This document shows positions 1-46,929 of a stretch of DNA of 46,929 nt, one piece after another. The first letter of the stretch is position 1; each line of letters begins with the position of its first letter. Location: the NCBI RefSeq assembly GCF_003003775.1, contig NZ_PVWJ01000025.1, positions 1-46,929 on the forward strand, given 5' to 3'. Source of the stretch: Merismopedia glauca CCAP 1448/3 (GTDB lineage Bacteria; Cyanobacteriota; Cyanobacteriia; Cyanobacteriales; CCAP-1448). Position numbers and translations under genes: made by a program. A model generated the notes under the pieces. It saw only the letters and a program-made list of their open reading frames with translations. It was not told the DNA's origin and ran no database searches.

Positions 1-157
1 GATACACTCTACTTGATTGCCATTTTGGGAAACAACACCTAGTTTATAAGACTTTGAAGCTTAACTGAACCGTATTGTGTTTTAGGTAAGAGCGATCGCC
101 ATCTTTCTTAAATCTTGCAACAGTGTCAACAACTACCGCTTGAAGCGAAATAAAACT

Positions 158-856
158 ATGAAGTTTAAATCTTTAGCATTGCTTTCTTTTCTATTATTAG
201 AACTTGGTTTGCCTAACACAGCACACAGTCGAACCGTAGGTAAGGTAGAGTGCGGCAGCATCGAGAATTTTCCAACTAGCGTCCGCAAGATATCATTAGC
301 CACTATCAAACCAACTTCTCAAGGGTTTGTTATGCGTATCACTGAGAAGAATGGTACAGATATTTTTCAATTAAATAGAAAATTAATTATTGAATCTGCA
401 CGAACTGAGGGACGCGGTAGCTGGAACCTAGTTCCTTATCACTATGACCCTTATCCTGTGAAAATTAAGCCTAATGGCTCATTTGACATTGCCATGATGG
501 TTAGTACACGATCAAGTTGTAGTTTTCAAGGAAATTTAACATTCTTAGGAGGAGCTAAAGAGCGAATTTTTGGTACTCGAAATGCAAGTAGATCGCCTAG
601 CCGACACTCTCAGAACACACAAGTAGCACGAAATGGCTTTTTGCGTCTGGGTGACAGAGGTTCGCAAGTCTATCGATTAATTGAAGATTTACGTTGTGCT
701 GGGTACTATCGTGCGGGTAATGATAGTTACTTTGGTCCAGTGACTCAACGCGCTGTCATCGCATTTCAAAGCGATCGCGGTTTGCTAGCTGATGGTATTG
801 CAGGTTCTCAAACCCAAAAACTCCTGCGTCAAATTAGATCTCGGCGGTGTGGTTAA
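158..856 (+). CDS. exported peptidoglycan-binding-domain protein
   Basis: Exported protein of about 232 residues that probably binds the cell wall. The N-terminus (MKFK followed by a hydrophobic run to about residue 20, then AHS-R) is a typical signal peptide. Residues about 160-230 form a PG_binding_1-type three-helix domain: LRLGDRGSQVYRLIEDL, then YFGPVTQRAVIAFQ, then GLLADGIAG, in the family's usual order. The central 130 residues are not recognised. No catalytic domain is visible, so binding or anchoring is inferred, not enzymatic action. The ATG at 158 was preferred to an in-frame TTG at 140, which would only add charged residues before the signal peptide. It converges with the gamma-glutamyltransferase gene. 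Confidence 0.8.
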   Translation: MKFKSLALLSFLLLELGLPNTAHSRTVGKVECGSIENFPTSVRKISLATIKPTSQGFVMRITEKNGTDIFQLNRKLIIESARTEGRGSWNLVPYHYDPYPVKIKPNGSFDIAMMVSTRSSCSFQGNLTFLGGAKERIFGTRNASRSPSRHSQNTQVARNGFLRLGDRGSQVYRLIEDLRCAGYYRAGNDSYFGPVTQRAVIAFQSDRGLLADGIAGSQTQKLLRQIRSRRCG

Positions 857-915
857 AAGCGATCTTACAGCATTTCTCAGGGACAACAACCGCTACTAGT
901 GGACTTTAGCTATTA

Positions 916-937
916 GCCCAGAACTTGAGTTCTGGGC
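916..937. terminator. hairpin between convergent genes
   Basis: A perfect 9-bp stem (GCCCAGAAC / GTTCTGGGC) with a TTGA tetraloop lies between the convergent ends of the peptidoglycan-binding gene and ggt. It has no following T-run on either strand, so it is a stable hairpin that may act as a weak bidirectional terminator or an mRNA 3'-end stabiliser. Confidence 0.5.
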
Positions 938-980
938 GATCGCTTCAACGACTTTAAATGCACAACAGCTTACCTTCAGA

Positions 981-2537
981 TTAGCAACTAAGAAATACGC
1001 CACAGCGACGGCGATCGCCTGCGCCTATTATTCCATCTAATGGTGTTTTCATAACGGTATGAACTCCACCAAAAAACATATTTTGCTGATTCCAACTATT
1101 GATAGGAAATTCTCCCAAATCTTGCAGCGCATTAATAGTAGATTCAGCTACTCCAAATTCAATATTAAATAAATCGTCTTCCCAGTGGCATCTAGGGCAG
1201 GAAATAGCAGATGATAAAGGCATTTTCCAATCTAGTAAATTAGAAATAACTTGTAAAATTGCGGTGCGAATTCTTTTAGATCCTCCAGATCCTAAAACAA
1301 TTTCTGGTTGACCATCTTTAAGTAAAATAGTGGGAGACATCATGGAAGAAAGGCGGCAGTTTTCCGTCCATTGATGAAATCCAAAAGGATTGAGATCGTC
1401 TTCGCCTAACATATTATTCATCATGATGCCAGTATGGGGAATCACATAACCAGAACCTTCCCCATTAGAAGTAGTAACTGTGGCTGCATTTCCTTGTTCA
1501 TCTAATACACTAATATGAGTGGTACTCCCCCATTTATTAGGCGATCGCTTGAGGGTTTGCAGATAGATTTCTAGATTAGATGATGAGAGAAACTGTTCCG
1601 CAATATCTGCTTGATAAATATGTGAATCATAGCTATTTTTTCTAGCTTGATTCGTTATTTTCATGATATTTGCTAATAGTTCCAAATGTTGACTACTGCC
1701 AAATTCAAGTTTACTTAAATCAGTCTGAGATAATAATTGCAGAGCAAAGCATAATAGAATTCCTCCCGAACTAGGAGGTGGATTAGTTAATATTTGGCGA
1801 TCGCGATACTGAGTTACTAAAGGTTTTCTTTCAATTACTTGATAGCTTTTAAGGTCTTCTAAAGTGAGATAACCGCCACTTTGTTGGCAATCTCTAATTA
1901 ATTCATGAGCGATTTCACCTGTATAAAATTCTTGACAACCGTATTTAACTAGATATTTTAAAGTTTCAGCCAAGTCTTTTAGGACTAAGCGATCGCCTTG
2001 CTGTAAAACTTGACCGTTAGGCGCAAAAATTTGTTGAGAATCTTGATTTGATAACGCAATTGGTGCTAATAACTGCAAGCAGTAAGCCGAGAATTCACCA
2101 ACTTCTACACCTTTTTCTGCATAATTAATCGCTGGTTCGGCTACTATGTGAAACGGCAGTTTGCCTAGTTTTTGATGAACCTGAGTTATCCCTAAAATAT
2201 TACCTGGGGTAGCAATAGAACCTTTGCCAATATGAAAAGTTTGAATCGCACCACCAAAGTTTAAATTAATGTCGCGAAATTCAACTTCAGATCTAGGTCT
2301 TTTTTGCAGAGGAGTTTGGGTAAAAAAATCAAATAGAGTGTTTTCTCCAGCTTCGGTATGTGCTAGTAAAAACCCGCCTCCGGCTGGAGATGTTAGCATT
2401 GGTTCGACGACAAATGAAGCCAAAACGGCTGCTGTAGCTGCATCAAAAGCATTACCTCCAAGTTGCAGCATTTCTATCCCAGCAGTAGCGGTTTTCTCAT
2501 GTCCAGCCGCGATCGCACCATGATTTGTTTGATTCAT
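981..2537 (-). CDS. ggt: gamma-glutamyltransferase
   Basis: Glutathione hydrolase / gamma-glutamyltransferase of 518 residues. It cleaves the gamma-glutamyl bond of glutathione and related peptides and transfers the glutamyl group to water or amino acids. The family is an Ntn-hydrolase that self-cleaves before a threonine. Here the site is in STTHISVLDEQGNAATVTTS, with nucleophile Thr340. The oxyanion region LGSGGSKRIRTA (about 415-426) and the early GGNAFDAATAA (27-37) match the family. No signal peptide is visible with this start, although many bacterial relatives are periplasmic. The protein is slightly shorter than the E. coli enzyme. It is transcribed alone, leftward. Confidence 0.93.
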   Translation of the reverse strand: MNQTNHGAIAAGHEKTATAGIEMLQLGGNAFDAATAAVLASFVVEPMLTSPAGGGFLLAHTEAGENTLFDFFTQTPLQKRPRSEVEFRDINLNFGGAIQTFHIGKGSIATPGNILGITQVHQKLGKLPFHIVAEPAINYAEKGVEVGEFSAYCLQLLAPIALSNQDSQQIFAPNGQVLQQGDRLVLKDLAETLKYLVKYGCQEFYTGEIAHELIRDCQQSGGYLTLEDLKSYQVIERKPLVTQYRDRQILTNPPPSSGGILLCFALQLLSQTDLSKLEFGSSQHLELLANIMKITNQARKNSYDSHIYQADIAEQFLSSSNLEIYLQTLKRSPNKWGSTTHISVLDEQGNAATVTTSNGEGSGYVIPHTGIMMNNMLGEDDLNPFGFHQWTENCRLSSMMSPTILLKDGQPEIVLGSGGSKRIRTAILQVISNLLDWKMPLSSAISCPRCHWEDDLFNIEFGVAESTINALQDLGEFPINSWNQQNMFFGGVHTVMKTPLDGIIGAGDRRRCGVFLSC

Positions 2538-2941
2538 TAGATTGGTGGCAAAACTCTTGAATAATAAGGGTTATAGATTATTATCTACTGAAAGTAACAA
2601 AAGAGAAATAAACCTGATTGACAAACAAAATGCACTACGTTTATATTTGAATTATGCAAACGAATATCAAGCTTTTGATGTTTGTCTCATGTGTACTACC
2701 TCCAATTCTCAGATCAATGTTTACCCAGGATTCTGGTTTAGTCATTATCTAGAGGTTGAGGTTTAGCCTATAGATTTAGACTGGTTCAGCATACTAGGTA
2801 TGCACTGGTTTGAGGGTTAGAGGTAGTGCGTTTGAGACGTTTATCAATCAGCAATGAAGTAGAACAATAGCTGCCTGAAGCGGTATTTCTACTAGTTGTT
2901 TGGTGTTCTGATGCTAGTTAACAATATTAAAGGTTACTAGT
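2538..2941. other. intergenic region, no confident gene
   Basis: About 400 bases between the divergent ggt and HNH genes. It holds one weak open frame of 74 codons from a TTG at 2542, with no recognisable product and no good ribosome site. I see no terminator, repeat or RNA gene. Promoters for both flanking genes probably lie here but I cannot place them. Confidence 0.5.
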
Positions 2942-3178
2942 ATGAATGCGAGACAGAAAAGAAGCAAGAAAGCAGAACTTGCTAAAGAACAGGGTTCTTG
3001 CTGTTGGTGGTGTCGTTGTCATTTACCATTACACAAGCTAACAATTGACCATTTAAAGCCTAAAAGTAAAGGGGGTTCTAACTCATCAGAAAATCTTAGA
3101 TTGGCTTGTTTTGAGTGCAATAATTCTCGTGGAAATAGCCTCTATCCACCCGAACGGATATATAAAATTCGTTCCTAA
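2942..3178 (+). CDS. small stand-alone HNH endonuclease
   Basis: A 78-residue HNH nuclease with little beyond the domain itself. Two structural zinc-type cysteine pairs are present, C21/C24 and C56/C59. Between them lies the catalytic core LTIDHLKPKSKGG with D36-H37, then N51 and N60 in the ENLRLACFECN segment. The order CxxC-DH-N-CxxCN is the standard HNH arrangement. The first 15 residues are strongly basic (RQKRSKK), fitting DNA contact. No phage gene, restriction partner, intron or reverse transcriptase is recognisable next to it, so its biological role is unknown. It starts at an ATG with a weak AAAGG ten bases upstream. Confidence 0.8.
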   Translation: MNARQKRSKKAELAKEQGSCCWWCRCHLPLHKLTIDHLKPKSKGGSNSSENLRLACFECNNSRGNSLYPPERIYKIRS

Positions 3179-3187
3179 ATCCACTTT

Positions 3188-3228
3188 GGTAAGTAGATAT
3201 TTACTTTAACCAAGTTTATCTACTTACC
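3188..3228 (+). terminator. 12-bp hairpin after HNH gene
   Basis: Arms GGTAAGTAGATA (3188-3199) and TATCTACTTACC (3217-3228) are perfect inverted repeats with a 17-nt loop, starting 9 bases after the HNH stop codon. There is only a short T-stretch afterwards, so termination is plausible but not certain. Confidence 0.45.
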
Positions 3229-3365
3229 TTTGCGGTATTATGGCAGTTCCCCATTAACTGAAGTACAGATTAATTGTCTAAAATTCTTGTGGGATAGGTA
3301 TCTTATTGGCTTTATCCCACAAATGTATGCAAGGCAAATCAAAACTGCTATAAGTAACTGTAAAA

Positions 3366-4049
3366 ATGCATAAATTTTTGATATTTAAGGATGAAAAACT
3401 GCTCCGACGCGCCCTTACTCATAGATCCTATGCTAATGAAAATCCTGGAGATACAGGAGATAACGAACGGCTAGAGTTTTTGGGAGATGCGATTCTGACA
3501 TTTTTAAGCGGCGAGTATCTTTATCAACGCCACTCGGAAATGGGAGAAGATGAAATGACACGCCGACGTTCGGTACTTGTGGATGAAAAACAGTTGGCTA
3601 AATTCGCAATGGAAGTGGGATTAGATTTTAGAATGCGTTTAGGACAAGGATTAATTCGAGATGGCGGCTACCAAAATCCGAATCTCCTCAGTAGTACCTT
3701 GGAAGCGGTGATTGGTGCTTATTATTTAGACAACAATCGAGATATGGAAGTGGTTCGTTCTTTAGTAGAAGAATTATTTGATTCTGTACCTCAAGGAATT
3801 GCTAGTATTCGCTCAAATGTGGATTCAAAAAACCAATTTCAAGAATGGGTACAGGCGAATGGTTCCACAAATCCTCCTAAGTATGCTACAGAAAAAATAG
3901 GTGGAACAGATCACGCTCCAGAATTTCTTTCTAAGGTATATGTAGAAGATAAATTTTATGGTGAAGGTAAAGGGCGTAGTAAAAAAGATGCAGAAAAACA
4001 GGCGGCTGAGAACGCTTTAATGAAGCTTAAGAAAAGAGGTTTATTGTAA
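3366..4049 (+). CDS. rnc: ribonuclease III
   Basis: Double-strand-specific endoribonuclease of 227 residues, used in rRNA and mRNA processing. The RNase III signature ERLEFLGDAIL occupies residues 34-44 with the metal-binding acidic residues, and the second acidic motif LEAVIGAYYLD is near 110-120. A double-stranded RNA-binding domain fills residues about 150-225 (KNQFQEWVQANG ... GEGKGRSKKDAEKQAAENAL). The length and two-domain order are normal for bacterial Rnc. The N-terminus is short, beginning just before the first nuclease helix. It converges on lpxB with only a 10-base gap. Cyanobacteria often carry more than one RNase III-like gene, so paralogues may exist elsewhere. Confidence 0.95.
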   Translation: MHKFLIFKDEKLLRRALTHRSYANENPGDTGDNERLEFLGDAILTFLSGEYLYQRHSEMGEDEMTRRRSVLVDEKQLAKFAMEVGLDFRMRLGQGLIRDGGYQNPNLLSSTLEAVIGAYYLDNNRDMEVVRSLVEELFDSVPQGIASIRSNVDSKNQFQEWVQANGSTNPPKYATEKIGGTDHAPEFLSKVYVEDKFYGEGKGRSKKDAEKQAAENALMKLKKRGLL

Positions 4050-4059
4050 AAAAGGTGAG

Positions 4060-5304
4060 TTAAAGTAACAGGAGATTGATAATTTTTTGAGCAGCGCGAT
4101 CGCATACCCCCAATTCTCCTATTTTTGCCCGCATTTCCTGATAGTCTTGGCTGATTTGTTGGCGCTTTTCTGGGTTTTGAATCAGAGGAATAGCTTCGTT
4201 AAAAATGTTTTCGGCTGAGGCTAAATCTTGCATCAATTCGGGAACAATAGAGCGCATTAAAACTAAATTAACTGGAGACATAAAGGGAATTTTTAATCGT
4301 AAAATATTCATTCCCAGCCAAAAGGTAATGGGATTAACGCGGTAAATCACTACTTGGGGGACATTTAATAGAGCCAATTCTAGATTTACAGTCCCCGATT
4401 TTGTAATAGCTAAATCGGCTGCGGCTAAAACTTCAGGAGTGCGATCGCTCACTAAGGTAGCATTTAATTTGTAGCGAGCAATTGCCTCTTCAATTGTTTG
4501 GCGATAAGCTTCTAAAGAGAGGGGAATCCAATAGCGAACGTGGGGAATTTGGCTTTGAATTTGAGCGGCGGCTTGGAAAATTACTGGTAGTAAATATTTT
4601 AACTCTTGAGGGCGAGAAACGGGCAGCAGGGCGATCGCTGTTTCTCCATCACCTATACCCAAACTAGCACGCGCTGCTTGACGAGTGGGAAAATGACTGA
4701 TGCGATCAAGTAAGGGATGTCCTATCCAATCTACATTGGCTTGATGATATTGGTAGTAACGAGCTTCTTCTGGAAAAATAGCTAATAAGAGATCGCAACT
4801 TTTGACAATGCGCTGGGTGTTTTTCAAACTGACAGAAGCAACCCACTCTTGAGGCGCGATGTAATAGACGATGGGTACTTGAGTCCAACTTTTCCTTAGA
4901 TAAGCCCCAATACTCAAATTTGGCTCCATGTAGTCAATTAAAATGACTAGATCGGGTGGGTGTGTTTCCAGATATTTTTTGGCTTGGCGTTGAATGTTGA
5001 GGGTGGGGAGGATGAATTGTAGTGATTCGATGATTCCAACTGAACCTATTGCCGTGGTATTAGCTAAGATTTTAGCCCCAGCTTGCGCCATGCGATCGCC
5101 CCCCAATCCCACTATCTCTAATTCGCAATTCAGGCGTTCTGCTTGACTCAATAAAGCTTCAATCAACATCGCCCCTTGTAAATCGCCAGATACTTCCCCG
5201 GTACTGATAAAAATCTGGAATTTACGAGCTTTACTAGAACTAGAGGCGGAATTTACAGACAGCGAATCAATCTCAGAGGTATCACTAAATCCTTCAGTTT
5301 CCAT
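4060..5304 (-). CDS. lpxB: lipid-A-disaccharide synthase
   Basis: GT19 glycosyltransferase of 414 residues. It joins UDP-2,3-diacylglucosamine to 2,3-diacylglucosamine-1-phosphate to form the lipid A disaccharide at the inner membrane. Diagnostic motifs are ISTGEVSGDLQGA (about 33-45), the PPDLVILIDYMEPN segment, YYIAPQEWVAS, and the C-terminal KSGTVNLELALLNVPQVVIYR UDP-sugar region. A serine-rich N-terminal extension of about 28 residues precedes the conserved core. The ATG at 5304 has GGAG upstream and is acceptable, but a shorter start is possible. It is the last gene of the leftward bamA-lpxC-fabZ-lpxA-lpxB cluster, 39 bases after lpxA. Confidence 0.95.
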   Translation of the reverse strand: METEGFSDTSEIDSLSVNSASSSSKARKFQIFISTGEVSGDLQGAMLIEALLSQAERLNCELEIVGLGGDRMAQAGAKILANTTAIGSVGIIESLQFILPTLNIQRQAKKYLETHPPDLVILIDYMEPNLSIGAYLRKSWTQVPIVYYIAPQEWVASVSLKNTQRIVKSCDLLLAIFPEEARYYQYHQANVDWIGHPLLDRISHFPTRQAARASLGIGDGETAIALLPVSRPQELKYLLPVIFQAAAQIQSQIPHVRYWIPLSLEAYRQTIEEAIARYKLNATLVSDRTPEVLAAADLAITKSGTVNLELALLNVPQVVIYRVNPITFWLGMNILRLKIPFMSPVNLVLMRSIVPELMQDLASAENIFNEAIPLIQNPEKRQQISQDYQEMRAKIGELGVCDRAAQKIINLLLL

Positions 5305-5343
5305 ACCTAACTCTCCGTTCCCCCTTGTCCCCCTTGTCTCCCT

Positions 5344-6162
5344 TTACTCTCCCGATTCTGCATTCTTCATCCTCTTACCAGGAACCAAGCCCCGACGACC
5401 AGCTTGCTGAGATAATCGTATAAAGTGGGATAAATGTTGCAATTTTTCCGTTTCTAGCAAGGAATCTAACTTTTCTATAGCCTCATTCAAACTCAGTTGA
5501 GAGCGATATAGTATCCGAAAAGCGCTTTTAAGTTGTGCTAATTCTGCTGAAGTAAAACCAGCGCGTTTGAGTCCTACCAAGTTGAGCGATCGCACTTGAG
5601 CGGGGTAACCTTCAACTAGCATATAAGGAGGCACATCGCGGACAATTTTGGTCATCCCGCCGATCATAGCTAATCTACCTATATGGACAAATTGGTGAAT
5701 TCCTGAAACTCCACCAATTACTGCTTGTGACTCGATATGAACGTGACCAGCTATAGCCACAGCATTAGCAATTACCACCAAATCGTCAATCTGGCAGTTA
5801 TGAGCCACATGAACGTAAGCCATGAGCAAATTATGGCTACCAACTCGCGTCACCTCTCCCACATCTGTCGCGCGGTTAATGGTGACATATTCTCGAAAGC
5901 AGTTTCCGTCGCCTATTTTGACTAAACTCAGAGCGCCCTTATACTTGAGGTCTTGGGGTTCCAAACCAATGGCTGCACCTGGGAAAATGCGATTATTCGC
6001 CCCAATTTCTGTTGGTCCTTCGATGACAGCATGAGCGCCAATAGTTGTCCCAGCCCCTATAGTAACGCGATCGCCAACTACAGCATAAGCGCCCACTTCT
6101 ACAGTAGAGTCTAGTTGAGCGCCAGGGTGAATCACAGCCGTCGGATGAATCAGTGTTTTCAT
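5344..6162 (-). CDS. lpxA: UDP-N-acetylglucosamine acyltransferase
   Basis: First enzyme of lipid A synthesis. It transfers a 3-hydroxyacyl chain from acyl carrier protein to UDP-GlcNAc in the cytoplasm. The 272-residue protein opens with repeated hexapeptides (IHPTAVIHPGAQLD..VEVGAYAVVG..VTIGAGTTIGAHAVI) that form the left-handed beta-helix. The catalytic histidine is H121 in YVHVAHNCQIDD. The C-terminal helical part (about 195-265, LKRAGFTSAELAQLKSAFRILYR) matches the family. It lies 13 bases downstream of fabZ and is almost certainly cotranscribed with it. Confidence 0.96.
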   Translation of the reverse strand: MKTLIHPTAVIHPGAQLDSTVEVGAYAVVGDRVTIGAGTTIGAHAVIEGPTEIGANNRIFPGAAIGLEPQDLKYKGALSLVKIGDGNCFREYVTINRATDVGEVTRVGSHNLLMAYVHVAHNCQIDDLVVIANAVAIAGHVHIESQAVIGGVSGIHQFVHIGRLAMIGGMTKIVRDVPPYMLVEGYPAQVRSLNLVGLKRAGFTSAELAQLKSAFRILYRSQLSLNEAIEKLDSLLETEKLQHLSHFIRLSQQAGRRGLVPGKRMKNAESGE

Positions 6163-6175
6163 TAAATTTTGTTCG

Positions 6176-6715
6176 TCAGTCTACCAAAGAGAACATTAGT
6201 TCTCCTTCTGCTACTAGCTGACCATCTACTTCAGCTTTGGCTTGCATCTTACCAAACCGACGTCTCTTGACGCACAACAGTTCCGCCGTCAAAATCAGTT
6301 GATCTCCTGGAATCACGGGGCGACGAAATCGAACTTTGTCAATTCCGGCAAAAACAAACAAATTTCCGTCAATATCTGGGAGTTGAATCAGAACAATACC
6401 ACCAACTTGAGCCATAGCTTCAACTATCAGTACCCCAGGCATCATTGGTCGTCCAGGGAAATGTCCTTGGAAGTGAGGCTCATTGAAAGTCACATTTTTC
6501 AAGCCTACAGCTTTTTCTCCTGGAATGTAATCAATTATCCTGTCTACTAGGGCAAATGGGTAACGATGAGGTAATAGTTTCTGGATATCTTCAACATTCA
6601 GAACTTCTTTGGTTGCGGTTGGAGAATTGAGAACCACTTGCGACTTATCTGGAGTTGATTCAGTTGTGTGCTTACTTTCCAACTCCGGCTGGTTAACATC
6701 AACTAGTACGGACAT
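6176..6715 (-). CDS. fabZ: 3-hydroxyacyl-ACP dehydratase FabZ
   Basis: Hot-dog-fold dehydratase that removes water from 3-hydroxyacyl-ACP in fatty-acid elongation. It competes with LpxA for hydroxyacyl chains, which fits their adjacency. The motif [13 protein letters not shown] (48-60) and the active-site segment [20 protein letters not shown] carry catalytic H85 and E99. The protein is 179 residues, longer than the usual 140-150. The excess is a polar N-terminal extension of about 38 residues rich in Thr, Ser and Glu. The true start could be internal, though no better ribosome site was obvious. It is third in the lipid A cluster, separated from lpxC by a 242-base spacer. Confidence 0.95.
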
Positions 6716-6957
6716 GAGTACTCTTTACAATTTTAGGGGCAAAGGCAGAGCGGCTGTGTTCCAACATCTGAGGTCCAAGTTACTGGATCTCTTGGCTCAA
6801 ATACATGGATTTTGAGCTACCCGACGGCGATCGCTAAACGATAGGACACGGGCTTCCAACTTTACTGGTATAAGTTTAAATTTTATTAATAAATGTACTT
6901 CTCTTCAAGACCATAGCAATTAAATCGTTACTCTTAGTAAGATGGGCAATGCCTATC

Positions 6958-7887
6958 CTACATTAATTGCGCTATTGTTTGAGCTAGTTGAATGTGCAGA
7001 TGGTGGCTGGCTTTATAGGCTATGTAATGAGCTTGGGGAATAGTTCCGACTAGGCTCAAATCTCCGATCAAATCTAGGAGTTTATGACGCACAGGTTCAT
7101 CTGGAAATCGCAGAGGTGGATTGAGCCAACCATCGCTGTCGCAGACTAAAGCATTATCTAGACTGCCACCTTTAATTAAACCAGCCGATCGCAATGCTTC
7201 TATTTGATGGGCTAGTCCAAAAGTGCGGGCTGGGGCAATTTCTTGAGCAAAACTCTCGGTTTCTGGCTTAAATGTAGACCATTGCTTACCTATGGGGGCT
7301 AAATCAAAGTCAATTCCATAAGTGTAGCGGATGGTAGGTGCAGGTAGGGCAGCCACAAAGGCATCACCTTGACGCACCCAAATCGGTTCAGAGATTGATT
7401 TCACAGGTATTGGGCATTGGGTCATTGGTTTTCTGGCGGATGCTTCTTGCTCTATACTCAAAACGGCGGGCGTTAAACTTTGGTCAGCGACTTCAGAAAT
7501 CAACCCAGATTCAGAGATAAATTCGATCCAGGGTCGGGCAGAACCGTCCATTAAGGGCACTTCAGAGCCATCGATTTCAATTCTGGCATCCTCTATTCCC
7601 AACCCGACTAAAGCTGCTAAAAGATGCTCTACAGTCCGCACGCTAGCTCCTGCACAAGTCAACTGGGTTGATAGGGTAGTTTCGCTAACGGAGGCAATTT
7701 GGGCGGGAATTATCGGATTATTTGGCAGGTCTGTACGCACAAAATACCGTCCACTTTGAGGTGGCGCAGGTAAAATGCGGACACTCGTTCTAATGCCGCT
7801 ATGGAGTCCAATGCCAGAAAGTGCGACTGGAGAATCGATCCTAGATGGCGATCGCATGGCTTTATAAGTACCTGTGCAAATTAACAT
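6958..7887 (-). CDS. lpxC: UDP-3-O-acyl-N-acetylglucosamine deacetylase
   Basis: Zinc-dependent deacetylase carrying out the committed step of lipid A synthesis. The 309-residue protein shows SGIGLHSG near residue 24, the first zinc histidine H88 in [11 protein letters not shown], and the [12 protein letters not shown] segment (about 268-279) that supplies the second histidine and the zinc-binding aspartate. The duplicated beta-alpha-beta architecture fits the length. The ATG at 7887 was kept. A second ATG at 7857, giving [10 protein letters not shown], is equally credible and would match the usual short N-terminus better. It lies between bamA and fabZ in the leftward envelope cluster. Confidence 0.95.
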
Positions 7888-7975
7888 TTGGCTAAGTCAC
7901 GAGTCACGAGTCAATGCTACCCTTTCATTTATGTATGAGACAGATCGCGGGAGTTAGAGCTAAAATTAACCTGGA

Positions 7976-8075
7976 GATGGCGGGTTTTGTGTAATAGCAA
8001 TCTGTTACATCAAAATCGATCTGAAGAGGGCGGGTTTTGTTTAATATCGATCTGTCAAATTAAAATCGATCTGCT
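7976..8075. repeat. 50-bp tandem direct repeat, two units
   Basis: Units 7976-8025 and 8026-8075 are closely similar, both containing GGCGGGTTTTGT, then TAATA, ATCTGT and AAAATCGATCTG. The block is followed by AAACCCGTCCC, an imperfect reverse complement of the unit's GGGCGGGTTT start. The unit could therefore be a duplicated small palindromic element. A related CAAAACCCGCCCC occurs at about 26054. It lies in the bamA-lpxC spacer. Confidence 0.75.
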
Positions 8076-8095
8076 AAACCCGTCCCTACATCCGT

Positions 8096-8134
8096 ACTTC
8101 TGACTTCTGACTTCTGACTTCTGACTTCTGACTT
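8096..8134. repeat. heptanucleotide tandem repeat (GACTTCT)n
   Basis: About five copies of a 7-nt unit lie immediately downstream of the bamA stop codon and end in a T-run. The same unit on the other strand (GTCAGAA) occurs at 16438 and in a variant form inside the start of cobI. Confidence 0.85.
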
Positions 8135-8136
8135 TT

Positions 8137-10317
8137 TTAGAATCTTTCCCCAATTCCAAAATGGAGTCGGCTTTCACCTTGGTCATTAAAACCATAATCG
8201 ATCCGTAATGGACCTAATGGGGTTTGAATCCGTACTCCAGCACCGTAACCAAAGCCACTTCCTGGTTTACCTCTAACTCCGGCTGGATCGCCTGGAACTT
8301 CTTTTCCACTACCTAAATCTGACGCTGCATCAACGAACAAGGTAGCACCGACAATAGAAAATAAGGGAAAACGATATTCGGCTGTAGCTTGCACAAAACT
8401 GCGACCGCTACCCACATCACCTTCTTCATACCCACGGACTGAATTACTGCCACCGAGAAGGAAAGCTTCATAAGGGGGTAAATCTCCCAGAACCGTACCT
8501 CCTTGTAAGTTGAAGGCTAAAGCTTGAGCGCCTTGTCCAAATTTAGTGAATCTAACCGGAATATAATAGCTATAGCTACCTCGGAAACGACTGAGTAGAA
8601 TGTTTCCTTGTCCAATTGGAATCGATTGGTCAACCCCAAACCGCAACAGAGATCCTTGAGTTGGAGTTAAGGGATTGTTTCGCCGATCTCTAACTGCTCC
8701 CAAGTTTAGGGTAAGTAAGTCATCTTTCCCTTTACCACTAAAACTGAGATCGTTACCAAATTGATCTTGAGGTGATAAATTGCCATCACTATCACGAATT
8801 GAGACTTGTTGATACTGTAATCCCAGGGAAGCGCGCCATTCTGGTGTAGTAAATACATCTTTGCTCAATTGGCGACTAAATGTGACTCCGCCACCTAATC
8901 TTAAGACGCGAGGGCGATCGCCATTGGGAAGATTAACATCATTTTCCCCGCCATCAAAAATCAGAGAAATTGACCGTCTGCGGAAGGCATTGACGTTATA
9001 AGCGGTACGATATGGATCGCCAGCAATCCAGGGGTCAGAAAAGTTAACGTCGAATAGCAGTTCTCGCTGACCGACTTGAACTTCTCCACCAATTTTTTGG
9101 TTGTTTCCGCCTAAATTTTGTTGTTGATAGCTGACGGCTCCAAATAACCCACTTGCAGAACTAATACCTCCCGATACGCCGATGGAACCTGTATTTCTTT
9201 CAATTACATTAACTACGAGGACTACTTTACTGGGATCTTGACCGGGTTTAAACTGCAACCGCACATCTTCAAAAATTCCTAAACCATAGATACGGCGCAA
9301 ATCTTGTTCGGCTTTCTTACGGTTGAAAACATCCCCTGGCTTTTGTTCTACTTCTCTGGTAATGATAAAATCGCGGGTTCGACCTTGTATTTTCTTACCT
9401 TCATCATCAGCTTCTTCCCCTTCTTTGCTTAAGAAACTGACTTGGACATCTTCAATAATGCCTTCAGCGATAGTCAACGTCACATCACCTTCAGGACTAA
9501 CTTGAGGTACAGCAACTACTTGAGCTAGGTCATAACCATTTTCTTTATACCACTCATTGAGTTTTTTAATCCCATCTTGCAACTCATTGAGGTTGAGGAT
9601 TTTACCGTATTGAGGAGAGAAGGTGTCTTCTATCACTTTCGGGGGAATAACTGTACCTTTGTCTGTAGCGGGAATAGTTGTAACTTTAACACTGCGTAGG
9701 ACTGGGTTAACTTCAACATTAAAAGTTACTCTCACCCCTAAAGATGTATCTTCTGGGACAAAGCCAACCTTAGCAAAATAACCTAGAGCATAAATTGCAT
9801 TTACATCTTCTTGTAACTGACTGCGGGTAGTTGTAGTTCCTGGACGGGTACGAATGGCATTGTAAATGCGATCTTGCAGTTCTCCTTCTGCGCCATTAAC
9901 AGCTATTTCCGCCACTAAAACGCTGGCTTCTGGCTCAGAGGGTGGCTGGCTAGGAGTTGTATTATTATTCCCAGGGGTTGGTGGAGTAGTCGAGGGGGGA
10001 GTAATGGTGTTATTTAGACTGGGAGTTCCTGGGGTAATATCAAACTGAACTCGGTCTGGAGTTTCTTGCTGTGGCGTTGACTGACTGACACTACCAGGCT
10101 TTTTTTGAGACCGTTGGACTATTTTTGTCGGTACAGTTAGATCTGAGGTGACTACAGGTACTACTACTTCTCGATTCTGGCTGGAAGACGCGGCTGAAGT
10201 TGTTTGAGGTTCTCCAGCACTGGCTATTTTGATTCCAGTTCCGGTTGAGGCAATTAATACTGCTACCAAGATAGAAGGTAGACGTATTTCCTGATGGTTA
10301 TATTTTGGCACTTCCAC
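8137..10317 (-). CDS. bamA: outer membrane assembly factor BamA/Omp85
   Basis: Omp85-family protein of 726 residues that inserts beta-barrel proteins into the outer membrane. A signal-peptide-like hydrophobic segment (about 15-35) is followed by a proline- and threonine-rich linker (about 95-130). Three POTRA domains come next, roughly 135-215, 216-290 and 291-385. The third ends with VVLVVNVIERNTGSIGVSGG, which leads into the barrel. The 16-strand barrel region (about 390-726) contains the VRGYEEGDVGSGRSF motif of the conserved VRGY loop. It ends in LHFGIGERF, with the C-terminal phenylalanine typical of outer-membrane barrels. Three POTRAs with a Pro-rich linker is the cyanobacterial and plastid arrangement. 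It sits between purC and lpxC. Confidence 0.95.
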   Translation of the reverse strand: MEVPKYNHQEIRLPSILVAVLIASTGTGIKIASAGEPQTTSAASSSQNREVVVPVVTSDLTVPTKIVQRSQKKPGSVSQSTPQQETPDRVQFDITPGTPSLNNTITPPSTTPPTPGNNNTTPSQPPSEPEASVLVAEIAVNGAEGELQDRIYNAIRTRPGTTTTRSQLQEDVNAIYALGYFAKVGFVPEDTSLGVRVTFNVEVNPVLRSVKVTTIPATDKGTVIPPKVIEDTFSPQYGKILNLNELQDGIKKLNEWYKENGYDLAQVVAVPQVSPEGDVTLTIAEGIIEDVQVSFLSKEGEEADDEGKKIQGRTRDFIITREVEQKPGDVFNRKKAEQDLRRIYGLGIFEDVRLQFKPGQDPSKVVLVVNVIERNTGSIGVSGGISSASGLFGAVSYQQQNLGGNNQKIGGEVQVGQRELLFDVNFSDPWIAGDPYRTAYNVNAFRRRSISLIFDGGENDVNLPNGDRPRVLRLGGGVTFSRQLSKDVFTTPEWRASLGLQYQQVSIRDSDGNLSPQDQFGNDLSFSGKGKDDLLTLNLGAVRDRRNNPLTPTQGSLLRFGVDQSIPIGQGNILLSRFRGSYSYYIPVRFTKFGQGAQALAFNLQGGTVLGDLPPYEAFLLGGSNSVRGYEEGDVGSGRSFVQATAEYRFPLFSIVGATLFVDAASDLGSGKEVPGDPAGVRGKPGSGFGYGAGVRIQTPLGPLRIDYGFNDQGESRLHFGIGERF

Positions 10318-10410
10318 ACACCCAATTGTTAAAGTACTACCCTAGCTTCCTATTGGTATTTTTGTGTTAGGTAGCTAGATCATTCAGTTTGCGATCTTGA
10401 CAGCTTATCT

Positions 10411-11157
10411 TTAATTAATCGAGTTTTTGACCCCTAGTTGGTTCATAATGCGCTCTAAAACTTGCTGATAAGCTGTTTCTACTTGACCTAAATCTTGGCG
10501 AAAACGGTCTTTATCCATGATTTTTTGTTGTGGATCGGTTTCATTTTGGTTCCATAGGCGACAGGTATCGGGACTAATTTCATCTGCTAATAGTATTTTC
10601 TGATTTTGGTCAAGACCAAATTCTAGTTTGAAGTCTACTAAAGTAATGGCACAGTTATTAAAGAAATCCGATAAGATCTGGTTAATCTGTAAAGCGAGAT
10701 TTTTTAACTGCTCTACTTGCTCAAGGGTAGCTAGGTTTAGTAGTAAGAGGCGATCGCAGGTCAATAATGGATCTCCTAGATCGTCATTTTTGTAGTAAAA
10801 CTCGACTAGAGGTTGGGGTAAAACTGTACCTACTGCTAATCCAGTTTGTAGACTTAAACTTCCGGCGGCAATGTTCCTGACTACTACCTCTAAGGGGAAA
10901 ATCTTTACTTTCTTAACCCGCATTTGGTTGAGGCTGGGACAGTCAATCAAATGATTTGCTATACCTCGATCTCCTAAGAGTCGCAGCAAGTGCGCGGCTA
11001 TTTGGCAGTTCATTTGACCTTTCCCGACTATCTTACCCCGTTTTTGGGCATTAAAAGCTGTCGCATCATCTTTATAATCTGCCAAGAGGATCTCTGGATC
11101 TTCTGTTGTGTATAGAATCTTGGCTTTCCCTTCGTAGAGTTTTTGTTTGGTTAACAT
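10411..11157 (-). CDS. purC: SAICAR synthetase
   Basis: Phosphoribosylaminoimidazole-succinocarboxamide synthase of 248 residues. It couples CAIR with aspartate using ATP in purine synthesis. Family motifs include LYEGKAKILYTTEDPEILL at the N-terminus with the glycine-rich ATP site, the EVVVRNIAAGS segment (about 90-100), and LVDFKLEFG followed by LLADEISPDTCRLW (about 190-205). The length is normal for bacterial single-domain PurC. It is the most upstream gene of the leftward block, 93 bases before bamA. The conserved start MLTKQKLYEGKAK supports the ATG at 11157. Confidence 0.96.
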   Translation of the reverse strand: MLTKQKLYEGKAKILYTTEDPEILLADYKDDATAFNAQKRGKIVGKGQMNCQIAAHLLRLLGDRGIANHLIDCPSLNQMRVKKVKIFPLEVVVRNIAAGSLSLQTGLAVGTVLPQPLVEFYYKNDDLGDPLLTCDRLLLLNLATLEQVEQLKNLALQINQILSDFFNNCAITLVDFKLEFGLDQNQKILLADEISPDTCRLWNQNETDPQQKIMDKDRFRQDLGQVETAYQQVLERIMNQLGVKNSIN

Positions 11158-11799
11158 CTATACATCTCAACTAGTTTGATTAGTCTACAGTTGTTTTAGG
11201 TAATTGTTGATTGTTGATTGTTGGTTGGGTTTTCTTCCACCGTTATCTCTCACTCTTCCCACTTGGGGTGTGGCACGCTGAGCTTGTCGAAGTGTCAACC
11301 TATTTCATACCTTGATTCAGCAACACCCTATGGGATTTCATGCCAAAAATCGACTCGCCAAGGACGAACACCTTCCGATCTTACCAGCCTCAAGCTTATC
11401 TCCCAAATATCAAACCACGATCTGCAAAGCATAGCAAATACATTAATCAGATTCCATTGAGTATTTGCCCAAACCTCAAGCCCAAGACTTGTCAGATGCT
11501 TATGTTAAGCTTAGGTTAAATTAAAGTTAAATAGACAACTGGGTATACATAATCTTACTGATGTCAAATTTCCAGAATCATAAATTTTATCAATCACACG
11601 ACAACGACTGAAACCTACTGCTTAAAACCGATAGACCATTTTCAAGGTTTTATTGAGCATAAAATCTGGCTTTTAAGGACTTGACTGATATTTGTCCCTA
11701 ATTAACTCAACAAATCGGCAAGATAACGGATATATTCTCTCTATATTTTCGCGATAATTATAGATAAGACCAACTGCAAAGGTGAAGGGGAACATAACC
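11158..11799. other. intergenic region with dispersed repeat
   Basis: About 640 bases between the divergent purC and the small gene at 11800. The left part is occupied by the dispersed repeat at 11202-11327. The remainder is AT-rich and holds no convincing gene; short open frames there have no recognisable product. Promoters for the divergent genes are expected but not identified. Confidence 0.5.
11202..11327. repeat. dispersed repeat, copy 1 (second copy at 38003)
   Basis: It begins with TTGATTG heptamers, then a non-tandem part containing GGTTGGGTTTTCTTCCACC, ATCTCTCACTCTTCCC, CTTGGGGTGT and TCAACCTATTTCATACC. It matches 38003-38104 in the same orientation. This copy has an extra 24 bases at about 11271-11294 (TGGCACGCTGAGCTTGTCGA and onward). 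Confidence 0.85.
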
Positions 11800-12063
11800 A
11801 TGACAGATCGCTCTGATTTTTTATATCCTCGCACTCGATATCGAGGAGAAGTCAAGCCAGAAAATCTGGTATTTAACGCTAATTTACAAGAGTTTGCCCA
11901 AAAGGTGAGTTACATTTGTAATCTGGAAACCAGTGGCAAAATTTCTCCAGAAGATTCTTATAAACAAATCAAGAGTTTGTGGAAAAGCCTCAAGCGCAGT
12001 AAGCAGGAATTAGGTATCGGTGTTAATCCTTTTCACAATCCGGAAAGTGACGATCGCACATAG
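11800..12063 (+). CDS. small conserved cyanobacterial protein (DUF7219-like)
   Basis: An 87-residue soluble protein with the layout of a small cyanobacterial family: FLYPRTRYRGEVKPENLVFN (6-25), ANLQEFAQKVSYICNLETSG, then SYKQIKSLWKSLKRSKQEL. The family assignment (DUF7219-like) is from memory of the motif order and was not searched. No signal peptide or membrane segment is visible. The function is unknown. The helical middle and basic C-terminal helix suggest a protein- or nucleic-acid-binding adaptor, which is inference only. The ATG at 11800 is preceded by AAGGGG at a suitable distance; a longer GTG start at 11782 is less likely. Confidence 0.75.
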   Translation: MTDRSDFLYPRTRYRGEVKPENLVFNANLQEFAQKVSYICNLETSGKISPEDSYKQIKSLWKSLKRSKQELGIGVNPFHNPESDDRT

Positions 12064-12808
12064 ATTAAGCCAGAGGAAAGAAGGAAGAAGGTTACACCAA
12101 TTCCTTGAATTCTGCTACATATCAATCCCCACGTCTCTGTGTTCCCAATCTCCGTATCGGCTATCTTTAGGGGACATTTGGCAATTTGGTGTTAGGTTTG
12201 GCTTTGGTTATGAGTAATATTCATATTGTTGCTTTTTGGCAGTTTGCTGTGGCATAAGATGGGGATGCCGATGGTGGAAACTGGCTAAAGTTCTCGTTTT
12301 TGTGGAGCGATCGCGCCAGGTTGATGGAAGTGAGTGGAGCGATCGCGCTGGTGATAAAGACTTAAATAGTCATAATGGTCATGACAACAACTTGTCTGGC
12401 TCATGTCTTGTTAAGAATCGTGTTTAAATCAGACCCAACCAAGCTAGATAGTGAACCTCTATGAGGAAACAGCCGTCAATAGGTTAACAATCGACTGGTT
12501 TAGGGTTGAGATAACAGAGAGTAATTAAGGCGATCGCACATAGATCGCCTTTTCGCTGCTGAATTCCATTAAGACATTGAAACCTAGTTAAGGATTTTTA
12601 CGTCTCTAAGATATCTCAGAAGAAGTATAAATAGCCGATCTGCGATCGCCGTAGTTTTGCCAGATGACACCACTCGTGATATCTTCCCAACGACAGCATA
12701 TTTATATCATTCCAAATTTTGGTGCCAATTGGCATCTTTTGTGTTTAACAAAGCACCGTTGAATCAAAAAAGTTACTATTGAAATTCCTTAACTCAGGAG
12801 TAAGATTT
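12064..12808. other. intergenic region with hairpins
   Basis: About 745 bases with no convincing gene. Open frames at 12020-12217 and 12236-12427 have unnatural composition and no recognisable product. The region has two GAGCGATCGCGC blocks about 40 bases apart (near 12306 and 12338), the terminator-like hairpin at 12527-12551, and the palindrome TGCCAATTGGCA near 12723. The amidase promoter should lie in the right half. Confidence 0.5.
12527..12551 (+). terminator. HIP1-derived hairpin with short T-tract
   Basis: AAGGCGATC (12527-12535) pairs perfectly with GATCGCCTT (12543-12551) across a 7-nt loop, followed by TT. The stem is built from two HIP1-like halves. No gene ends close upstream, so it may end a small untranslated transcript or simply be a repeat structure. 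Confidence 0.35.
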
Positions 12809-14458
12809 GTGAAACCGTACTGGCTGTTGCCTAGTTGTTTGAGTGTCTTAGTGTGTGCTATGCCAGCTTACGCTGGAAGAATTACCTCTTGGCGGTTTGA
12901 TACTGTTCAAAACCGTCTCTTTTTTACCACAGATGCAGGAGTACAACCGAGAGCGCAACTACTAAGCAACCCAACCCGATTAGTCGTTGATTTACCTGGA
13001 ACAGAGCTAGGAAGACCGACAGTACGTCAGCAATTTAGAGGTATCTTTAGCTCTTTAAGGATTGGACAAGCTGATAACCAAACTACCCGTATAGTTCTCG
13101 AATTATTACCAGGATACGGTTTGAACCCTCAAGGAATTATCTTTAGAGGAGCATCTCCCGTACAATGGTCGGTGCAATTACCCAATCCTCAAAGAGTAGC
13201 GCCAGCACCATCTTTCCCTCGCTCTCAAGGTAATCCTCCAGGAAATTTCCCTCCAGTTGAACCCCCTTCTGACGAACCTCAAACCAGCATCAGCGTCCCT
13301 AGATTAGTGGCTCAAGCCGATGGTAGAATTCCCAGTGCTGATGAATCTCAAGCGATCGTTCCGACAACCATTGCTCAAGCAGGCGGGATTCAAATCCAGA
13401 ACTTTCAGGTAACTCGTGGCGGTTTTTTCTTACGGAGTTTTGGTGGTAGTCCGGTGATTAATCTGAGCCGCAGTCGCGATCGCGATACCATCTTAATAGA
13501 TATTGAAAATGCCACCTTTTCTAGCAACCTACTGGGTAGACAATTTAATATCGATCGCTATGGGGTAGAACAGGTCGAATTTACTGCCATTGAATCTTCC
13601 CCAAGGTTGGCTCGCGTCACCCTTAGAGTTAATCCCAAAAGTCCCAACTGGCGAGCTTTTTTTAGTCGGTTGGGGGGGATAGTCTTATTACCTCAAGGTC
13701 AGATCCTCTCCGATCTTCCCAATCGTCCGATCCAATCGACTAGACCGACTAGACCTTTATTCTCAAATCCTCCCACAATTAACTCTTCATCCCCGCCTCC
13801 CACTTTCAATAGCGGTGCAATTTCAATTCCTGTTCCACCACCAGAGAGAAACAGTACCCCAATATTCAGACAACCCACAACTCCTTCAACTACACAGCTA
13901 CCTCCAGTAAGAAATGGACGAGTCACAGTATTAATCGATCCAGGACATGGAGGTTACGATTCTGGCGCTCCTGGAGTGGGCGGAGTGTTAGAAAAACACA
14001 TCGTTCTGTCTATCTCCCGCAAAGTCAACGCTATTTTGCGGCAAAATGGCATCCAATCAGTCATGACTCGGACTGGAGATTATTTCGTCGAACTCTCAGG
14101 TAGAACGCAGATGGTGCCTAGGGTGGGAGCCGATGTGTTTGTCAGCATACACGCTAACGCGATTGGGGGTCGTCCCGATGTTAAAGGTTTAGAAGTCTAC
14201 TATTTTGGTCCAGCAGGGGAACGTTTGGCTAGGACTATTCATAGGAGCATTGTCAACAACGTCACTATTCCAGATAGAGGCGTAAGAAAAGCTAGATTTT
14301 ACGTGTTACGGAAAAACTCGGTTCCTGCAACTTTAGTTGAAGTGGGATTTGTCACTAGTCCTAGTGAATCAGCTAAACTAACTTCAGATGCATATCAAGA
14401 CGAAATGGCAAGAGCTATAGCTCAAGGTATCATCCAATTTGTCCGGCAAAATTTTTAG
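12809..14458 (+). CDS. amiC: N-acetylmuramoyl-L-alanine amidase, AMIN + amidase_3
   Basis: Periplasmic zinc amidase that cleaves the peptide from muramic acid in peptidoglycan; relatives act in cell separation and, in filamentous cyanobacteria, septal nanopore formation. About 549 residues from the GTG at 12809, chosen because CAGGAG lies 8 bases upstream and the protein then opens with a clean signal peptide (KPYWLLPSCLSVLVCAMPAYA-G). An in-frame TTG at 12779 lacks this. Two AMIN-type beta domains (about 25-115 and 190-290) target the wall. A Pro/Ser-rich linker follows. The amidase_3 domain (about 370-549) has zinc and catalytic residues in IDPGHGGYDSG, the GVLEK glutamate, VSIHANA and TLVEVGFVTS. 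It lies 69 bases upstream of murI. Confidence 0.93.
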   Translation: MKPYWLLPSCLSVLVCAMPAYAGRITSWRFDTVQNRLFFTTDAGVQPRAQLLSNPTRLVVDLPGTELGRPTVRQQFRGIFSSLRIGQADNQTTRIVLELLPGYGLNPQGIIFRGASPVQWSVQLPNPQRVAPAPSFPRSQGNPPGNFPPVEPPSDEPQTSISVPRLVAQADGRIPSADESQAIVPTTIAQAGGIQIQNFQVTRGGFFLRSFGGSPVINLSRSRDRDTILIDIENATFSSNLLGRQFNIDRYGVEQVEFTAIESSPRLARVTLRVNPKSPNWRAFFSRLGGIVLLPQGQILSDLPNRPIQSTRPTRPLFSNPPTINSSSPPPTFNSGAISIPVPPPERNSTPIFRQPTTPSTTQLPPVRNGRVTVLIDPGHGGYDSGAPGVGGVLEKHIVLSISRKVNAILRQNGIQSVMTRTGDYFVELSGRTQMVPRVGADVFVSIHANAIGGRPDVKGLEVYYFGPAGERLARTIHRSIVNNVTIPDRGVRKARFYVLRKNSVPATLVEVGFVTSPSESAKLTSDAYQDEMARAIAQGIIQFVRQNF

Positions 14459-14527
14459 GCAAAGTCACTCATGGAATAGTTAAATTAACTACAGGTATTA
14501 TGGTAAGTGGCTAAGGATAAATTAGGG

Positions 14528-15379
14528 ATGACAACAATTTCTGCCAAACAAAGAATCGGGGTTTTTGATAGTGGGGTTGGTGGATTGACGGTTTTAAGAG
14601 AAATTTATCGTCAATTACCGCAAGAATCGATCCTCTATTTTGGCGATACAGCCAGGGTTCCTTATGGTAATCGTACTCCAGAAGAAATTATCCAATTTGT
14701 CCGACAAATTCTGGATTGGATGGAGTCTCAAGGGATCAAAATGGCAATTATGGCGTGTAATACCAGTTCTGCCTTAGCATTAGATATAGTGCGGTCTGAA
14801 TACGACTTTCCTATTCTAGGAGTAATTCTTCCAGGAGCCAAAGCTGCTGTAGAAGTAGGAAATTGTATTGGTGTTATAGCCACTCCAGCTACAGCTAAAA
14901 GCCATGCTTACCAAACAGCAATTTTAGAAATTAACCCCAATGTCCAAGTGTGGGAAGTTGGATGTCCAGAATTTGTCCCTATAGTTGAACAGAACCGGAT
15001 TCATGAAGCTGATACACTGGAAGTAGCCAAACGATATCTTCAACCCTTAGTAGAGCAAGGAATTGATACTTTAGTTTATGGTTGTACTCACTATCCTCAT
15101 TTAGAACCAGTTTTTAAAAGAATTTTAGCACCGGAAATTTGCTTAGTCGATCCCGCAGTCCATGTAGTCGCCGCAGCTACTAGAGAATTAGATTTATTAG
15201 GAATCCTGAACACTCGCTCTCCCCTACCTACTCGGTTCTGTGTTAGTGGTAATAATGAACAATTTGCTCAAAGTTCCATCAACTGGTTGGGATGTACTCC
15301 TGAAGTCGAAAAGGTGAACTTATCTGCTAGTGTATCAACAACACTCACGGCATTAGAAAACAGATCTGCCTTGTATTGA
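14528..15379 (+). CDS. murI: glutamate racemase
   Basis: Cofactor-independent racemase supplying D-glutamate for peptidoglycan, so it matches the amidase upstream in pathway. From the ATG at 14528 it is 283 residues. The catalytic cysteines are C77 in MACNTSSAL and C186 in YGCTHYPHLEP. The substrate-binding motifs VFDSGVGGLTV and YFGDTARVPYGN near the N-terminus are intact. The ATG was preferred because AAGGA and AGGG lie upstream; an in-frame GTG at 14507 would add seven residues. The length and both active-site halves are normal. Confidence 0.95.
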   Translation: MTTISAKQRIGVFDSGVGGLTVLREIYRQLPQESILYFGDTARVPYGNRTPEEIIQFVRQILDWMESQGIKMAIMACNTSSALALDIVRSEYDFPILGVILPGAKAAVEVGNCIGVIATPATAKSHAYQTAILEINPNVQVWEVGCPEFVPIVEQNRIHEADTLEVAKRYLQPLVEQGIDTLVYGCTHYPHLEPVFKRILAPEICLVDPAVHVVAAATRELDLLGILNTRSPLPTRFCVSGNNEQFAQSSINWLGCTPEVEKVNLSASVSTTLTALENRSALY

Positions 15380-15388
15380 GTTTTAAAC

Positions 15389-15601
15389 ATGAATGAGTCA
15401 CAACCGGAAAAAGTAGAACTCTGCATTCAGCTAGATCCTGAATTAATAGAGCAAATTAACCATTTAACCAATAATCCCAGCAAAACGATTGAAGTTGCCG
15501 TGCGTCAGTGGTTGAAGGGAGGAAGCAATAGGGATGACGAGTTAGCGCGATCGCTCGTCCGCAATCCCCCGATTCCTCCCCGTGGTGAGTGGAATGATTG
15601 A
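15389..15601 (+). CDS. small ribbon-helix-helix-like protein
   Basis: A 70-residue acidic protein starting at an ATG 9 bases after murI, so probably cotranscribed. Its core VELCIQLDPELIEQINHL followed by KTIEVAVRQWLKG resembles a ribbon-helix-helix / CcdA-like DNA-binding fold: one beta strand, a helix, a turn and a second helix. The C-terminal tail (RDDELARSLVRNPPIPPRGEWND) resembles an antitoxin's disordered toxin-binding segment. No toxin gene follows; a heptamer repeat starts 2 bases after the stop. Antitoxin or regulator is a guess. Confidence 0.6.
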   Translation: MNESQPEKVELCIQLDPELIEQINHLTNNPSKTIEVAVRQWLKGGSNRDDELARSLVRNPPIPPRGEWND

Positions 15602-15603
15602 CA

Positions 15604-15672
15604 AAAGGAAGAAGGAAGAAGGAAGAAGGAAGAAGGAAGAAGGAAGAAGGAAGAAGGAAGAAGGAAGAAGGG
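15604..15672. repeat. heptanucleotide tandem repeat (GAAGGAA)n
   Basis: About nine nearly perfect copies of a 7-nt purine unit lie directly after the RHH-like gene. Related tracts occur at 21290, 29121, 32771 and 36897 (the last three on the complementary strand). Confidence 0.9.
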
Positions 15673-15786
15673 ATCTATAGTTCCTCAAGACTTTTTCTAG
15701 TTACGTTGGTGACGAACGCTATATTAGATCTAGTGGGACGCGGAAATTGTGTCGCATTGACAAATAGTGAGTGACTCTAAGATTGT

Positions 15787-16437
15787 ATGACAGAGCAAAT
15801 GCAAGCCCGCGAATTATTCCAAAGAGCGTATGAAAATCGCTATACCTGGGATGCAAATTTCCCTGGCTACTCTGGGGAAGTACAACTTCACGAAGGGGGA
15901 GAAACTTATAGCGGCAAAATCCAGGTTAATCGCGATCTGAGTGTGGAAGTTACTGGGATTGAAGACGAAAAAATTCAAGAAATGGTCTATACCCAGCTAC
16001 GAGATATCATTACTCACCGCAAGCGATCGTCTTTTGCAGATGCTCATAGTAAGCATGAATTTAGCCTTGGGGAACAAGATGCAACTGGCGCTTGGGATAT
16101 TTTTGTCAAAGGCGATGCGATGGGTTCTAACTACCGGATTCGCGGGACTGAGATTTCTCAAGTTAGTCGGGTGATGGGGAGAATTGCCTTTACTATCAAT
16201 ACTAAATCTAGTTTAGATACAGGTAGCGGTTACGTTTCTACTAGTTATGATGCGATTTTCCGCAATCCTCAAACTGGAGATTTAGTGAGAAAACTAGACT
16301 TTGAGGATACCTATGAACCAGTAGGAAACTATTACATTATGACTCATCAGGTGGTTCATTGTTTAGAAGAAGGTAAGAAAACTACTACTTCTTTTAATTT
16401 CTCTAATATTAAGCTTTTAGAACCAGCCTTGAAGTGA
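15787..16437 (+). CDS. DUF3386 family protein
   Basis: A 216-residue soluble protein of the cyanobacterial/plastid DUF3386 family, recognised from the opening ARELFQRAYENRYTWDANFPGY, the beta-rich middle and the C-terminal NYYIMTHQVVHCLEEGKKTT. It has no signal peptide or membrane segment. The predicted fold is a repeated antiparallel beta-sheet resembling lipocalin-like or lipid-carrier barrels, which is inference from strand periodicity only. The family's molecular function is not established as far as I know. It stands alone between two heptamer repeats, so it is probably monocistronic. Confidence 0.8.
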   Translation: MTEQMQARELFQRAYENRYTWDANFPGYSGEVQLHEGGETYSGKIQVNRDLSVEVTGIEDEKIQEMVYTQLRDIITHRKRSSFADAHSKHEFSLGEQDATGAWDIFVKGDAMGSNYRIRGTEISQVSRVMGRIAFTINTKSSLDTGSGYVSTSYDAIFRNPQTGDLVRKLDFEDTYEPVGNYYIMTHQVVHCLEEGKKTTTSFNFSNIKLLEPALK

Positions 16438-16461
16438 AGTCAGAAGTCAGAAGTCAGAAGT
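16438..16461. repeat. heptanucleotide repeat (GTCAGAA)n
   Basis: Three copies of GTCAGAA begin immediately at the stop codon of the DUF3386 gene. This is the same unit as in 8096-8134 (opposite strand), and a close variant is in the cobI start. Confidence 0.8.
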
Positions 16462-16542
16462 AGATATCTAATCATCTTGACTTCGTATAAAAGCCAAACA
16501 AGTTTTGTAAACCACCTAATTTAATAATACTGAGGGTAAATT

Positions 16543-16785
16543 ATGTCTCAAACTATGGAACTAACTCCTACTAATGTAGAACAGGTTCTTGACGAATTAC
16601 GACCATATTTAATGGCTGATGGTGGTAATGTAGAATTAGTAGAAATTGATGGGCCGATTGTTAAGTTACGTTTGCAAGGCGCTTGTGGTTCTTGCCCTAG
16701 TTCAACAATGACTTTGAGAATGGGAATTGAACGACGCTTGCGCGAATTTATCCCAGAAATTGCGGAAGTCGAGCAAATTCTGTAA
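16543..16785 (+). CDS. nfu: Nfu-type iron-sulfur cluster carrier
   Basis: An 80-residue NifU C-terminal-domain protein that carries or delivers Fe-S clusters. The core is [13 protein letters not shown] followed by [20 protein letters not shown], with cluster ligands C48 and C51 in the CxxC motif. The length is that of the minimal cyanobacterial NfuA, which in studied species is a major scaffold for photosystem I clusters. It starts at an ATG with GAGGG upstream and is followed by a hairpin. It stands alone here; the SufU-like scaffold is 25 kb away. Confidence 0.95.
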
Positions 16786-17108
16786 TGTGGTTGATATTTA
16801 GGAGACGTGCTTACGTCTTCTAAATAACTAACCTTGTTCGTTAGATAAGTATATTAGATTTAATTAGTTTGACCTATTTATTAATTATTCCTCATACCTA
16901 ATTTAATTACAAACTAGGTATTAACTATTAGTTTAAAATGAATTTAATAGTCTAATTTATTGTGACTAAAAATACAATAATCATGATTATTAGTCCGATA
17001 AATTTGAAGTAGGAAGTTGTAGAAAAAAATCACTTTAATACTCAACTAGCTTCAATCGCGTCTAAACATAACTGCTTGGCAACAAATCTGGGAAAATTGG
17101 GAATTGAT
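16786..17108. other. AT-rich intergenic region
   Basis: About 320 bases between nfu and the GH57 gene. It starts with the hairpin at 16796-16825 and is otherwise very AT-rich, consistent with a promoter zone, though I cannot assign -35/-10 boxes with confidence. No small gene was seen. Confidence 0.5.
16796..16825 (+). terminator. 12-bp hairpin after nfu
   Basis: ATTTAGGAGACG (16796-16807) pairs with CGTCTTCTAAAT (16814-16825) with one G-U pair and a 6-nt loop, 10 bases after the nfu stop. No T-run follows, so it may be a weak terminator or a 3'-end stabiliser. Confidence 0.5.
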
Positions 17109-19346
17109 ATGGCTCATCCTCTGTACGTCGCGTTTATTTGGCATCAACATCAACCTCTCTACAAGTCTAAAGTGGGTTCTAACGTTAAGTATCGGATGCC
17201 GTGGGTGAGATTACACGGTACGAAAGACTATTTAGACTTGATTTTGATGCTAGAGCGCTATCCTAATTTGCATCAAACTGTTAATTTAGTCCCTTCGTTA
17301 ATCTTGCAATTAGAAGATTATGTGGCAGGAACAGCGCTAGATCCTTATTTAACGGCAGCTTTGACCCCTAGCGATCGCCTCACGATTGAAGACAAAAAAT
17401 TCATCATCCAAAGCTTCTTTGATTGCAATCACCATACCATGATTGACCCCCATCCTCGTTATGGGCAACTTTATCAGCAAAAACAGGAACGTGGGGAAAG
17501 ATGGTGTCTAGAAAACTGGAATTTGCAAGATTATGAGGATTTATTGGCATGGCATAACTTAGCTTGGATCGATCCTCTATTTTGGGACGATCCAGAGATT
17601 GAAACTTGGTTAAAGCAGGGGAAAAACTTTACTTTAAGCGATCGCCAACGGATTATCGCCAAGCATCGCCAAATTATCAGCCGCATTATTCCCAAGCATC
17701 GGGAAATGCAAGAAACTGGGCAGTTAGAAATTACCACCACACCCTATACTCACCCAATTTTACCCCTACTCGCCGATACAGATGTGGGTAGAGTAGCCAC
17801 ACCTTATATTCCTCTACCTCACCAAAGATTTCAGTGGTCAGAAGATATCCCCCGTCACCTGCAAAAATCTTGGGATATGTATCTAGACAGGTTTGGTACA
17901 GCACCACGGGGATTATGGCCGTCTGAACAGGCAGTAAGTCCTACTATTTTGCCATATGTAGCCAAACAAGGTTTTAAATGGCTCTGTTCCGATGAAGCTA
18001 TCTTGGGATGGACGTTACATCGATCGTTCAATCGAGATGGTGCTGGTAACTTAATGGAACCAGAATTACTTTATCGCCCATATCGTCTAGAAACTCCTCA
18101 CGGGGATTTAGCGATGGTATTTCGCGATCACCGCCTCTCGGATCTGATTGGCTTTAGTTATAGTGGCATGGAACCCAGACGGGCTGCCAAGGACTTGGTA
18201 GGGCACTTAGAGGCAATATCTCGCCAACTCAAACATCGCCAACCAGGGGGCGGAAATACTCTAGAACAGCCCTGGCTGGTTACGATCGCTCTAGATGGGG
18301 AAAACTGCTGGGAGTACTATCAACAAGACGGTAAACCCTTCTTAGAGCATCTTTATCAAACTTTAAACCAAGATCCAGAAATCAAATTAGTCACAGTTTC
18401 CGAATTTTTGGATAAATTCCCACCTACAGCCACAATACCCGCCGAACAGCTACATACGGGTTCTTGGGTAGATGGCAGTTTAACCACTTGGATTGGCGAT
18501 CCAGCCAAAAATCGGGCGTGGGATCTGCTATATCGGGCGAGAGAAGCAGTAGCAGCACATCCAGAAGCTACAGAAACCTCACACCCCGACGTATGGGAAG
18601 CCTTATATGCGGCGGAAGGTTCCGACTGGTTCTGGTGGTTTGGAGAAGGTCATTCTTCTAATCATGATGCCGTTTTTGATGAATTATTCCGCGAACACCT
18701 GAAAAATATTTACACAGGGCTAAATCTGCCAATTCCCGCCGAATTGAAGAGTGATGTAGAGGTTCATGCAGTTAAGAGCGATCGCCGTCCCGAAAGCTTT
18801 ATTCATCCCATGATTGATGGGAAAGGAGACGAGCAAGATTGGGATCGTGCTGGGCGTTTGGATATTGGGGGCGCTAGAGGTACAATGCACCGCAGCAGTG
18901 CGGTACAGCGTTTGTGGTATGGGGTAGATCACCAGAATTTCTACATCAGGTTGGATTTCCAAACTGGAATTAACCCAGGAAAGGACTGTCCCTCAGAGTT
19001 AAATTTACTCTGGTTTTATCCCGATCGCACCATGCACAATAGCCCCGTACCTTTAGAAAAACTGCCGGATGAAGCCCCATTAAATTATATGTTCCACCAC
19101 CATTTGGAAGTGAATTTGCTCACCGAGTCGGTACAATTCCAAGAAGCCGGAGAACATTGGCAATGGCATCCTCGCATGAGTCGCGCGCAGGTTGCTTTAG
19201 AAAAATGCTTGGAAATAGCGGTTCCTTGGGCAGACTTACAGATTCAGCCAGATTATCCGGTGAGACTGCTGTTAGTTCTTTCAGAACAGGGTGCTTACAA
19301 AGATTATTTACCTGAAAACAGCTTGATTCCGATTGAAGTGCCGTAA
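17109..19346 (+). CDS. GH57 family glycoside hydrolase
   Basis: Large cytosolic glycosidase of about 745 residues; GH57 enzymes act on alpha-glucans as amylopullulanases, 4-alpha-glucanotransferases or branching enzymes. The N-terminal motif VAFIWHQHQPLYK is the family's first conserved region. GLWPSEQAVSPTILPYVA (about 270-290) carries the nucleophile glutamate region, and TIALDGENCWEYYQ (about 395-410) the acid/base region. The C-terminal portion (about 560-740) is beta-rich, with a DGKGDEQDWDRAG segment like a carbohydrate-binding module. The ATG at 17109 fits homologous starts; an in-frame TTG at 17076 adds 11 unlikely residues. A role in glycogen metabolism is likely, but the exact activity is not readable. 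Confidence 0.9.
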   Translation: MAHPLYVAFIWHQHQPLYKSKVGSNVKYRMPWVRLHGTKDYLDLILMLERYPNLHQTVNLVPSLILQLEDYVAGTALDPYLTAALTPSDRLTIEDKKFIIQSFFDCNHHTMIDPHPRYGQLYQQKQERGERWCLENWNLQDYEDLLAWHNLAWIDPLFWDDPEIETWLKQGKNFTLSDRQRIIAKHRQIISRIIPKHREMQETGQLEITTTPYTHPILPLLADTDVGRVATPYIPLPHQRFQWSEDIPRHLQKSWDMYLDRFGTAPRGLWPSEQAVSPTILPYVAKQGFKWLCSDEAILGWTLHRSFNRDGAGNLMEPELLYRPYRLETPHGDLAMVFRDHRLSDLIGFSYSGMEPRRAAKDLVGHLEAISRQLKHRQPGGGNTLEQPWLVTIALDGENCWEYYQQDGKPFLEHLYQTLNQDPEIKLVTVSEFLDKFPPTATIPAEQLHTGSWVDGSLTTWIGDPAKNRAWDLLYRAREAVAAHPEATETSHPDVWEALYAAEGSDWFWWFGEGHSSNHDAVFDELFREHLKNIYTGLNLPIPAELKSDVEVHAVKSDRRPESFIHPMIDGKGDEQDWDRAGRLDIGGARGTMHRSSAVQRLWYGVDHQNFYIRLDFQTGINPGKDCPSELNLLWFYPDRTMHNSPVPLEKLPDEAPLNYMFHHHLEVNLLTESVQFQEAGEHWQWHPRMSRAQVALEKCLEIAVPWADLQIQPDYPVRLLLVLSEQGAYKDYLPENSLIPIEVP

Positions 19347-19384
19347 TGGCTCAAAAGTGCCTCAAAAAACCAAGCTAGTTCCAT

Positions 19385-19425
19385 TAAAAAAATTCAGGGG
19401 AGTAATCTAGAAAGATCGCTCCCCT
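19385..19425 (-). terminator. intrinsic terminator of the fasciclin gene
   Basis: On the minus strand AGGGGAG...CTCCCCT (19425-19396) forms a 7-bp GC-rich stem with an inner ATCT/AGAT stem. A TGAATTTTTTT tract follows, which is a good intrinsic terminator. It lies between the convergent GH57 and fasciclin genes and could also help stop rightward transcription. Confidence 0.75.
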
Positions 19426-19456
19426 TAACAATTCTATTGACTATTCAAGCGATCGC

Positions 19457-19858
19457 TTACTCAGGTAGTAAAACTGAGTCAATCACGTGAATTACACCGT
19501 TATCGGCGGCGACATCAGGTGAAGTCACGGTTGCATCGTTGACTTTAACTCCATTGGAAGCGTCAATTTTCACATCTGAGCCTTCAACAGTGGTTGCAGA
19601 TTTGAGTTTGACTACATCTGCTGCCATTACTTTGCCGGAAACGACGTGATAAGTCAAAATCTTGGTGAGTTTGGGGATGTCTTTCAGAAGTGAATCGACA
19701 GTACCTTCTGGAAGCTTTTTGAAAGCTTCATCAGTTGGAGCAAAAACGGTGAATGGACCAGCGCCCTTGAGTGTGTCTACTAATCCAGCAGCTTTAACAG
19801 CAGCTACTAAAGTCTTAAAAGAGCCAGCTTTGACTGCGGTATCGACGATATCGGGCAT
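19457..19858 (-). CDS. single fasciclin (FAS1) domain protein
   Basis: A 133-residue protein consisting of one FAS1 adhesion-type domain. The first conserved block is [19 protein letters not shown] followed by [17 protein letters not shown]. The second is [16 protein letters not shown] and the end is [13 protein letters not shown], all in the usual order. The ATG at 19858 gives [12 protein letters not shown], the typical cyanobacterial beginning; a GTG three codons upstream was rejected. No signal peptide is visible, although the family often acts at the cell surface. Its role here is unknown. It is monocistronic, with its own terminator. Confidence 0.92.
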
Positions 19859-20043
19859 TTGTTTCACTTAATAATTTGTGGTGTCCTATTAAGAAAAGTA
19901 ACATTCTCTATCGTCAAAGAAATCAGTCAAGAGGGGGATGCGCTGTAACGTAAGATACAGCGAGATCTTAAAATCTTAATTTAATTACCCTGAAAAGTTT
20001 CTTGTCGCTCCCACATTAATCAGGATTGTTGGCAAGATCGGTA

Positions 20044-21273
20044 TTATTCAGGGTTTTTCACCACAACCCATTGCGTAATCCCAGCCATAGCTTTCCAACC
20101 TAAGAATTTACCGATGGATTCAGCCCTTTGAATCGCAATGCGGGTGAGTTCGCCCCCAAATTGGTGCTGTAACTGAAACACCATTTGTTCGCTTTCTACC
20201 GTGACGGCGTTAGCTACCAGCCGCCCTCCAATTTTAAGATTTTGCCAACAGGTAGTAAATACTTCTGGTGCAGTCAATCCCCCACCGATGAAGATAGCGT
20301 CGGGTTGAGGTAGATTTGCCAGAGCAGTTGGTGCTTTTCCCGCTACGATCTTCAGATTTGGAGTTCCCAAAGCTGTGGCATTGTCAGCAATATACTGCAA
20401 GCGAGTAGGGTGGTGTTCGATCGCTATAGCCACACACCGACTATGACTCCGCATCCACTCAATTCCAATGGAACCGCAACCCGCACCGACATCCCATAGT
20501 AACTGTCCTGGGAGGGGTGCTAGAGCAGACAAAGTAATGGCTCTCACTTCTCGCTTTGTCAGTTGTCCGTCGTGGTGATAGGCGCTATCTGGCAATCCTG
20601 CAAACCTAGAAAAAAACTGGGTGTTGGGTTCTGAGCTACAACTAATTGCAATAGTATTGAGATTGGCTAAATCTGTTTGCGTCCAACTACCAGCAATTCC
20701 CTCGATTGTTCTTTCATTGACTCCCCCCATCCGTTCTAAAACAGTCATTTGACTGCTACCAAATCCCTTTTGAGTCAGCATATCTGCAACCATCTTGGGG
20801 GTATGGTTTCCCGCACTCAATATCAGTAATTTAGCACCAGGATATATTACTCCATTGAAGATAGCTGGATCGCGCCCGCAGAGGCTCACCATCTCTACTT
20901 CAGTCAACGACCATCCTAATCTGGCACAAGCTAAACTAAAGGCACTAGGAGCGGGAATTATAGTCATCTCACCGATGTCAATCTGACGCAGAAGGGTGAC
21001 ACCAATTCCATAGCACATGGGATCGCCACTAGCTAAAACGCAAACTTGCTCACCTTTATGGCTGATAATCTCTTGAATAGAAGATTCGATGGGGGAATTC
21101 CAAACGATCTTTTCTCGCAAATCCCCAGCAGGTAACATATTGAGATGGCGATCGCCTCCTACTATCACTTTAGCCCGATCTACCAACAGCTTAGCGATCG
21201 CGCTTAACCCCTCCAAGCCATCTTCTCCAATTCCCACCACCGAAAGCCATTTATTTATAAGCTGGTTTTGCAT
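20044..21273 (-). CDS. cobL: precorrin-6Y C5,15-methyltransferase (CbiE-CbiT fusion)
   Basis: Bifunctional corrin-ring enzyme of 409 residues. It methylates C5 and C15 of precorrin-6B and removes the acetate carboxyl on ring C. The N-terminal half (1-about 205) is a CbiE tetrapyrrole methylase with VVGIGEDGLEGLS, ASGDPMCYGIG and PAPSAFSLACARLGW. The C-terminal half (about 215-405) is a CbiT Rossmann methyltransferase with LTKREVRAITLSAL, LLWDVGAGCGSIGIEWMR and DAIFIGGG. The fusion is standard in cobalamin producers. It is transcribed away from the riboswitch-led cobGHI cluster; the two start regions are about 360 bases apart. The ATG at 21273 directly precedes the conserved N-terminus. Confidence 0.94.
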   Translation of the reverse strand: MQNQLINKWLSVVGIGEDGLEGLSAIAKLLVDRAKVIVGGDRHLNMLPAGDLREKIVWNSPIESSIQEIISHKGEQVCVLASGDPMCYGIGVTLLRQIDIGEMTIIPAPSAFSLACARLGWSLTEVEMVSLCGRDPAIFNGVIYPGAKLLILSAGNHTPKMVADMLTQKGFGSSQMTVLERMGGVNERTIEGIAGSWTQTDLANLNTIAISCSSEPNTQFFSRFAGLPDSAYHHDGQLTKREVRAITLSALAPLPGQLLWDVGAGCGSIGIEWMRSHSRCVAIAIEHHPTRLQYIADNATALGTPNLKIVAGKAPTALANLPQPDAIFIGGGLTAPEVFTTCWQNLKIGGRLVANAVTVESEQMVFQLQHQFGGELTRIAIQRAESIGKFLGWKAMAGITQWVVVKNPE

Positions 21274-21289
21274 TTAATTTATTGGTTAA

Positions 21290-21362
21290 GGGAAGGAAGA
21301 AGGAAGAGGGAAAAGGGAAGAAGGAAGAGGGAAGAAGGGAAGAGGGAAGAGGGAAGAAGGGA
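21290..21362. repeat. mixed heptanucleotide repeat tract
   Basis: A purine tract of GAAGGAA / GAGGGAA-type units upstream of cobL, with period about 7. Units are less uniform than at 15604. Confidence 0.8.
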
Positions 21363-21383
21363 ATATTGATGAACGTTTAGGAG

Positions 21384-21415
21384 TGTTGGGTTTCCTGTCG
21401 TCAACCCAACCTACC
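21384..21415 (-). repeat. palindromic dispersed repeat, copy 1
   Basis: On the minus strand it reads GGTAGGTTGGGTTGA, six variable loop bases, then GAAACCCAACA, forming a GTTGGGTT/AACCCAAC hairpin. A second copy in the opposite orientation is at 44591-44622. It lies in the divergent cobL-cobG spacer just before the riboswitch. Confidence 0.75.
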
Positions 21416-21459
21416 AAGCCACGAGCGATCGCATTTCCACCTTTGCCAAGTACATTATC

Positions 21460-21570
21460 GATTAGAATTAGAGTCACCTCAATTCAGCTTCTAGCTGGGA
21501 AACTCTGGTGAGATTCCAGGGCTGTGCCGCAACTGTGATGGGGCAAATGCCTCTAGTCAGAATGCCAGTT
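21460..21570 (+). promoter_or_regulatory. cobalamin riboswitch
   Basis: Leader RNA controlling the cobG-cobH-cobI cluster. The B12 box is GCTGTGCCGCAACTGTGATGG at 21521-21541, apart from small changes the canonical sequence. It is preceded by GGGAAACTCTGGTGAGATTCC and by a CAGCT/AGCTG hairpin (21485-21497), and followed by GTCAGAATGCCAG. The order of conserved boxes fits the cobalamin aptamer. It ends about 65 bases before the likely cobG start, so binding of adenosyl- or pseudo-cobalamin would plausibly mask the ribosome site or terminate transcription. The exact limits are approximate. Confidence 0.9.
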
Positions 21571-21636
21571 TAGATAGCTTTAAATTAGCTCTTGTTTGTT
21601 ACATCCCTGCGTCGCACGGGGAAGGAGATCCCAAAT

Positions 21637-23064
21637 TTGTCCGCTCATTCCGTTTCTGGGGAAGAATCCCCAACCTGTCCCAGTCTATTTCATCCTACTA
21701 CGGCTCAAGATGGCAAGTTAGTTCGCATTCGCATTCCTGGAGGAATTCTTGGTAGCGAACAGTGTCAAGTTTTAGCAGAGGCGATCGCCTACCTTAATAG
21801 CAATACAATTGATATTACCAATCGCGCTAACCTGCAAATTCGCGGTTTATCAGCTTCAATGCCTCCAGAAGTTTTATTAAAGTTGCAAGATGCTGGATTG
21901 GCAGCGAAAAATCCTGAATTGGATCGTTTTCGCAATATTATGGCAAGTCCCACAGCAGGAATCGATCCAGAACAACTTATCGATACTCGTCCCTTGGTTA
22001 GACAATTAGATGAGTATCTTGCCTCTAATTTGAATTTAGCTGGACTTTCGCCTAAATTCAGTATCGGTATAGACGGGGGCGAAAAAGTTTCTATCGAACA
22101 GCAACCTAACGATATTTTCTTTAAAGCTGTTGCTGTAGAAGATAAGGTATATTTTAATCTGTATATAGCGGGAATCAATCTTGAAACGGCGGTTATACCC
22201 GAAAATTGTCTTAGTTTAGTAGGAGCGATCGCTCAAGTTTATCTAGATCTAGTTCCGGCAAATATTACTCGCAAACCCCGTTTAAAACAGGTTATCGAGG
22301 ATTTTGGCAGATCTAACTACATCGATCGCCTGCAACTTTATCTATCCTCGTCTTGTTTATCTGCAAGACTTAGCACTGAGCGAAGCAGAAGTGCTACGTC
22401 TCTACATTTGGGGATTTATCCTCAAATTCAACCTGATTTATTCTATATTGGCATATCTTTGCCTTTGGGACGTTTGGAATTGAACCAATTGCGGGGAATA
22501 GCAGAAATTATCGAAAATTATGGGAATGGAACGCTGAAACTGACTCCCTGGCGTAGTATTTTATTGCCGGATATACGCGATCGCAATTTGGATACCGTAC
22601 AGCAAAAGCTGGCAGAATTAGGATTATCGATTAAAAACAATAATATTTGGGGCGGATTGGTAGCTTGTTCGGGAACTACCGGATGTGCAGCTTCATTTAC
22701 AGATACTCAAGGAGATGCGATCGCCTTAGCTCGGTATCTCGCCGATAATATTACTTTAAACCAACCCGTTACCATCCACTTGAGCGGTTGTCCTAAATCT
22801 TGCGCCCATCATGGTAGCAGCGATCTGACTTTGGTGGGTAAGTCCTGTAGGGAAAACGGTGGCGAAATTGCAGGTTATCATCTGTATGGGGGAGATGCAG
22901 AACTACCCTTTGGGAAACAACTTTTAGCCAATCTAGAACCAAGTCAATTGCCGCCAAAAATTACTCAAATTCTCTCTAATTACCAAGAAAAAGGCACAGA
23001 ACAGCACTTATCTTGGGCGGAGTTTAGCGATCGCTGGTTCGACACCGAGGATAACGAATGTTGA
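21637..23064 (+). CDS. cobG: precorrin-3B synthase CobG-type sirohaem protein
   Basis: Sulfite/nitrite-reductase-like protein of about 475 residues. In the aerobic pathway CobG uses oxygen to contract precorrin-3A to precorrin-3B. The N-terminal half-domain follows CPSLF..TTAQDGKLVRIRIPGG. The 4Fe-4S/sirohaem ligands are a C-x5-C pair in ACSGTTGCA and a C-x3-C pair in SGCPKSCAHHG. The start is not an ATG. The frame opens at TTG 21592, but TTG 21637 has AAGGAG nine bases upstream and gives an N-terminus of family length, so it was chosen. A palindromic repeat at 22368-22399 replaces part of the mid-protein linker. The gene follows the riboswitch and overlaps cobH by 7 bases. Confidence 0.88.
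   Translation: MSAHSVSGEESPTCPSLFHPTTAQDGKLVRIRIPGGILGSEQCQVLAEAIAYLNSNTIDITNRANLQIRGLSASMPPEVLLKLQDAGLAAKNPELDRFRNIMASPTAGIDPEQLIDTRPLVRQLDEYLASNLNLAGLSPKFSIGIDGGEKVSIEQQPNDIFFKAVAVEDKVYFNLYIAGINLETAVIPENCLSLVGAIAQVYLDLVPANITRKPRLKQVIEDFGRSNYIDRLQLYLSSSCLSARLSTERSRSATSLHLGIYPQIQPDLFYIGISLPLGRLELNQLRGIAEIIENYGNGTLKLTPWRSILLPDIRDRNLDTVQQKLAELGLSIKNNNIWGGLVACSGTTGCAASFTDTQGDAIALARYLADNITLNQPVTIHLSGCPKSCAHHGSSDLTLVGKSCRENGGEIAGYHLYGGDAELPFGKQLLANLEPSQLPPKITQILSNYQEKGTEQHLSWAEFSDRWFDTEDNEC
22368..22399. repeat. palindromic repeat inside cobG
   Basis: TAGCACT (22371-22377) and AGTGCTA (22390-22396) are inverted, with GAC/GTC extending the stem outside one mismatch. The centre GAGCGAAGCAGA resembles small palindromic repeats seen between cyanobacterial genes. 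It encodes the Ser/Arg-rich stretch ARLSTERSRSATS in the linker of CobG. Confidence 0.55.
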
Positions 23065-23687
23065 ACTATATCAGAGATGGAGATGAAATCTATCGCCGTT
23101 CCTTTGCTACTATCCGTCAAGAAGCGAATTTGAAAGATTTGCCCAGCGATCTGGTTTCGGTTGCGGTTAGATTGATTCATACCAGTGGGATGACCGATAT
23201 TGTCGCAGATTTAGCCGCTTCCCCTCAAGCTGCTACTATGGGAAGGGCGGCATTAGCTGCTGGTTGTCCGATTTTCTGCGACGCGCAAATGGTGGCAGAA
23301 GGAATTACCAGAAAGAGATTACCAGCCAATAACTCCGTAATTTGTACTTTGAATCAGCCTGAAGTTCCTGAATTAGCTAAAAAGCAAAGAAATACTCGCT
23401 CAGCCGTGGCGCTAGAACTCTGGTTACCTGAATTAGCAGGCGCGGTAGTGGCTATAGGTAATGCTCCTACAGCTTTGTTTCATTTATTAGAGTTATTAGA
23501 TACAGGAGCGCCTAAACCTGCCATAATTCTGGGTTTTCCCGTCGGTTTTATTGGTGCAGCCGAATCCAAAGCCGAGTTAGCTGCAAATAGTCGCGGAGTG
23601 CCCTTTATTACTCTACACGGAAGACGGGGAGGAAGTGCGATCGCCGCCGCCGCAATTAATGCATTAGCCAAGGAAAGCGAGATATGA
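23058..23687 (+). CDS. cobH: precorrin-8X methylmutase
   Basis: A 209-residue isomerase moving the C11 methyl to C12 to give hydrogenobyrinate. The conserved sequence RLIHTSGMTDIVADL includes the catalytic histidine. Other motifs are FCDAQMVAEGITRKRLP, VVAIGNAPTALFHLLEL, GFPVGFIGAAESKAEL and GRRGGSAIAAAAINAL, in family order. Its ATG overlaps the cobG stop by 7 bases and its stop overlaps cobI by 4 (ATGA), so the three are translationally coupled. Length normal. Confidence 0.95.
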   Translation: MLNYIRDGDEIYRRSFATIRQEANLKDLPSDLVSVAVRLIHTSGMTDIVADLAASPQAATMGRAALAAGCPIFCDAQMVAEGITRKRLPANNSVICTLNQPEVPELAKKQRNTRSAVALELWLPELAGAVVAIGNAPTALFHLLELLDTGAPKPAIILGFPVGFIGAAESKAELAANSRGVPFITLHGRRGGSAIAAAAINALAKESEI

Positions 23688-24505
23688 GTCAGGAATCAGG
23701 AGTCAGAAGTCAGGAGTCAGGAGTCAGAAGTCAGGAGGAACATCCAATACCCGACAATCAACAATCAAGAATAGGTAAATTATACGGTTTGGGGATCGGT
23801 CCTGGCGATCCAGAGTTGCTGACGCTGAAGGCACATCGCATTTTGACGACTGTGCCAGTAATCGCTTATCCGACGATGGAAAATGGTAAGGTTTTGGCAC
23901 GGGCGATTGTAGCTGACTTTATTCGTCCAGATCAGATAGAAATTCCCATGCCGTTACCTTTTAGTGTGGAAAGATCTTCTCAACCTTATTACGATCTTGG
24001 CGCAGAAAAGATTGCAGAACACTTGAGTGCTGGAAGAGACGTAGCCGTGCTGTGCGAAGGTGAGCCGATGCTTTATGGTACATTCATGTATCTATTCAAT
24101 CGGCTGTCAGGGCGGTTTGATACTGAGATTGTACCTGGTATTTCTTCCACGATGGCTTGTGCGGCGATGCTGGGTGCGCCAATTACTTACAGGAATGATG
24201 TCTTTAGTATTATGCCAGCGACGCTAGATGCAGATACATTGCGCGATCGCCTAGCTGTTGTAGATGCCGCCGTAATTATCAAGTTGGGCAGGCATTTTGC
24301 TAAAGTTAAAAGTATTTTGGCAGAATTAGGGCTACTAGATCGCGCCCTCTATATCGAACGCGCCACCCAACCAACTCAGAAAATAGTGGCGATCGCTGAT
24401 GTAGATTCTGCTAATGTACCATATTGGTCTTTGATTCTCATTCCCAGTAAATATGAGTTCGGAGTTCGGAGTTCGGAGTTCGGAGTTAAGAGTAGGATGG
24501 GTTAG
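23684..24505 (+). CDS. cobI: precorrin-2 C20-methyltransferase
   Basis: SAM-dependent methylase of 273 residues making precorrin-3A, the substrate of CobG. The core is normal: LYGLGIGPGDPELLTLKAHR (about 30-49), CEGEPMLYGTFMYLFNRL and EIVPGISSTMACAAMLGAP. Both ends are odd. Residues 2-17 are two copies of SQESGVR plus SQE, encoded by a 7-nt repeat; three heptamers make seven codons. The C-terminus KYEFGVRSSEFGVKSRMG comes from a second heptamer tract (AGTTCGG) and ends inside a palindromic element. No internal ATG lies before the conserved core, so the ATG overlapping cobH is kept. The extra tails probably hang off a functional enzyme. Confidence 0.93.
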   Translation: MSQESGVRSQESGVRSQEEHPIPDNQQSRIGKLYGLGIGPGDPELLTLKAHRILTTVPVIAYPTMENGKVLARAIVADFIRPDQIEIPMPLPFSVERSSQPYYDLGAEKIAEHLSAGRDVAVLCEGEPMLYGTFMYLFNRLSGRFDTEIVPGISSTMACAAMLGAPITYRNDVFSIMPATLDADTLRDRLAVVDAAVIIKLGRHFAKVKSILAELGLLDRALYIERATQPTQKIVAIADVDSANVPYWSLILIPSKYEFGVRSSEFGVKSRMG

Positions 24506-24556
24506 ACGGCGGCAATCTTTAATTGACTTAAATACAACAATCCGTCGTAACCCATC
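24496..24556. repeat. palindromic element overlapping cobI stop
   Basis: GATGGGTTAGACGG at the left and CCGTCGTAACCCATC at the right are imperfect inverted arms separated by about 30 AT-rich bases. The cobI stop codon TAG lies in the left arm. It resembles small non-autonomous palindromic elements of cyanobacterial spacers. Confidence 0.6.
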
Positions 24557-24623
24557 AAAGTTTTGGTGCAAATCCAGTGAATAGCCCTTAAAATAAAAGC
24601 ACCCATCCCATCCTATCCCAGCG

Positions 24624-25610
24624 ATGATTTGCTGCCTCAACCCCGACTGCGACAAACCACTCAACCCCGATACCCACAAGCATTGCGAGAATTGTGGCAC
24701 AACTTTAGTCGCCTTCCTCAGAAACCACTACAAGATTGTCAAACCGCTAGGTAGAGGTGGATTTGGCAAAACCTACCTGGCTGAAGATACAGACAAACTC
24801 AACGAACCTTGCGTCGTCAAACAACTAGCATACCAAGCACAGGGCACTTGGGCAGCCAACAAAGCCAAAGATCTATTTGAACAAGAAGCCAAACAACTCC
24901 AACGCCTCAACGCAAACTCCCAAATTCCTACATTACTAGCTTATTTTGAAGAAGGGAATTTCTGGTATTTAGTGCAAGAGTTTGTTGATGGAGGAGATTT
25001 ACTCAAGGAATTGAATGAAAAAGGCACATTCAGCGACATCAAAATTCGAGAATTACTACTAGATGTTTTACCCATCCTCAAATTCATTCACGAAAAAGGA
25101 GTAATTCATCGAGATCTCAAACCAGAGAATATCATGCGACGGCAGGATGATGGCAAACTCGTCTTAATTGACTTTGGAGTCGCCAAGTTAGCCACCCCTT
25201 CCATGATGACTCGTATCGGAACTCAAATTGGTTCTCAAGGATATGCTTCTTTAGAACAGATCTTACACGGTCAGGCTAACCCTAGTACAGATTTATTTAG
25301 CTTAGGTGCATCCTGCTTTCATTTGCTGAGTCAAACCCACCCATATAACTTATGCATCCAAAAAGGTTACGATTGGGTGAATAGCTGGCGCGAACAGGTA
25401 TCAACGAAAGTTACGCCAGAATTGGGTCATATTTTAGACAAGTTACTCAAAAGTAACCCAGAGGAACGTTACAAATCGGCGATAGAGGTGCTAGATGATT
25501 TGCAGCCACCACAGGTAGTTATTCTACCACCACCACCGCCTACACCAAAGCCAACTATACTAACTTCAATTAAAGCTGGTATACTTGCCACCCTATTCAG
25601 CCGACTTTAA
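24624..25610 (+). CDS. 4-Cys-type Ser/Thr protein kinase, 3' end interrupted
   Basis: Kinase of 328 residues. An N-terminal zinc-ribbon-like segment (C3, C4, C9, C21, C24) is followed by a complete Hanks-type kinase domain (about 35-292). The ATP loop is GRGGFGKTYLAED (43-55), the lysine is K66, the catalytic loop is HRDLKPEN from H162, and the DFG aspartate is D183. A Pro-rich hinge (PPPPPTPKP, 302-310) leads into 18 residues that are not native: they read through an IS630-type remnant out of frame and stop. Relatives usually continue into a C-terminal domain, and a piece of that continuation lies at 25816-26048. The kinase domain itself looks intact and may still be active. It is inserted between cobI and cobJ. 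Confidence 0.88.
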   Translation: MICCLNPDCDKPLNPDTHKHCENCGTTLVAFLRNHYKIVKPLGRGGFGKTYLAEDTDKLNEPCVVKQLAYQAQGTWAANKAKDLFEQEAKQLQRLNANSQIPTLLAYFEEGNFWYLVQEFVDGGDLLKELNEKGTFSDIKIRELLLDVLPILKFIHEKGVIHRDLKPENIMRRQDDGKLVLIDFGVAKLATPSMMTRIGTQIGSQGYASLEQILHGQANPSTDLFSLGASCFHLLSQTHPYNLCIQKGYDWVNSWREQVSTKVTPELGHILDKLLKSNPEERYKSAIEVLDDLQPPQVVILPPPPPTPKPTILTSIKAGILATLFSRL

Positions 25611-25812
25611 TCCCATTGAAAATTGTTGGTCAAAAGTCAAGGAATTTTTACGTTCCAAAGCAGTTCCTACCTACGAGGCCCTTGATGATGCTATTAATTA
25701 GAGCATTCGATTCTGTCACGCCCAAAGACATGATTGGTTGGTTCACTCATTGCTGTTACTACGTCCCAAACCACACCTCAGACTGTATTGCACTCATATG
25801 AGAACCGCTATA
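25570..25812 (+). mobile_element. IS630-family transposase 3' remnant
   Basis: The sequence encodes the C-terminal part of an IS630-type DDE transposase in two frames. LPPYSADFNPIENCWSKVKE and EFLRSKAVPTYEALDDAIN lie in one frame, ended by a stop at about 25698. FDSVTPKDMIGWFTHCCYY continues in another. It holds the last catalytic glutamate region (NPIE). The 5' two-thirds of the element is missing and a frameshift breaks what is left. It sits in the Pro-rich hinge of the kinase gene. The edges are approximate; no clear terminal repeats were found. Confidence 0.75.
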
Positions 25813-25815
25813 TTC

Positions 25816-26048
25816 CTCCTCCAACTCCTCAATCTATTCCCACTTCACTAGCAACTCCGAAATTAAGGCAATTTGAATTTGAAGTGGTGACGTTAACACA
25901 AGTAGCTACCATCAAAGTTATCGAAGAGAAAGGCTTTTGGGGGAATAAGAAAACTAGAGAAACCACCGAAATCAGTTTGCAAACTCAAAAAAACTGCCAT
26001 CAAGCCCAGTTTTATTTTGATATAAGCCTTAACTGTTACACCATATAG
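25816..26048 (+). pseudogene. orphaned 3' fragment of the kinase gene
   Basis: The open sequence right after the IS remnant reads PPPTPQSIPTSLATPKLRQF followed by EFEVVTL, resuming a Pro-rich hinge like the one at the end of the kinase. In cyanobacterial 4-Cys-type kinases an FEFEVVTV-like phrase typically introduces a C-terminal formylglycine-generating-enzyme-like domain; this is recalled, not searched. Here it continues as KVIEEKGFWGNKKTRETTE and stops at 26048 before any such domain. It has no start codon of its own and is probably untranslated debris. Confidence 0.6.
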
Positions 26049-26117
26049 ATCCTGGCAAAACCCGCCCCTACCAACTATTTTATATTTAATTATGCCCACT
26101 TACTTATCTAAACCGAA

Positions 26118-27497
26118 ATGAAGCCGCCTGCGATCGCCATTTTGGGAGAGAATAGTCTTCCTATTGCCCGTAAAATTCAACAAATACTGCCTGAAGCTGT
26201 AATCTACGGGTTGGTTAACCGCACTCAGTCGGCTGATGTGACTTATACAAGCTTTGGGGAAACAATACGGGAATTATTTACAAGTAATACCCCAATAATT
26301 GGGATTTGTGCGGCAGGAATTCTGATTCGCACTCTAGCGCCATTAATCTCAGATAAGCGACAGGAACCGCCAGTTTTAGCGATCGCCGAAGATGGTAGTG
26401 CAGTAGTTCCCTTATTAGGCGGATTGCACGGCGTTAATGACTTAGCCCGTCAAATTGCCGCAGGTTTACAGGTTTTACCAGCAATTACAACGACTGGTGA
26501 TATTCGCTTCCGTACTGCTTTGCTATCTCCTCCTGCTGGATATTATTTAGCTAACCCAGAGGATGCCAAAACCTTCATCTCCGATTTACTAGCTGGGGCG
26601 AAGGTTAGATTAGAAGGAAGCGCACCTTGGTTGACTGAGAGTCAGTTACCGATTTCAGCCGATGGAGAATTAACCATTCGAGTCACTCAAGATGTGGTGG
26701 AATCAGCCCCGAATTGCTTGGTTTATCATCCCCAAGGTAAACTAGCGATCGTCGGGACAGGCCCTGGCAGCCCAGAATGGATGTCTCCAGAAGTGAAAGA
26801 GCTTTTGCTGTCAGCTACAGATTGGGTAGGCTACACCACTTATCTTAATTTAGTCGAACCCTTGCGGCAAAGTCAACAACGGCACGATTCCGACAACCGA
26901 GTCGAACTAGATCGAGCGCGATTAGCCTTGAATTTGGCAGCAGAGGGGCGATCGGTTGCTTTGATTTCTTCAGGAGATCCAGGCATTTTCGCAATGGCAG
27001 CAGCCGTATTTGAGGTCTTAGAACAAGAAAATCAACCCCAATGGCAACAGATCAAAATCCAGGTAGCTCCAGGAATTTCTGCCCTGCAAGCAGCAGCATC
27101 GCGGATTGGTGCGCCCATAGGTCACGATTTCTGCGCTATTTCCCTGTCAGATATCCTCAAACCTTGGGATATTATTGAAAAAAGGATTGCCTCTGTCGCC
27201 GAAGCTGACTTCGTTATTGCATTCTACAACCCAGTCTCCAAACAGCGCACCTGGCAATTAGAAAGAACGCGAGAAATACTATTGCAGTGGCGATCGCCCG
27301 ACACTCCCGTGATATTAGCCAAAAATGTTGGTAGAGTAGGGGAATCGGTAGAAGTGCGATCGCTTCATCAACTATCTGCTGATGAAGTCGATATGCAAAC
27401 CTTGGTACTAGTCGGTTCTAGCCAAACCCGCATCATCAAGCATCCACAGCAAATCTGGGTTTATACTCCCCGTCGCTACGATGCAGCCAATGGATAA
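26118..27497 (+). CDS. cobJ: CbiG-CobJ fusion, precorrin-3B C17-methyltransferase
   Basis: A 459-residue fusion. Residues 1-about 200 are CbiG-like (GICAAGILIRTLAPLISDKR, DGSAVVPLLGGLHGVNDLA, TTTGDIRFRTALLSPP), which in the anaerobic pathway opens the ring-A lactone. Residues about 208-455 are the CobJ/CbiH methylase, with LAIVGTGPGSPEWMSPEV, ISSGDPGIFAMAAAVFEV, APGISALQAAASRIGAPIGH and FVIAFYNPVSKQRTWQ. It methylates C17 with ring contraction. Such CbiG-CbiH fusions are common in cyanobacteria. It is separated from cobI by the broken kinase gene, which may have split an older continuous cob cluster. Confidence 0.94.
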   Translation: MKPPAIAILGENSLPIARKIQQILPEAVIYGLVNRTQSADVTYTSFGETIRELFTSNTPIIGICAAGILIRTLAPLISDKRQEPPVLAIAEDGSAVVPLLGGLHGVNDLARQIAAGLQVLPAITTTGDIRFRTALLSPPAGYYLANPEDAKTFISDLLAGAKVRLEGSAPWLTESQLPISADGELTIRVTQDVVESAPNCLVYHPQGKLAIVGTGPGSPEWMSPEVKELLLSATDWVGYTTYLNLVEPLRQSQQRHDSDNRVELDRARLALNLAAEGRSVALISSGDPGIFAMAAAVFEVLEQENQPQWQQIKIQVAPGISALQAAASRIGAPIGHDFCAISLSDILKPWDIIEKRIASVAEADFVIAFYNPVSKQRTWQLERTREILLQWRSPDTPVILAKNVGRVGESVEVRSLHQLSADEVDMQTLVLVGSSQTRIIKHPQQIWVYTPRRYDAANG

Positions 27498-27538
27498 TTT
27501 AAGTTTCTAACAGCCTATTTAATCAAACTGAAATGGTG

Positions 27539-28036
27539 CTAAATTTCGGTTTTGACTGCTTCCTCTAAACGATTAGTTTCAGCTTTTGCTTCTTCGAGCA
27601 AATCATCCCAATGGTTTGGAGGGTAACCGCTTTCCAGCATTTTCTTGAAAACTCGATAAGCGTCTGTTTTACTGTCGTAGGCTCGCTTAGAGTTTTCGTC
27701 GTTAACCCAGGCAAAAACAATTATTTTGCTCTCTTGATGATATCGAAAAAATAGTCGATACTGCTGAAAAAACTTAGATCTAAACCAGTGCTTGTAATCA
27801 TCGCCAAGTGTACTGCCTTGACGATACTCATTTCGCGTTGGATCTTGAGGAATAACATCAAATGCCAGCTTGGCTATGGCAGCTAGACGCTTTGTAGCAT
27901 TCTTTTTCTGGTAGTCTTGAGGGTACTTCTGACGCAAATCTTCAACCTGCATCAAAAGCTCTTCAAACTGGTTGAGGAAGAGAGGATGAGCAAATATATT
28001 CCACCCATTAATTACCAGTGGCTGACTTACAGACAA
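27539..28036 (-). CDS. yhaV: YhaV-family ribonuclease toxin
   Basis: A 165-residue toxin of the YhaV family, translation-associated RNases. It is identified by NEYRQGSTLGDDYKHWFRSK and FFQQYRLFFRYHQESKIIVF, then WVNDENSKRAYDSKTDAYRV with FKKMLESGYPPNHWDDLL. These are the family's conserved blocks in order, and the length fits. The start is a TTG two bases after the antitoxin stop codon, so translation is coupled. The pair is leftward and divergent from the cupin gene. Full length suggests a live toxin. Confidence 0.9.
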   Translation of the reverse strand: MSVSQPLVINGWNIFAHPLFLNQFEELLMQVEDLRQKYPQDYQKKNATKRLAAIAKLAFDVIPQDPTRNEYRQGSTLGDDYKHWFRSKFFQQYRLFFRYHQESKIIVFAWVNDENSKRAYDSKTDAYRVFKKMLESGYPPNHWDDLLEEAKAETNRLEEAVKTEI

Positions 28037-28038
28037 AC

Positions 28039-28371
28039 TTATTCATCCTCATCACCCAGTGGTGCGTCAAGATCCAGATCTACTTCAGCTACTAAAGACT
28101 GAACTCGGCTGACTAAATCGGGGCTAATCGCTTGTAAACGCTGAGGATTCTTTTCTATATCTCGTGCGATAAAGTTTAGAAACTTCCCAAGTATAGGATC
28201 GCTCTCTACGTTGTCAGTGCGAGAAATCACTACTTTGCCATCTGGCTCGATAGTGTAGCAGATTTTATCGCGCTTATTTAAGCCCAGAACCTTACGAACG
28301 GGTTCGGGTACTGTAGTTTGATAGCGATCTGTCAGAGTAGATTCTGAGCATGGGGCTGACATTACAGCCAT
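28039..28371 (-). CDS. prlF: PrlF/SohA-family antitoxin
   Basis: A 110-residue antitoxin with an N-terminal SpoVT/AbrB-type swapped-hairpin DNA-binding domain: STLTDRYQTTVPEPVRKVLG, then LNKRDKICYTIEPDGKVVIS. An acidic C-terminal tail (VAEVDLDLDAPLGDEDE) likely wraps the toxin. It should neutralise the YhaV-type toxin downstream and repress the shared promoter. The ATG at 28371 (MAVMSAP) has AGAGGT at the right distance. A longer frame reaching 28449 overlaps the divergent cupin region and lacks a ribosome site. Confidence 0.88.
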   Translation of the reverse strand: MAVMSAPCSESTLTDRYQTTVPEPVRKVLGLNKRDKICYTIEPDGKVVISRTDNVESDPILGKFLNFIARDIEKNPQRLQAISPDLVSRVQSLVAEVDLDLDAPLGDEDE

Positions 28372-28482
28372 AGCAACCTCTAAACTTATTGATGAAACTA
28401 TATTTCTATGGTAATGCGATCGCATTGTCTTGTCAAGATTGACGGGCAAGAAGGAGAATTAGTGCTGTGGAGGTTTATAAAT

Positions 28483-28965
28483 ATGGAAGATGCAAAACCT
28501 TTGATTTTAAAAGCTGCACAAATTGCTGACAGTATGCAAACTTTTTCACATCCTTGGAATCCAAAATCTGAAATATCAGGTACTTATTTAGGGCGTACGG
28601 TTGGACTAAAACGCACTGGAGTTAACTTCGCCAAACTTCCTCCAGGAAAAGAATCTTTTATCTATCATTCCCACCACCGAGAGGAAGAATGGATTTATAT
28701 TTTATCAGGTCAAGGTATTGCAGAAATTGATGGGGAAGAATTTGAAGTAGGTTCAGGAGACTTCATGGGGTTTCCCACACCTTCTGTTGCTCATCATCTC
28801 AGAAATACAGGAGACGAAGACCTAGTGTATCTAATGGGAGGAGAAAACCTAGATGTAGAAATAGCTGATTTTCCACATCTGGGAAAACGGATGTTGCGCC
28901 GCGAAAATAATATTGAAATCTACGATCTTACTGACGCGAAACCTTTTGGATCGTTGGATGTATAA
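28483..28965 (+). CDS. cupin domain protein
   Basis: A 160-residue single-cupin protein. The first cupin motif (about 65-90) is SFIYHSHHREEEWIYILSGQ, with histidines and glutamate placed to bind a metal. The second is GSGDFMGFPTPSVAHHLRNT. It has no signal peptide. Its substrate is unknown; similar stand-alone cupins include dioxygenase-like, sugar-isomerase-like and sensor proteins. The ATG at 28483 has a perfect GGAGG nine bases upstream, which decides against the longer non-ATG frame from 28408. It is divergent from the toxin-antitoxin pair with a short shared promoter zone. Confidence 0.88.
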   Translation: MEDAKPLILKAAQIADSMQTFSHPWNPKSEISGTYLGRTVGLKRTGVNFAKLPPGKESFIYHSHHREEEWIYILSGQGIAEIDGEEFEVGSGDFMGFPTPSVAHHLRNTGDEDLVYLMGGENLDVEIADFPHLGKRMLRRENNIEIYDLTDAKPFGSLDV

Positions 28966-29148
28966 CGTAGATAAGCGTAATGAAATTGCAGAGGCGAAAA
29001 CACATCTAAGAAAGCAGATTAAACTTTGATAAAACTAGAGTATTTTCCGTGAAGTCGAGGGCTTGCAACTGTAAATATCACCCGCGAGTTACTTATATTC
29101 ATCTAGCTGTAGTTTTTGACTCCTTCCCCCTTCTTCCCTCTTCCTTCT

Positions 29149-30690
29149 CTAATGCAAAAAGTGACGCACCCCTGTAAACACCATCACTAACCCAAGTTCG
29201 TCAGCCGCAGCAATGGAATCTGCATCTCTCATGCTACCCCCTGGTTGGACTATAGCTTTAATTCCAGCTTGAGAGGCGGTGCGTACTGAGTCATCGAAGG
29301 GGAAGAAACCATCGCTAGCGAGGAATCCCCCTTCAGCTTTATCTCCCGCTTGTTCTAGGGCAATTTTGACTGAGCCGACGCGATTCATCTGTCCCGCACC
29401 TACCCCACTAGTAGTCCGATTATTGGTGACTACTATGGCATTAGATTTAACGTGTTTGCATACCCGCCAAGCAAAGAGTAATTCTGCCAATTCTGCTTCT
29501 GTAGGCTGTTTTTTAGTCACTATTTGCCAGGAACTTGGATCTGCAACCAAATCGTCAGCATCTTGCACCAGGAAACCGCCAGCAATAGTTTTCACGACTG
29601 GTTGACTCCCATGAGTCAAATCGGGAGAAATTAGGATTCTCAGATTAGATTTCTTGGCTAAAATCTCCTCAGCCTCTTTGTCGCATCCAGGTGCAACTAT
29701 ACACTCCAAAAAAGTCTGGGTTAAAAATTGGGCGGTAGATACATCTATGGGACGATTTAAGGCAACAATTCCTCCAAATGCAGAGACTGAATCCGCTTGG
29801 AACGCTTTTTCGTAAGCTTCTGAGATCCTATCAGCTACAGCCACCCCGCAAGGATTGGTATGTTTAATAATCACCGCAGCCGCAGAATCGTTGAATTCTG
29901 CCACAATCTGACGGGCGGATTCTAAATCTACCAAATTATTGTAGCTTAGTTCTTTTCCCTGTAACTTAGTCGCTGCTGCCCAACCAGTTTTAGTATTTCC
30001 ACTTTGATACCAAGCGGCTTTTTGATGGGGGTTTTCGCCATACCGCAAAGATTGGATTTGTGCGCCTGATAGAGTAAATTTTTCGGTTAATGGGGCTGAA
30101 GCTTGAATGTTAAAGAGGTAGGAAGCGATCGCTCTATCGTACTCAGCCGTGTGGCTAAAAGCTTCATAAGCACGTGCTTGACGAAATTCTAGGGAGATAT
30201 CCCCCTGATTATTTCTGAACTCTCCCAGATAGTCATCATATCGCTCTGGATTGCACAAAACCGTCAAATTAGCGTAGTTTTTAGCCGCCGCACGAATCAT
30301 AGCGGGGCCGCCAATATCAATTTGTTCTATAGCTTCGGGTAAGGTAATGTTAGGTTTAGCGATCGCCTCCACAAATGGATAGAGATTAACTACCACTAAA
30401 TCTATCGGGCGAATTCCATGAGTTTCCAAATCTTGTCTATGTTCAACTAAATCTCGACGGGCTAAAATTCCCCCATGAATCTTGGGATTTAAGGTTTTGA
30501 CTCTTCCACCTAAAATCTCAGGAAATTTGGTATAGTCAGAGACTTTCACCACTGGTAATCCAGCATCTTTTAGAGTTTGAGCCGTTCCGCCACTGCTAAT
30601 AATTTCAAATCCAAATTCATTTATCAATTGATTAGCAAAATCAACTATTCCAGTTTTGTTGGATGTACTTAGCAGTGCCAGACGTGACAT
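29149..30690 (-). CDS. purH: AICAR transformylase / IMP cyclohydrolase
   Basis: Bifunctional enzyme of 513 residues for the last two steps of IMP synthesis. The N-terminal MGS-like cyclohydrolase domain (1-about 145) has ALLSTSNKTGIVDFANQL, ISSGGTAQTLKDAGL and GGRVKTLNPKIHGGIL. The AICAR transformylase domain (about 150-513) has LRYGENPHQKAAWY, IIKHTNPCGVAVAD and the C-terminal SDGFFPFDDSVRTASQAG. All key segments are intact. It ends beside a CT-rich heptamer tract and is monocistronic. Confidence 0.97.
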   Translation of the reverse strand: MSRLALLSTSNKTGIVDFANQLINEFGFEIISSGGTAQTLKDAGLPVVKVSDYTKFPEILGGRVKTLNPKIHGGILARRDLVEHRQDLETHGIRPIDLVVVNLYPFVEAIAKPNITLPEAIEQIDIGGPAMIRAAAKNYANLTVLCNPERYDDYLGEFRNNQGDISLEFRQARAYEAFSHTAEYDRAIASYLFNIQASAPLTEKFTLSGAQIQSLRYGENPHQKAAWYQSGNTKTGWAAATKLQGKELSYNNLVDLESARQIVAEFNDSAAAVIIKHTNPCGVAVADRISEAYEKAFQADSVSAFGGIVALNRPIDVSTAQFLTQTFLECIVAPGCDKEAEEILAKKSNLRILISPDLTHGSQPVVKTIAGGFLVQDADDLVADPSSWQIVTKKQPTEAELAELLFAWRVCKHVKSNAIVVTNNRTTSGVGAGQMNRVGSVKIALEQAGDKAEGGFLASDGFFPFDDSVRTASQAGIKAIVQPGGSMRDADSIAAADELGLVMVFTGVRHFLH

Positions 30691-31010
30691 ATATGATTTC
30701 CTTGTGCGACTAAGTAATCTTAAACGGTATTTTCCTAATTTGTCACCCCGATTGTGCCATTAAAGAGTACTGATTTGATGAGACATAGTGGCAAATAATG
30801 TAGTCCTATTAGCTGCAACTAAGTAATTTCTGAGTTAGTCATTAGACTCGAACATTAAGCAATTAGTTCACATCTAAAGACATAAATATGTACTTTGATT
30901 TAGCTAGTCAATTTCTTCCTCAAGACAGAAGAGTTTGCTGTTATCTAGTAGCTAGCATGGAAAAAATTGGATTTTCAACAGATACTCCCAAGTAGGAGTA
31001 ATACAGCCAG
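30691..31010. other. divergent promoter region, purH / exported protein
   Basis: A 320-base spacer between divergent genes. It is AT-rich and contains no repeat, hairpin or small gene I can support. It should contain promoters for both genes. Confidence 0.45.
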
Positions 31011-31613
31011 ATGAATTCTAAAATTGCTTGTTCTATACTAGCTATCTCTACAGTCATTATCGCTACATCTGGAACAGCCAGCGCGCAAATGTCTCCAGAC
31101 AATCCATTTCGCAATAGCAGTGAAGGTACAACTAGAGTTAGTGAAAGTAATAACCAAACTAACTCTCAAGAAGTTGCTCAAACTATTACACCTGGTAGAG
31201 CTACTCGTTCTGGCCCTAGCTACATCGGCGTAGGTGGTAATATCGGTTTAGGTGGCGATACCTCTTTAGGAGATGGAAGTTTTACCGTCATTAGCAAGAT
31301 AGGTCTAACTAGAAACTTATCTATCCGCCCTAGCGCTACTATTGGCGATAATACAGTGATTCTGGTGCCTTTAACGGTCGATTTTCCTGTAGCATCAGTA
31401 GTAGATGCTGACAACTTCCAAGTAGGCGCAGCCCCATATATCGGTGGTGGTGCAGCTATATCTACAGGTGACAATAGTCGGGTTGGTTTTCTGGTTTCTG
31501 GTGGGGTAGATGTACCTTTATCTCGCCAAATTACGGCTAACGCTGGGATCAATGTTGGCTTTTTAGATGAGACTGAATACGGTTTGACGATAGGTGTAGG
31601 CTACAACTTCTAG
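31011..31613 (+). CDS. exported small beta-barrel-like protein
   Basis: A 200-residue protein with a clear signal peptide (MNSKIACSILAISTVIIATSGTASA-Q is the pattern, with cleavage after residue 25) and a polar Asn/Ser/Thr-rich linker to about residue 60. The rest (62-200) is glycine-rich with strictly alternating hydrophobic residues, such as YIGVGGNIGLGGD, FTVISKIGLTRNLSIRP and ANAGINVGFLD. The last residues are LTIGVGYNF, with a terminal phenylalanine. This pattern is that of an eight-stranded outer-membrane barrel, probably recognised by the BamA encoded in this window. No specific family was recognised with certainty; its role as porin, adhesin or structural protein is open. Confidence 0.8.
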   Translation: MNSKIACSILAISTVIIATSGTASAQMSPDNPFRNSSEGTTRVSESNNQTNSQEVAQTITPGRATRSGPSYIGVGGNIGLGGDTSLGDGSFTVISKIGLTRNLSIRPSATIGDNTVILVPLTVDFPVASVVDADNFQVGAAPYIGGGAAISTGDNSRVGFLVSGGVDVPLSRQITANAGINVGFLDETEYGLTIGVGYNF

Positions 31614-31935
31614 TTGTTTTTTGGCTAGTGGTTTTTTGGGGATGGGGACTGGAGAAATTCCTACTCCCTAACCCCTACAGAGAATTTGAATTGGGAATTG
31701 CTAGTAACGTAAGTTGCTAGTTACTATTTTTGACTTGTTTATTAATTATGAATTGTTGATTGTTGATTGTTGATTGTTGATTGCTAATTAAATTTTCCTC
31801 CCCGTGTCCCCCAATCCCTAATCCCCAATCCCTCAAGAGTACATCCAATTTATCACTAGCAACTTGGGTTAGTATCGTAAGTCAGTGCTTGCGCGATCGC
31901 CAACCTAGATGATATGCTAGGAAAACTGGCAGTTT
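31614..31935. other. intergenic region with tandem and dispersed repeats
   Basis: A 322-base spacer before the tRNA. It contains a TTGATTG heptamer run at 31751-31783, a CCAATCC/CTAATCC heptamer run at 31811-31832, and the inverted-repeat segment 31822-31871, whose partner is at 35196-35246. No gene was seen. Confidence 0.6.
31822..31871 (+). repeat. inverted dispersed repeat, left copy
   Basis: The segment running from TCCCCAATCC through TCAAGAGTACATCCAATTTA and TCACTAGCAACTTGGGTTA is the reverse complement of 35196-35246 with about one mismatch. The two copies bracket about 3.3 kb containing the tRNA and three genes. Confidence 0.85.
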
Positions 31936-32017
31936 GCGGATGTGGTGGAACTGGTAGACACGCACGCTTGAGGGGCGTGTGGCTAACGCCTTGCGAGTTC
32001 GAGTCTCGCCATCCGCA
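31936..32017 (+). tRNA. trnL-GAG: tRNA-Leu (anticodon GAG)
   Basis: An 82-nt class II tRNA. The acceptor stem is GCGGATG / CATCCGC with discriminator A. The D-arm contains GGTGG..ACTGGTAGAC. The anticodon stem CACGC/GCGTG holds the loop TTGAGGG, so the anticodon is GAG, reading CUC and CUU. The long variable arm forms GGC/GCC, and the T-arm GCGAG-TTCGAGT-CTCGC is intact. CCA is not encoded, as is common in cyanobacteria. A T-rich stretch follows at 32018-32030 and may end transcription. Confidence 0.97.
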
Positions 32018-32128
32018 TTTTTAGATTATTTTTGAGTCAGATTAAGCTATATATCTAACTATTCGATCTCAACTAGCTCAAAAGAATCGAATATGATAGA
32101 AACTGTAGGTAAAGATTTGTAAAGAAAA

Positions 32129-32734
32129 TTGACTCTCACCACAACATCAGCCCAAATATTGCCTACCTCTTGGCATACCCTGAACCCGCTCTGGCAAGGA
32201 GGAGAAGCAGAAGTGAGCAAAGGACTGCCCCACAGTCAACTTGCTCCAGCTTGGCAAATTTTACTCCTAGGAGATGGTTCCCCCACCCGACATCTACAGC
32301 TAGTTACTAGAGAACCAATTGAAGTAGACGTAATTGATATGTCCCCCATTGGCATGACGGCTGATAATGCCCCTGCGGAAATTATAGCAGTACCAGGACC
32401 ACGCCTCCGTCGGCAAGTTTGGTTGCGAACTGCTTCAGGACAGAGACTAGCCTATGCTACATCTTGGTGGGAAGCGGCTCATGTGGATGAATACTTACAA
32501 AACCGTTCTTTACCCATTTGGGCAAGTTTAGCGCGTCTCCGCACCGAATTGTATCGCGACGTTCAAGGAATTTACTACGGGAATTCACCAGCATTAGAAA
32601 CTGCTTTTGGAGAATCAGGTCCTTTCTGGGGGCGGCATTACTTATTTTGGCATCATCAACAACCATTCACTCTAATTTATGAAGTCTTTTCTCCTTACCT
32701 AACTAGATATTTAGGCAATATGGGCGCAGATTGA
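32129..32734 (+). CDS. chorismate lyase (cyanobacterial type)
   Basis: A 201-residue protein of the family (old DUF98) shown in cyanobacteria to convert chorismate to 4-hydroxybenzoate and pyruvate, the head group for plastoquinone. Characteristic segments are LAPAWQILLLGDGSPTRHLQ, RLRRQVWLRTASGQRLAYAT, and the C-terminal ARLRTELYRDVQGIYYG followed by GPFWGRHYLFWHHQQPFTLI. It has no signal or membrane segment. The start is a TTG with weak upstream sequence; no ATG precedes the conserved region, so it is the best available start. It lies between the tRNA and a convergent DUF3318 gene. Confidence 0.88.
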   Translation: MTLTTTSAQILPTSWHTLNPLWQGGEAEVSKGLPHSQLAPAWQILLLGDGSPTRHLQLVTREPIEVDVIDMSPIGMTADNAPAEIIAVPGPRLRRQVWLRTASGQRLAYATSWWEAAHVDEYLQNRSLPIWASLARLRTELYRDVQGIYYGNSPALETAFGESGPFWGRHYLFWHHQQPFTLIYEVFSPYLTRYLGNMGAD

Positions 32735-32770
32735 CACGGAGACACGGGAGTAAGTAGTTAGATCGTGACT

Positions 32771-32811
32771 TTCTTTTCTCCTCTTCCCTCTTCCCTCTTC
32801 CTTCTTCCTTA
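32771..32811. repeat. CT-rich heptamer tract
   Basis: Units of TTCCCTC and TTCCTTC with period 7 lie between the convergent chorismate lyase and DUF3318 genes, overlapping the latter's stop region. Confidence 0.8.
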
Positions 32812-33456
32812 CTTTAACCCTTCGTTAGCTTGCTGAGCGCGATTTTTGGCTTTAGAAGCACTACGTCTTAAAGCTTGAAGCCTAGACTCATAGCTACGAC
32901 GCTGACGCTTATTTGGTGTTTGTTCTAGTAAAGTTTTCAAAGCACTACCCAAACTTTTGTAGGCATTGGGAAGTGAGTAACCAAACCGTGTCGCTAAGCC
33001 TATAGCTTTTTCATCTGCCGCGACAGACTCTTGTAACTGGGTATCTCCATTATTTTTCATGTAGAGGCGATAACCAGAGAAGCCACATAGTCCTAAAGCC
33101 AATAACAGTAACAAGCCATCTTGTACCCACAACTCTCCGACAGCACCACCCAAACCAATTGCCAAAGCTGCCATTTCCCATCCATCTCTGGGTATAGTGT
33201 CATTCTGAATTCTGGCGACTTCATGCCAAAATAATAAATTGCGCTGGTCCATCGCCAACTGTTCCCACTTAGCCAAGTCAATCTGGATTTCTACTTGATC
33301 TTTACCGATTTCTTCACAACGAACTAGTGGGGGATTTACTTCAGTTGTACTCTCAACACTGACCCAACTTTGTAATTCTGGTGGTAATAAAGTCTTCAAA
33401 CGCCGGAGTTCGCTCAATTCAGCTTGAGCAGAAGGCGTACCAGCATAATATGTCAT
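32809..33456 (-). CDS. DUF3318 membrane protein
   Basis: A 215-residue protein of the cyanobacterial DUF3318 type. The N-terminal half (1-95) is soluble and carries ELSELRRLKTLLPPELQSWV. It is followed by two hydrophobic helices (about 101-138), MAALAIGLGGAVGELW and LLLLLALGLCGFSGYRLY. The C-terminal 75 residues are basic and helical, ending in AKNRAQQANEGLK. The function is not known to me. It starts at an ATG, with an A-rich leader containing GGAG-like sequence. Convergent with chorismate lyase. Confidence 0.82.
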   Translation of the reverse strand: MTYYAGTPSAQAELSELRRLKTLLPPELQSWVSVESTTEVNPPLVRCEEIGKDQVEIQIDLAKWEQLAMDQRNLLFWHEVARIQNDTIPRDGWEMAALAIGLGGAVGELWVQDGLLLLLALGLCGFSGYRLYMKNNGDTQLQESVAADEKAIGLATRFGYSLPNAYKSLGSALKTLLEQTPNKRQRRSYESRLQALRRSASKAKNRAQQANEGLK

Positions 33457-33717
33457 ATATCAGGCTCCAGAAAAATTAAGGTACTTAAATAAATTTTACT
33501 TTTTGCGATTCTCAAGTCTGACCGAGTTGAGTATTTATTTTGTCATACTTCTGTGGCGATCGCCCACGACCAAGTATTGTCATCCTAACGTGAGTTTGGA
33601 CTTAGGAATATGCGCTACGGGCAGACTAAGGCTACGGACTTAGCAGTTGAGGAAAAGTACAAATATGATGCCATATCTATCAGTTTAAACCAATAAATCA
33701 GGTATTTATCGATAACT

Positions 33718-35124
33718 TTAGGGATATACTTTCATAGTATTTCTACCGATACCATCAGTACGCCACAACTCTCTGGTGCCAGTATTCGGATTTTGGACTG
33801 TAAATAATAATAAATTCTTCATAGTAGTCAAATCTGTGGGTTCAGAGTTTCCAGAACCACTCTCAATATCTTTGACTAATACAGTTCCTTGACTAGTGCC
33901 ATCTGTTTTCCAAAGCTCTCTACCAAATGCTTCTGTAAAAGCACTAAAATATAAATCACCATTAAATTTGGTCAGATTTTGGGGTTCTGAACTACCAACA
34001 CCACGATTAATATCTTTTAGGAAAGTAGACCTTGATTGACCAGATTTTATTTGCCACAATTCCACTCCAAAACGAGGACTAAACCCAGGAAAGTAAAATG
34101 AGTCTCGCACATAGACAAGATCGGTAGATTCTAAAGGATATATTGGAGAGTAGAGATCTTTAAGTCGCACAGTAGTCTTTTCTGAACCATTGGTTTGCCA
34201 AACATTAAACTCTCTTTCAGGATCGAAAGCTTTGAAGTATAAAGTACCTTGAATATTAATTAAGCCACTAGGATTAGCATTAGCTTTACCTGGATTGATA
34301 TCTTTGACTAAATGGGTGCTAGCAGCAGTACCTCTAGTTTTCCATAGCTCACACCCAAATATTGCATTACAGGCTTTGAAGTAAATAGTACCAAAAACAT
34401 TGGTCAAACTTGAGGGCAAAGAACCTTGAGTCCCTAAATTGATATCTGCAACCAAATTTGTACCTAACTCAGTACCATCGCTACGCCAAACCTCAGTTCC
34501 ACTCTCACCATCATTAGCGATGAAAAACAAAAACCCATTGCTATTAATTAAATTAGAGGGAGCAGAACTGGCAGAGCCTGGATTGATATCTTTAACTAAA
34601 TTCGTACCTAAATCAGTACCATTACTTTGCCATAGTTCTTGACCTATTGCGGTTTCGTTGGCACTAAAAAATAATTTTCCTCTCACATTTGTCAGTCCCG
34701 AAGGTTCACTACTTTCTTCTCCAGGAATAATGTCTTTAACAAGTTTTGTTCCTTGGCGTGTACCATCACTTTTCCAAAGTTCTCTGCCATTTTTAGGATT
34801 TTCGGCTGTAAAAAAGAGTATCCCATTGACTATTGTTAGTTCTGACGGGAAACTATCTCTCGGACCTGGAAAAATGTCTTTAAGTAAAACAGTTCCTTGG
34901 CGTGTACCATCAGTTTTCCAAAGTTCTTGACCAGTTTTGGGATTATAACCCACAAAAAATACCGTATTCTGACCGTTAGACACTAAGGCAGATGTTAGAT
35001 CCCAGCGAACTGCTTGAGCTTGAGCCGTTACACCCAATAAAGTTGGTATTGTCAGGCTCAAAAGGCAAACTTTTAGATAAGTAAATCTGCTTATGTCTGA
35101 AAACGACATTTTTTTCAAATGCAT
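33718..35124 (-). CDS. exported ELWxxDGT-repeat protein
   Basis: A 468-residue exported protein made almost wholly of about nine repeats of 45-48 residues. Each repeat contains an L-F-F strand, an ELWKTDGT or close variant, a T.LVKDI.PG segment and a ..S.P..LT. turn. Clear copies are GQELWKTDGTRQGT, GRELWKSDGTRQGT, GTEVWRSDGTELGT and GRELWKTDGTSQGT; repeats 6 and 7 are degenerate. The pattern suggests a beta-propeller or solenoid at the surface. The signal peptide is a hydrophobic run at about 17-37 ending in AQAQA. ELWxxDGT proteins are common in adhesive or surface-attached bacteria; their ligand is unknown. Monocistronic. Confidence 0.9.
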   Translation of the reverse strand: MHLKKMSFSDISRFTYLKVCLLSLTIPTLLGVTAQAQAVRWDLTSALVSNGQNTVFFVGYNPKTGQELWKTDGTRQGTVLLKDIFPGPRDSFPSELTIVNGILFFTAENPKNGRELWKSDGTRQGTKLVKDIIPGEESSEPSGLTNVRGKLFFSANETAIGQELWQSNGTDLGTNLVKDINPGSASSAPSNLINSNGFLFFIANDGESGTEVWRSDGTELGTNLVADINLGTQGSLPSSLTNVFGTIYFKACNAIFGCELWKTRGTAASTHLVKDINPGKANANPSGLINIQGTLYFKAFDPEREFNVWQTNGSEKTTVRLKDLYSPIYPLESTDLVYVRDSFYFPGFSPRFGVELWQIKSGQSRSTFLKDINRGVGSSEPQNLTKFNGDLYFSAFTEAFGRELWKTDGTSQGTVLVKDIESGSGNSEPTDLTTMKNLLLFTVQNPNTGTRELWRTDGIGRNTMKVYP

Positions 35125-35447
35125 ATATTTTTTATAGGCTTTATTCTTTCACTAGCTTCTAATTTACATACTAATTTGTCATCAGCTAGATCTATTAACC
35201 CAAGTTGCTAGTGATAAATTGGATGTACTCTTGAAGGATTGGGGATTGGGGATGAGGAGTATCCCTACTCGGTGGCTATACCGTCAGGTAGGCGATCGCC
35301 AACGGCTACTCCGTTCATTACTCGTTAGTCGTTTAGGTCGTCCATAGAACTTACGCCAACTAACTTCTGATTTCTGTTATATATTGGCAACATCAAATTG
35401 AGATTGGCTGCATAATAGACTCGTAAGTTTAAGGGAATCAGATACTA
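35125..35447. other. intergenic region with inverted dispersed repeat
   Basis: A 323-base spacer between the divergent ELWxxDGT and argG genes. It contains the right copy of the inverted repeat (35196-35246), followed by a GGGATTG heptamer remnant and a GGCGATCGCC site. The rest is unremarkable; promoters for both genes are expected here. Confidence 0.5.
35196..35246 (-). repeat. inverted dispersed repeat, right copy
   Basis: Reverse complement of 31822-31871, containing TAACCCAAGTTGCTAGTGAT, AAATTGGATGTACTCTTGAA and GGATTGGGGA. It continues into GGGATTG-type heptamers as the left copy does, so heptamers and unique part move together. Confidence 0.85.
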
Positions 35448-36650
35448 ATGGGTCGTGCGAAGAAGGTTGTACTAGCCTACTCTGGTGGTGTAGATACCTC
35501 TGTGTGTATACCTTACCTAAAACACGAGTGGGGTGTAGAAGATGTGATTACTTTGGCGGCAGATTTGGGACAAGGGGAAGAATTAGGACCCATCAAGGAA
35601 AAGGCTCTAAAATCGGGTGCTAGTCAGTCCTTGGTGGTGAATGCTCAAGAAATATTTGTGAAAGACTATGCTTTTGCCGCTTTAAAAGCAAATGCTTTAT
35701 ACGAAAATCAGTATCCTTTATCGACAGCTTTAGCCAGACCATTGATTGCGAAATTGTTAGTGGAAGCAGCCGAGGAATATGGTGCGGATGCAGTAGCTCA
35801 TGGTTGTACGGGTAAAGGTAACGATCAAGTTAGGTTTGATGTCTCAATTGCCGCTTTAAACCCCAACATCAAGGTTTTAGCACCAGCTAGAGAGTGGGGA
35901 ATGAGTCGGGAGGAAACGATTGCTTACGGGGAAAAATACGGCATCCCCACGCCAGTAAAAAAATCATCTCCCTATAGTATCGATCGCAATTTGTTAGGAC
36001 GGAGCGTAGAAGCTGGTGTTTTAGAAGATCCAGAAACTGAACCACCAGAAGAAGTTTACGACCTGACTAAGGCTATAGCTGATACTCCAGATACCCCAGA
36101 ATACGTGGAGATTAGTTTCGAGCAGGGTCTGCCGATCGCTTTAAATGGTGAGAATTTGGCACCTATCGAGCTAATTACTAGATTAAATAAATTAGCTGGC
36201 GATAGTGGTGTGGGACGGATCGATATGATGGAAAACCGTCTAGTCGGGATTAAATCGCGAGAAATCTATGAGACACCAGCCTTACTAGTTTTGATTCAAG
36301 CACATCGAGATTTAGAAAGTTTGACTCTCACCGCAGATGTCAGTCACTATAAGCGAGGTGTAGAAGAAACCTACAGTCAAATTATCTATAACGGTCTGTG
36401 GTACAGTCCCCTCAAAGCTGCTTTGGATGCGTTTATCGATCGCACTCAAGAGAGAGTTTCTGGTAGCGTGAAAATCAAGTTATTTAAAGGTACTAGCAAG
36501 GTTGTGGGACGTAAATCCCAGAATTCTCTCTATACTCCCGATTTGGCTACCTATGGCGCGGAAGATAAATTCGATCACAAAGCGGCTGAAGGTTTTATCT
36601 ATGTTTGGGGTTTACCTACAAGGGTTTGGTCGCAAAAAATCAGAGATTGA
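35448..36650 (+). CDS. argG: argininosuccinate synthase
   Basis: A 400-residue enzyme condensing citrulline and aspartate with ATP to argininosuccinate for arginine synthesis. The N-type ATP pyrophosphatase loop is [20 protein letters not shown] at residues 6-25. [36 protein letters not shown] and [20 protein letters not shown] follow in the standard order. Its length is exactly that of the bacterial type I enzyme. Monocistronic, with a hairpin region downstream. Confidence 0.97.
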
Positions 36651-36690
36651 CCTGTTTTTAGCTTCATTTGGTTAGGAATTACCAGAACTA

Positions 36691-36766
36691 GGGTGTAGGG
36701 TGTAGAGGGTAGGGTGTGGGGGTCAAGAAAAGTTGAGCCAGAAAATTAACACCCTACTCTACACCC
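36691..36766. repeat. heptamer-derived inverted repeat after argG
   Basis: GGGTGTA heptamers at 36691-36717 pair with ACACCCTACTCTACACCC at 36749-36766; the left arm has two extra bases. A third CCCTACACCC follows near 36799. The fold could end argG transcription, but it looks like an expanded tandem repeat rather than a designed terminator. Confidence 0.6.
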
Positions 36767-36896
36767 AATTGGTTGTCCCTCAATTTATTGATGGGGATAC
36801 CCTACACCCAGCATCCTTTTTTGGGGTAATTGTGACAAACGTTGCTTGATTTGGGGAATGGGTAAGGTACTGTGCCCATAAAAATTACATATTTGC

Positions 36897-36927
36897 TTTC
36901 CTTCTTCCTTCTTCCTTCTTCCTTACT
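36897..36927. repeat. CTTCCTT heptamer tract
   Basis: Four or so copies of TTCCTTC lie immediately before the stop codon end of the leftward DedA gene. This is the same family as 15604 on the opposite strand. Confidence 0.85.
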
Positions 36928-36928
36928 C

Positions 36929-37570
36929 TCAACTAGAGCTATCCTTATCTAATGAAGCCTTAGCTTGACGAGACTCCCACCAAATGGGAACCACAATCAC
37001 CCCTACAGCGATCAAAAGCGCCAGCAAAGCAAACTGAGCCATCCAACCAACTAATTGCTCTAAAGAGACAATTCTACCTATAAAAAACGAAATACTTAAC
37101 ATCACGGTGGACCAAACGATCGCTCCCGTGACGTTAAATAACATGAACTGTCCAAAGGGCATTTCGACAATTCCTGCCATCAATCCCACAAAAATCCGCA
37201 ATAGGGCAACAAACCTGCCGAAAAATACGGCTTTAGCTGCATTTTCACTAAACTTAGTTTTCAGATCTGCCAACCGAACTTCAGGAATCCGGAAAAATTG
37301 CCCTAATCGCAGCAACATTTCCCAACCGCCATATCTACCAATTCCGTACCCACAAGTAGCACCAATAATTGCAGCTACAATGGTATCAGCCAGCAGATAC
37401 CAGTAATTCAGTTCTCCATTACCTGCTAAAAAACCTCCTACTAAGGTGAAAGTTTCTCCTGGTGCAGGAATACCTAGGTTCTCTAATAAAATGCCGATGA
37501 AAACAGCTAGATAACCGAAGTCGCGGGCTATTTCCTCAATCTTTTCTAAGGAGACGAATTCCAGAGACAT
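36929..37570 (-). CDS. DedA family membrane protein
   Basis: A 213-residue inner-membrane protein of the DedA/VTT superfamily, whose members include undecaprenyl-phosphate and phospholipid flippases. Diagnostic features are the re-entrant region LLENLGIPAPGETFTLVGGF (about 24-43), GYGIGRYGGWEMLLRLGQ, and FFGRFVALLRIFVGLMAGIV (about 115-134) with the conserved arginines. Five or so hydrophobic segments and a basic C-terminus fit. The exact substrate cannot be read. Leftward, apparently alone; Ycf34 lies 92 bases upstream on the same strand. Confidence 0.92.
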   Translation of the reverse strand: MSLEFVSLEKIEEIARDFGYLAVFIGILLENLGIPAPGETFTLVGGFLAGNGELNYWYLLADTIVAAIIGATCGYGIGRYGGWEMLLRLGQFFRIPEVRLADLKTKFSENAAKAVFFGRFVALLRIFVGLMAGIVEMPFGQFMLFNVTGAIVWSTVMLSISFFIGRIVSLEQLVGWMAQFALLALLIAVGVIVVPIWWESRQAKASLDKDSSS

Positions 37571-37662
37571 GCAGTGCTACTTTACAGACTTTTACAGTTT
37601 CTATCATAATTGCACCGATAGTCTGTTGCTGAATTTCCCTCAGAAGGGACTAGATTAAAGTT

Positions 37663-37911
37663 TTAAGTGGGAATTAATTCTCCAGGGCGCAAGCGAGACC
37701 ATTTACCAGTTTCCCTCAGAAAACTAGCACAGCCAACCACATCCCATTCCATTTGGATCTCATCTACATTAGTGCGGATATTGACGTTAATTTCTGGCTC
37801 GATCGCTTCAAAATCTGGATGGTCTGTGAGGTGAAGTTCTTGATGCTGGGTTTCTACTGCATGATAGGTAGTGCAGCGATCGACATAATGACAGTTGACG
37901 CAGATACACAT
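37663..37911 (-). CDS. ycf34: Ycf34 family iron-sulfur protein
   Basis: An 82-residue protein of the Ycf34 family, conserved in cyanobacteria and red-algal plastids. The Synechocystis member was reported to bind an Fe-S cluster and affect photosynthetic electron transport. The N-terminus MCICVNCHYVDRC supplies C2, C4, C7 and C13, and a later cysteine sits in DVVGCASF. The C-terminal end GKWSRLRPGELIP is typical. The ATG at 37911 has GGAG five bases upstream (GTGGAGATCAAA); an in-frame GTG at 37923 is part of that ribosome site and was rejected. Confidence 0.92.
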   Translation of the reverse strand: MCICVNCHYVDRCTTYHAVETQHQELHLTDHPDFEAIEPEINVNIRTNVDEIQMEWDVVGCASFLRETGKWSRLRPGELIPT

Positions 37912-37923
37912 TTTGATCTCCAC

Positions 37924-38436
37924 AAACTAGTCGCGATTAGCTAGGCTGATGGTCAAAAATACACAAGAGGATGATGCAGGGGCATTGCTGATTTGAAGTA
38001 TGAATTGTTGATTGTTGATTGTTGGTTGGGTTTTCTTCCACCCTGATCTCTCACTCTTCCCGCTTGGGGTGTCAACCTATTTCATACCTTGATTCACCAA
38101 CGCCGATGCAGGGTGAATCTAATTAATACTCTAGCACTCGTGCCATTGAGACGGCAGAGCAGCTTGAATTTTCGTAGTGACTTTCCTCGATCGCATTCCT
38201 CTCAAAATCCTCTACGCAACTATCGATAGCCAGAAAATCTTTGTCTCAAAGCAGAAATTCACGCCATTGACAGATGATTTTTATCTCTCCGATGAGAGAT
38301 GAACCTGAGATGAAATTGTGGCACTTTAAGAAATAGTTAGGTACTTAGCAGTGAGGATTAGAAGCGCACTCGACAAGAGTTTTTGCCTCAAGTTTGCAGT
38401 CTAATTCCCAGAATATTTTAATTCTTAGAAATCATC
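37924..38436. other. intergenic region with dispersed repeat
   Basis: A 513-base spacer between the divergent ycf34 and SDR genes. It holds copy 2 of the dispersed repeat (38003-38104) and a small hairpin ATCTCTC-CGAT-GAGAGAT at 38283-38300. No gene is supported in it. Confidence 0.55.
38003..38104. repeat. dispersed repeat, copy 2 (first copy at 11202)
   Basis: Same orientation and nearly the same sequence as 11202-11327, starting in TTGATTG heptamers and ending after TTGATTCACCAACGCC. It lacks the 24-base segment present in copy 1. Confidence 0.85.
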
Positions 38437-39300
38437 ATGAGCGATCGCCAAAATCAATTACAACCTCCCCAGTATCAAGATCGCCATATGGGGATAGAGT
38501 CAGAAATGATCCCACCTCCACAATCAACTGGTTCTCAATACCGTAGTAGCGGTAAGCTAGAAGGCAAAATTGCCCTGATTACTGGTGGAGATAGTGGAAT
38601 TGGTAGAGCCGTAGCTATTTTATTTGCTAAAGAAGGTGCTGATGTAGCAATTGGTTATCTCGAAGAAGACGAAGATGCGACAGAAACCAAACGCCTAGTA
38701 GAAGAACAAGGACGAAAGTGCGTATGTCTTCCTGGAGATATTGGAGATGAGGAATTTTGTCAACAGATGGTACAAAAAACTGTAGCCCAGTTAGGTGGGT
38801 TAGACATCTTAGTCAATAATGCCGCAGAACAGCATCCTCAAGAAAGTATTGAAGATATTAGTCGTGAACAACTGGAAAGAACTTTCAAAACTAATATTTT
38901 CTCTATGTTCTATCTGACTAAAGCAGCGTTACCCCACCTCAAGGAAGGTAGCACAATTATTAATTCGACTTCAGTTACTGCGTATAAGGGTAACTCTAGT
39001 TTGCTAGATTATTCTACTACCAAGGGCGCAATAGTCAGCTTCACGCGATCGCTGTCTCAATCCCTCACTCCTAAGAAAATTCGCGTCAATGCAGTCGCCC
39101 CAGGACCAGTTTGGACACCTTTGATTGTTTCTACCTTCCCACCCGATAAAGTGGCTACTTTTGGCGCTCAAGTACCTATGCAGCGCGCCGCCCAGCCTGA
39201 AGAAATCGCCCCTAGCTATGTCTTTTTAGCTTCTGAAGATTCTTCTTATATTTCTGGTCAAATTCTTCATCCTAATGGGGGAGATATAGTTAACGGATAA
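38437..39300 (+). CDS. short-chain dehydrogenase/reductase
   Basis: A 287-residue SDR of the YdaD/YhdF-like stress-associated group with a 40-residue Gln/Pro-rich N-terminal extension. The NADP(H) loop TGGDSGIGRAVAILFAKEGA is at about 49-68, and LVNNAAEQHP carries the structural NNA motif. The catalytic set is S in NSTSVTAYKG and YSTTK (Y-x3-K). The C-terminal GQILHPNGGDIVNG closes the fold. The substrate is unknown. A 513-base spacer isolates it from ycf34. The ATG begins in MSDRQNQLQPP, partly encoded by a HIP1 site. Confidence 0.93.
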   Translation: MSDRQNQLQPPQYQDRHMGIESEMIPPPQSTGSQYRSSGKLEGKIALITGGDSGIGRAVAILFAKEGADVAIGYLEEDEDATETKRLVEEQGRKCVCLPGDIGDEEFCQQMVQKTVAQLGGLDILVNNAAEQHPQESIEDISREQLERTFKTNIFSMFYLTKAALPHLKEGSTIINSTSVTAYKGNSSLLDYSTTKGAIVSFTRSLSQSLTPKKIRVNAVAPGPVWTPLIVSTFPPDKVATFGAQVPMQRAAQPEEIAPSYVFLASEDSSYISGQILHPNGGDIVNG

Positions 39301-39448
39301 GCGATCGTCCGTCATGATACCCCTGACTTACAATTCAACTTTGGCAATAATAGTACACTGGTCACTAGTAAAACAGTGAACTATACACTTAAATAGATAG
39401 TCCGCAAAAAATCTGCGGGCAATAATTTGGGGTTCAAGTTCAACTGTT

Positions 39449-40063
39449 ATGAAAACACTAGTGGTAGCGACGACGAATCCTGGTAAATTACAGGAAATGC
39501 AAAAGTATCTAGCTCAATCGGGTTGGGAGTTAGAGCTAATGCCCCCAGATATGGAAATTGTGGAAACTGAGGAGACATTTGCAGCTAATGCTTGTCTCAA
39601 GGCGACAGATGTGGCTAAAGCTTTGGGTAAGTGGGCGATCGCTGATGATTCTGGTTTATCTGTTGCAGCTTTAAATGGCGCACCTGGGATTTATTCTGCG
39701 AGATATGCTAAAACTGACAAACAGCGAATTGACAGGGTTTTAAGAGAATTAGCGGAAATAAATGGCGATATTGCATCGGAGACTGAAGAATCTTCGCTTA
39801 GAGAAGCTGAATTCATCTGTGCCGTAGCTGTGGCTCGTCCAGACGGTACGATTGCTTTACTGATTGAAGGCAGATGCCCAGGAGAGATTTTACACGAACC
39901 AAGGGGCGATCGCGGTTTTGGCTATGACCCAATTTTCTACGTTCCTGAAGTCCAGCTTACTTTTGCCGAAATGACACCAGAGATGAAGCGATCGTTGAGT
40001 CATCGAGGTAAAGCCTTCGAGCAGGTTTTACCTCGATTATCACGCTTAGAGACTAATTCCTAA
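39449..40063 (+). CDS. rdgB: XTP/dITP pyrophosphatase
   Basis: A 204-residue HAM1/RdgB-type nucleotide pyrophosphatase that removes non-canonical purine triphosphates such as dITP and XTP. Family motifs are VVATTNPGKLQEMQKYLA at the start, AIADDSGLSVAALNGAPGIY (about 67-86) with the metal-binding acidic residues, and GDRGFGYDPIFYVPE followed by SHRGKA near the C-terminus. The length is normal. An ISL3 element begins 61 bases after the stop. Confidence 0.95.
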   Translation: MKTLVVATTNPGKLQEMQKYLAQSGWELELMPPDMEIVETEETFAANACLKATDVAKALGKWAIADDSGLSVAALNGAPGIYSARYAKTDKQRIDRVLRELAEINGDIASETEESSLREAEFICAVAVARPDGTIALLIEGRCPGEILHEPRGDRGFGYDPIFYVPEVQLTFAEMTPEMKRSLSHRGKAFEQVLPRLSRLETNS

Positions 40064-40124
40064 CTGTAGCGACCCACAATACTAAACGCTCAAGACCACA
40101 ATCATCGCGTTTTTGAGACATTAA

Positions 40125-40169
40125 GGGTCTTGCACAGTTTTGGTGAAACGAAGACAGAGTGTACGCCGC
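40125..40169 (+). repeat. left terminal inverted repeat of the ISL3 element
   Basis: Begins GGGTCTTGCACAGTTTTGG and ends GTGTACGCCGC. It is identical, in reverse complement, to 42108-42152 over all 45 bases. Confidence 0.93.
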
Positions 40170-40212
40170 AGGCGGGGCTTTGCCCTATGCGCGCAGCGCA
40201 GTCATGCGATCG

Positions 40213-41902
40213 CTAAATTGAACACAAAAATCTTTTCTTGAGCAATTCATGACTGGCACGACCATACATCTGTCGTTTGAGTACCTTGAGACGATTAACT
40301 TGTCCTTCCACTTGCCCATTACTCCATTGATAAGTCACTCCATTGATGACTGCATCTAAATCGTCTTTCAGTTGGGCAGTAAAACCAACAATAGCCCTGA
40401 TGTTACTCTGTTGAGCATTTTGTAACCATTCAGATAATCGCTCTGGTTGTTTTCGACGAAGCAAATCCGCAAAATCTTTTGCTAAAGAGATTGCAGTGTT
40501 GAGGTCAGGATGTAATTTTTTCAGGAGCGCGATCGTGTGGAGATCGGCTTCAGTTTGTGCTGTAGAATGACGTAAGATTAACCATACTGCTCGACGCACG
40601 GTTAATAAAGATTTTTTGGGTTCAAACACGCAGGGCAAAGATTGAGGTGGTTTTTGTCGTGGTCTAAATCCTTGTACTTGCGCGTTGACGACAAGTATAA
40701 CGAGCTAAAGTAACGTAACTACCTTTGTAGCCCCGTTGTTGAATTTCGGCATAGAGTTTTTGAGTATCATGACACCCAGAATTCCATCTTTCTAAAAGAT
40801 ACTTTTTGAACGGAGCAACAACACCTCGTCCCTTGTCGCTTCTTCCTTTCCGTTCGGGAAAACTTGGACTCCGCAGATAGCGAAATACCGTGCTTTTCCC
40901 GATTTGTAGTTGACGAGCAATCGCTTTTCCCTTGAAACCTTGTTTGTGTAAAGCCCATACTTGATTGTATTTCTCTTTTCGTTCCTCACGACGAATTTCA
41001 GCCAGTTTTACAGCTTTTTCAGGAGAGGGTGGTGGTGGGACGGGTTGAGCTATAATCTCTTCTCCTTTCACAATAGGACGATTATTGGTAGAATCTTCCA
41101 CCTTCTTTAGTAGTGTTCGATGTTGGTTTAATACCACTTCTAACATTTCGCCTAGATTTTGTAGCAGGTGAAAACGGTCTGCTACTTGAATCGCTTGAGG
41201 ACAACCCTTTGTTCCACCTTCTTTGTAAGCTTTGGCTCGATCTCTAGTTATAATTTCAACCCCTGGATGATTTTCTAACCACTTCGCTAAGGTTGAAGCC
41301 GTGCGGTCGGGGAGTAAATCTATCGGTTGACGAGTTTCTAAATCTACTAAAATCGTACCGTAGGTATGACGCTTGCGATAAGACCAATCATCTACTCCTA
41401 AAACTTTTGGCACTCGGTAAGATGGCAGTGGTGCCTTCATCACTAATCGCAATATGGTTTGACGACTAATTTTTACTCCCAAGTGCTGAGTTAAACGAGA
41501 ACCTGGCAATCCCCCAGTTGCTAAACCTACTTTGGTTAACTGAATATCTAATCGCTTAGTTCTTCTTCCCCAAGGTGCCACAATTGTTGGTAATCTTTGG
41601 GTGAAAATCCGACGTTTACAATTGGTATTTAAACAAAAGAATTTTTGAGTTAAGAGCTTGAAGCAGACTTGGTAATTCCTCCAAGATACATCGCGTGATA
41701 ATTCGCTTATAAAAGCTATGAATTTTTTGAGTCGTGGAATTGCACATTGGACAAACCCCCTGTGTGTTTTGGGTTTGAACTTCTATCGTTAATTTAGGTT
41801 CGGCTGGAGTTATCTCCCAGTTAATCAGCTTTAGACAAAAAAATCAGGCAGTAAACTTGGTAATAATAGACGAGAATTACTCTGTTGTTGAATGTCAGAC
41901 AT
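40213..41902 (-). pseudogene. ISL3 transposase, frameshifted
   Basis: A leftward transposase broken into pieces. The ATG at 41902 gives MSDIQQQSNSRLLLPSLLPD, which runs into a 7-T tract and a stop. The continuing frame LKLINWEITPAEPKL leads to a CPMC zinc-finger half and QKIHSFYKRII, then shifts again before DVSWRNYQVCFKLL and FFCLNTNCKRRIF. The 305-codon central piece (to 40664) holds the HTH and DDE core: VLGVDDWSYRKRHTYGTILV, IITRDRAKAYKEG, VADRFHLLQNL. A third frameshift near 40680 separates it from the C-terminal piece, which has YQWSNGQVEGQVNRLKVLKR with the last catalytic glutamate. At least three frameshifts make it inactive. Confidence 0.9.
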
Positions 41903-41957
41903 AAACCATCACTCAATCTTCAATTCACTATTTACTCACATTCTGGAGCTTTAATCC

Positions 41958-42058
41958 AGGACTTACGCACTCAGCCAGATTATAGACAGTAGAATGGGTT
42001 TTCTAGCTTCTAACTCAACTCTTAGAACCACGAGATTCCGTTTCAGTGCGTAAGTCCT
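41958..42058. mobile_element. 101-bp MITE nested in the ISL3 element
   Basis: Perfect 14-bp terminal inverted repeats AGGACTTACGCACT (41958-41971) and AGTGCGTAAGTCCT (42045-42058) enclose 73 non-coding bases. The same end motif AGGACTTACGCAC occurs at 46618 at the edge of another IS, so its transposase family may have mobilised this element. Confidence 0.8.
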
Positions 42059-42107
42059 ATAATCATTTTCGGAAACTGTAGCGAAGACAGAGCGCGCCGC
42101 CCTTGGG

Positions 42108-42152
42108 GCGGCGTACACTCTGTCTTCGTTTCACCAAAACTGTGCAAGACCC
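42108..42152 (-). repeat. right terminal inverted repeat of the ISL3 element
   Basis: Perfect 45-bp reverse complement of 40125-40169, ending TGTGCAAGACCC. Confidence 0.93.
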
Positions 42153-42284
42153 GCTAGAATCATGAATCAAACTAGTAAATACGACATTTGTTTTCAACCA
42201 CGATGCCAACTTAAGATTAGAGTAGGATCGTAAGGTGAAAGTTCATGATTTTCACCCCAGTTCTTCTGCTACTTTGACTCAACA

Positions 42285-42761
42285 ATGACTTTAGGCAACC
42301 TCAGAGATCTATACCAGCAAGTAATTCTCGAACATTACAAGAAACCTAAATATAAAGGTAAAACTAATCCAGTCGATCGCTATCAAAAAGGACACAACCC
42401 TTCTTGTGGCGACACCATTGAACTAACATTGCATCTAGATCCAAACCAAGAAAAGATCGTTGATGCTAAATTTGATGGTGAAGGTTGTGCTATAGCTATA
42501 GCCTCAGCCGATTTAATGGCAGAAGCGGTAAAAGGCAAAACCATCGATGAAGCTTTGGAAATGATTAGTCGCTTTCAAAGCATGATGAAAGGAGAAGCCG
42601 AATTTCCCAAAGAACAACGCAAGCTGAATGTGATGCAAGGAGTGGCTCAATTTCCCGTGCGGATTAAATGTGCTAATCTCACGTGGCATACTCTTAAAGC
42701 AGCTTTAGAATCTGCCAATAGTAATCCCGCTTCTGGGTTTGTGAGTAACGAAGAATCATAG
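42285..42761 (+). CDS. sufU: SufU/NifU-type Fe-S scaffold protein
   Basis: A 158-residue IscU/SufU-family protein, a scaffold or sulfur acceptor in iron-sulfur cluster assembly. The opening LRDLYQQVILEHYKKPKYKG matches SufU. The three cluster or zinc cysteines are C41 in NPSCGD, C68 in DGEGCAIAIASADLM and C129 in RIKCANLTWHTL. The SufU-type insertion between the second and third cysteines is present. A polar tail of about 17 residues follows. It lies 15 bases before ycf51, so the two may be cotranscribed. A defective ISL3 element ends 132 bases upstream. Confidence 0.93.
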   Translation: MTLGNLRDLYQQVILEHYKKPKYKGKTNPVDRYQKGHNPSCGDTIELTLHLDPNQEKIVDAKFDGEGCAIAIASADLMAEAVKGKTIDEALEMISRFQSMMKGEAEFPKEQRKLNVMQGVAQFPVRIKCANLTWHTLKAALESANSNPASGFVSNEES

Positions 42762-42776
42762 GTTTAATCAAGCATC

Positions 42777-43289
42777 ATGCTGACAACTGCAACTTTTCTC
42801 ATCGCTGCGAAATGGACTGGAATTGTAACCATCGCTCTAGCTCTATTGACTGGGATTGCCTTTTTCTTCAAATGGGGTTTTCGATTTCGGCTAGTAGGTG
42901 CTAGCAGCTTTATGGTAATCCTAACGGCTGGCTTATTCGTTTTCAGCGTTATTCCTTTAACTCGGACTCTAGTGCCTGGATCTGTTCGCTACTCGTTAGT
43001 TTATGACAATGGAGGCACTCAAACAGTCATTTCTGTACCTCCTACAGTCACTCGTTCAGAACTAGAGGCGACAATGCAACAAGCTGCTGCCGATTTGTAC
43101 TCCTACGGACGTGGTGGAGGAAGTAGTAATCTATTAAATATTCGGGCACGCACGGTAATTCATCCAGAACCAGGTGTTTCCGTGCCTCTACCTTTAGGAG
43201 AAGTCAAGAGATCGCTCGCTAACCGCACCGACAAGCAAATGGAGATCGAGATCTACCCCGAAAACTTAGCCAAACTACCCAAAACCTAG
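42777..43289 (+). CDS. ycf51: Ycf51 family membrane protein
   Basis: A 170-residue cyanobacterial/plastid Ycf51 (DUF2518-type) protein. Two transmembrane helices at the N-terminus (about 5-31, AAKWTGIVTIALALLTGIAF, and 39-60, VGASSFMVILTAGLFVFSVI) are followed by a soluble domain with VRYSLVYDNGGTQTVISVPP and LLNIRARTVIHPEPGVSVPL. Its role is not well established. It follows sufU by 15 bases, suggesting an operon. The ATG start gives a good membrane-anchor N-terminus. Confidence 0.88.
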   Translation: MLTTATFLIAAKWTGIVTIALALLTGIAFFFKWGFRFRLVGASSFMVILTAGLFVFSVIPLTRTLVPGSVRYSLVYDNGGTQTVISVPPTVTRSELEATMQQAAADLYSYGRGGGSSNLLNIRARTVIHPEPGVSVPLPLGEVKRSLANRTDKQMEIEIYPENLAKLPKT

Positions 43290-43327
43290 CAAAGTTTGAG
43301 GCAAATAAATTCTTAAATGGTTTAATT

Positions 43328-43570
43328 ATGAGTCCAGAACAAGATTTATTAACAAAATGGCGCTCTCTATCTCCAAATAAACAGGAAGAAGTTTTAGATT
43401 TTGTTGAATTTCTTTATCTGAAAAACTCTGCCGATAGAGCCTCTTTAGGGAAACGTTTGCGACAACTTCGTGCTGAAATAGTTGCCTCTGGCGAACCTTT
43501 ATTAACTCGCGATGAAGTTGAACGAGAAATTGCGCATCGTCGCGGGGGATTGCAGGAAACTGACTCATGA
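43328..43570 (+). CDS. DUF2281/VapB-like antitoxin
   Basis: An 80-residue protein whose first half, LSPNKQEEVLDFVEFLYLK, resembles DUF2281-type antitoxin helices. The second half, a charged helix with TRDEVEREIAHRRGG, resembles a VapB toxin-wrapping tail. Its stop overlaps the PIN-domain gene by 4 bases (ATGA), the usual coupling of antitoxin and toxin. With the toxin truncated it may now be an orphan antitoxin. Confidence 0.78.
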   Translation: MSPEQDLLTKWRSLSPNKQEEVLDFVEFLYLKNSADRASLGKRLRQLRAEIVASGEPLLTRDEVEREIAHRRGGLQETDS

Positions 43571-43848
43571 GAATAACTTTTGTTGATTCTGGAGTTCTAG
43601 TAACTGCGGCGCGTGGCGTGGGGGAAGATTCTGAAAAAGCTTTGGAAATCTTAGCAGATTCAAACCGCGAATTTGCTTCGAGTAAGTTTATTAGATTGGA
43701 GATAAGTCCTAAAGCGGTTTACCATCAAAAAACAGCAGAAGCGGAATTTTATGAATCATTCTTTAATAACGTTACTTACTGGGCTAATGATGTAGAAAAG
43801 AAGAGAATATATATTCTCTTCCATCTTCCGTTATTAGCTAACACCTAA
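43567..43848 (+). pseudogene. truncated PIN-domain (VapC-like) toxin
   Basis: A 93-residue frame. It starts like a PIN nuclease (MRITFVDSGVLVTAARG, with the first catalytic aspartate at D7) and continues through FASSKFIRLEISPKAVYHQK to FFNNVTYWANDVEK at residue 78. After that the sequence turns into KRIYILFHLPLLANT and stops. The missing half should contain the later acidic residues (DALHIA- and T-D-type motifs). The break coincides with the 22-bp palindrome at 43800-43821. It is probably inactive. Confidence 0.75.
43800..43821. repeat. 22-bp perfect palindrome at the PIN gene break
   Basis: GAAGAGAATAT and its complement ATATTCTCTTC form a perfect palindrome exactly where the PIN-domain homology ends. 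It could act as a hairpin terminator, but without a loop it more likely marks a deletion or excision junction. Confidence 0.6.
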
Positions 43849-43855
43849 CTCGTTT

Positions 43856-44431
43856 TTAACCTTTGCCGCCAAAAAGCTTGTATATTCCATATCCAATTGC
43901 TCCAGCCGCAGCAACAGGAGCAAGAGCTACTATAGCAGTGCCAGCAATAGCACCTCCCCCAACAACACCACCAATACCAGCTAAAGTACTCATAATTGCA
44001 GCACCAGATGCACTGCCTGCTACTGTGACAGCACCTGCACCAGCTACACCAGCAACAGCCCCAAGTTCTGTCGCTGTTCTTGCCGCCGCACGAGCATTGC
44101 GTTCATCTGATGGTAATTTCGAGTTGTCTTTGAAAAGGGTATCGTTAATAATTTTGGCTCCAGCATACGCAGGACCTGCTGCTAGGACTGCCGGTCCCAT
44201 AGCCATACCACCGCCAACAACACTACCTGCTGCGGCAAGCCCTGAAGTAATTCCTGCTCCCGAAGTTGCTGCAACAGTTAATCCCGTAGCTGCGCTAACA
44301 GCAGCACTCGCCCCCATACCAGTGTCTACTACATTTTTTGCCACCTCGATATCATTGCTAATGCCTTCAGCAGCCTGAATACCCTCTTTAAGAAAATCAC
44401 TGAAGTTATCGTCTCGCTCTTCCCAAGACAT
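43856..44431 (-). CDS. Gly/Ala-rich hydrophobic protein, unrecognised
   Basis: A 191-residue protein I do not recognise. A charged N-terminal helix (MSWEERDDNFSDFLKEGIQA) is followed by several Gly/Ala-rich hydrophobic stretches (about 38-96 and 118-190), such as GMGASAAVSAATGLTVAATS, GAVAGVAGAGAVTVAG and IGGVVGGGAIAGTAIVALAP. A single polar break at 97-113 (KDNSKLPSDERNA) separates them. The ending GYGIYKLFGGKG is basic. The pattern suggests a multi-helix membrane-associated or pore-like protein, or a class II bacteriocin-like or glycine-zipper protein; this is inference. A perfect AAGGAG precedes the ATG. A hairpin with a T-run on this strand lies about 90 bases upstream (44522-44542). Confidence 0.7.
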   Translation of the reverse strand: MSWEERDDNFSDFLKEGIQAAEGISNDIEVAKNVVDTGMGASAAVSAATGLTVAATSGAGITSGLAAAGSVVGGGMAMGPAVLAAGPAYAGAKIINDTLFKDNSKLPSDERNARAAARTATELGAVAGVAGAGAVTVAGSASGAAIMSTLAGIGGVVGGGAIAGTAIVALAPVAAAGAIGYGIYKLFGGKG

Positions 44432-44521
44432 AATCGAAATTCTCCTTTTAAATACGAAGTTTGTTTGAAGTCTAACTATGTACCAAATAGAATCCTTCAG
44501 TATATCTGTCCTAAATAAGAC

Positions 44522-44542
44522 AAAAAAACCGAACTTTTCGGT
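44522..44542 (-). terminator. terminator- or attenuator-like hairpin on the minus strand
   Basis: On the minus strand ACCGAA-AAG-TTCGGT (44542-44528) is followed by TTTTTTT. This is a compact intrinsic-terminator form, about 90 bases upstream of the Gly/Ala-rich gene's start. No minus-strand gene lies to its right that it could end, so an attenuator in a leader is possible. Confidence 0.5.
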
Positions 44543-44590
44543 ATATTCACTCTTTTAAAACAAAAGAGATATAGTATGATCGCCAATCTC

Positions 44591-44622
44591 GGTAGGTTGG
44601 GTTGAGGCACGAAACCCAACAT
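44591..44622 (+). repeat. palindromic dispersed repeat, copy 2
   Basis: GGTAGGTTGGGTTGA, five loop bases, GAAACCCAACA. It matches the minus strand of 21384-21415. It lies in the spacer upstream of the gldA-like gene. Confidence 0.75.
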
Positions 44623-44682
44623 TAATAGATCTAAAATAAATTCCAGGGCAAAATAGAAATACATTCTATAAATATCGATCGC

Positions 44683-45819
44683 ATGGTGAAATCCTCAACT
44701 GCTAATGTTAATTGCCTTCCCATCATCAATGTTGCTCCCAGACAAGTCATGCGGGGTAGCTGCATTTTACCATCAGCAATAGCAGCGATCGCCGCTTTGG
44801 GAAAACGTCCTTTGATAGTGGGAGGAGATTCTACGTTTAAAAGTCTCCAATCTCACCTAGAACCGTTATTTACTACCCCAGAATTAACCTTAGCTCAAGC
44901 TAGTTACCTCCCCGATTGTAGCGAAGCTAGTTTAGCGCACCTCAAACAAGCTGTAACTAAGCATCAAGCTGATGCCATTATCGGTATCGGTGGTGGAAAA
45001 GCTTTAGATAGTGCCAAACTTCTGGCTTATCAGTGTCATTTGCCAGTAATTACGATTCCTACTTCTGCGGCGACTTGTGCTGGTTGGACTGCTCTATCTA
45101 ACGTCTACTCTGATGCAGGTGCGTTTCTGTATGATGTACCTTTACCCTACTGTCCAGAACTGTTAATATTAGATTACGAATTAATTCAAACTGCCCCTCG
45201 CCGTACCTTAGTCGCTGGAATTGGAGATGCTTTGGCTAAATGGTACGAAGCCTCAGTCAGTAGCGGTAGTTCAGATGAAACTTTGATTATTGCGGCGGTG
45301 CAACAAGCTAGAATCTTACGAGATATTCTGTTTCAAAAGTCAGCTACCGCTTTGGCAGAACCAGGAAGCGCTATTTGGCAAGAAGTAGTCGATGCCACAG
45401 TGTTACTAGCAGGTGTCATAGGAGGGCTAGGAGGTGCCCAGTGTCGCACTGTAGCCGCCCACGCTGTCCATAATGGGTTAACCCATCTAACAGCCAGTCA
45501 CGGGGCTTTACACGGCGAAAAAGTGGCTTATGGAATTTTAGTCCAACTCAGACTCGAAGAAATGGTGCAGGGAAATCAATTAGCTGCTACCGCCAGACAA
45601 CAGTTAATTGCTTTTTATGAAGAAATCGGACTACCCAAAACTTTAGAGGATTTAGGCTTAGGAAATATTACCCTATCCGAGTTACGTCAAGCGGCGGAAA
45701 TTGCCTGCGCCGAAAAATCTGATATTCACCACTTACCTTTTAAAGTAGATGGCGATCGCCTCATAGCTGCTATGGTATCAACTACGGTTACGGCTGAGGC
45801 GGTACGTCAAAACATCTAG
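44683..45819 (+). CDS. gldA: glycerol-dehydrogenase-like Fe/Zn alcohol dehydrogenase
   Basis: A 378-residue dehydrogenase of the GldA branch of the iron-containing alcohol dehydrogenases. The NAD site is IIGIGGGKALDSAKLLAYQ (about 97-115). VITIPTSAATCAGWTALSNV matches the substrate region. The metal ligands are the Asp in AGIGDALAKWYEA (about 178-190), the His in VAAHAVHNGLTHL and the His in SHGALHGEKVAYGILVQL, all present. The substrate is a guess: glycerol or a related polyol. It stands 57 bases before cobK on the same strand and could be cotranscribed with it. No link between the two pathways is evident. Confidence 0.9.
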   Translation: MVKSSTANVNCLPIINVAPRQVMRGSCILPSAIAAIAALGKRPLIVGGDSTFKSLQSHLEPLFTTPELTLAQASYLPDCSEASLAHLKQAVTKHQADAIIGIGGGKALDSAKLLAYQCHLPVITIPTSAATCAGWTALSNVYSDAGAFLYDVPLPYCPELLILDYELIQTAPRRTLVAGIGDALAKWYEASVSSGSSDETLIIAAVQQARILRDILFQKSATALAEPGSAIWQEVVDATVLLAGVIGGLGGAQCRTVAAHAVHNGLTHLTASHGALHGEKVAYGILVQLRLEEMVQGNQLAATARQQLIAFYEEIGLPKTLEDLGLGNITLSELRQAAEIACAEKSDIHHLPFKVDGDRLIAAMVSTTVTAEAVRQNI

Positions 45820-45876
45820 GACTTACTTCACACCAGGGCGATAGGAGCGGGTACAGTCAGATCTCAAGTTGTTTGT

Positions 45877-46725
45877 ATGAAAAAAGTCCTGATTTTAGGT
45901 GGTACTGGTGATGCCGTCCTATTAGCCCAAAAAGCTGCCCAAATTCCAGGAATTGAGGTGATTAGCTCTTTAGCAGGACGGACAGAAAACCCGATTGTTC
46001 CTGCGACACGGGTGGGTGGGTTCGGTGGTGCAGTCGGATTAGCAAATTACTTGCAATCTAACCAAATAAACTTTTTAATCGATGCTACTCATCCTTTTGC
46101 CGCTAAAATATCTCATAATGCCGTCTTAGCAGCCGAAAAAGTCGGTATTTCCCATCTGATGTTAATCCGTCCGGCTTGGGAAAAAGTAGCAGGTGACTCC
46201 TGGATTGAAGTGGAAAGTAATGAAATTGCGGCTACGGTTCTACCAGGGTTAGCCAAACGTGTATTTCTCACCATTGGCAGACAGGAACTAGCTACATTTG
46301 CCCATATTCAGGATATTTGGTTTTTGATGCGGGCGATCGATCCACCTGAACCAGATATACTCATCCCTCTAGGGGAGTTATTGCTAGCGCGAGGGCCATT
46401 TACCTTAAGTGCAGAACTAGATTTGTTGATTAAACATAAAATTGAGGCAATTGTTAGCAAAAATAGCGGTGGTGATGCTACTTATGCCAAAATAGTCGCC
46501 GCACGCGAGTCAGGAATTCCAGTAGTGATGGTACAGCGTCCACTCTTTCCAGCAGGAGAAAAGGTTCCTGATGTAGAAAGCGCCCTCTTATGGCTGAGAA
46601 ACAGGTTGTCACATCATCAGGACTTACGCACAACTAACGAAAAACCAACCATTTCAACCCCCGAAGATCCCCCTAAATCCCCAGGGCTGTTTCATTCCCT
46701 AAAACAGGTAAAATTGCAAGGGTGA
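45877..46725 (+). CDS. cobK: precorrin-6A reductase, C-terminus rewritten by an IS end
   Basis: A 282-residue NADPH-dependent reductase giving precorrin-6B, the substrate of CobL. Motifs are VLILGGTGDAVLLAQKAAQ (3-21), INFLIDATHPFAAKISHNAV, RVFLTIGRQELATFAHI and VSKNSGGDATYAKIVAARE, which is a complete CobK core ending near ESALLWLRNRL (about 247). The last 35 or so residues, from HHQDLRTTNEKPTISTPEDP onward, are translated from an IS end that starts at 46618 with AGGACTTACGCAC. The native stop has been lost and a non-native tail gained. The core is intact, so activity may survive. It lies far from the main cob cluster. Confidence 0.9.
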   Translation: MKKVLILGGTGDAVLLAQKAAQIPGIEVISSLAGRTENPIVPATRVGGFGGAVGLANYLQSNQINFLIDATHPFAAKISHNAVLAAEKVGISHLMLIRPAWEKVAGDSWIEVESNEIAATVLPGLAKRVFLTIGRQELATFAHIQDIWFLMRAIDPPEPDILIPLGELLLARGPFTLSAELDLLIKHKIEAIVSKNSGGDATYAKIVAARESGIPVVMVQRPLFPAGEKVPDVESALLWLRNRLSHHQDLRTTNEKPTISTPEDPPKSPGLFHSLKQVKLQG

Positions 46726-46929
46726 ATGGGGAGAAAAATTATGGGTGCATCTTTGATTGAACAATTGAAGCAAGTGGAAGATTTTAGAACAACAGATGGA
46801 CGAAGACATCCACTATGGCTAGTATTACTGTTTGTGATCATGGGCACCATAACCCTCTTCTGTCACTCTCCGAAATCAAGACATAAGAAAGATTGCTATT
46901 TTAGCCACTACTATAATAAGGAAATAATT
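46618..46929 (+). mobile_element. ISAs1-like element, 5' part, runs off the window
   Basis: It begins with the terminal motif AGGACTTACGCACA in the cobK reading frame. A leader of 110 bases with CCCCGAAGATCCCCCTAAAT follows, then a transposase start at 46741. The right end is outside the window. The end motif matches the nested MITE at 41958. Confidence 0.75.
46741..46929 (+). pseudogene. ISAs1-type transposase N-terminus, partial
   Basis: The frame opens at ATG 46741 and stays open to the window edge. MGASLIEQLKQVEDFRTTDG followed by RRHPLWLVLLFVIMGT is the DDE-associated N-terminal domain of ISAs1-family transposases. From about 46853 the reading (ITLFCHSPKSRHKKDCYFSH) no longer fits the expected SGYYGYR-like continuation, so a frameshift, deletion or second insertion starts there. 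Probably a remnant. Confidence 0.65.

Follow-up and report, generated by a model that had tools for sequence, protein, structure and literature searches.

Kinase frame and IS630 remnant between cobI and cobJ

The window analysed here is the whole 46,929-nucleotide stretch of DNA from Merismopedia glauca CCAP 1448/3, contig C25 of a draft genome of 5.2 Mb in 254 contigs. A gap among its cobalamin genes, with cobI upstream and cobJ downstream, is the site of a Ser/Thr kinase frame followed by two foreign fragments. The features of this locus are:

23684–24505, + strand: cobI/cbiL, precorrin-2 C20-methyltransferase, the upstream neighbour (TIGR01467, over cut-off)
24624–25569, + strand: Hanks-type Ser/Thr kinase and first half of a Pro-rich hinge (PF00069, motifs)
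24630–24707, + strand: 4-Cys prefix of the kinase (NF045510, residues 3–28, 33.3 bits against a cut-off of 24)
25570–25812, + strand: IS630 right-end fragment, ending in GAGAACCGCTATA (NF033545; 82% identity to locus L184; three-frame translation)
25813–26014, + strand: second half of the hinge, PPPTPQSIP...QFEFEVVTL...QAQFY, in the kinase frame (match to the hinges of C15 and C113; frame)
26015–26106, + strand: right ~90 nt of a ~130-nt interspersed MITE-like repeat, which supplies a stop at 26046–26048 (82.6% identity to locus L017)
26118–27497, + strand: CbiG-like N-terminus and cobJ, precorrin-3B C17-methyltransferase, the downstream neighbour (TIGR01466, over cut-off)

The open frame from 24624 to 25610 encodes 328 residues, with its stop at 25608–25610. 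Pfam finds a full Ser/Thr kinase domain at residues 36–284 (PF00069, E 2.5e-40), and the four catalytic motifs searched for, the G-loop, the VVKQ lysine, HRDLKPEN and DFG, are all intact; the APE-like position reads GYASLEQ. With these and the NF045510 match, the protein is a Hanks-type Ser/Thr kinase with a 4-Cys prefix, and its kinase domain is complete, as the original prediction had held. There are no stops and no frame shifts across the 328 codons. We also compared it with relatives from 28 of 29 loci, L154 being excluded for its broken frame. At the 88 near-invariant columns, defined as identical in 96% or more of the 28 relatives, the window kinase deviates three times; the relatives deviate zero to six times, one of them more than three times and three of them exactly three, and the count for the window kinase would by itself neither prove nor exclude kinase function.

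Models for CbiG match the N-terminal half of the downstream frame (26118–27497), all of them below their cut-offs. Short in-frame tandem repeats stand at both ends of cobI, SQESGVRSQESGVRSQE at its start (23687–23735) and SSEFGVRSSEFGVKS at its end (about 24454–24489).

The kinase runs into a Pro-rich hinge, PPQVVILPPPPPTPKPTILTSIK, and an IS630 fragment begins there. The 43 residues translated from 25570–25698 match positions 251–292 of the 299 in NF033545, the NCBIfam IS630 transposase (E 7e-12); the score of 45 bits lies below the whole-protein cut-off of 100, as expected for a fragment. At the DNA level the remnant is 82% identical over 238 nt to L184, an IS630 element from genome G215 of the same order that has both inverted ends, about 1.05 kb apart, and whose transposase is itself read in two frames. 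Homology starts at about 25573–25579 and, to L184, fades upstream of 25579. An IS630 fragment starting where the kinase ends in its hinge had been predicted from the sequence, and both this claim and the coordinates 25570–25812 proved correct, within about ten bases on the left.

Like IS630-family insertion sequences, the fragment has the transposase C-terminal end and the right inverted end, GAGAACCGCTATA, which ends at 25812. It differs from them in that only about 240 nt, the right quarter of an element, are kept, and in a one-base shift: compared with L184 the remnant carries an additional base, at which the first transposase frame hits a stop, so that the frame of the remnant is broken. 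The left inverted end is absent, and the fragment thus lacks the pair of inverted ends with a TA target duplication that marks a whole IS630 element. No other copy of the IS630 piece was found in the genome beyond the window, and a search of a plasmid collection gave partial matches in four records (one kinase, two annotated IS630 elements and one unannotated).

The divided hinge and the probable loss of an FGE domain

Past the IS630 fragment the Pro-rich hinge resumes as PPPTPQSIPTSLATPKLRQFEFEVVTL and reads QFEFEVVTL. The frames at 24624 and 25734 are the same, and when 25570–25812 (243 nt) was omitted in silico, a single open frame ran from the kinase through the hinge and QFEFEVVTL to 26048; frame agreement by itself has a chance of one in three. 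In addition, the tail at 25815–26015 matches the hinges of two genes in this genome that join a kinase to a formylglycine-generating-enzyme-like (FGE) domain, C15 (E 6e-13, 53% identity), a single-frame member, and C113 (E 1e-7, 52%), which lacks the start of its kinase. The resumption of the hinge and the continuous frame were thus as originally predicted.

Behind the hinge, homology stops. The hinge of C15 and C113 leads straight into the FGE domain, whose start reads QAEFFSEYLDG or QANYFVEDLGG. The window hinge reads QAQFY, and its homology to these two then ends at 26014. We found no PF03781 (FGE-sulfatase) domain after the hinge, no Pfam match of any kind in 25734–26045, and, among the 20 PF03781 matches in the genome, none on contig C25. 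A MITE-like repeat starts exactly where the FGE domain should begin; the junction sits in a run of T, and both the left ~40 nt of the repeat and the whole FGE domain are absent from the window. Because the FGE domain was lost at this junction (26014/26015), the output domain was lost separately and not through the IS630 element. The original prediction was right that an output domain is missing, but the insertion sequence does not explain the loss, and this second lesion had been overlooked. Its claim that the 3' piece of the gene is still present likewise applies to the hinge and not to the 3' domain.

The repeat itself is dispersed. Positions 26015–26106 align at 82.6% identity to positions 42–131 of a 136-nt query around the L017 copy, and a 131-nt query around the repeat gave at least 30 matches in the genome, the window's included (40 of 91 candidates scored). 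Near-full-length copies of about 130 nt are present elsewhere in the genome, and the ends of the L017 copy form imperfect inverted repeats, with 17 of 23 bases pairing when counted by hand. Nezha, cited in a review (PMC10969869, as far as its available part goes), is a cyanobacterial MITE; the window's repeat resembles such elements in being short and dispersed, with inverted ends (TAAGTA...) that match imperfectly. We also considered whether the repeat had carried the lost domain elsewhere, and found no support for this: within about 1.5 kb on each side of all 20 FGE matches in the genome, no copy of the repeat was found at E 0.01.

Kinase-FGE genes in this genome and in relatives

Kinases with this architecture are on record. 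Many cyanobacterial kinases carry DUF323, among them cbSTKII with DUF323, according to the accessible portion of PMC2176072, and DUF323 is described in an excerpt of PMC1262709 as a family including FGE-related proteins. The window gene resembles the Ser/Thr kinases with a DUF323/FGE-sulfatase C-terminus, as presented in that portion of PMC2176072, in its N-terminal kinase, its hinge and its F-x-F-E-V-V-type phrase; it differs from them in having no FGE domain and a hinge split by an IS630 remnant. The architecture is thus a known one and the locus a decayed case of it: to judge from its sequence, the window gene is a remnant of a kinase-FGE (DUF323) gene rather than a member.

By searching with the window kinase around the 20 FGE matches of the genome, we found nine further loci, so that ten in all, the window included, join or once joined an FGE domain to a matching kinase. 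Kinase and FGE domain share one frame at six of them (C2, C15, C30, C54, C119 and C201), the kinases of C30 and C54 being more distant (31–34%, matching only from residue 36). In C119 the exact phrase QFEFEVVT stands between the FGE domain and a kinase 49% identical to that of the window, in a single frame. C119 is thus a homologue that joins a kinase to a QFEFEVVT-containing region, and C15 and C113 have hinges of the same type; these homologues and the continuous frame support the proposal that a two-domain signalling protein was reduced to a kinase-only one.

Four of the ten loci appear broken: the window, C17, C113 and C9. In C17 (L198, G000:C17:33000-40000; 2989–3111) the FGE domain is interrupted by about 100 nt with 11-nt direct repeats, CAATATAGCCC, on either side; this insert is likely a MITE with its target duplication, its inverted ends being recognised by eye. 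C113 (L197, G000:C113:4000-11000; 2671–4317) is a kinase-FGE frame without the first 88 kinase residues. In C9 (L228) the kinase stops near residue 113–140 and the last part of an FGE domain follows out of frame, probably the product of an internal deletion in a kinase-FGE gene. The breaks in C9 and C113 may be errors of the draft assembly.

FGE-fold domains occur in this genome in a second setting, two diversity-generating retroelements (DGRs), each with an FGE-fold variable protein, bAvd, a reverse transcriptase and a template repeat. We take the lectin-like domain of cyanobacterial DGR proteins to be of the same fold class as PF03781. The DGR on C49 (L195, G000:C49:20000-29000; about 1178–6579) looks complete, with GLPIGNLTSQF in its reverse transcriptase and a second FGE-fold variable protein downstream, and that on C96 (L196, G000:C96:4000-13000; about 1088–7046) has the same layout. 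The FGE domain of the second variable protein of C96 was matched in two pieces, so that this gene may be interrupted. The C49 template differs from its two variable regions at 18 and 12 of 26 adenines and at none of 88 other sites; the C96 template differs from its own two at 15 and 14 of 31 adenines and at one of 83 other sites in each case. In contrast to this adenine-only pattern of DGR variable proteins, the kinase-FGE paralogues compared, six of the nine, show 18–33 non-adenine differences from both templates and so do not look like current DGR targets; the idea that the lost domain had been such a target is unsupported for the same reason. Nothing was found at E 0.001 when the DGR loci were compared with six kinase-FGE loci by blastn. 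In the available part of PMC7517822, cyanobacterial DGRs diversify a C-terminal C-type-lectin-like domain that is often joined to a Ser/Thr kinase, and its authors suggest there that this domain could act as an autoinhibitor or decide which substrates are used. Neither FGE nor sulfatase appears as a word in the main text of PMC7517822.

Similar kinases occur elsewhere in the order: 98 of 243 genomes, the present one included, have kinases at E ≤ 1e-85, which apart from the window are at most 60% identical. We read the tails of 29 such loci (L147–L175) by eye. Fourteen were WD40-like, six FGE-type (L149, L150, L151, L155, L157 and L171) and nine other, short or cut, with L147, L161 and L167 running off their sequence stretches; an automated pattern flagged four of the 29. 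All four proteins from other genomes that were given to Pfam (L067, L150, L155 and L171) carry both PF00069 and PF03781. Among the best 80 of 578 relatives in a contig scan, L067, from an Acaryochloridaceae MAG, reaches 59% identity and carries both a kinase and an FGE domain; the other 79 are 26–37% identical. A search with the window's tail across the 243 genomes, of low sensitivity given the few first-look candidates per genome, matched this genome only, the one in which the genus is represented. The one other genome of the family among the remaining 242 gave no match to the tail and no DNA match to the hinge.

At the cobalamin locus, no kinase lies between cobI and cobJ in any of the five relatives that have both in the fetched DNA (G022, G023, G031, G035 and G037); in G037 about 860 nt separate the two genes, without a kinase match. 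Of 40 genomes searched, 11 apart from the present one gave a cobJ match; these five are among them, and in the remaining six cobI was out of reach. It therefore seems that the kinase joined the cobalamin cluster at a later time, and no intact orthologue at this locus was found among the genomes searched.

Proposed history of the locus

The anatomy of the locus, its frame, the paralogues and both foreign fragments are observed directly, and the kinase-only remnant is explained by two mobile-element scars rather than a single one. Very probably a gene of 4-Cys kinase, hinge and FGE domain stood between cobI and cobJ and was truncated by two separate events. An IS630 element would have inserted into the hinge, and its left three quarters would later have disappeared; the roughly 240 nt that remain extend the kinase by about a dozen foreign residues, followed by a stop. 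On the simplest reading, a deletion would have taken the whole FGE domain together with the left end of a MITE-like repeat standing downstream. We infer that both losses were deletions, and from the paralogues that the ancestor at this site was of the kinase-FGE type. If the gene is expressed, it would yield a kinase-only protein some 328 residues long, which has presumably lost its ligand- or partner-sensing part.

It is very doubtful that the kinase was always a single-domain protein behind which an unrelated fragment with QFEFEVVT had landed. Other C-termini are common among the nearest kinases of the order, and the shared frame could have arisen by chance one time in three, but the Pro-rich hinge stands on both sides of the IS630 fragment in the same frame and is of the type found in the kinase-FGE paralogues.

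How the truncated gene should be regarded is a question on which we give a working kinase and a recent pseudogene about equal weight. That the entire locus with its kinase is a dead pseudogene, the kinase looking complete only because the damage is recent, seems to us an evenly balanced proposition: there are two lesions, the IS630 remnant is itself frame-shifted, three more kinase-FGE genes of this genome appear broken, and only one of the 28 relatives (range zero to six) exceeds the window kinase's three deviations in 88 near-invariant columns, with three others equalling it; however, 328 codons have stayed free of stops and frame shifts and the four catalytic motifs searched for are intact. 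The same complete domain and intact motifs suit a shortened gene that still works as a kinase-only regulator and has escaped the control of the FGE-fold domain, as does the proposal, in the part of PMC7517822 available, that a C-terminal lectin-like domain on such kinases could be autoinhibitory. We regard this as a real though slightly less than even possibility, judged from sequence features, against which stands the fact that paralogues C9 and C113 are broken in such a way that no whole kinase remains. It is improbable that loss of the FGE-fold sensing domain has been recurrent and selected in this lineage, with mobile elements cutting kinase-FGE regulators, here to a freed kinase beside cobalamin genes, while two DGRs diversify the same fold in other proteins.

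The two-event truncation involves no new mechanism: gene decay of this sort is familiar, and the locus adds one more example, well documented but fairly ordinary. It would be worthwhile to count broken kinase-FGE genes across genomes, given that they recur within this one, and the truncated kinase is a ready test case for whether an FGE-fold domain inhibits or directs its kinase. The locus is a natural example of mobile elements pruning domain architectures in the large kinase repertoire of cyanobacteria.
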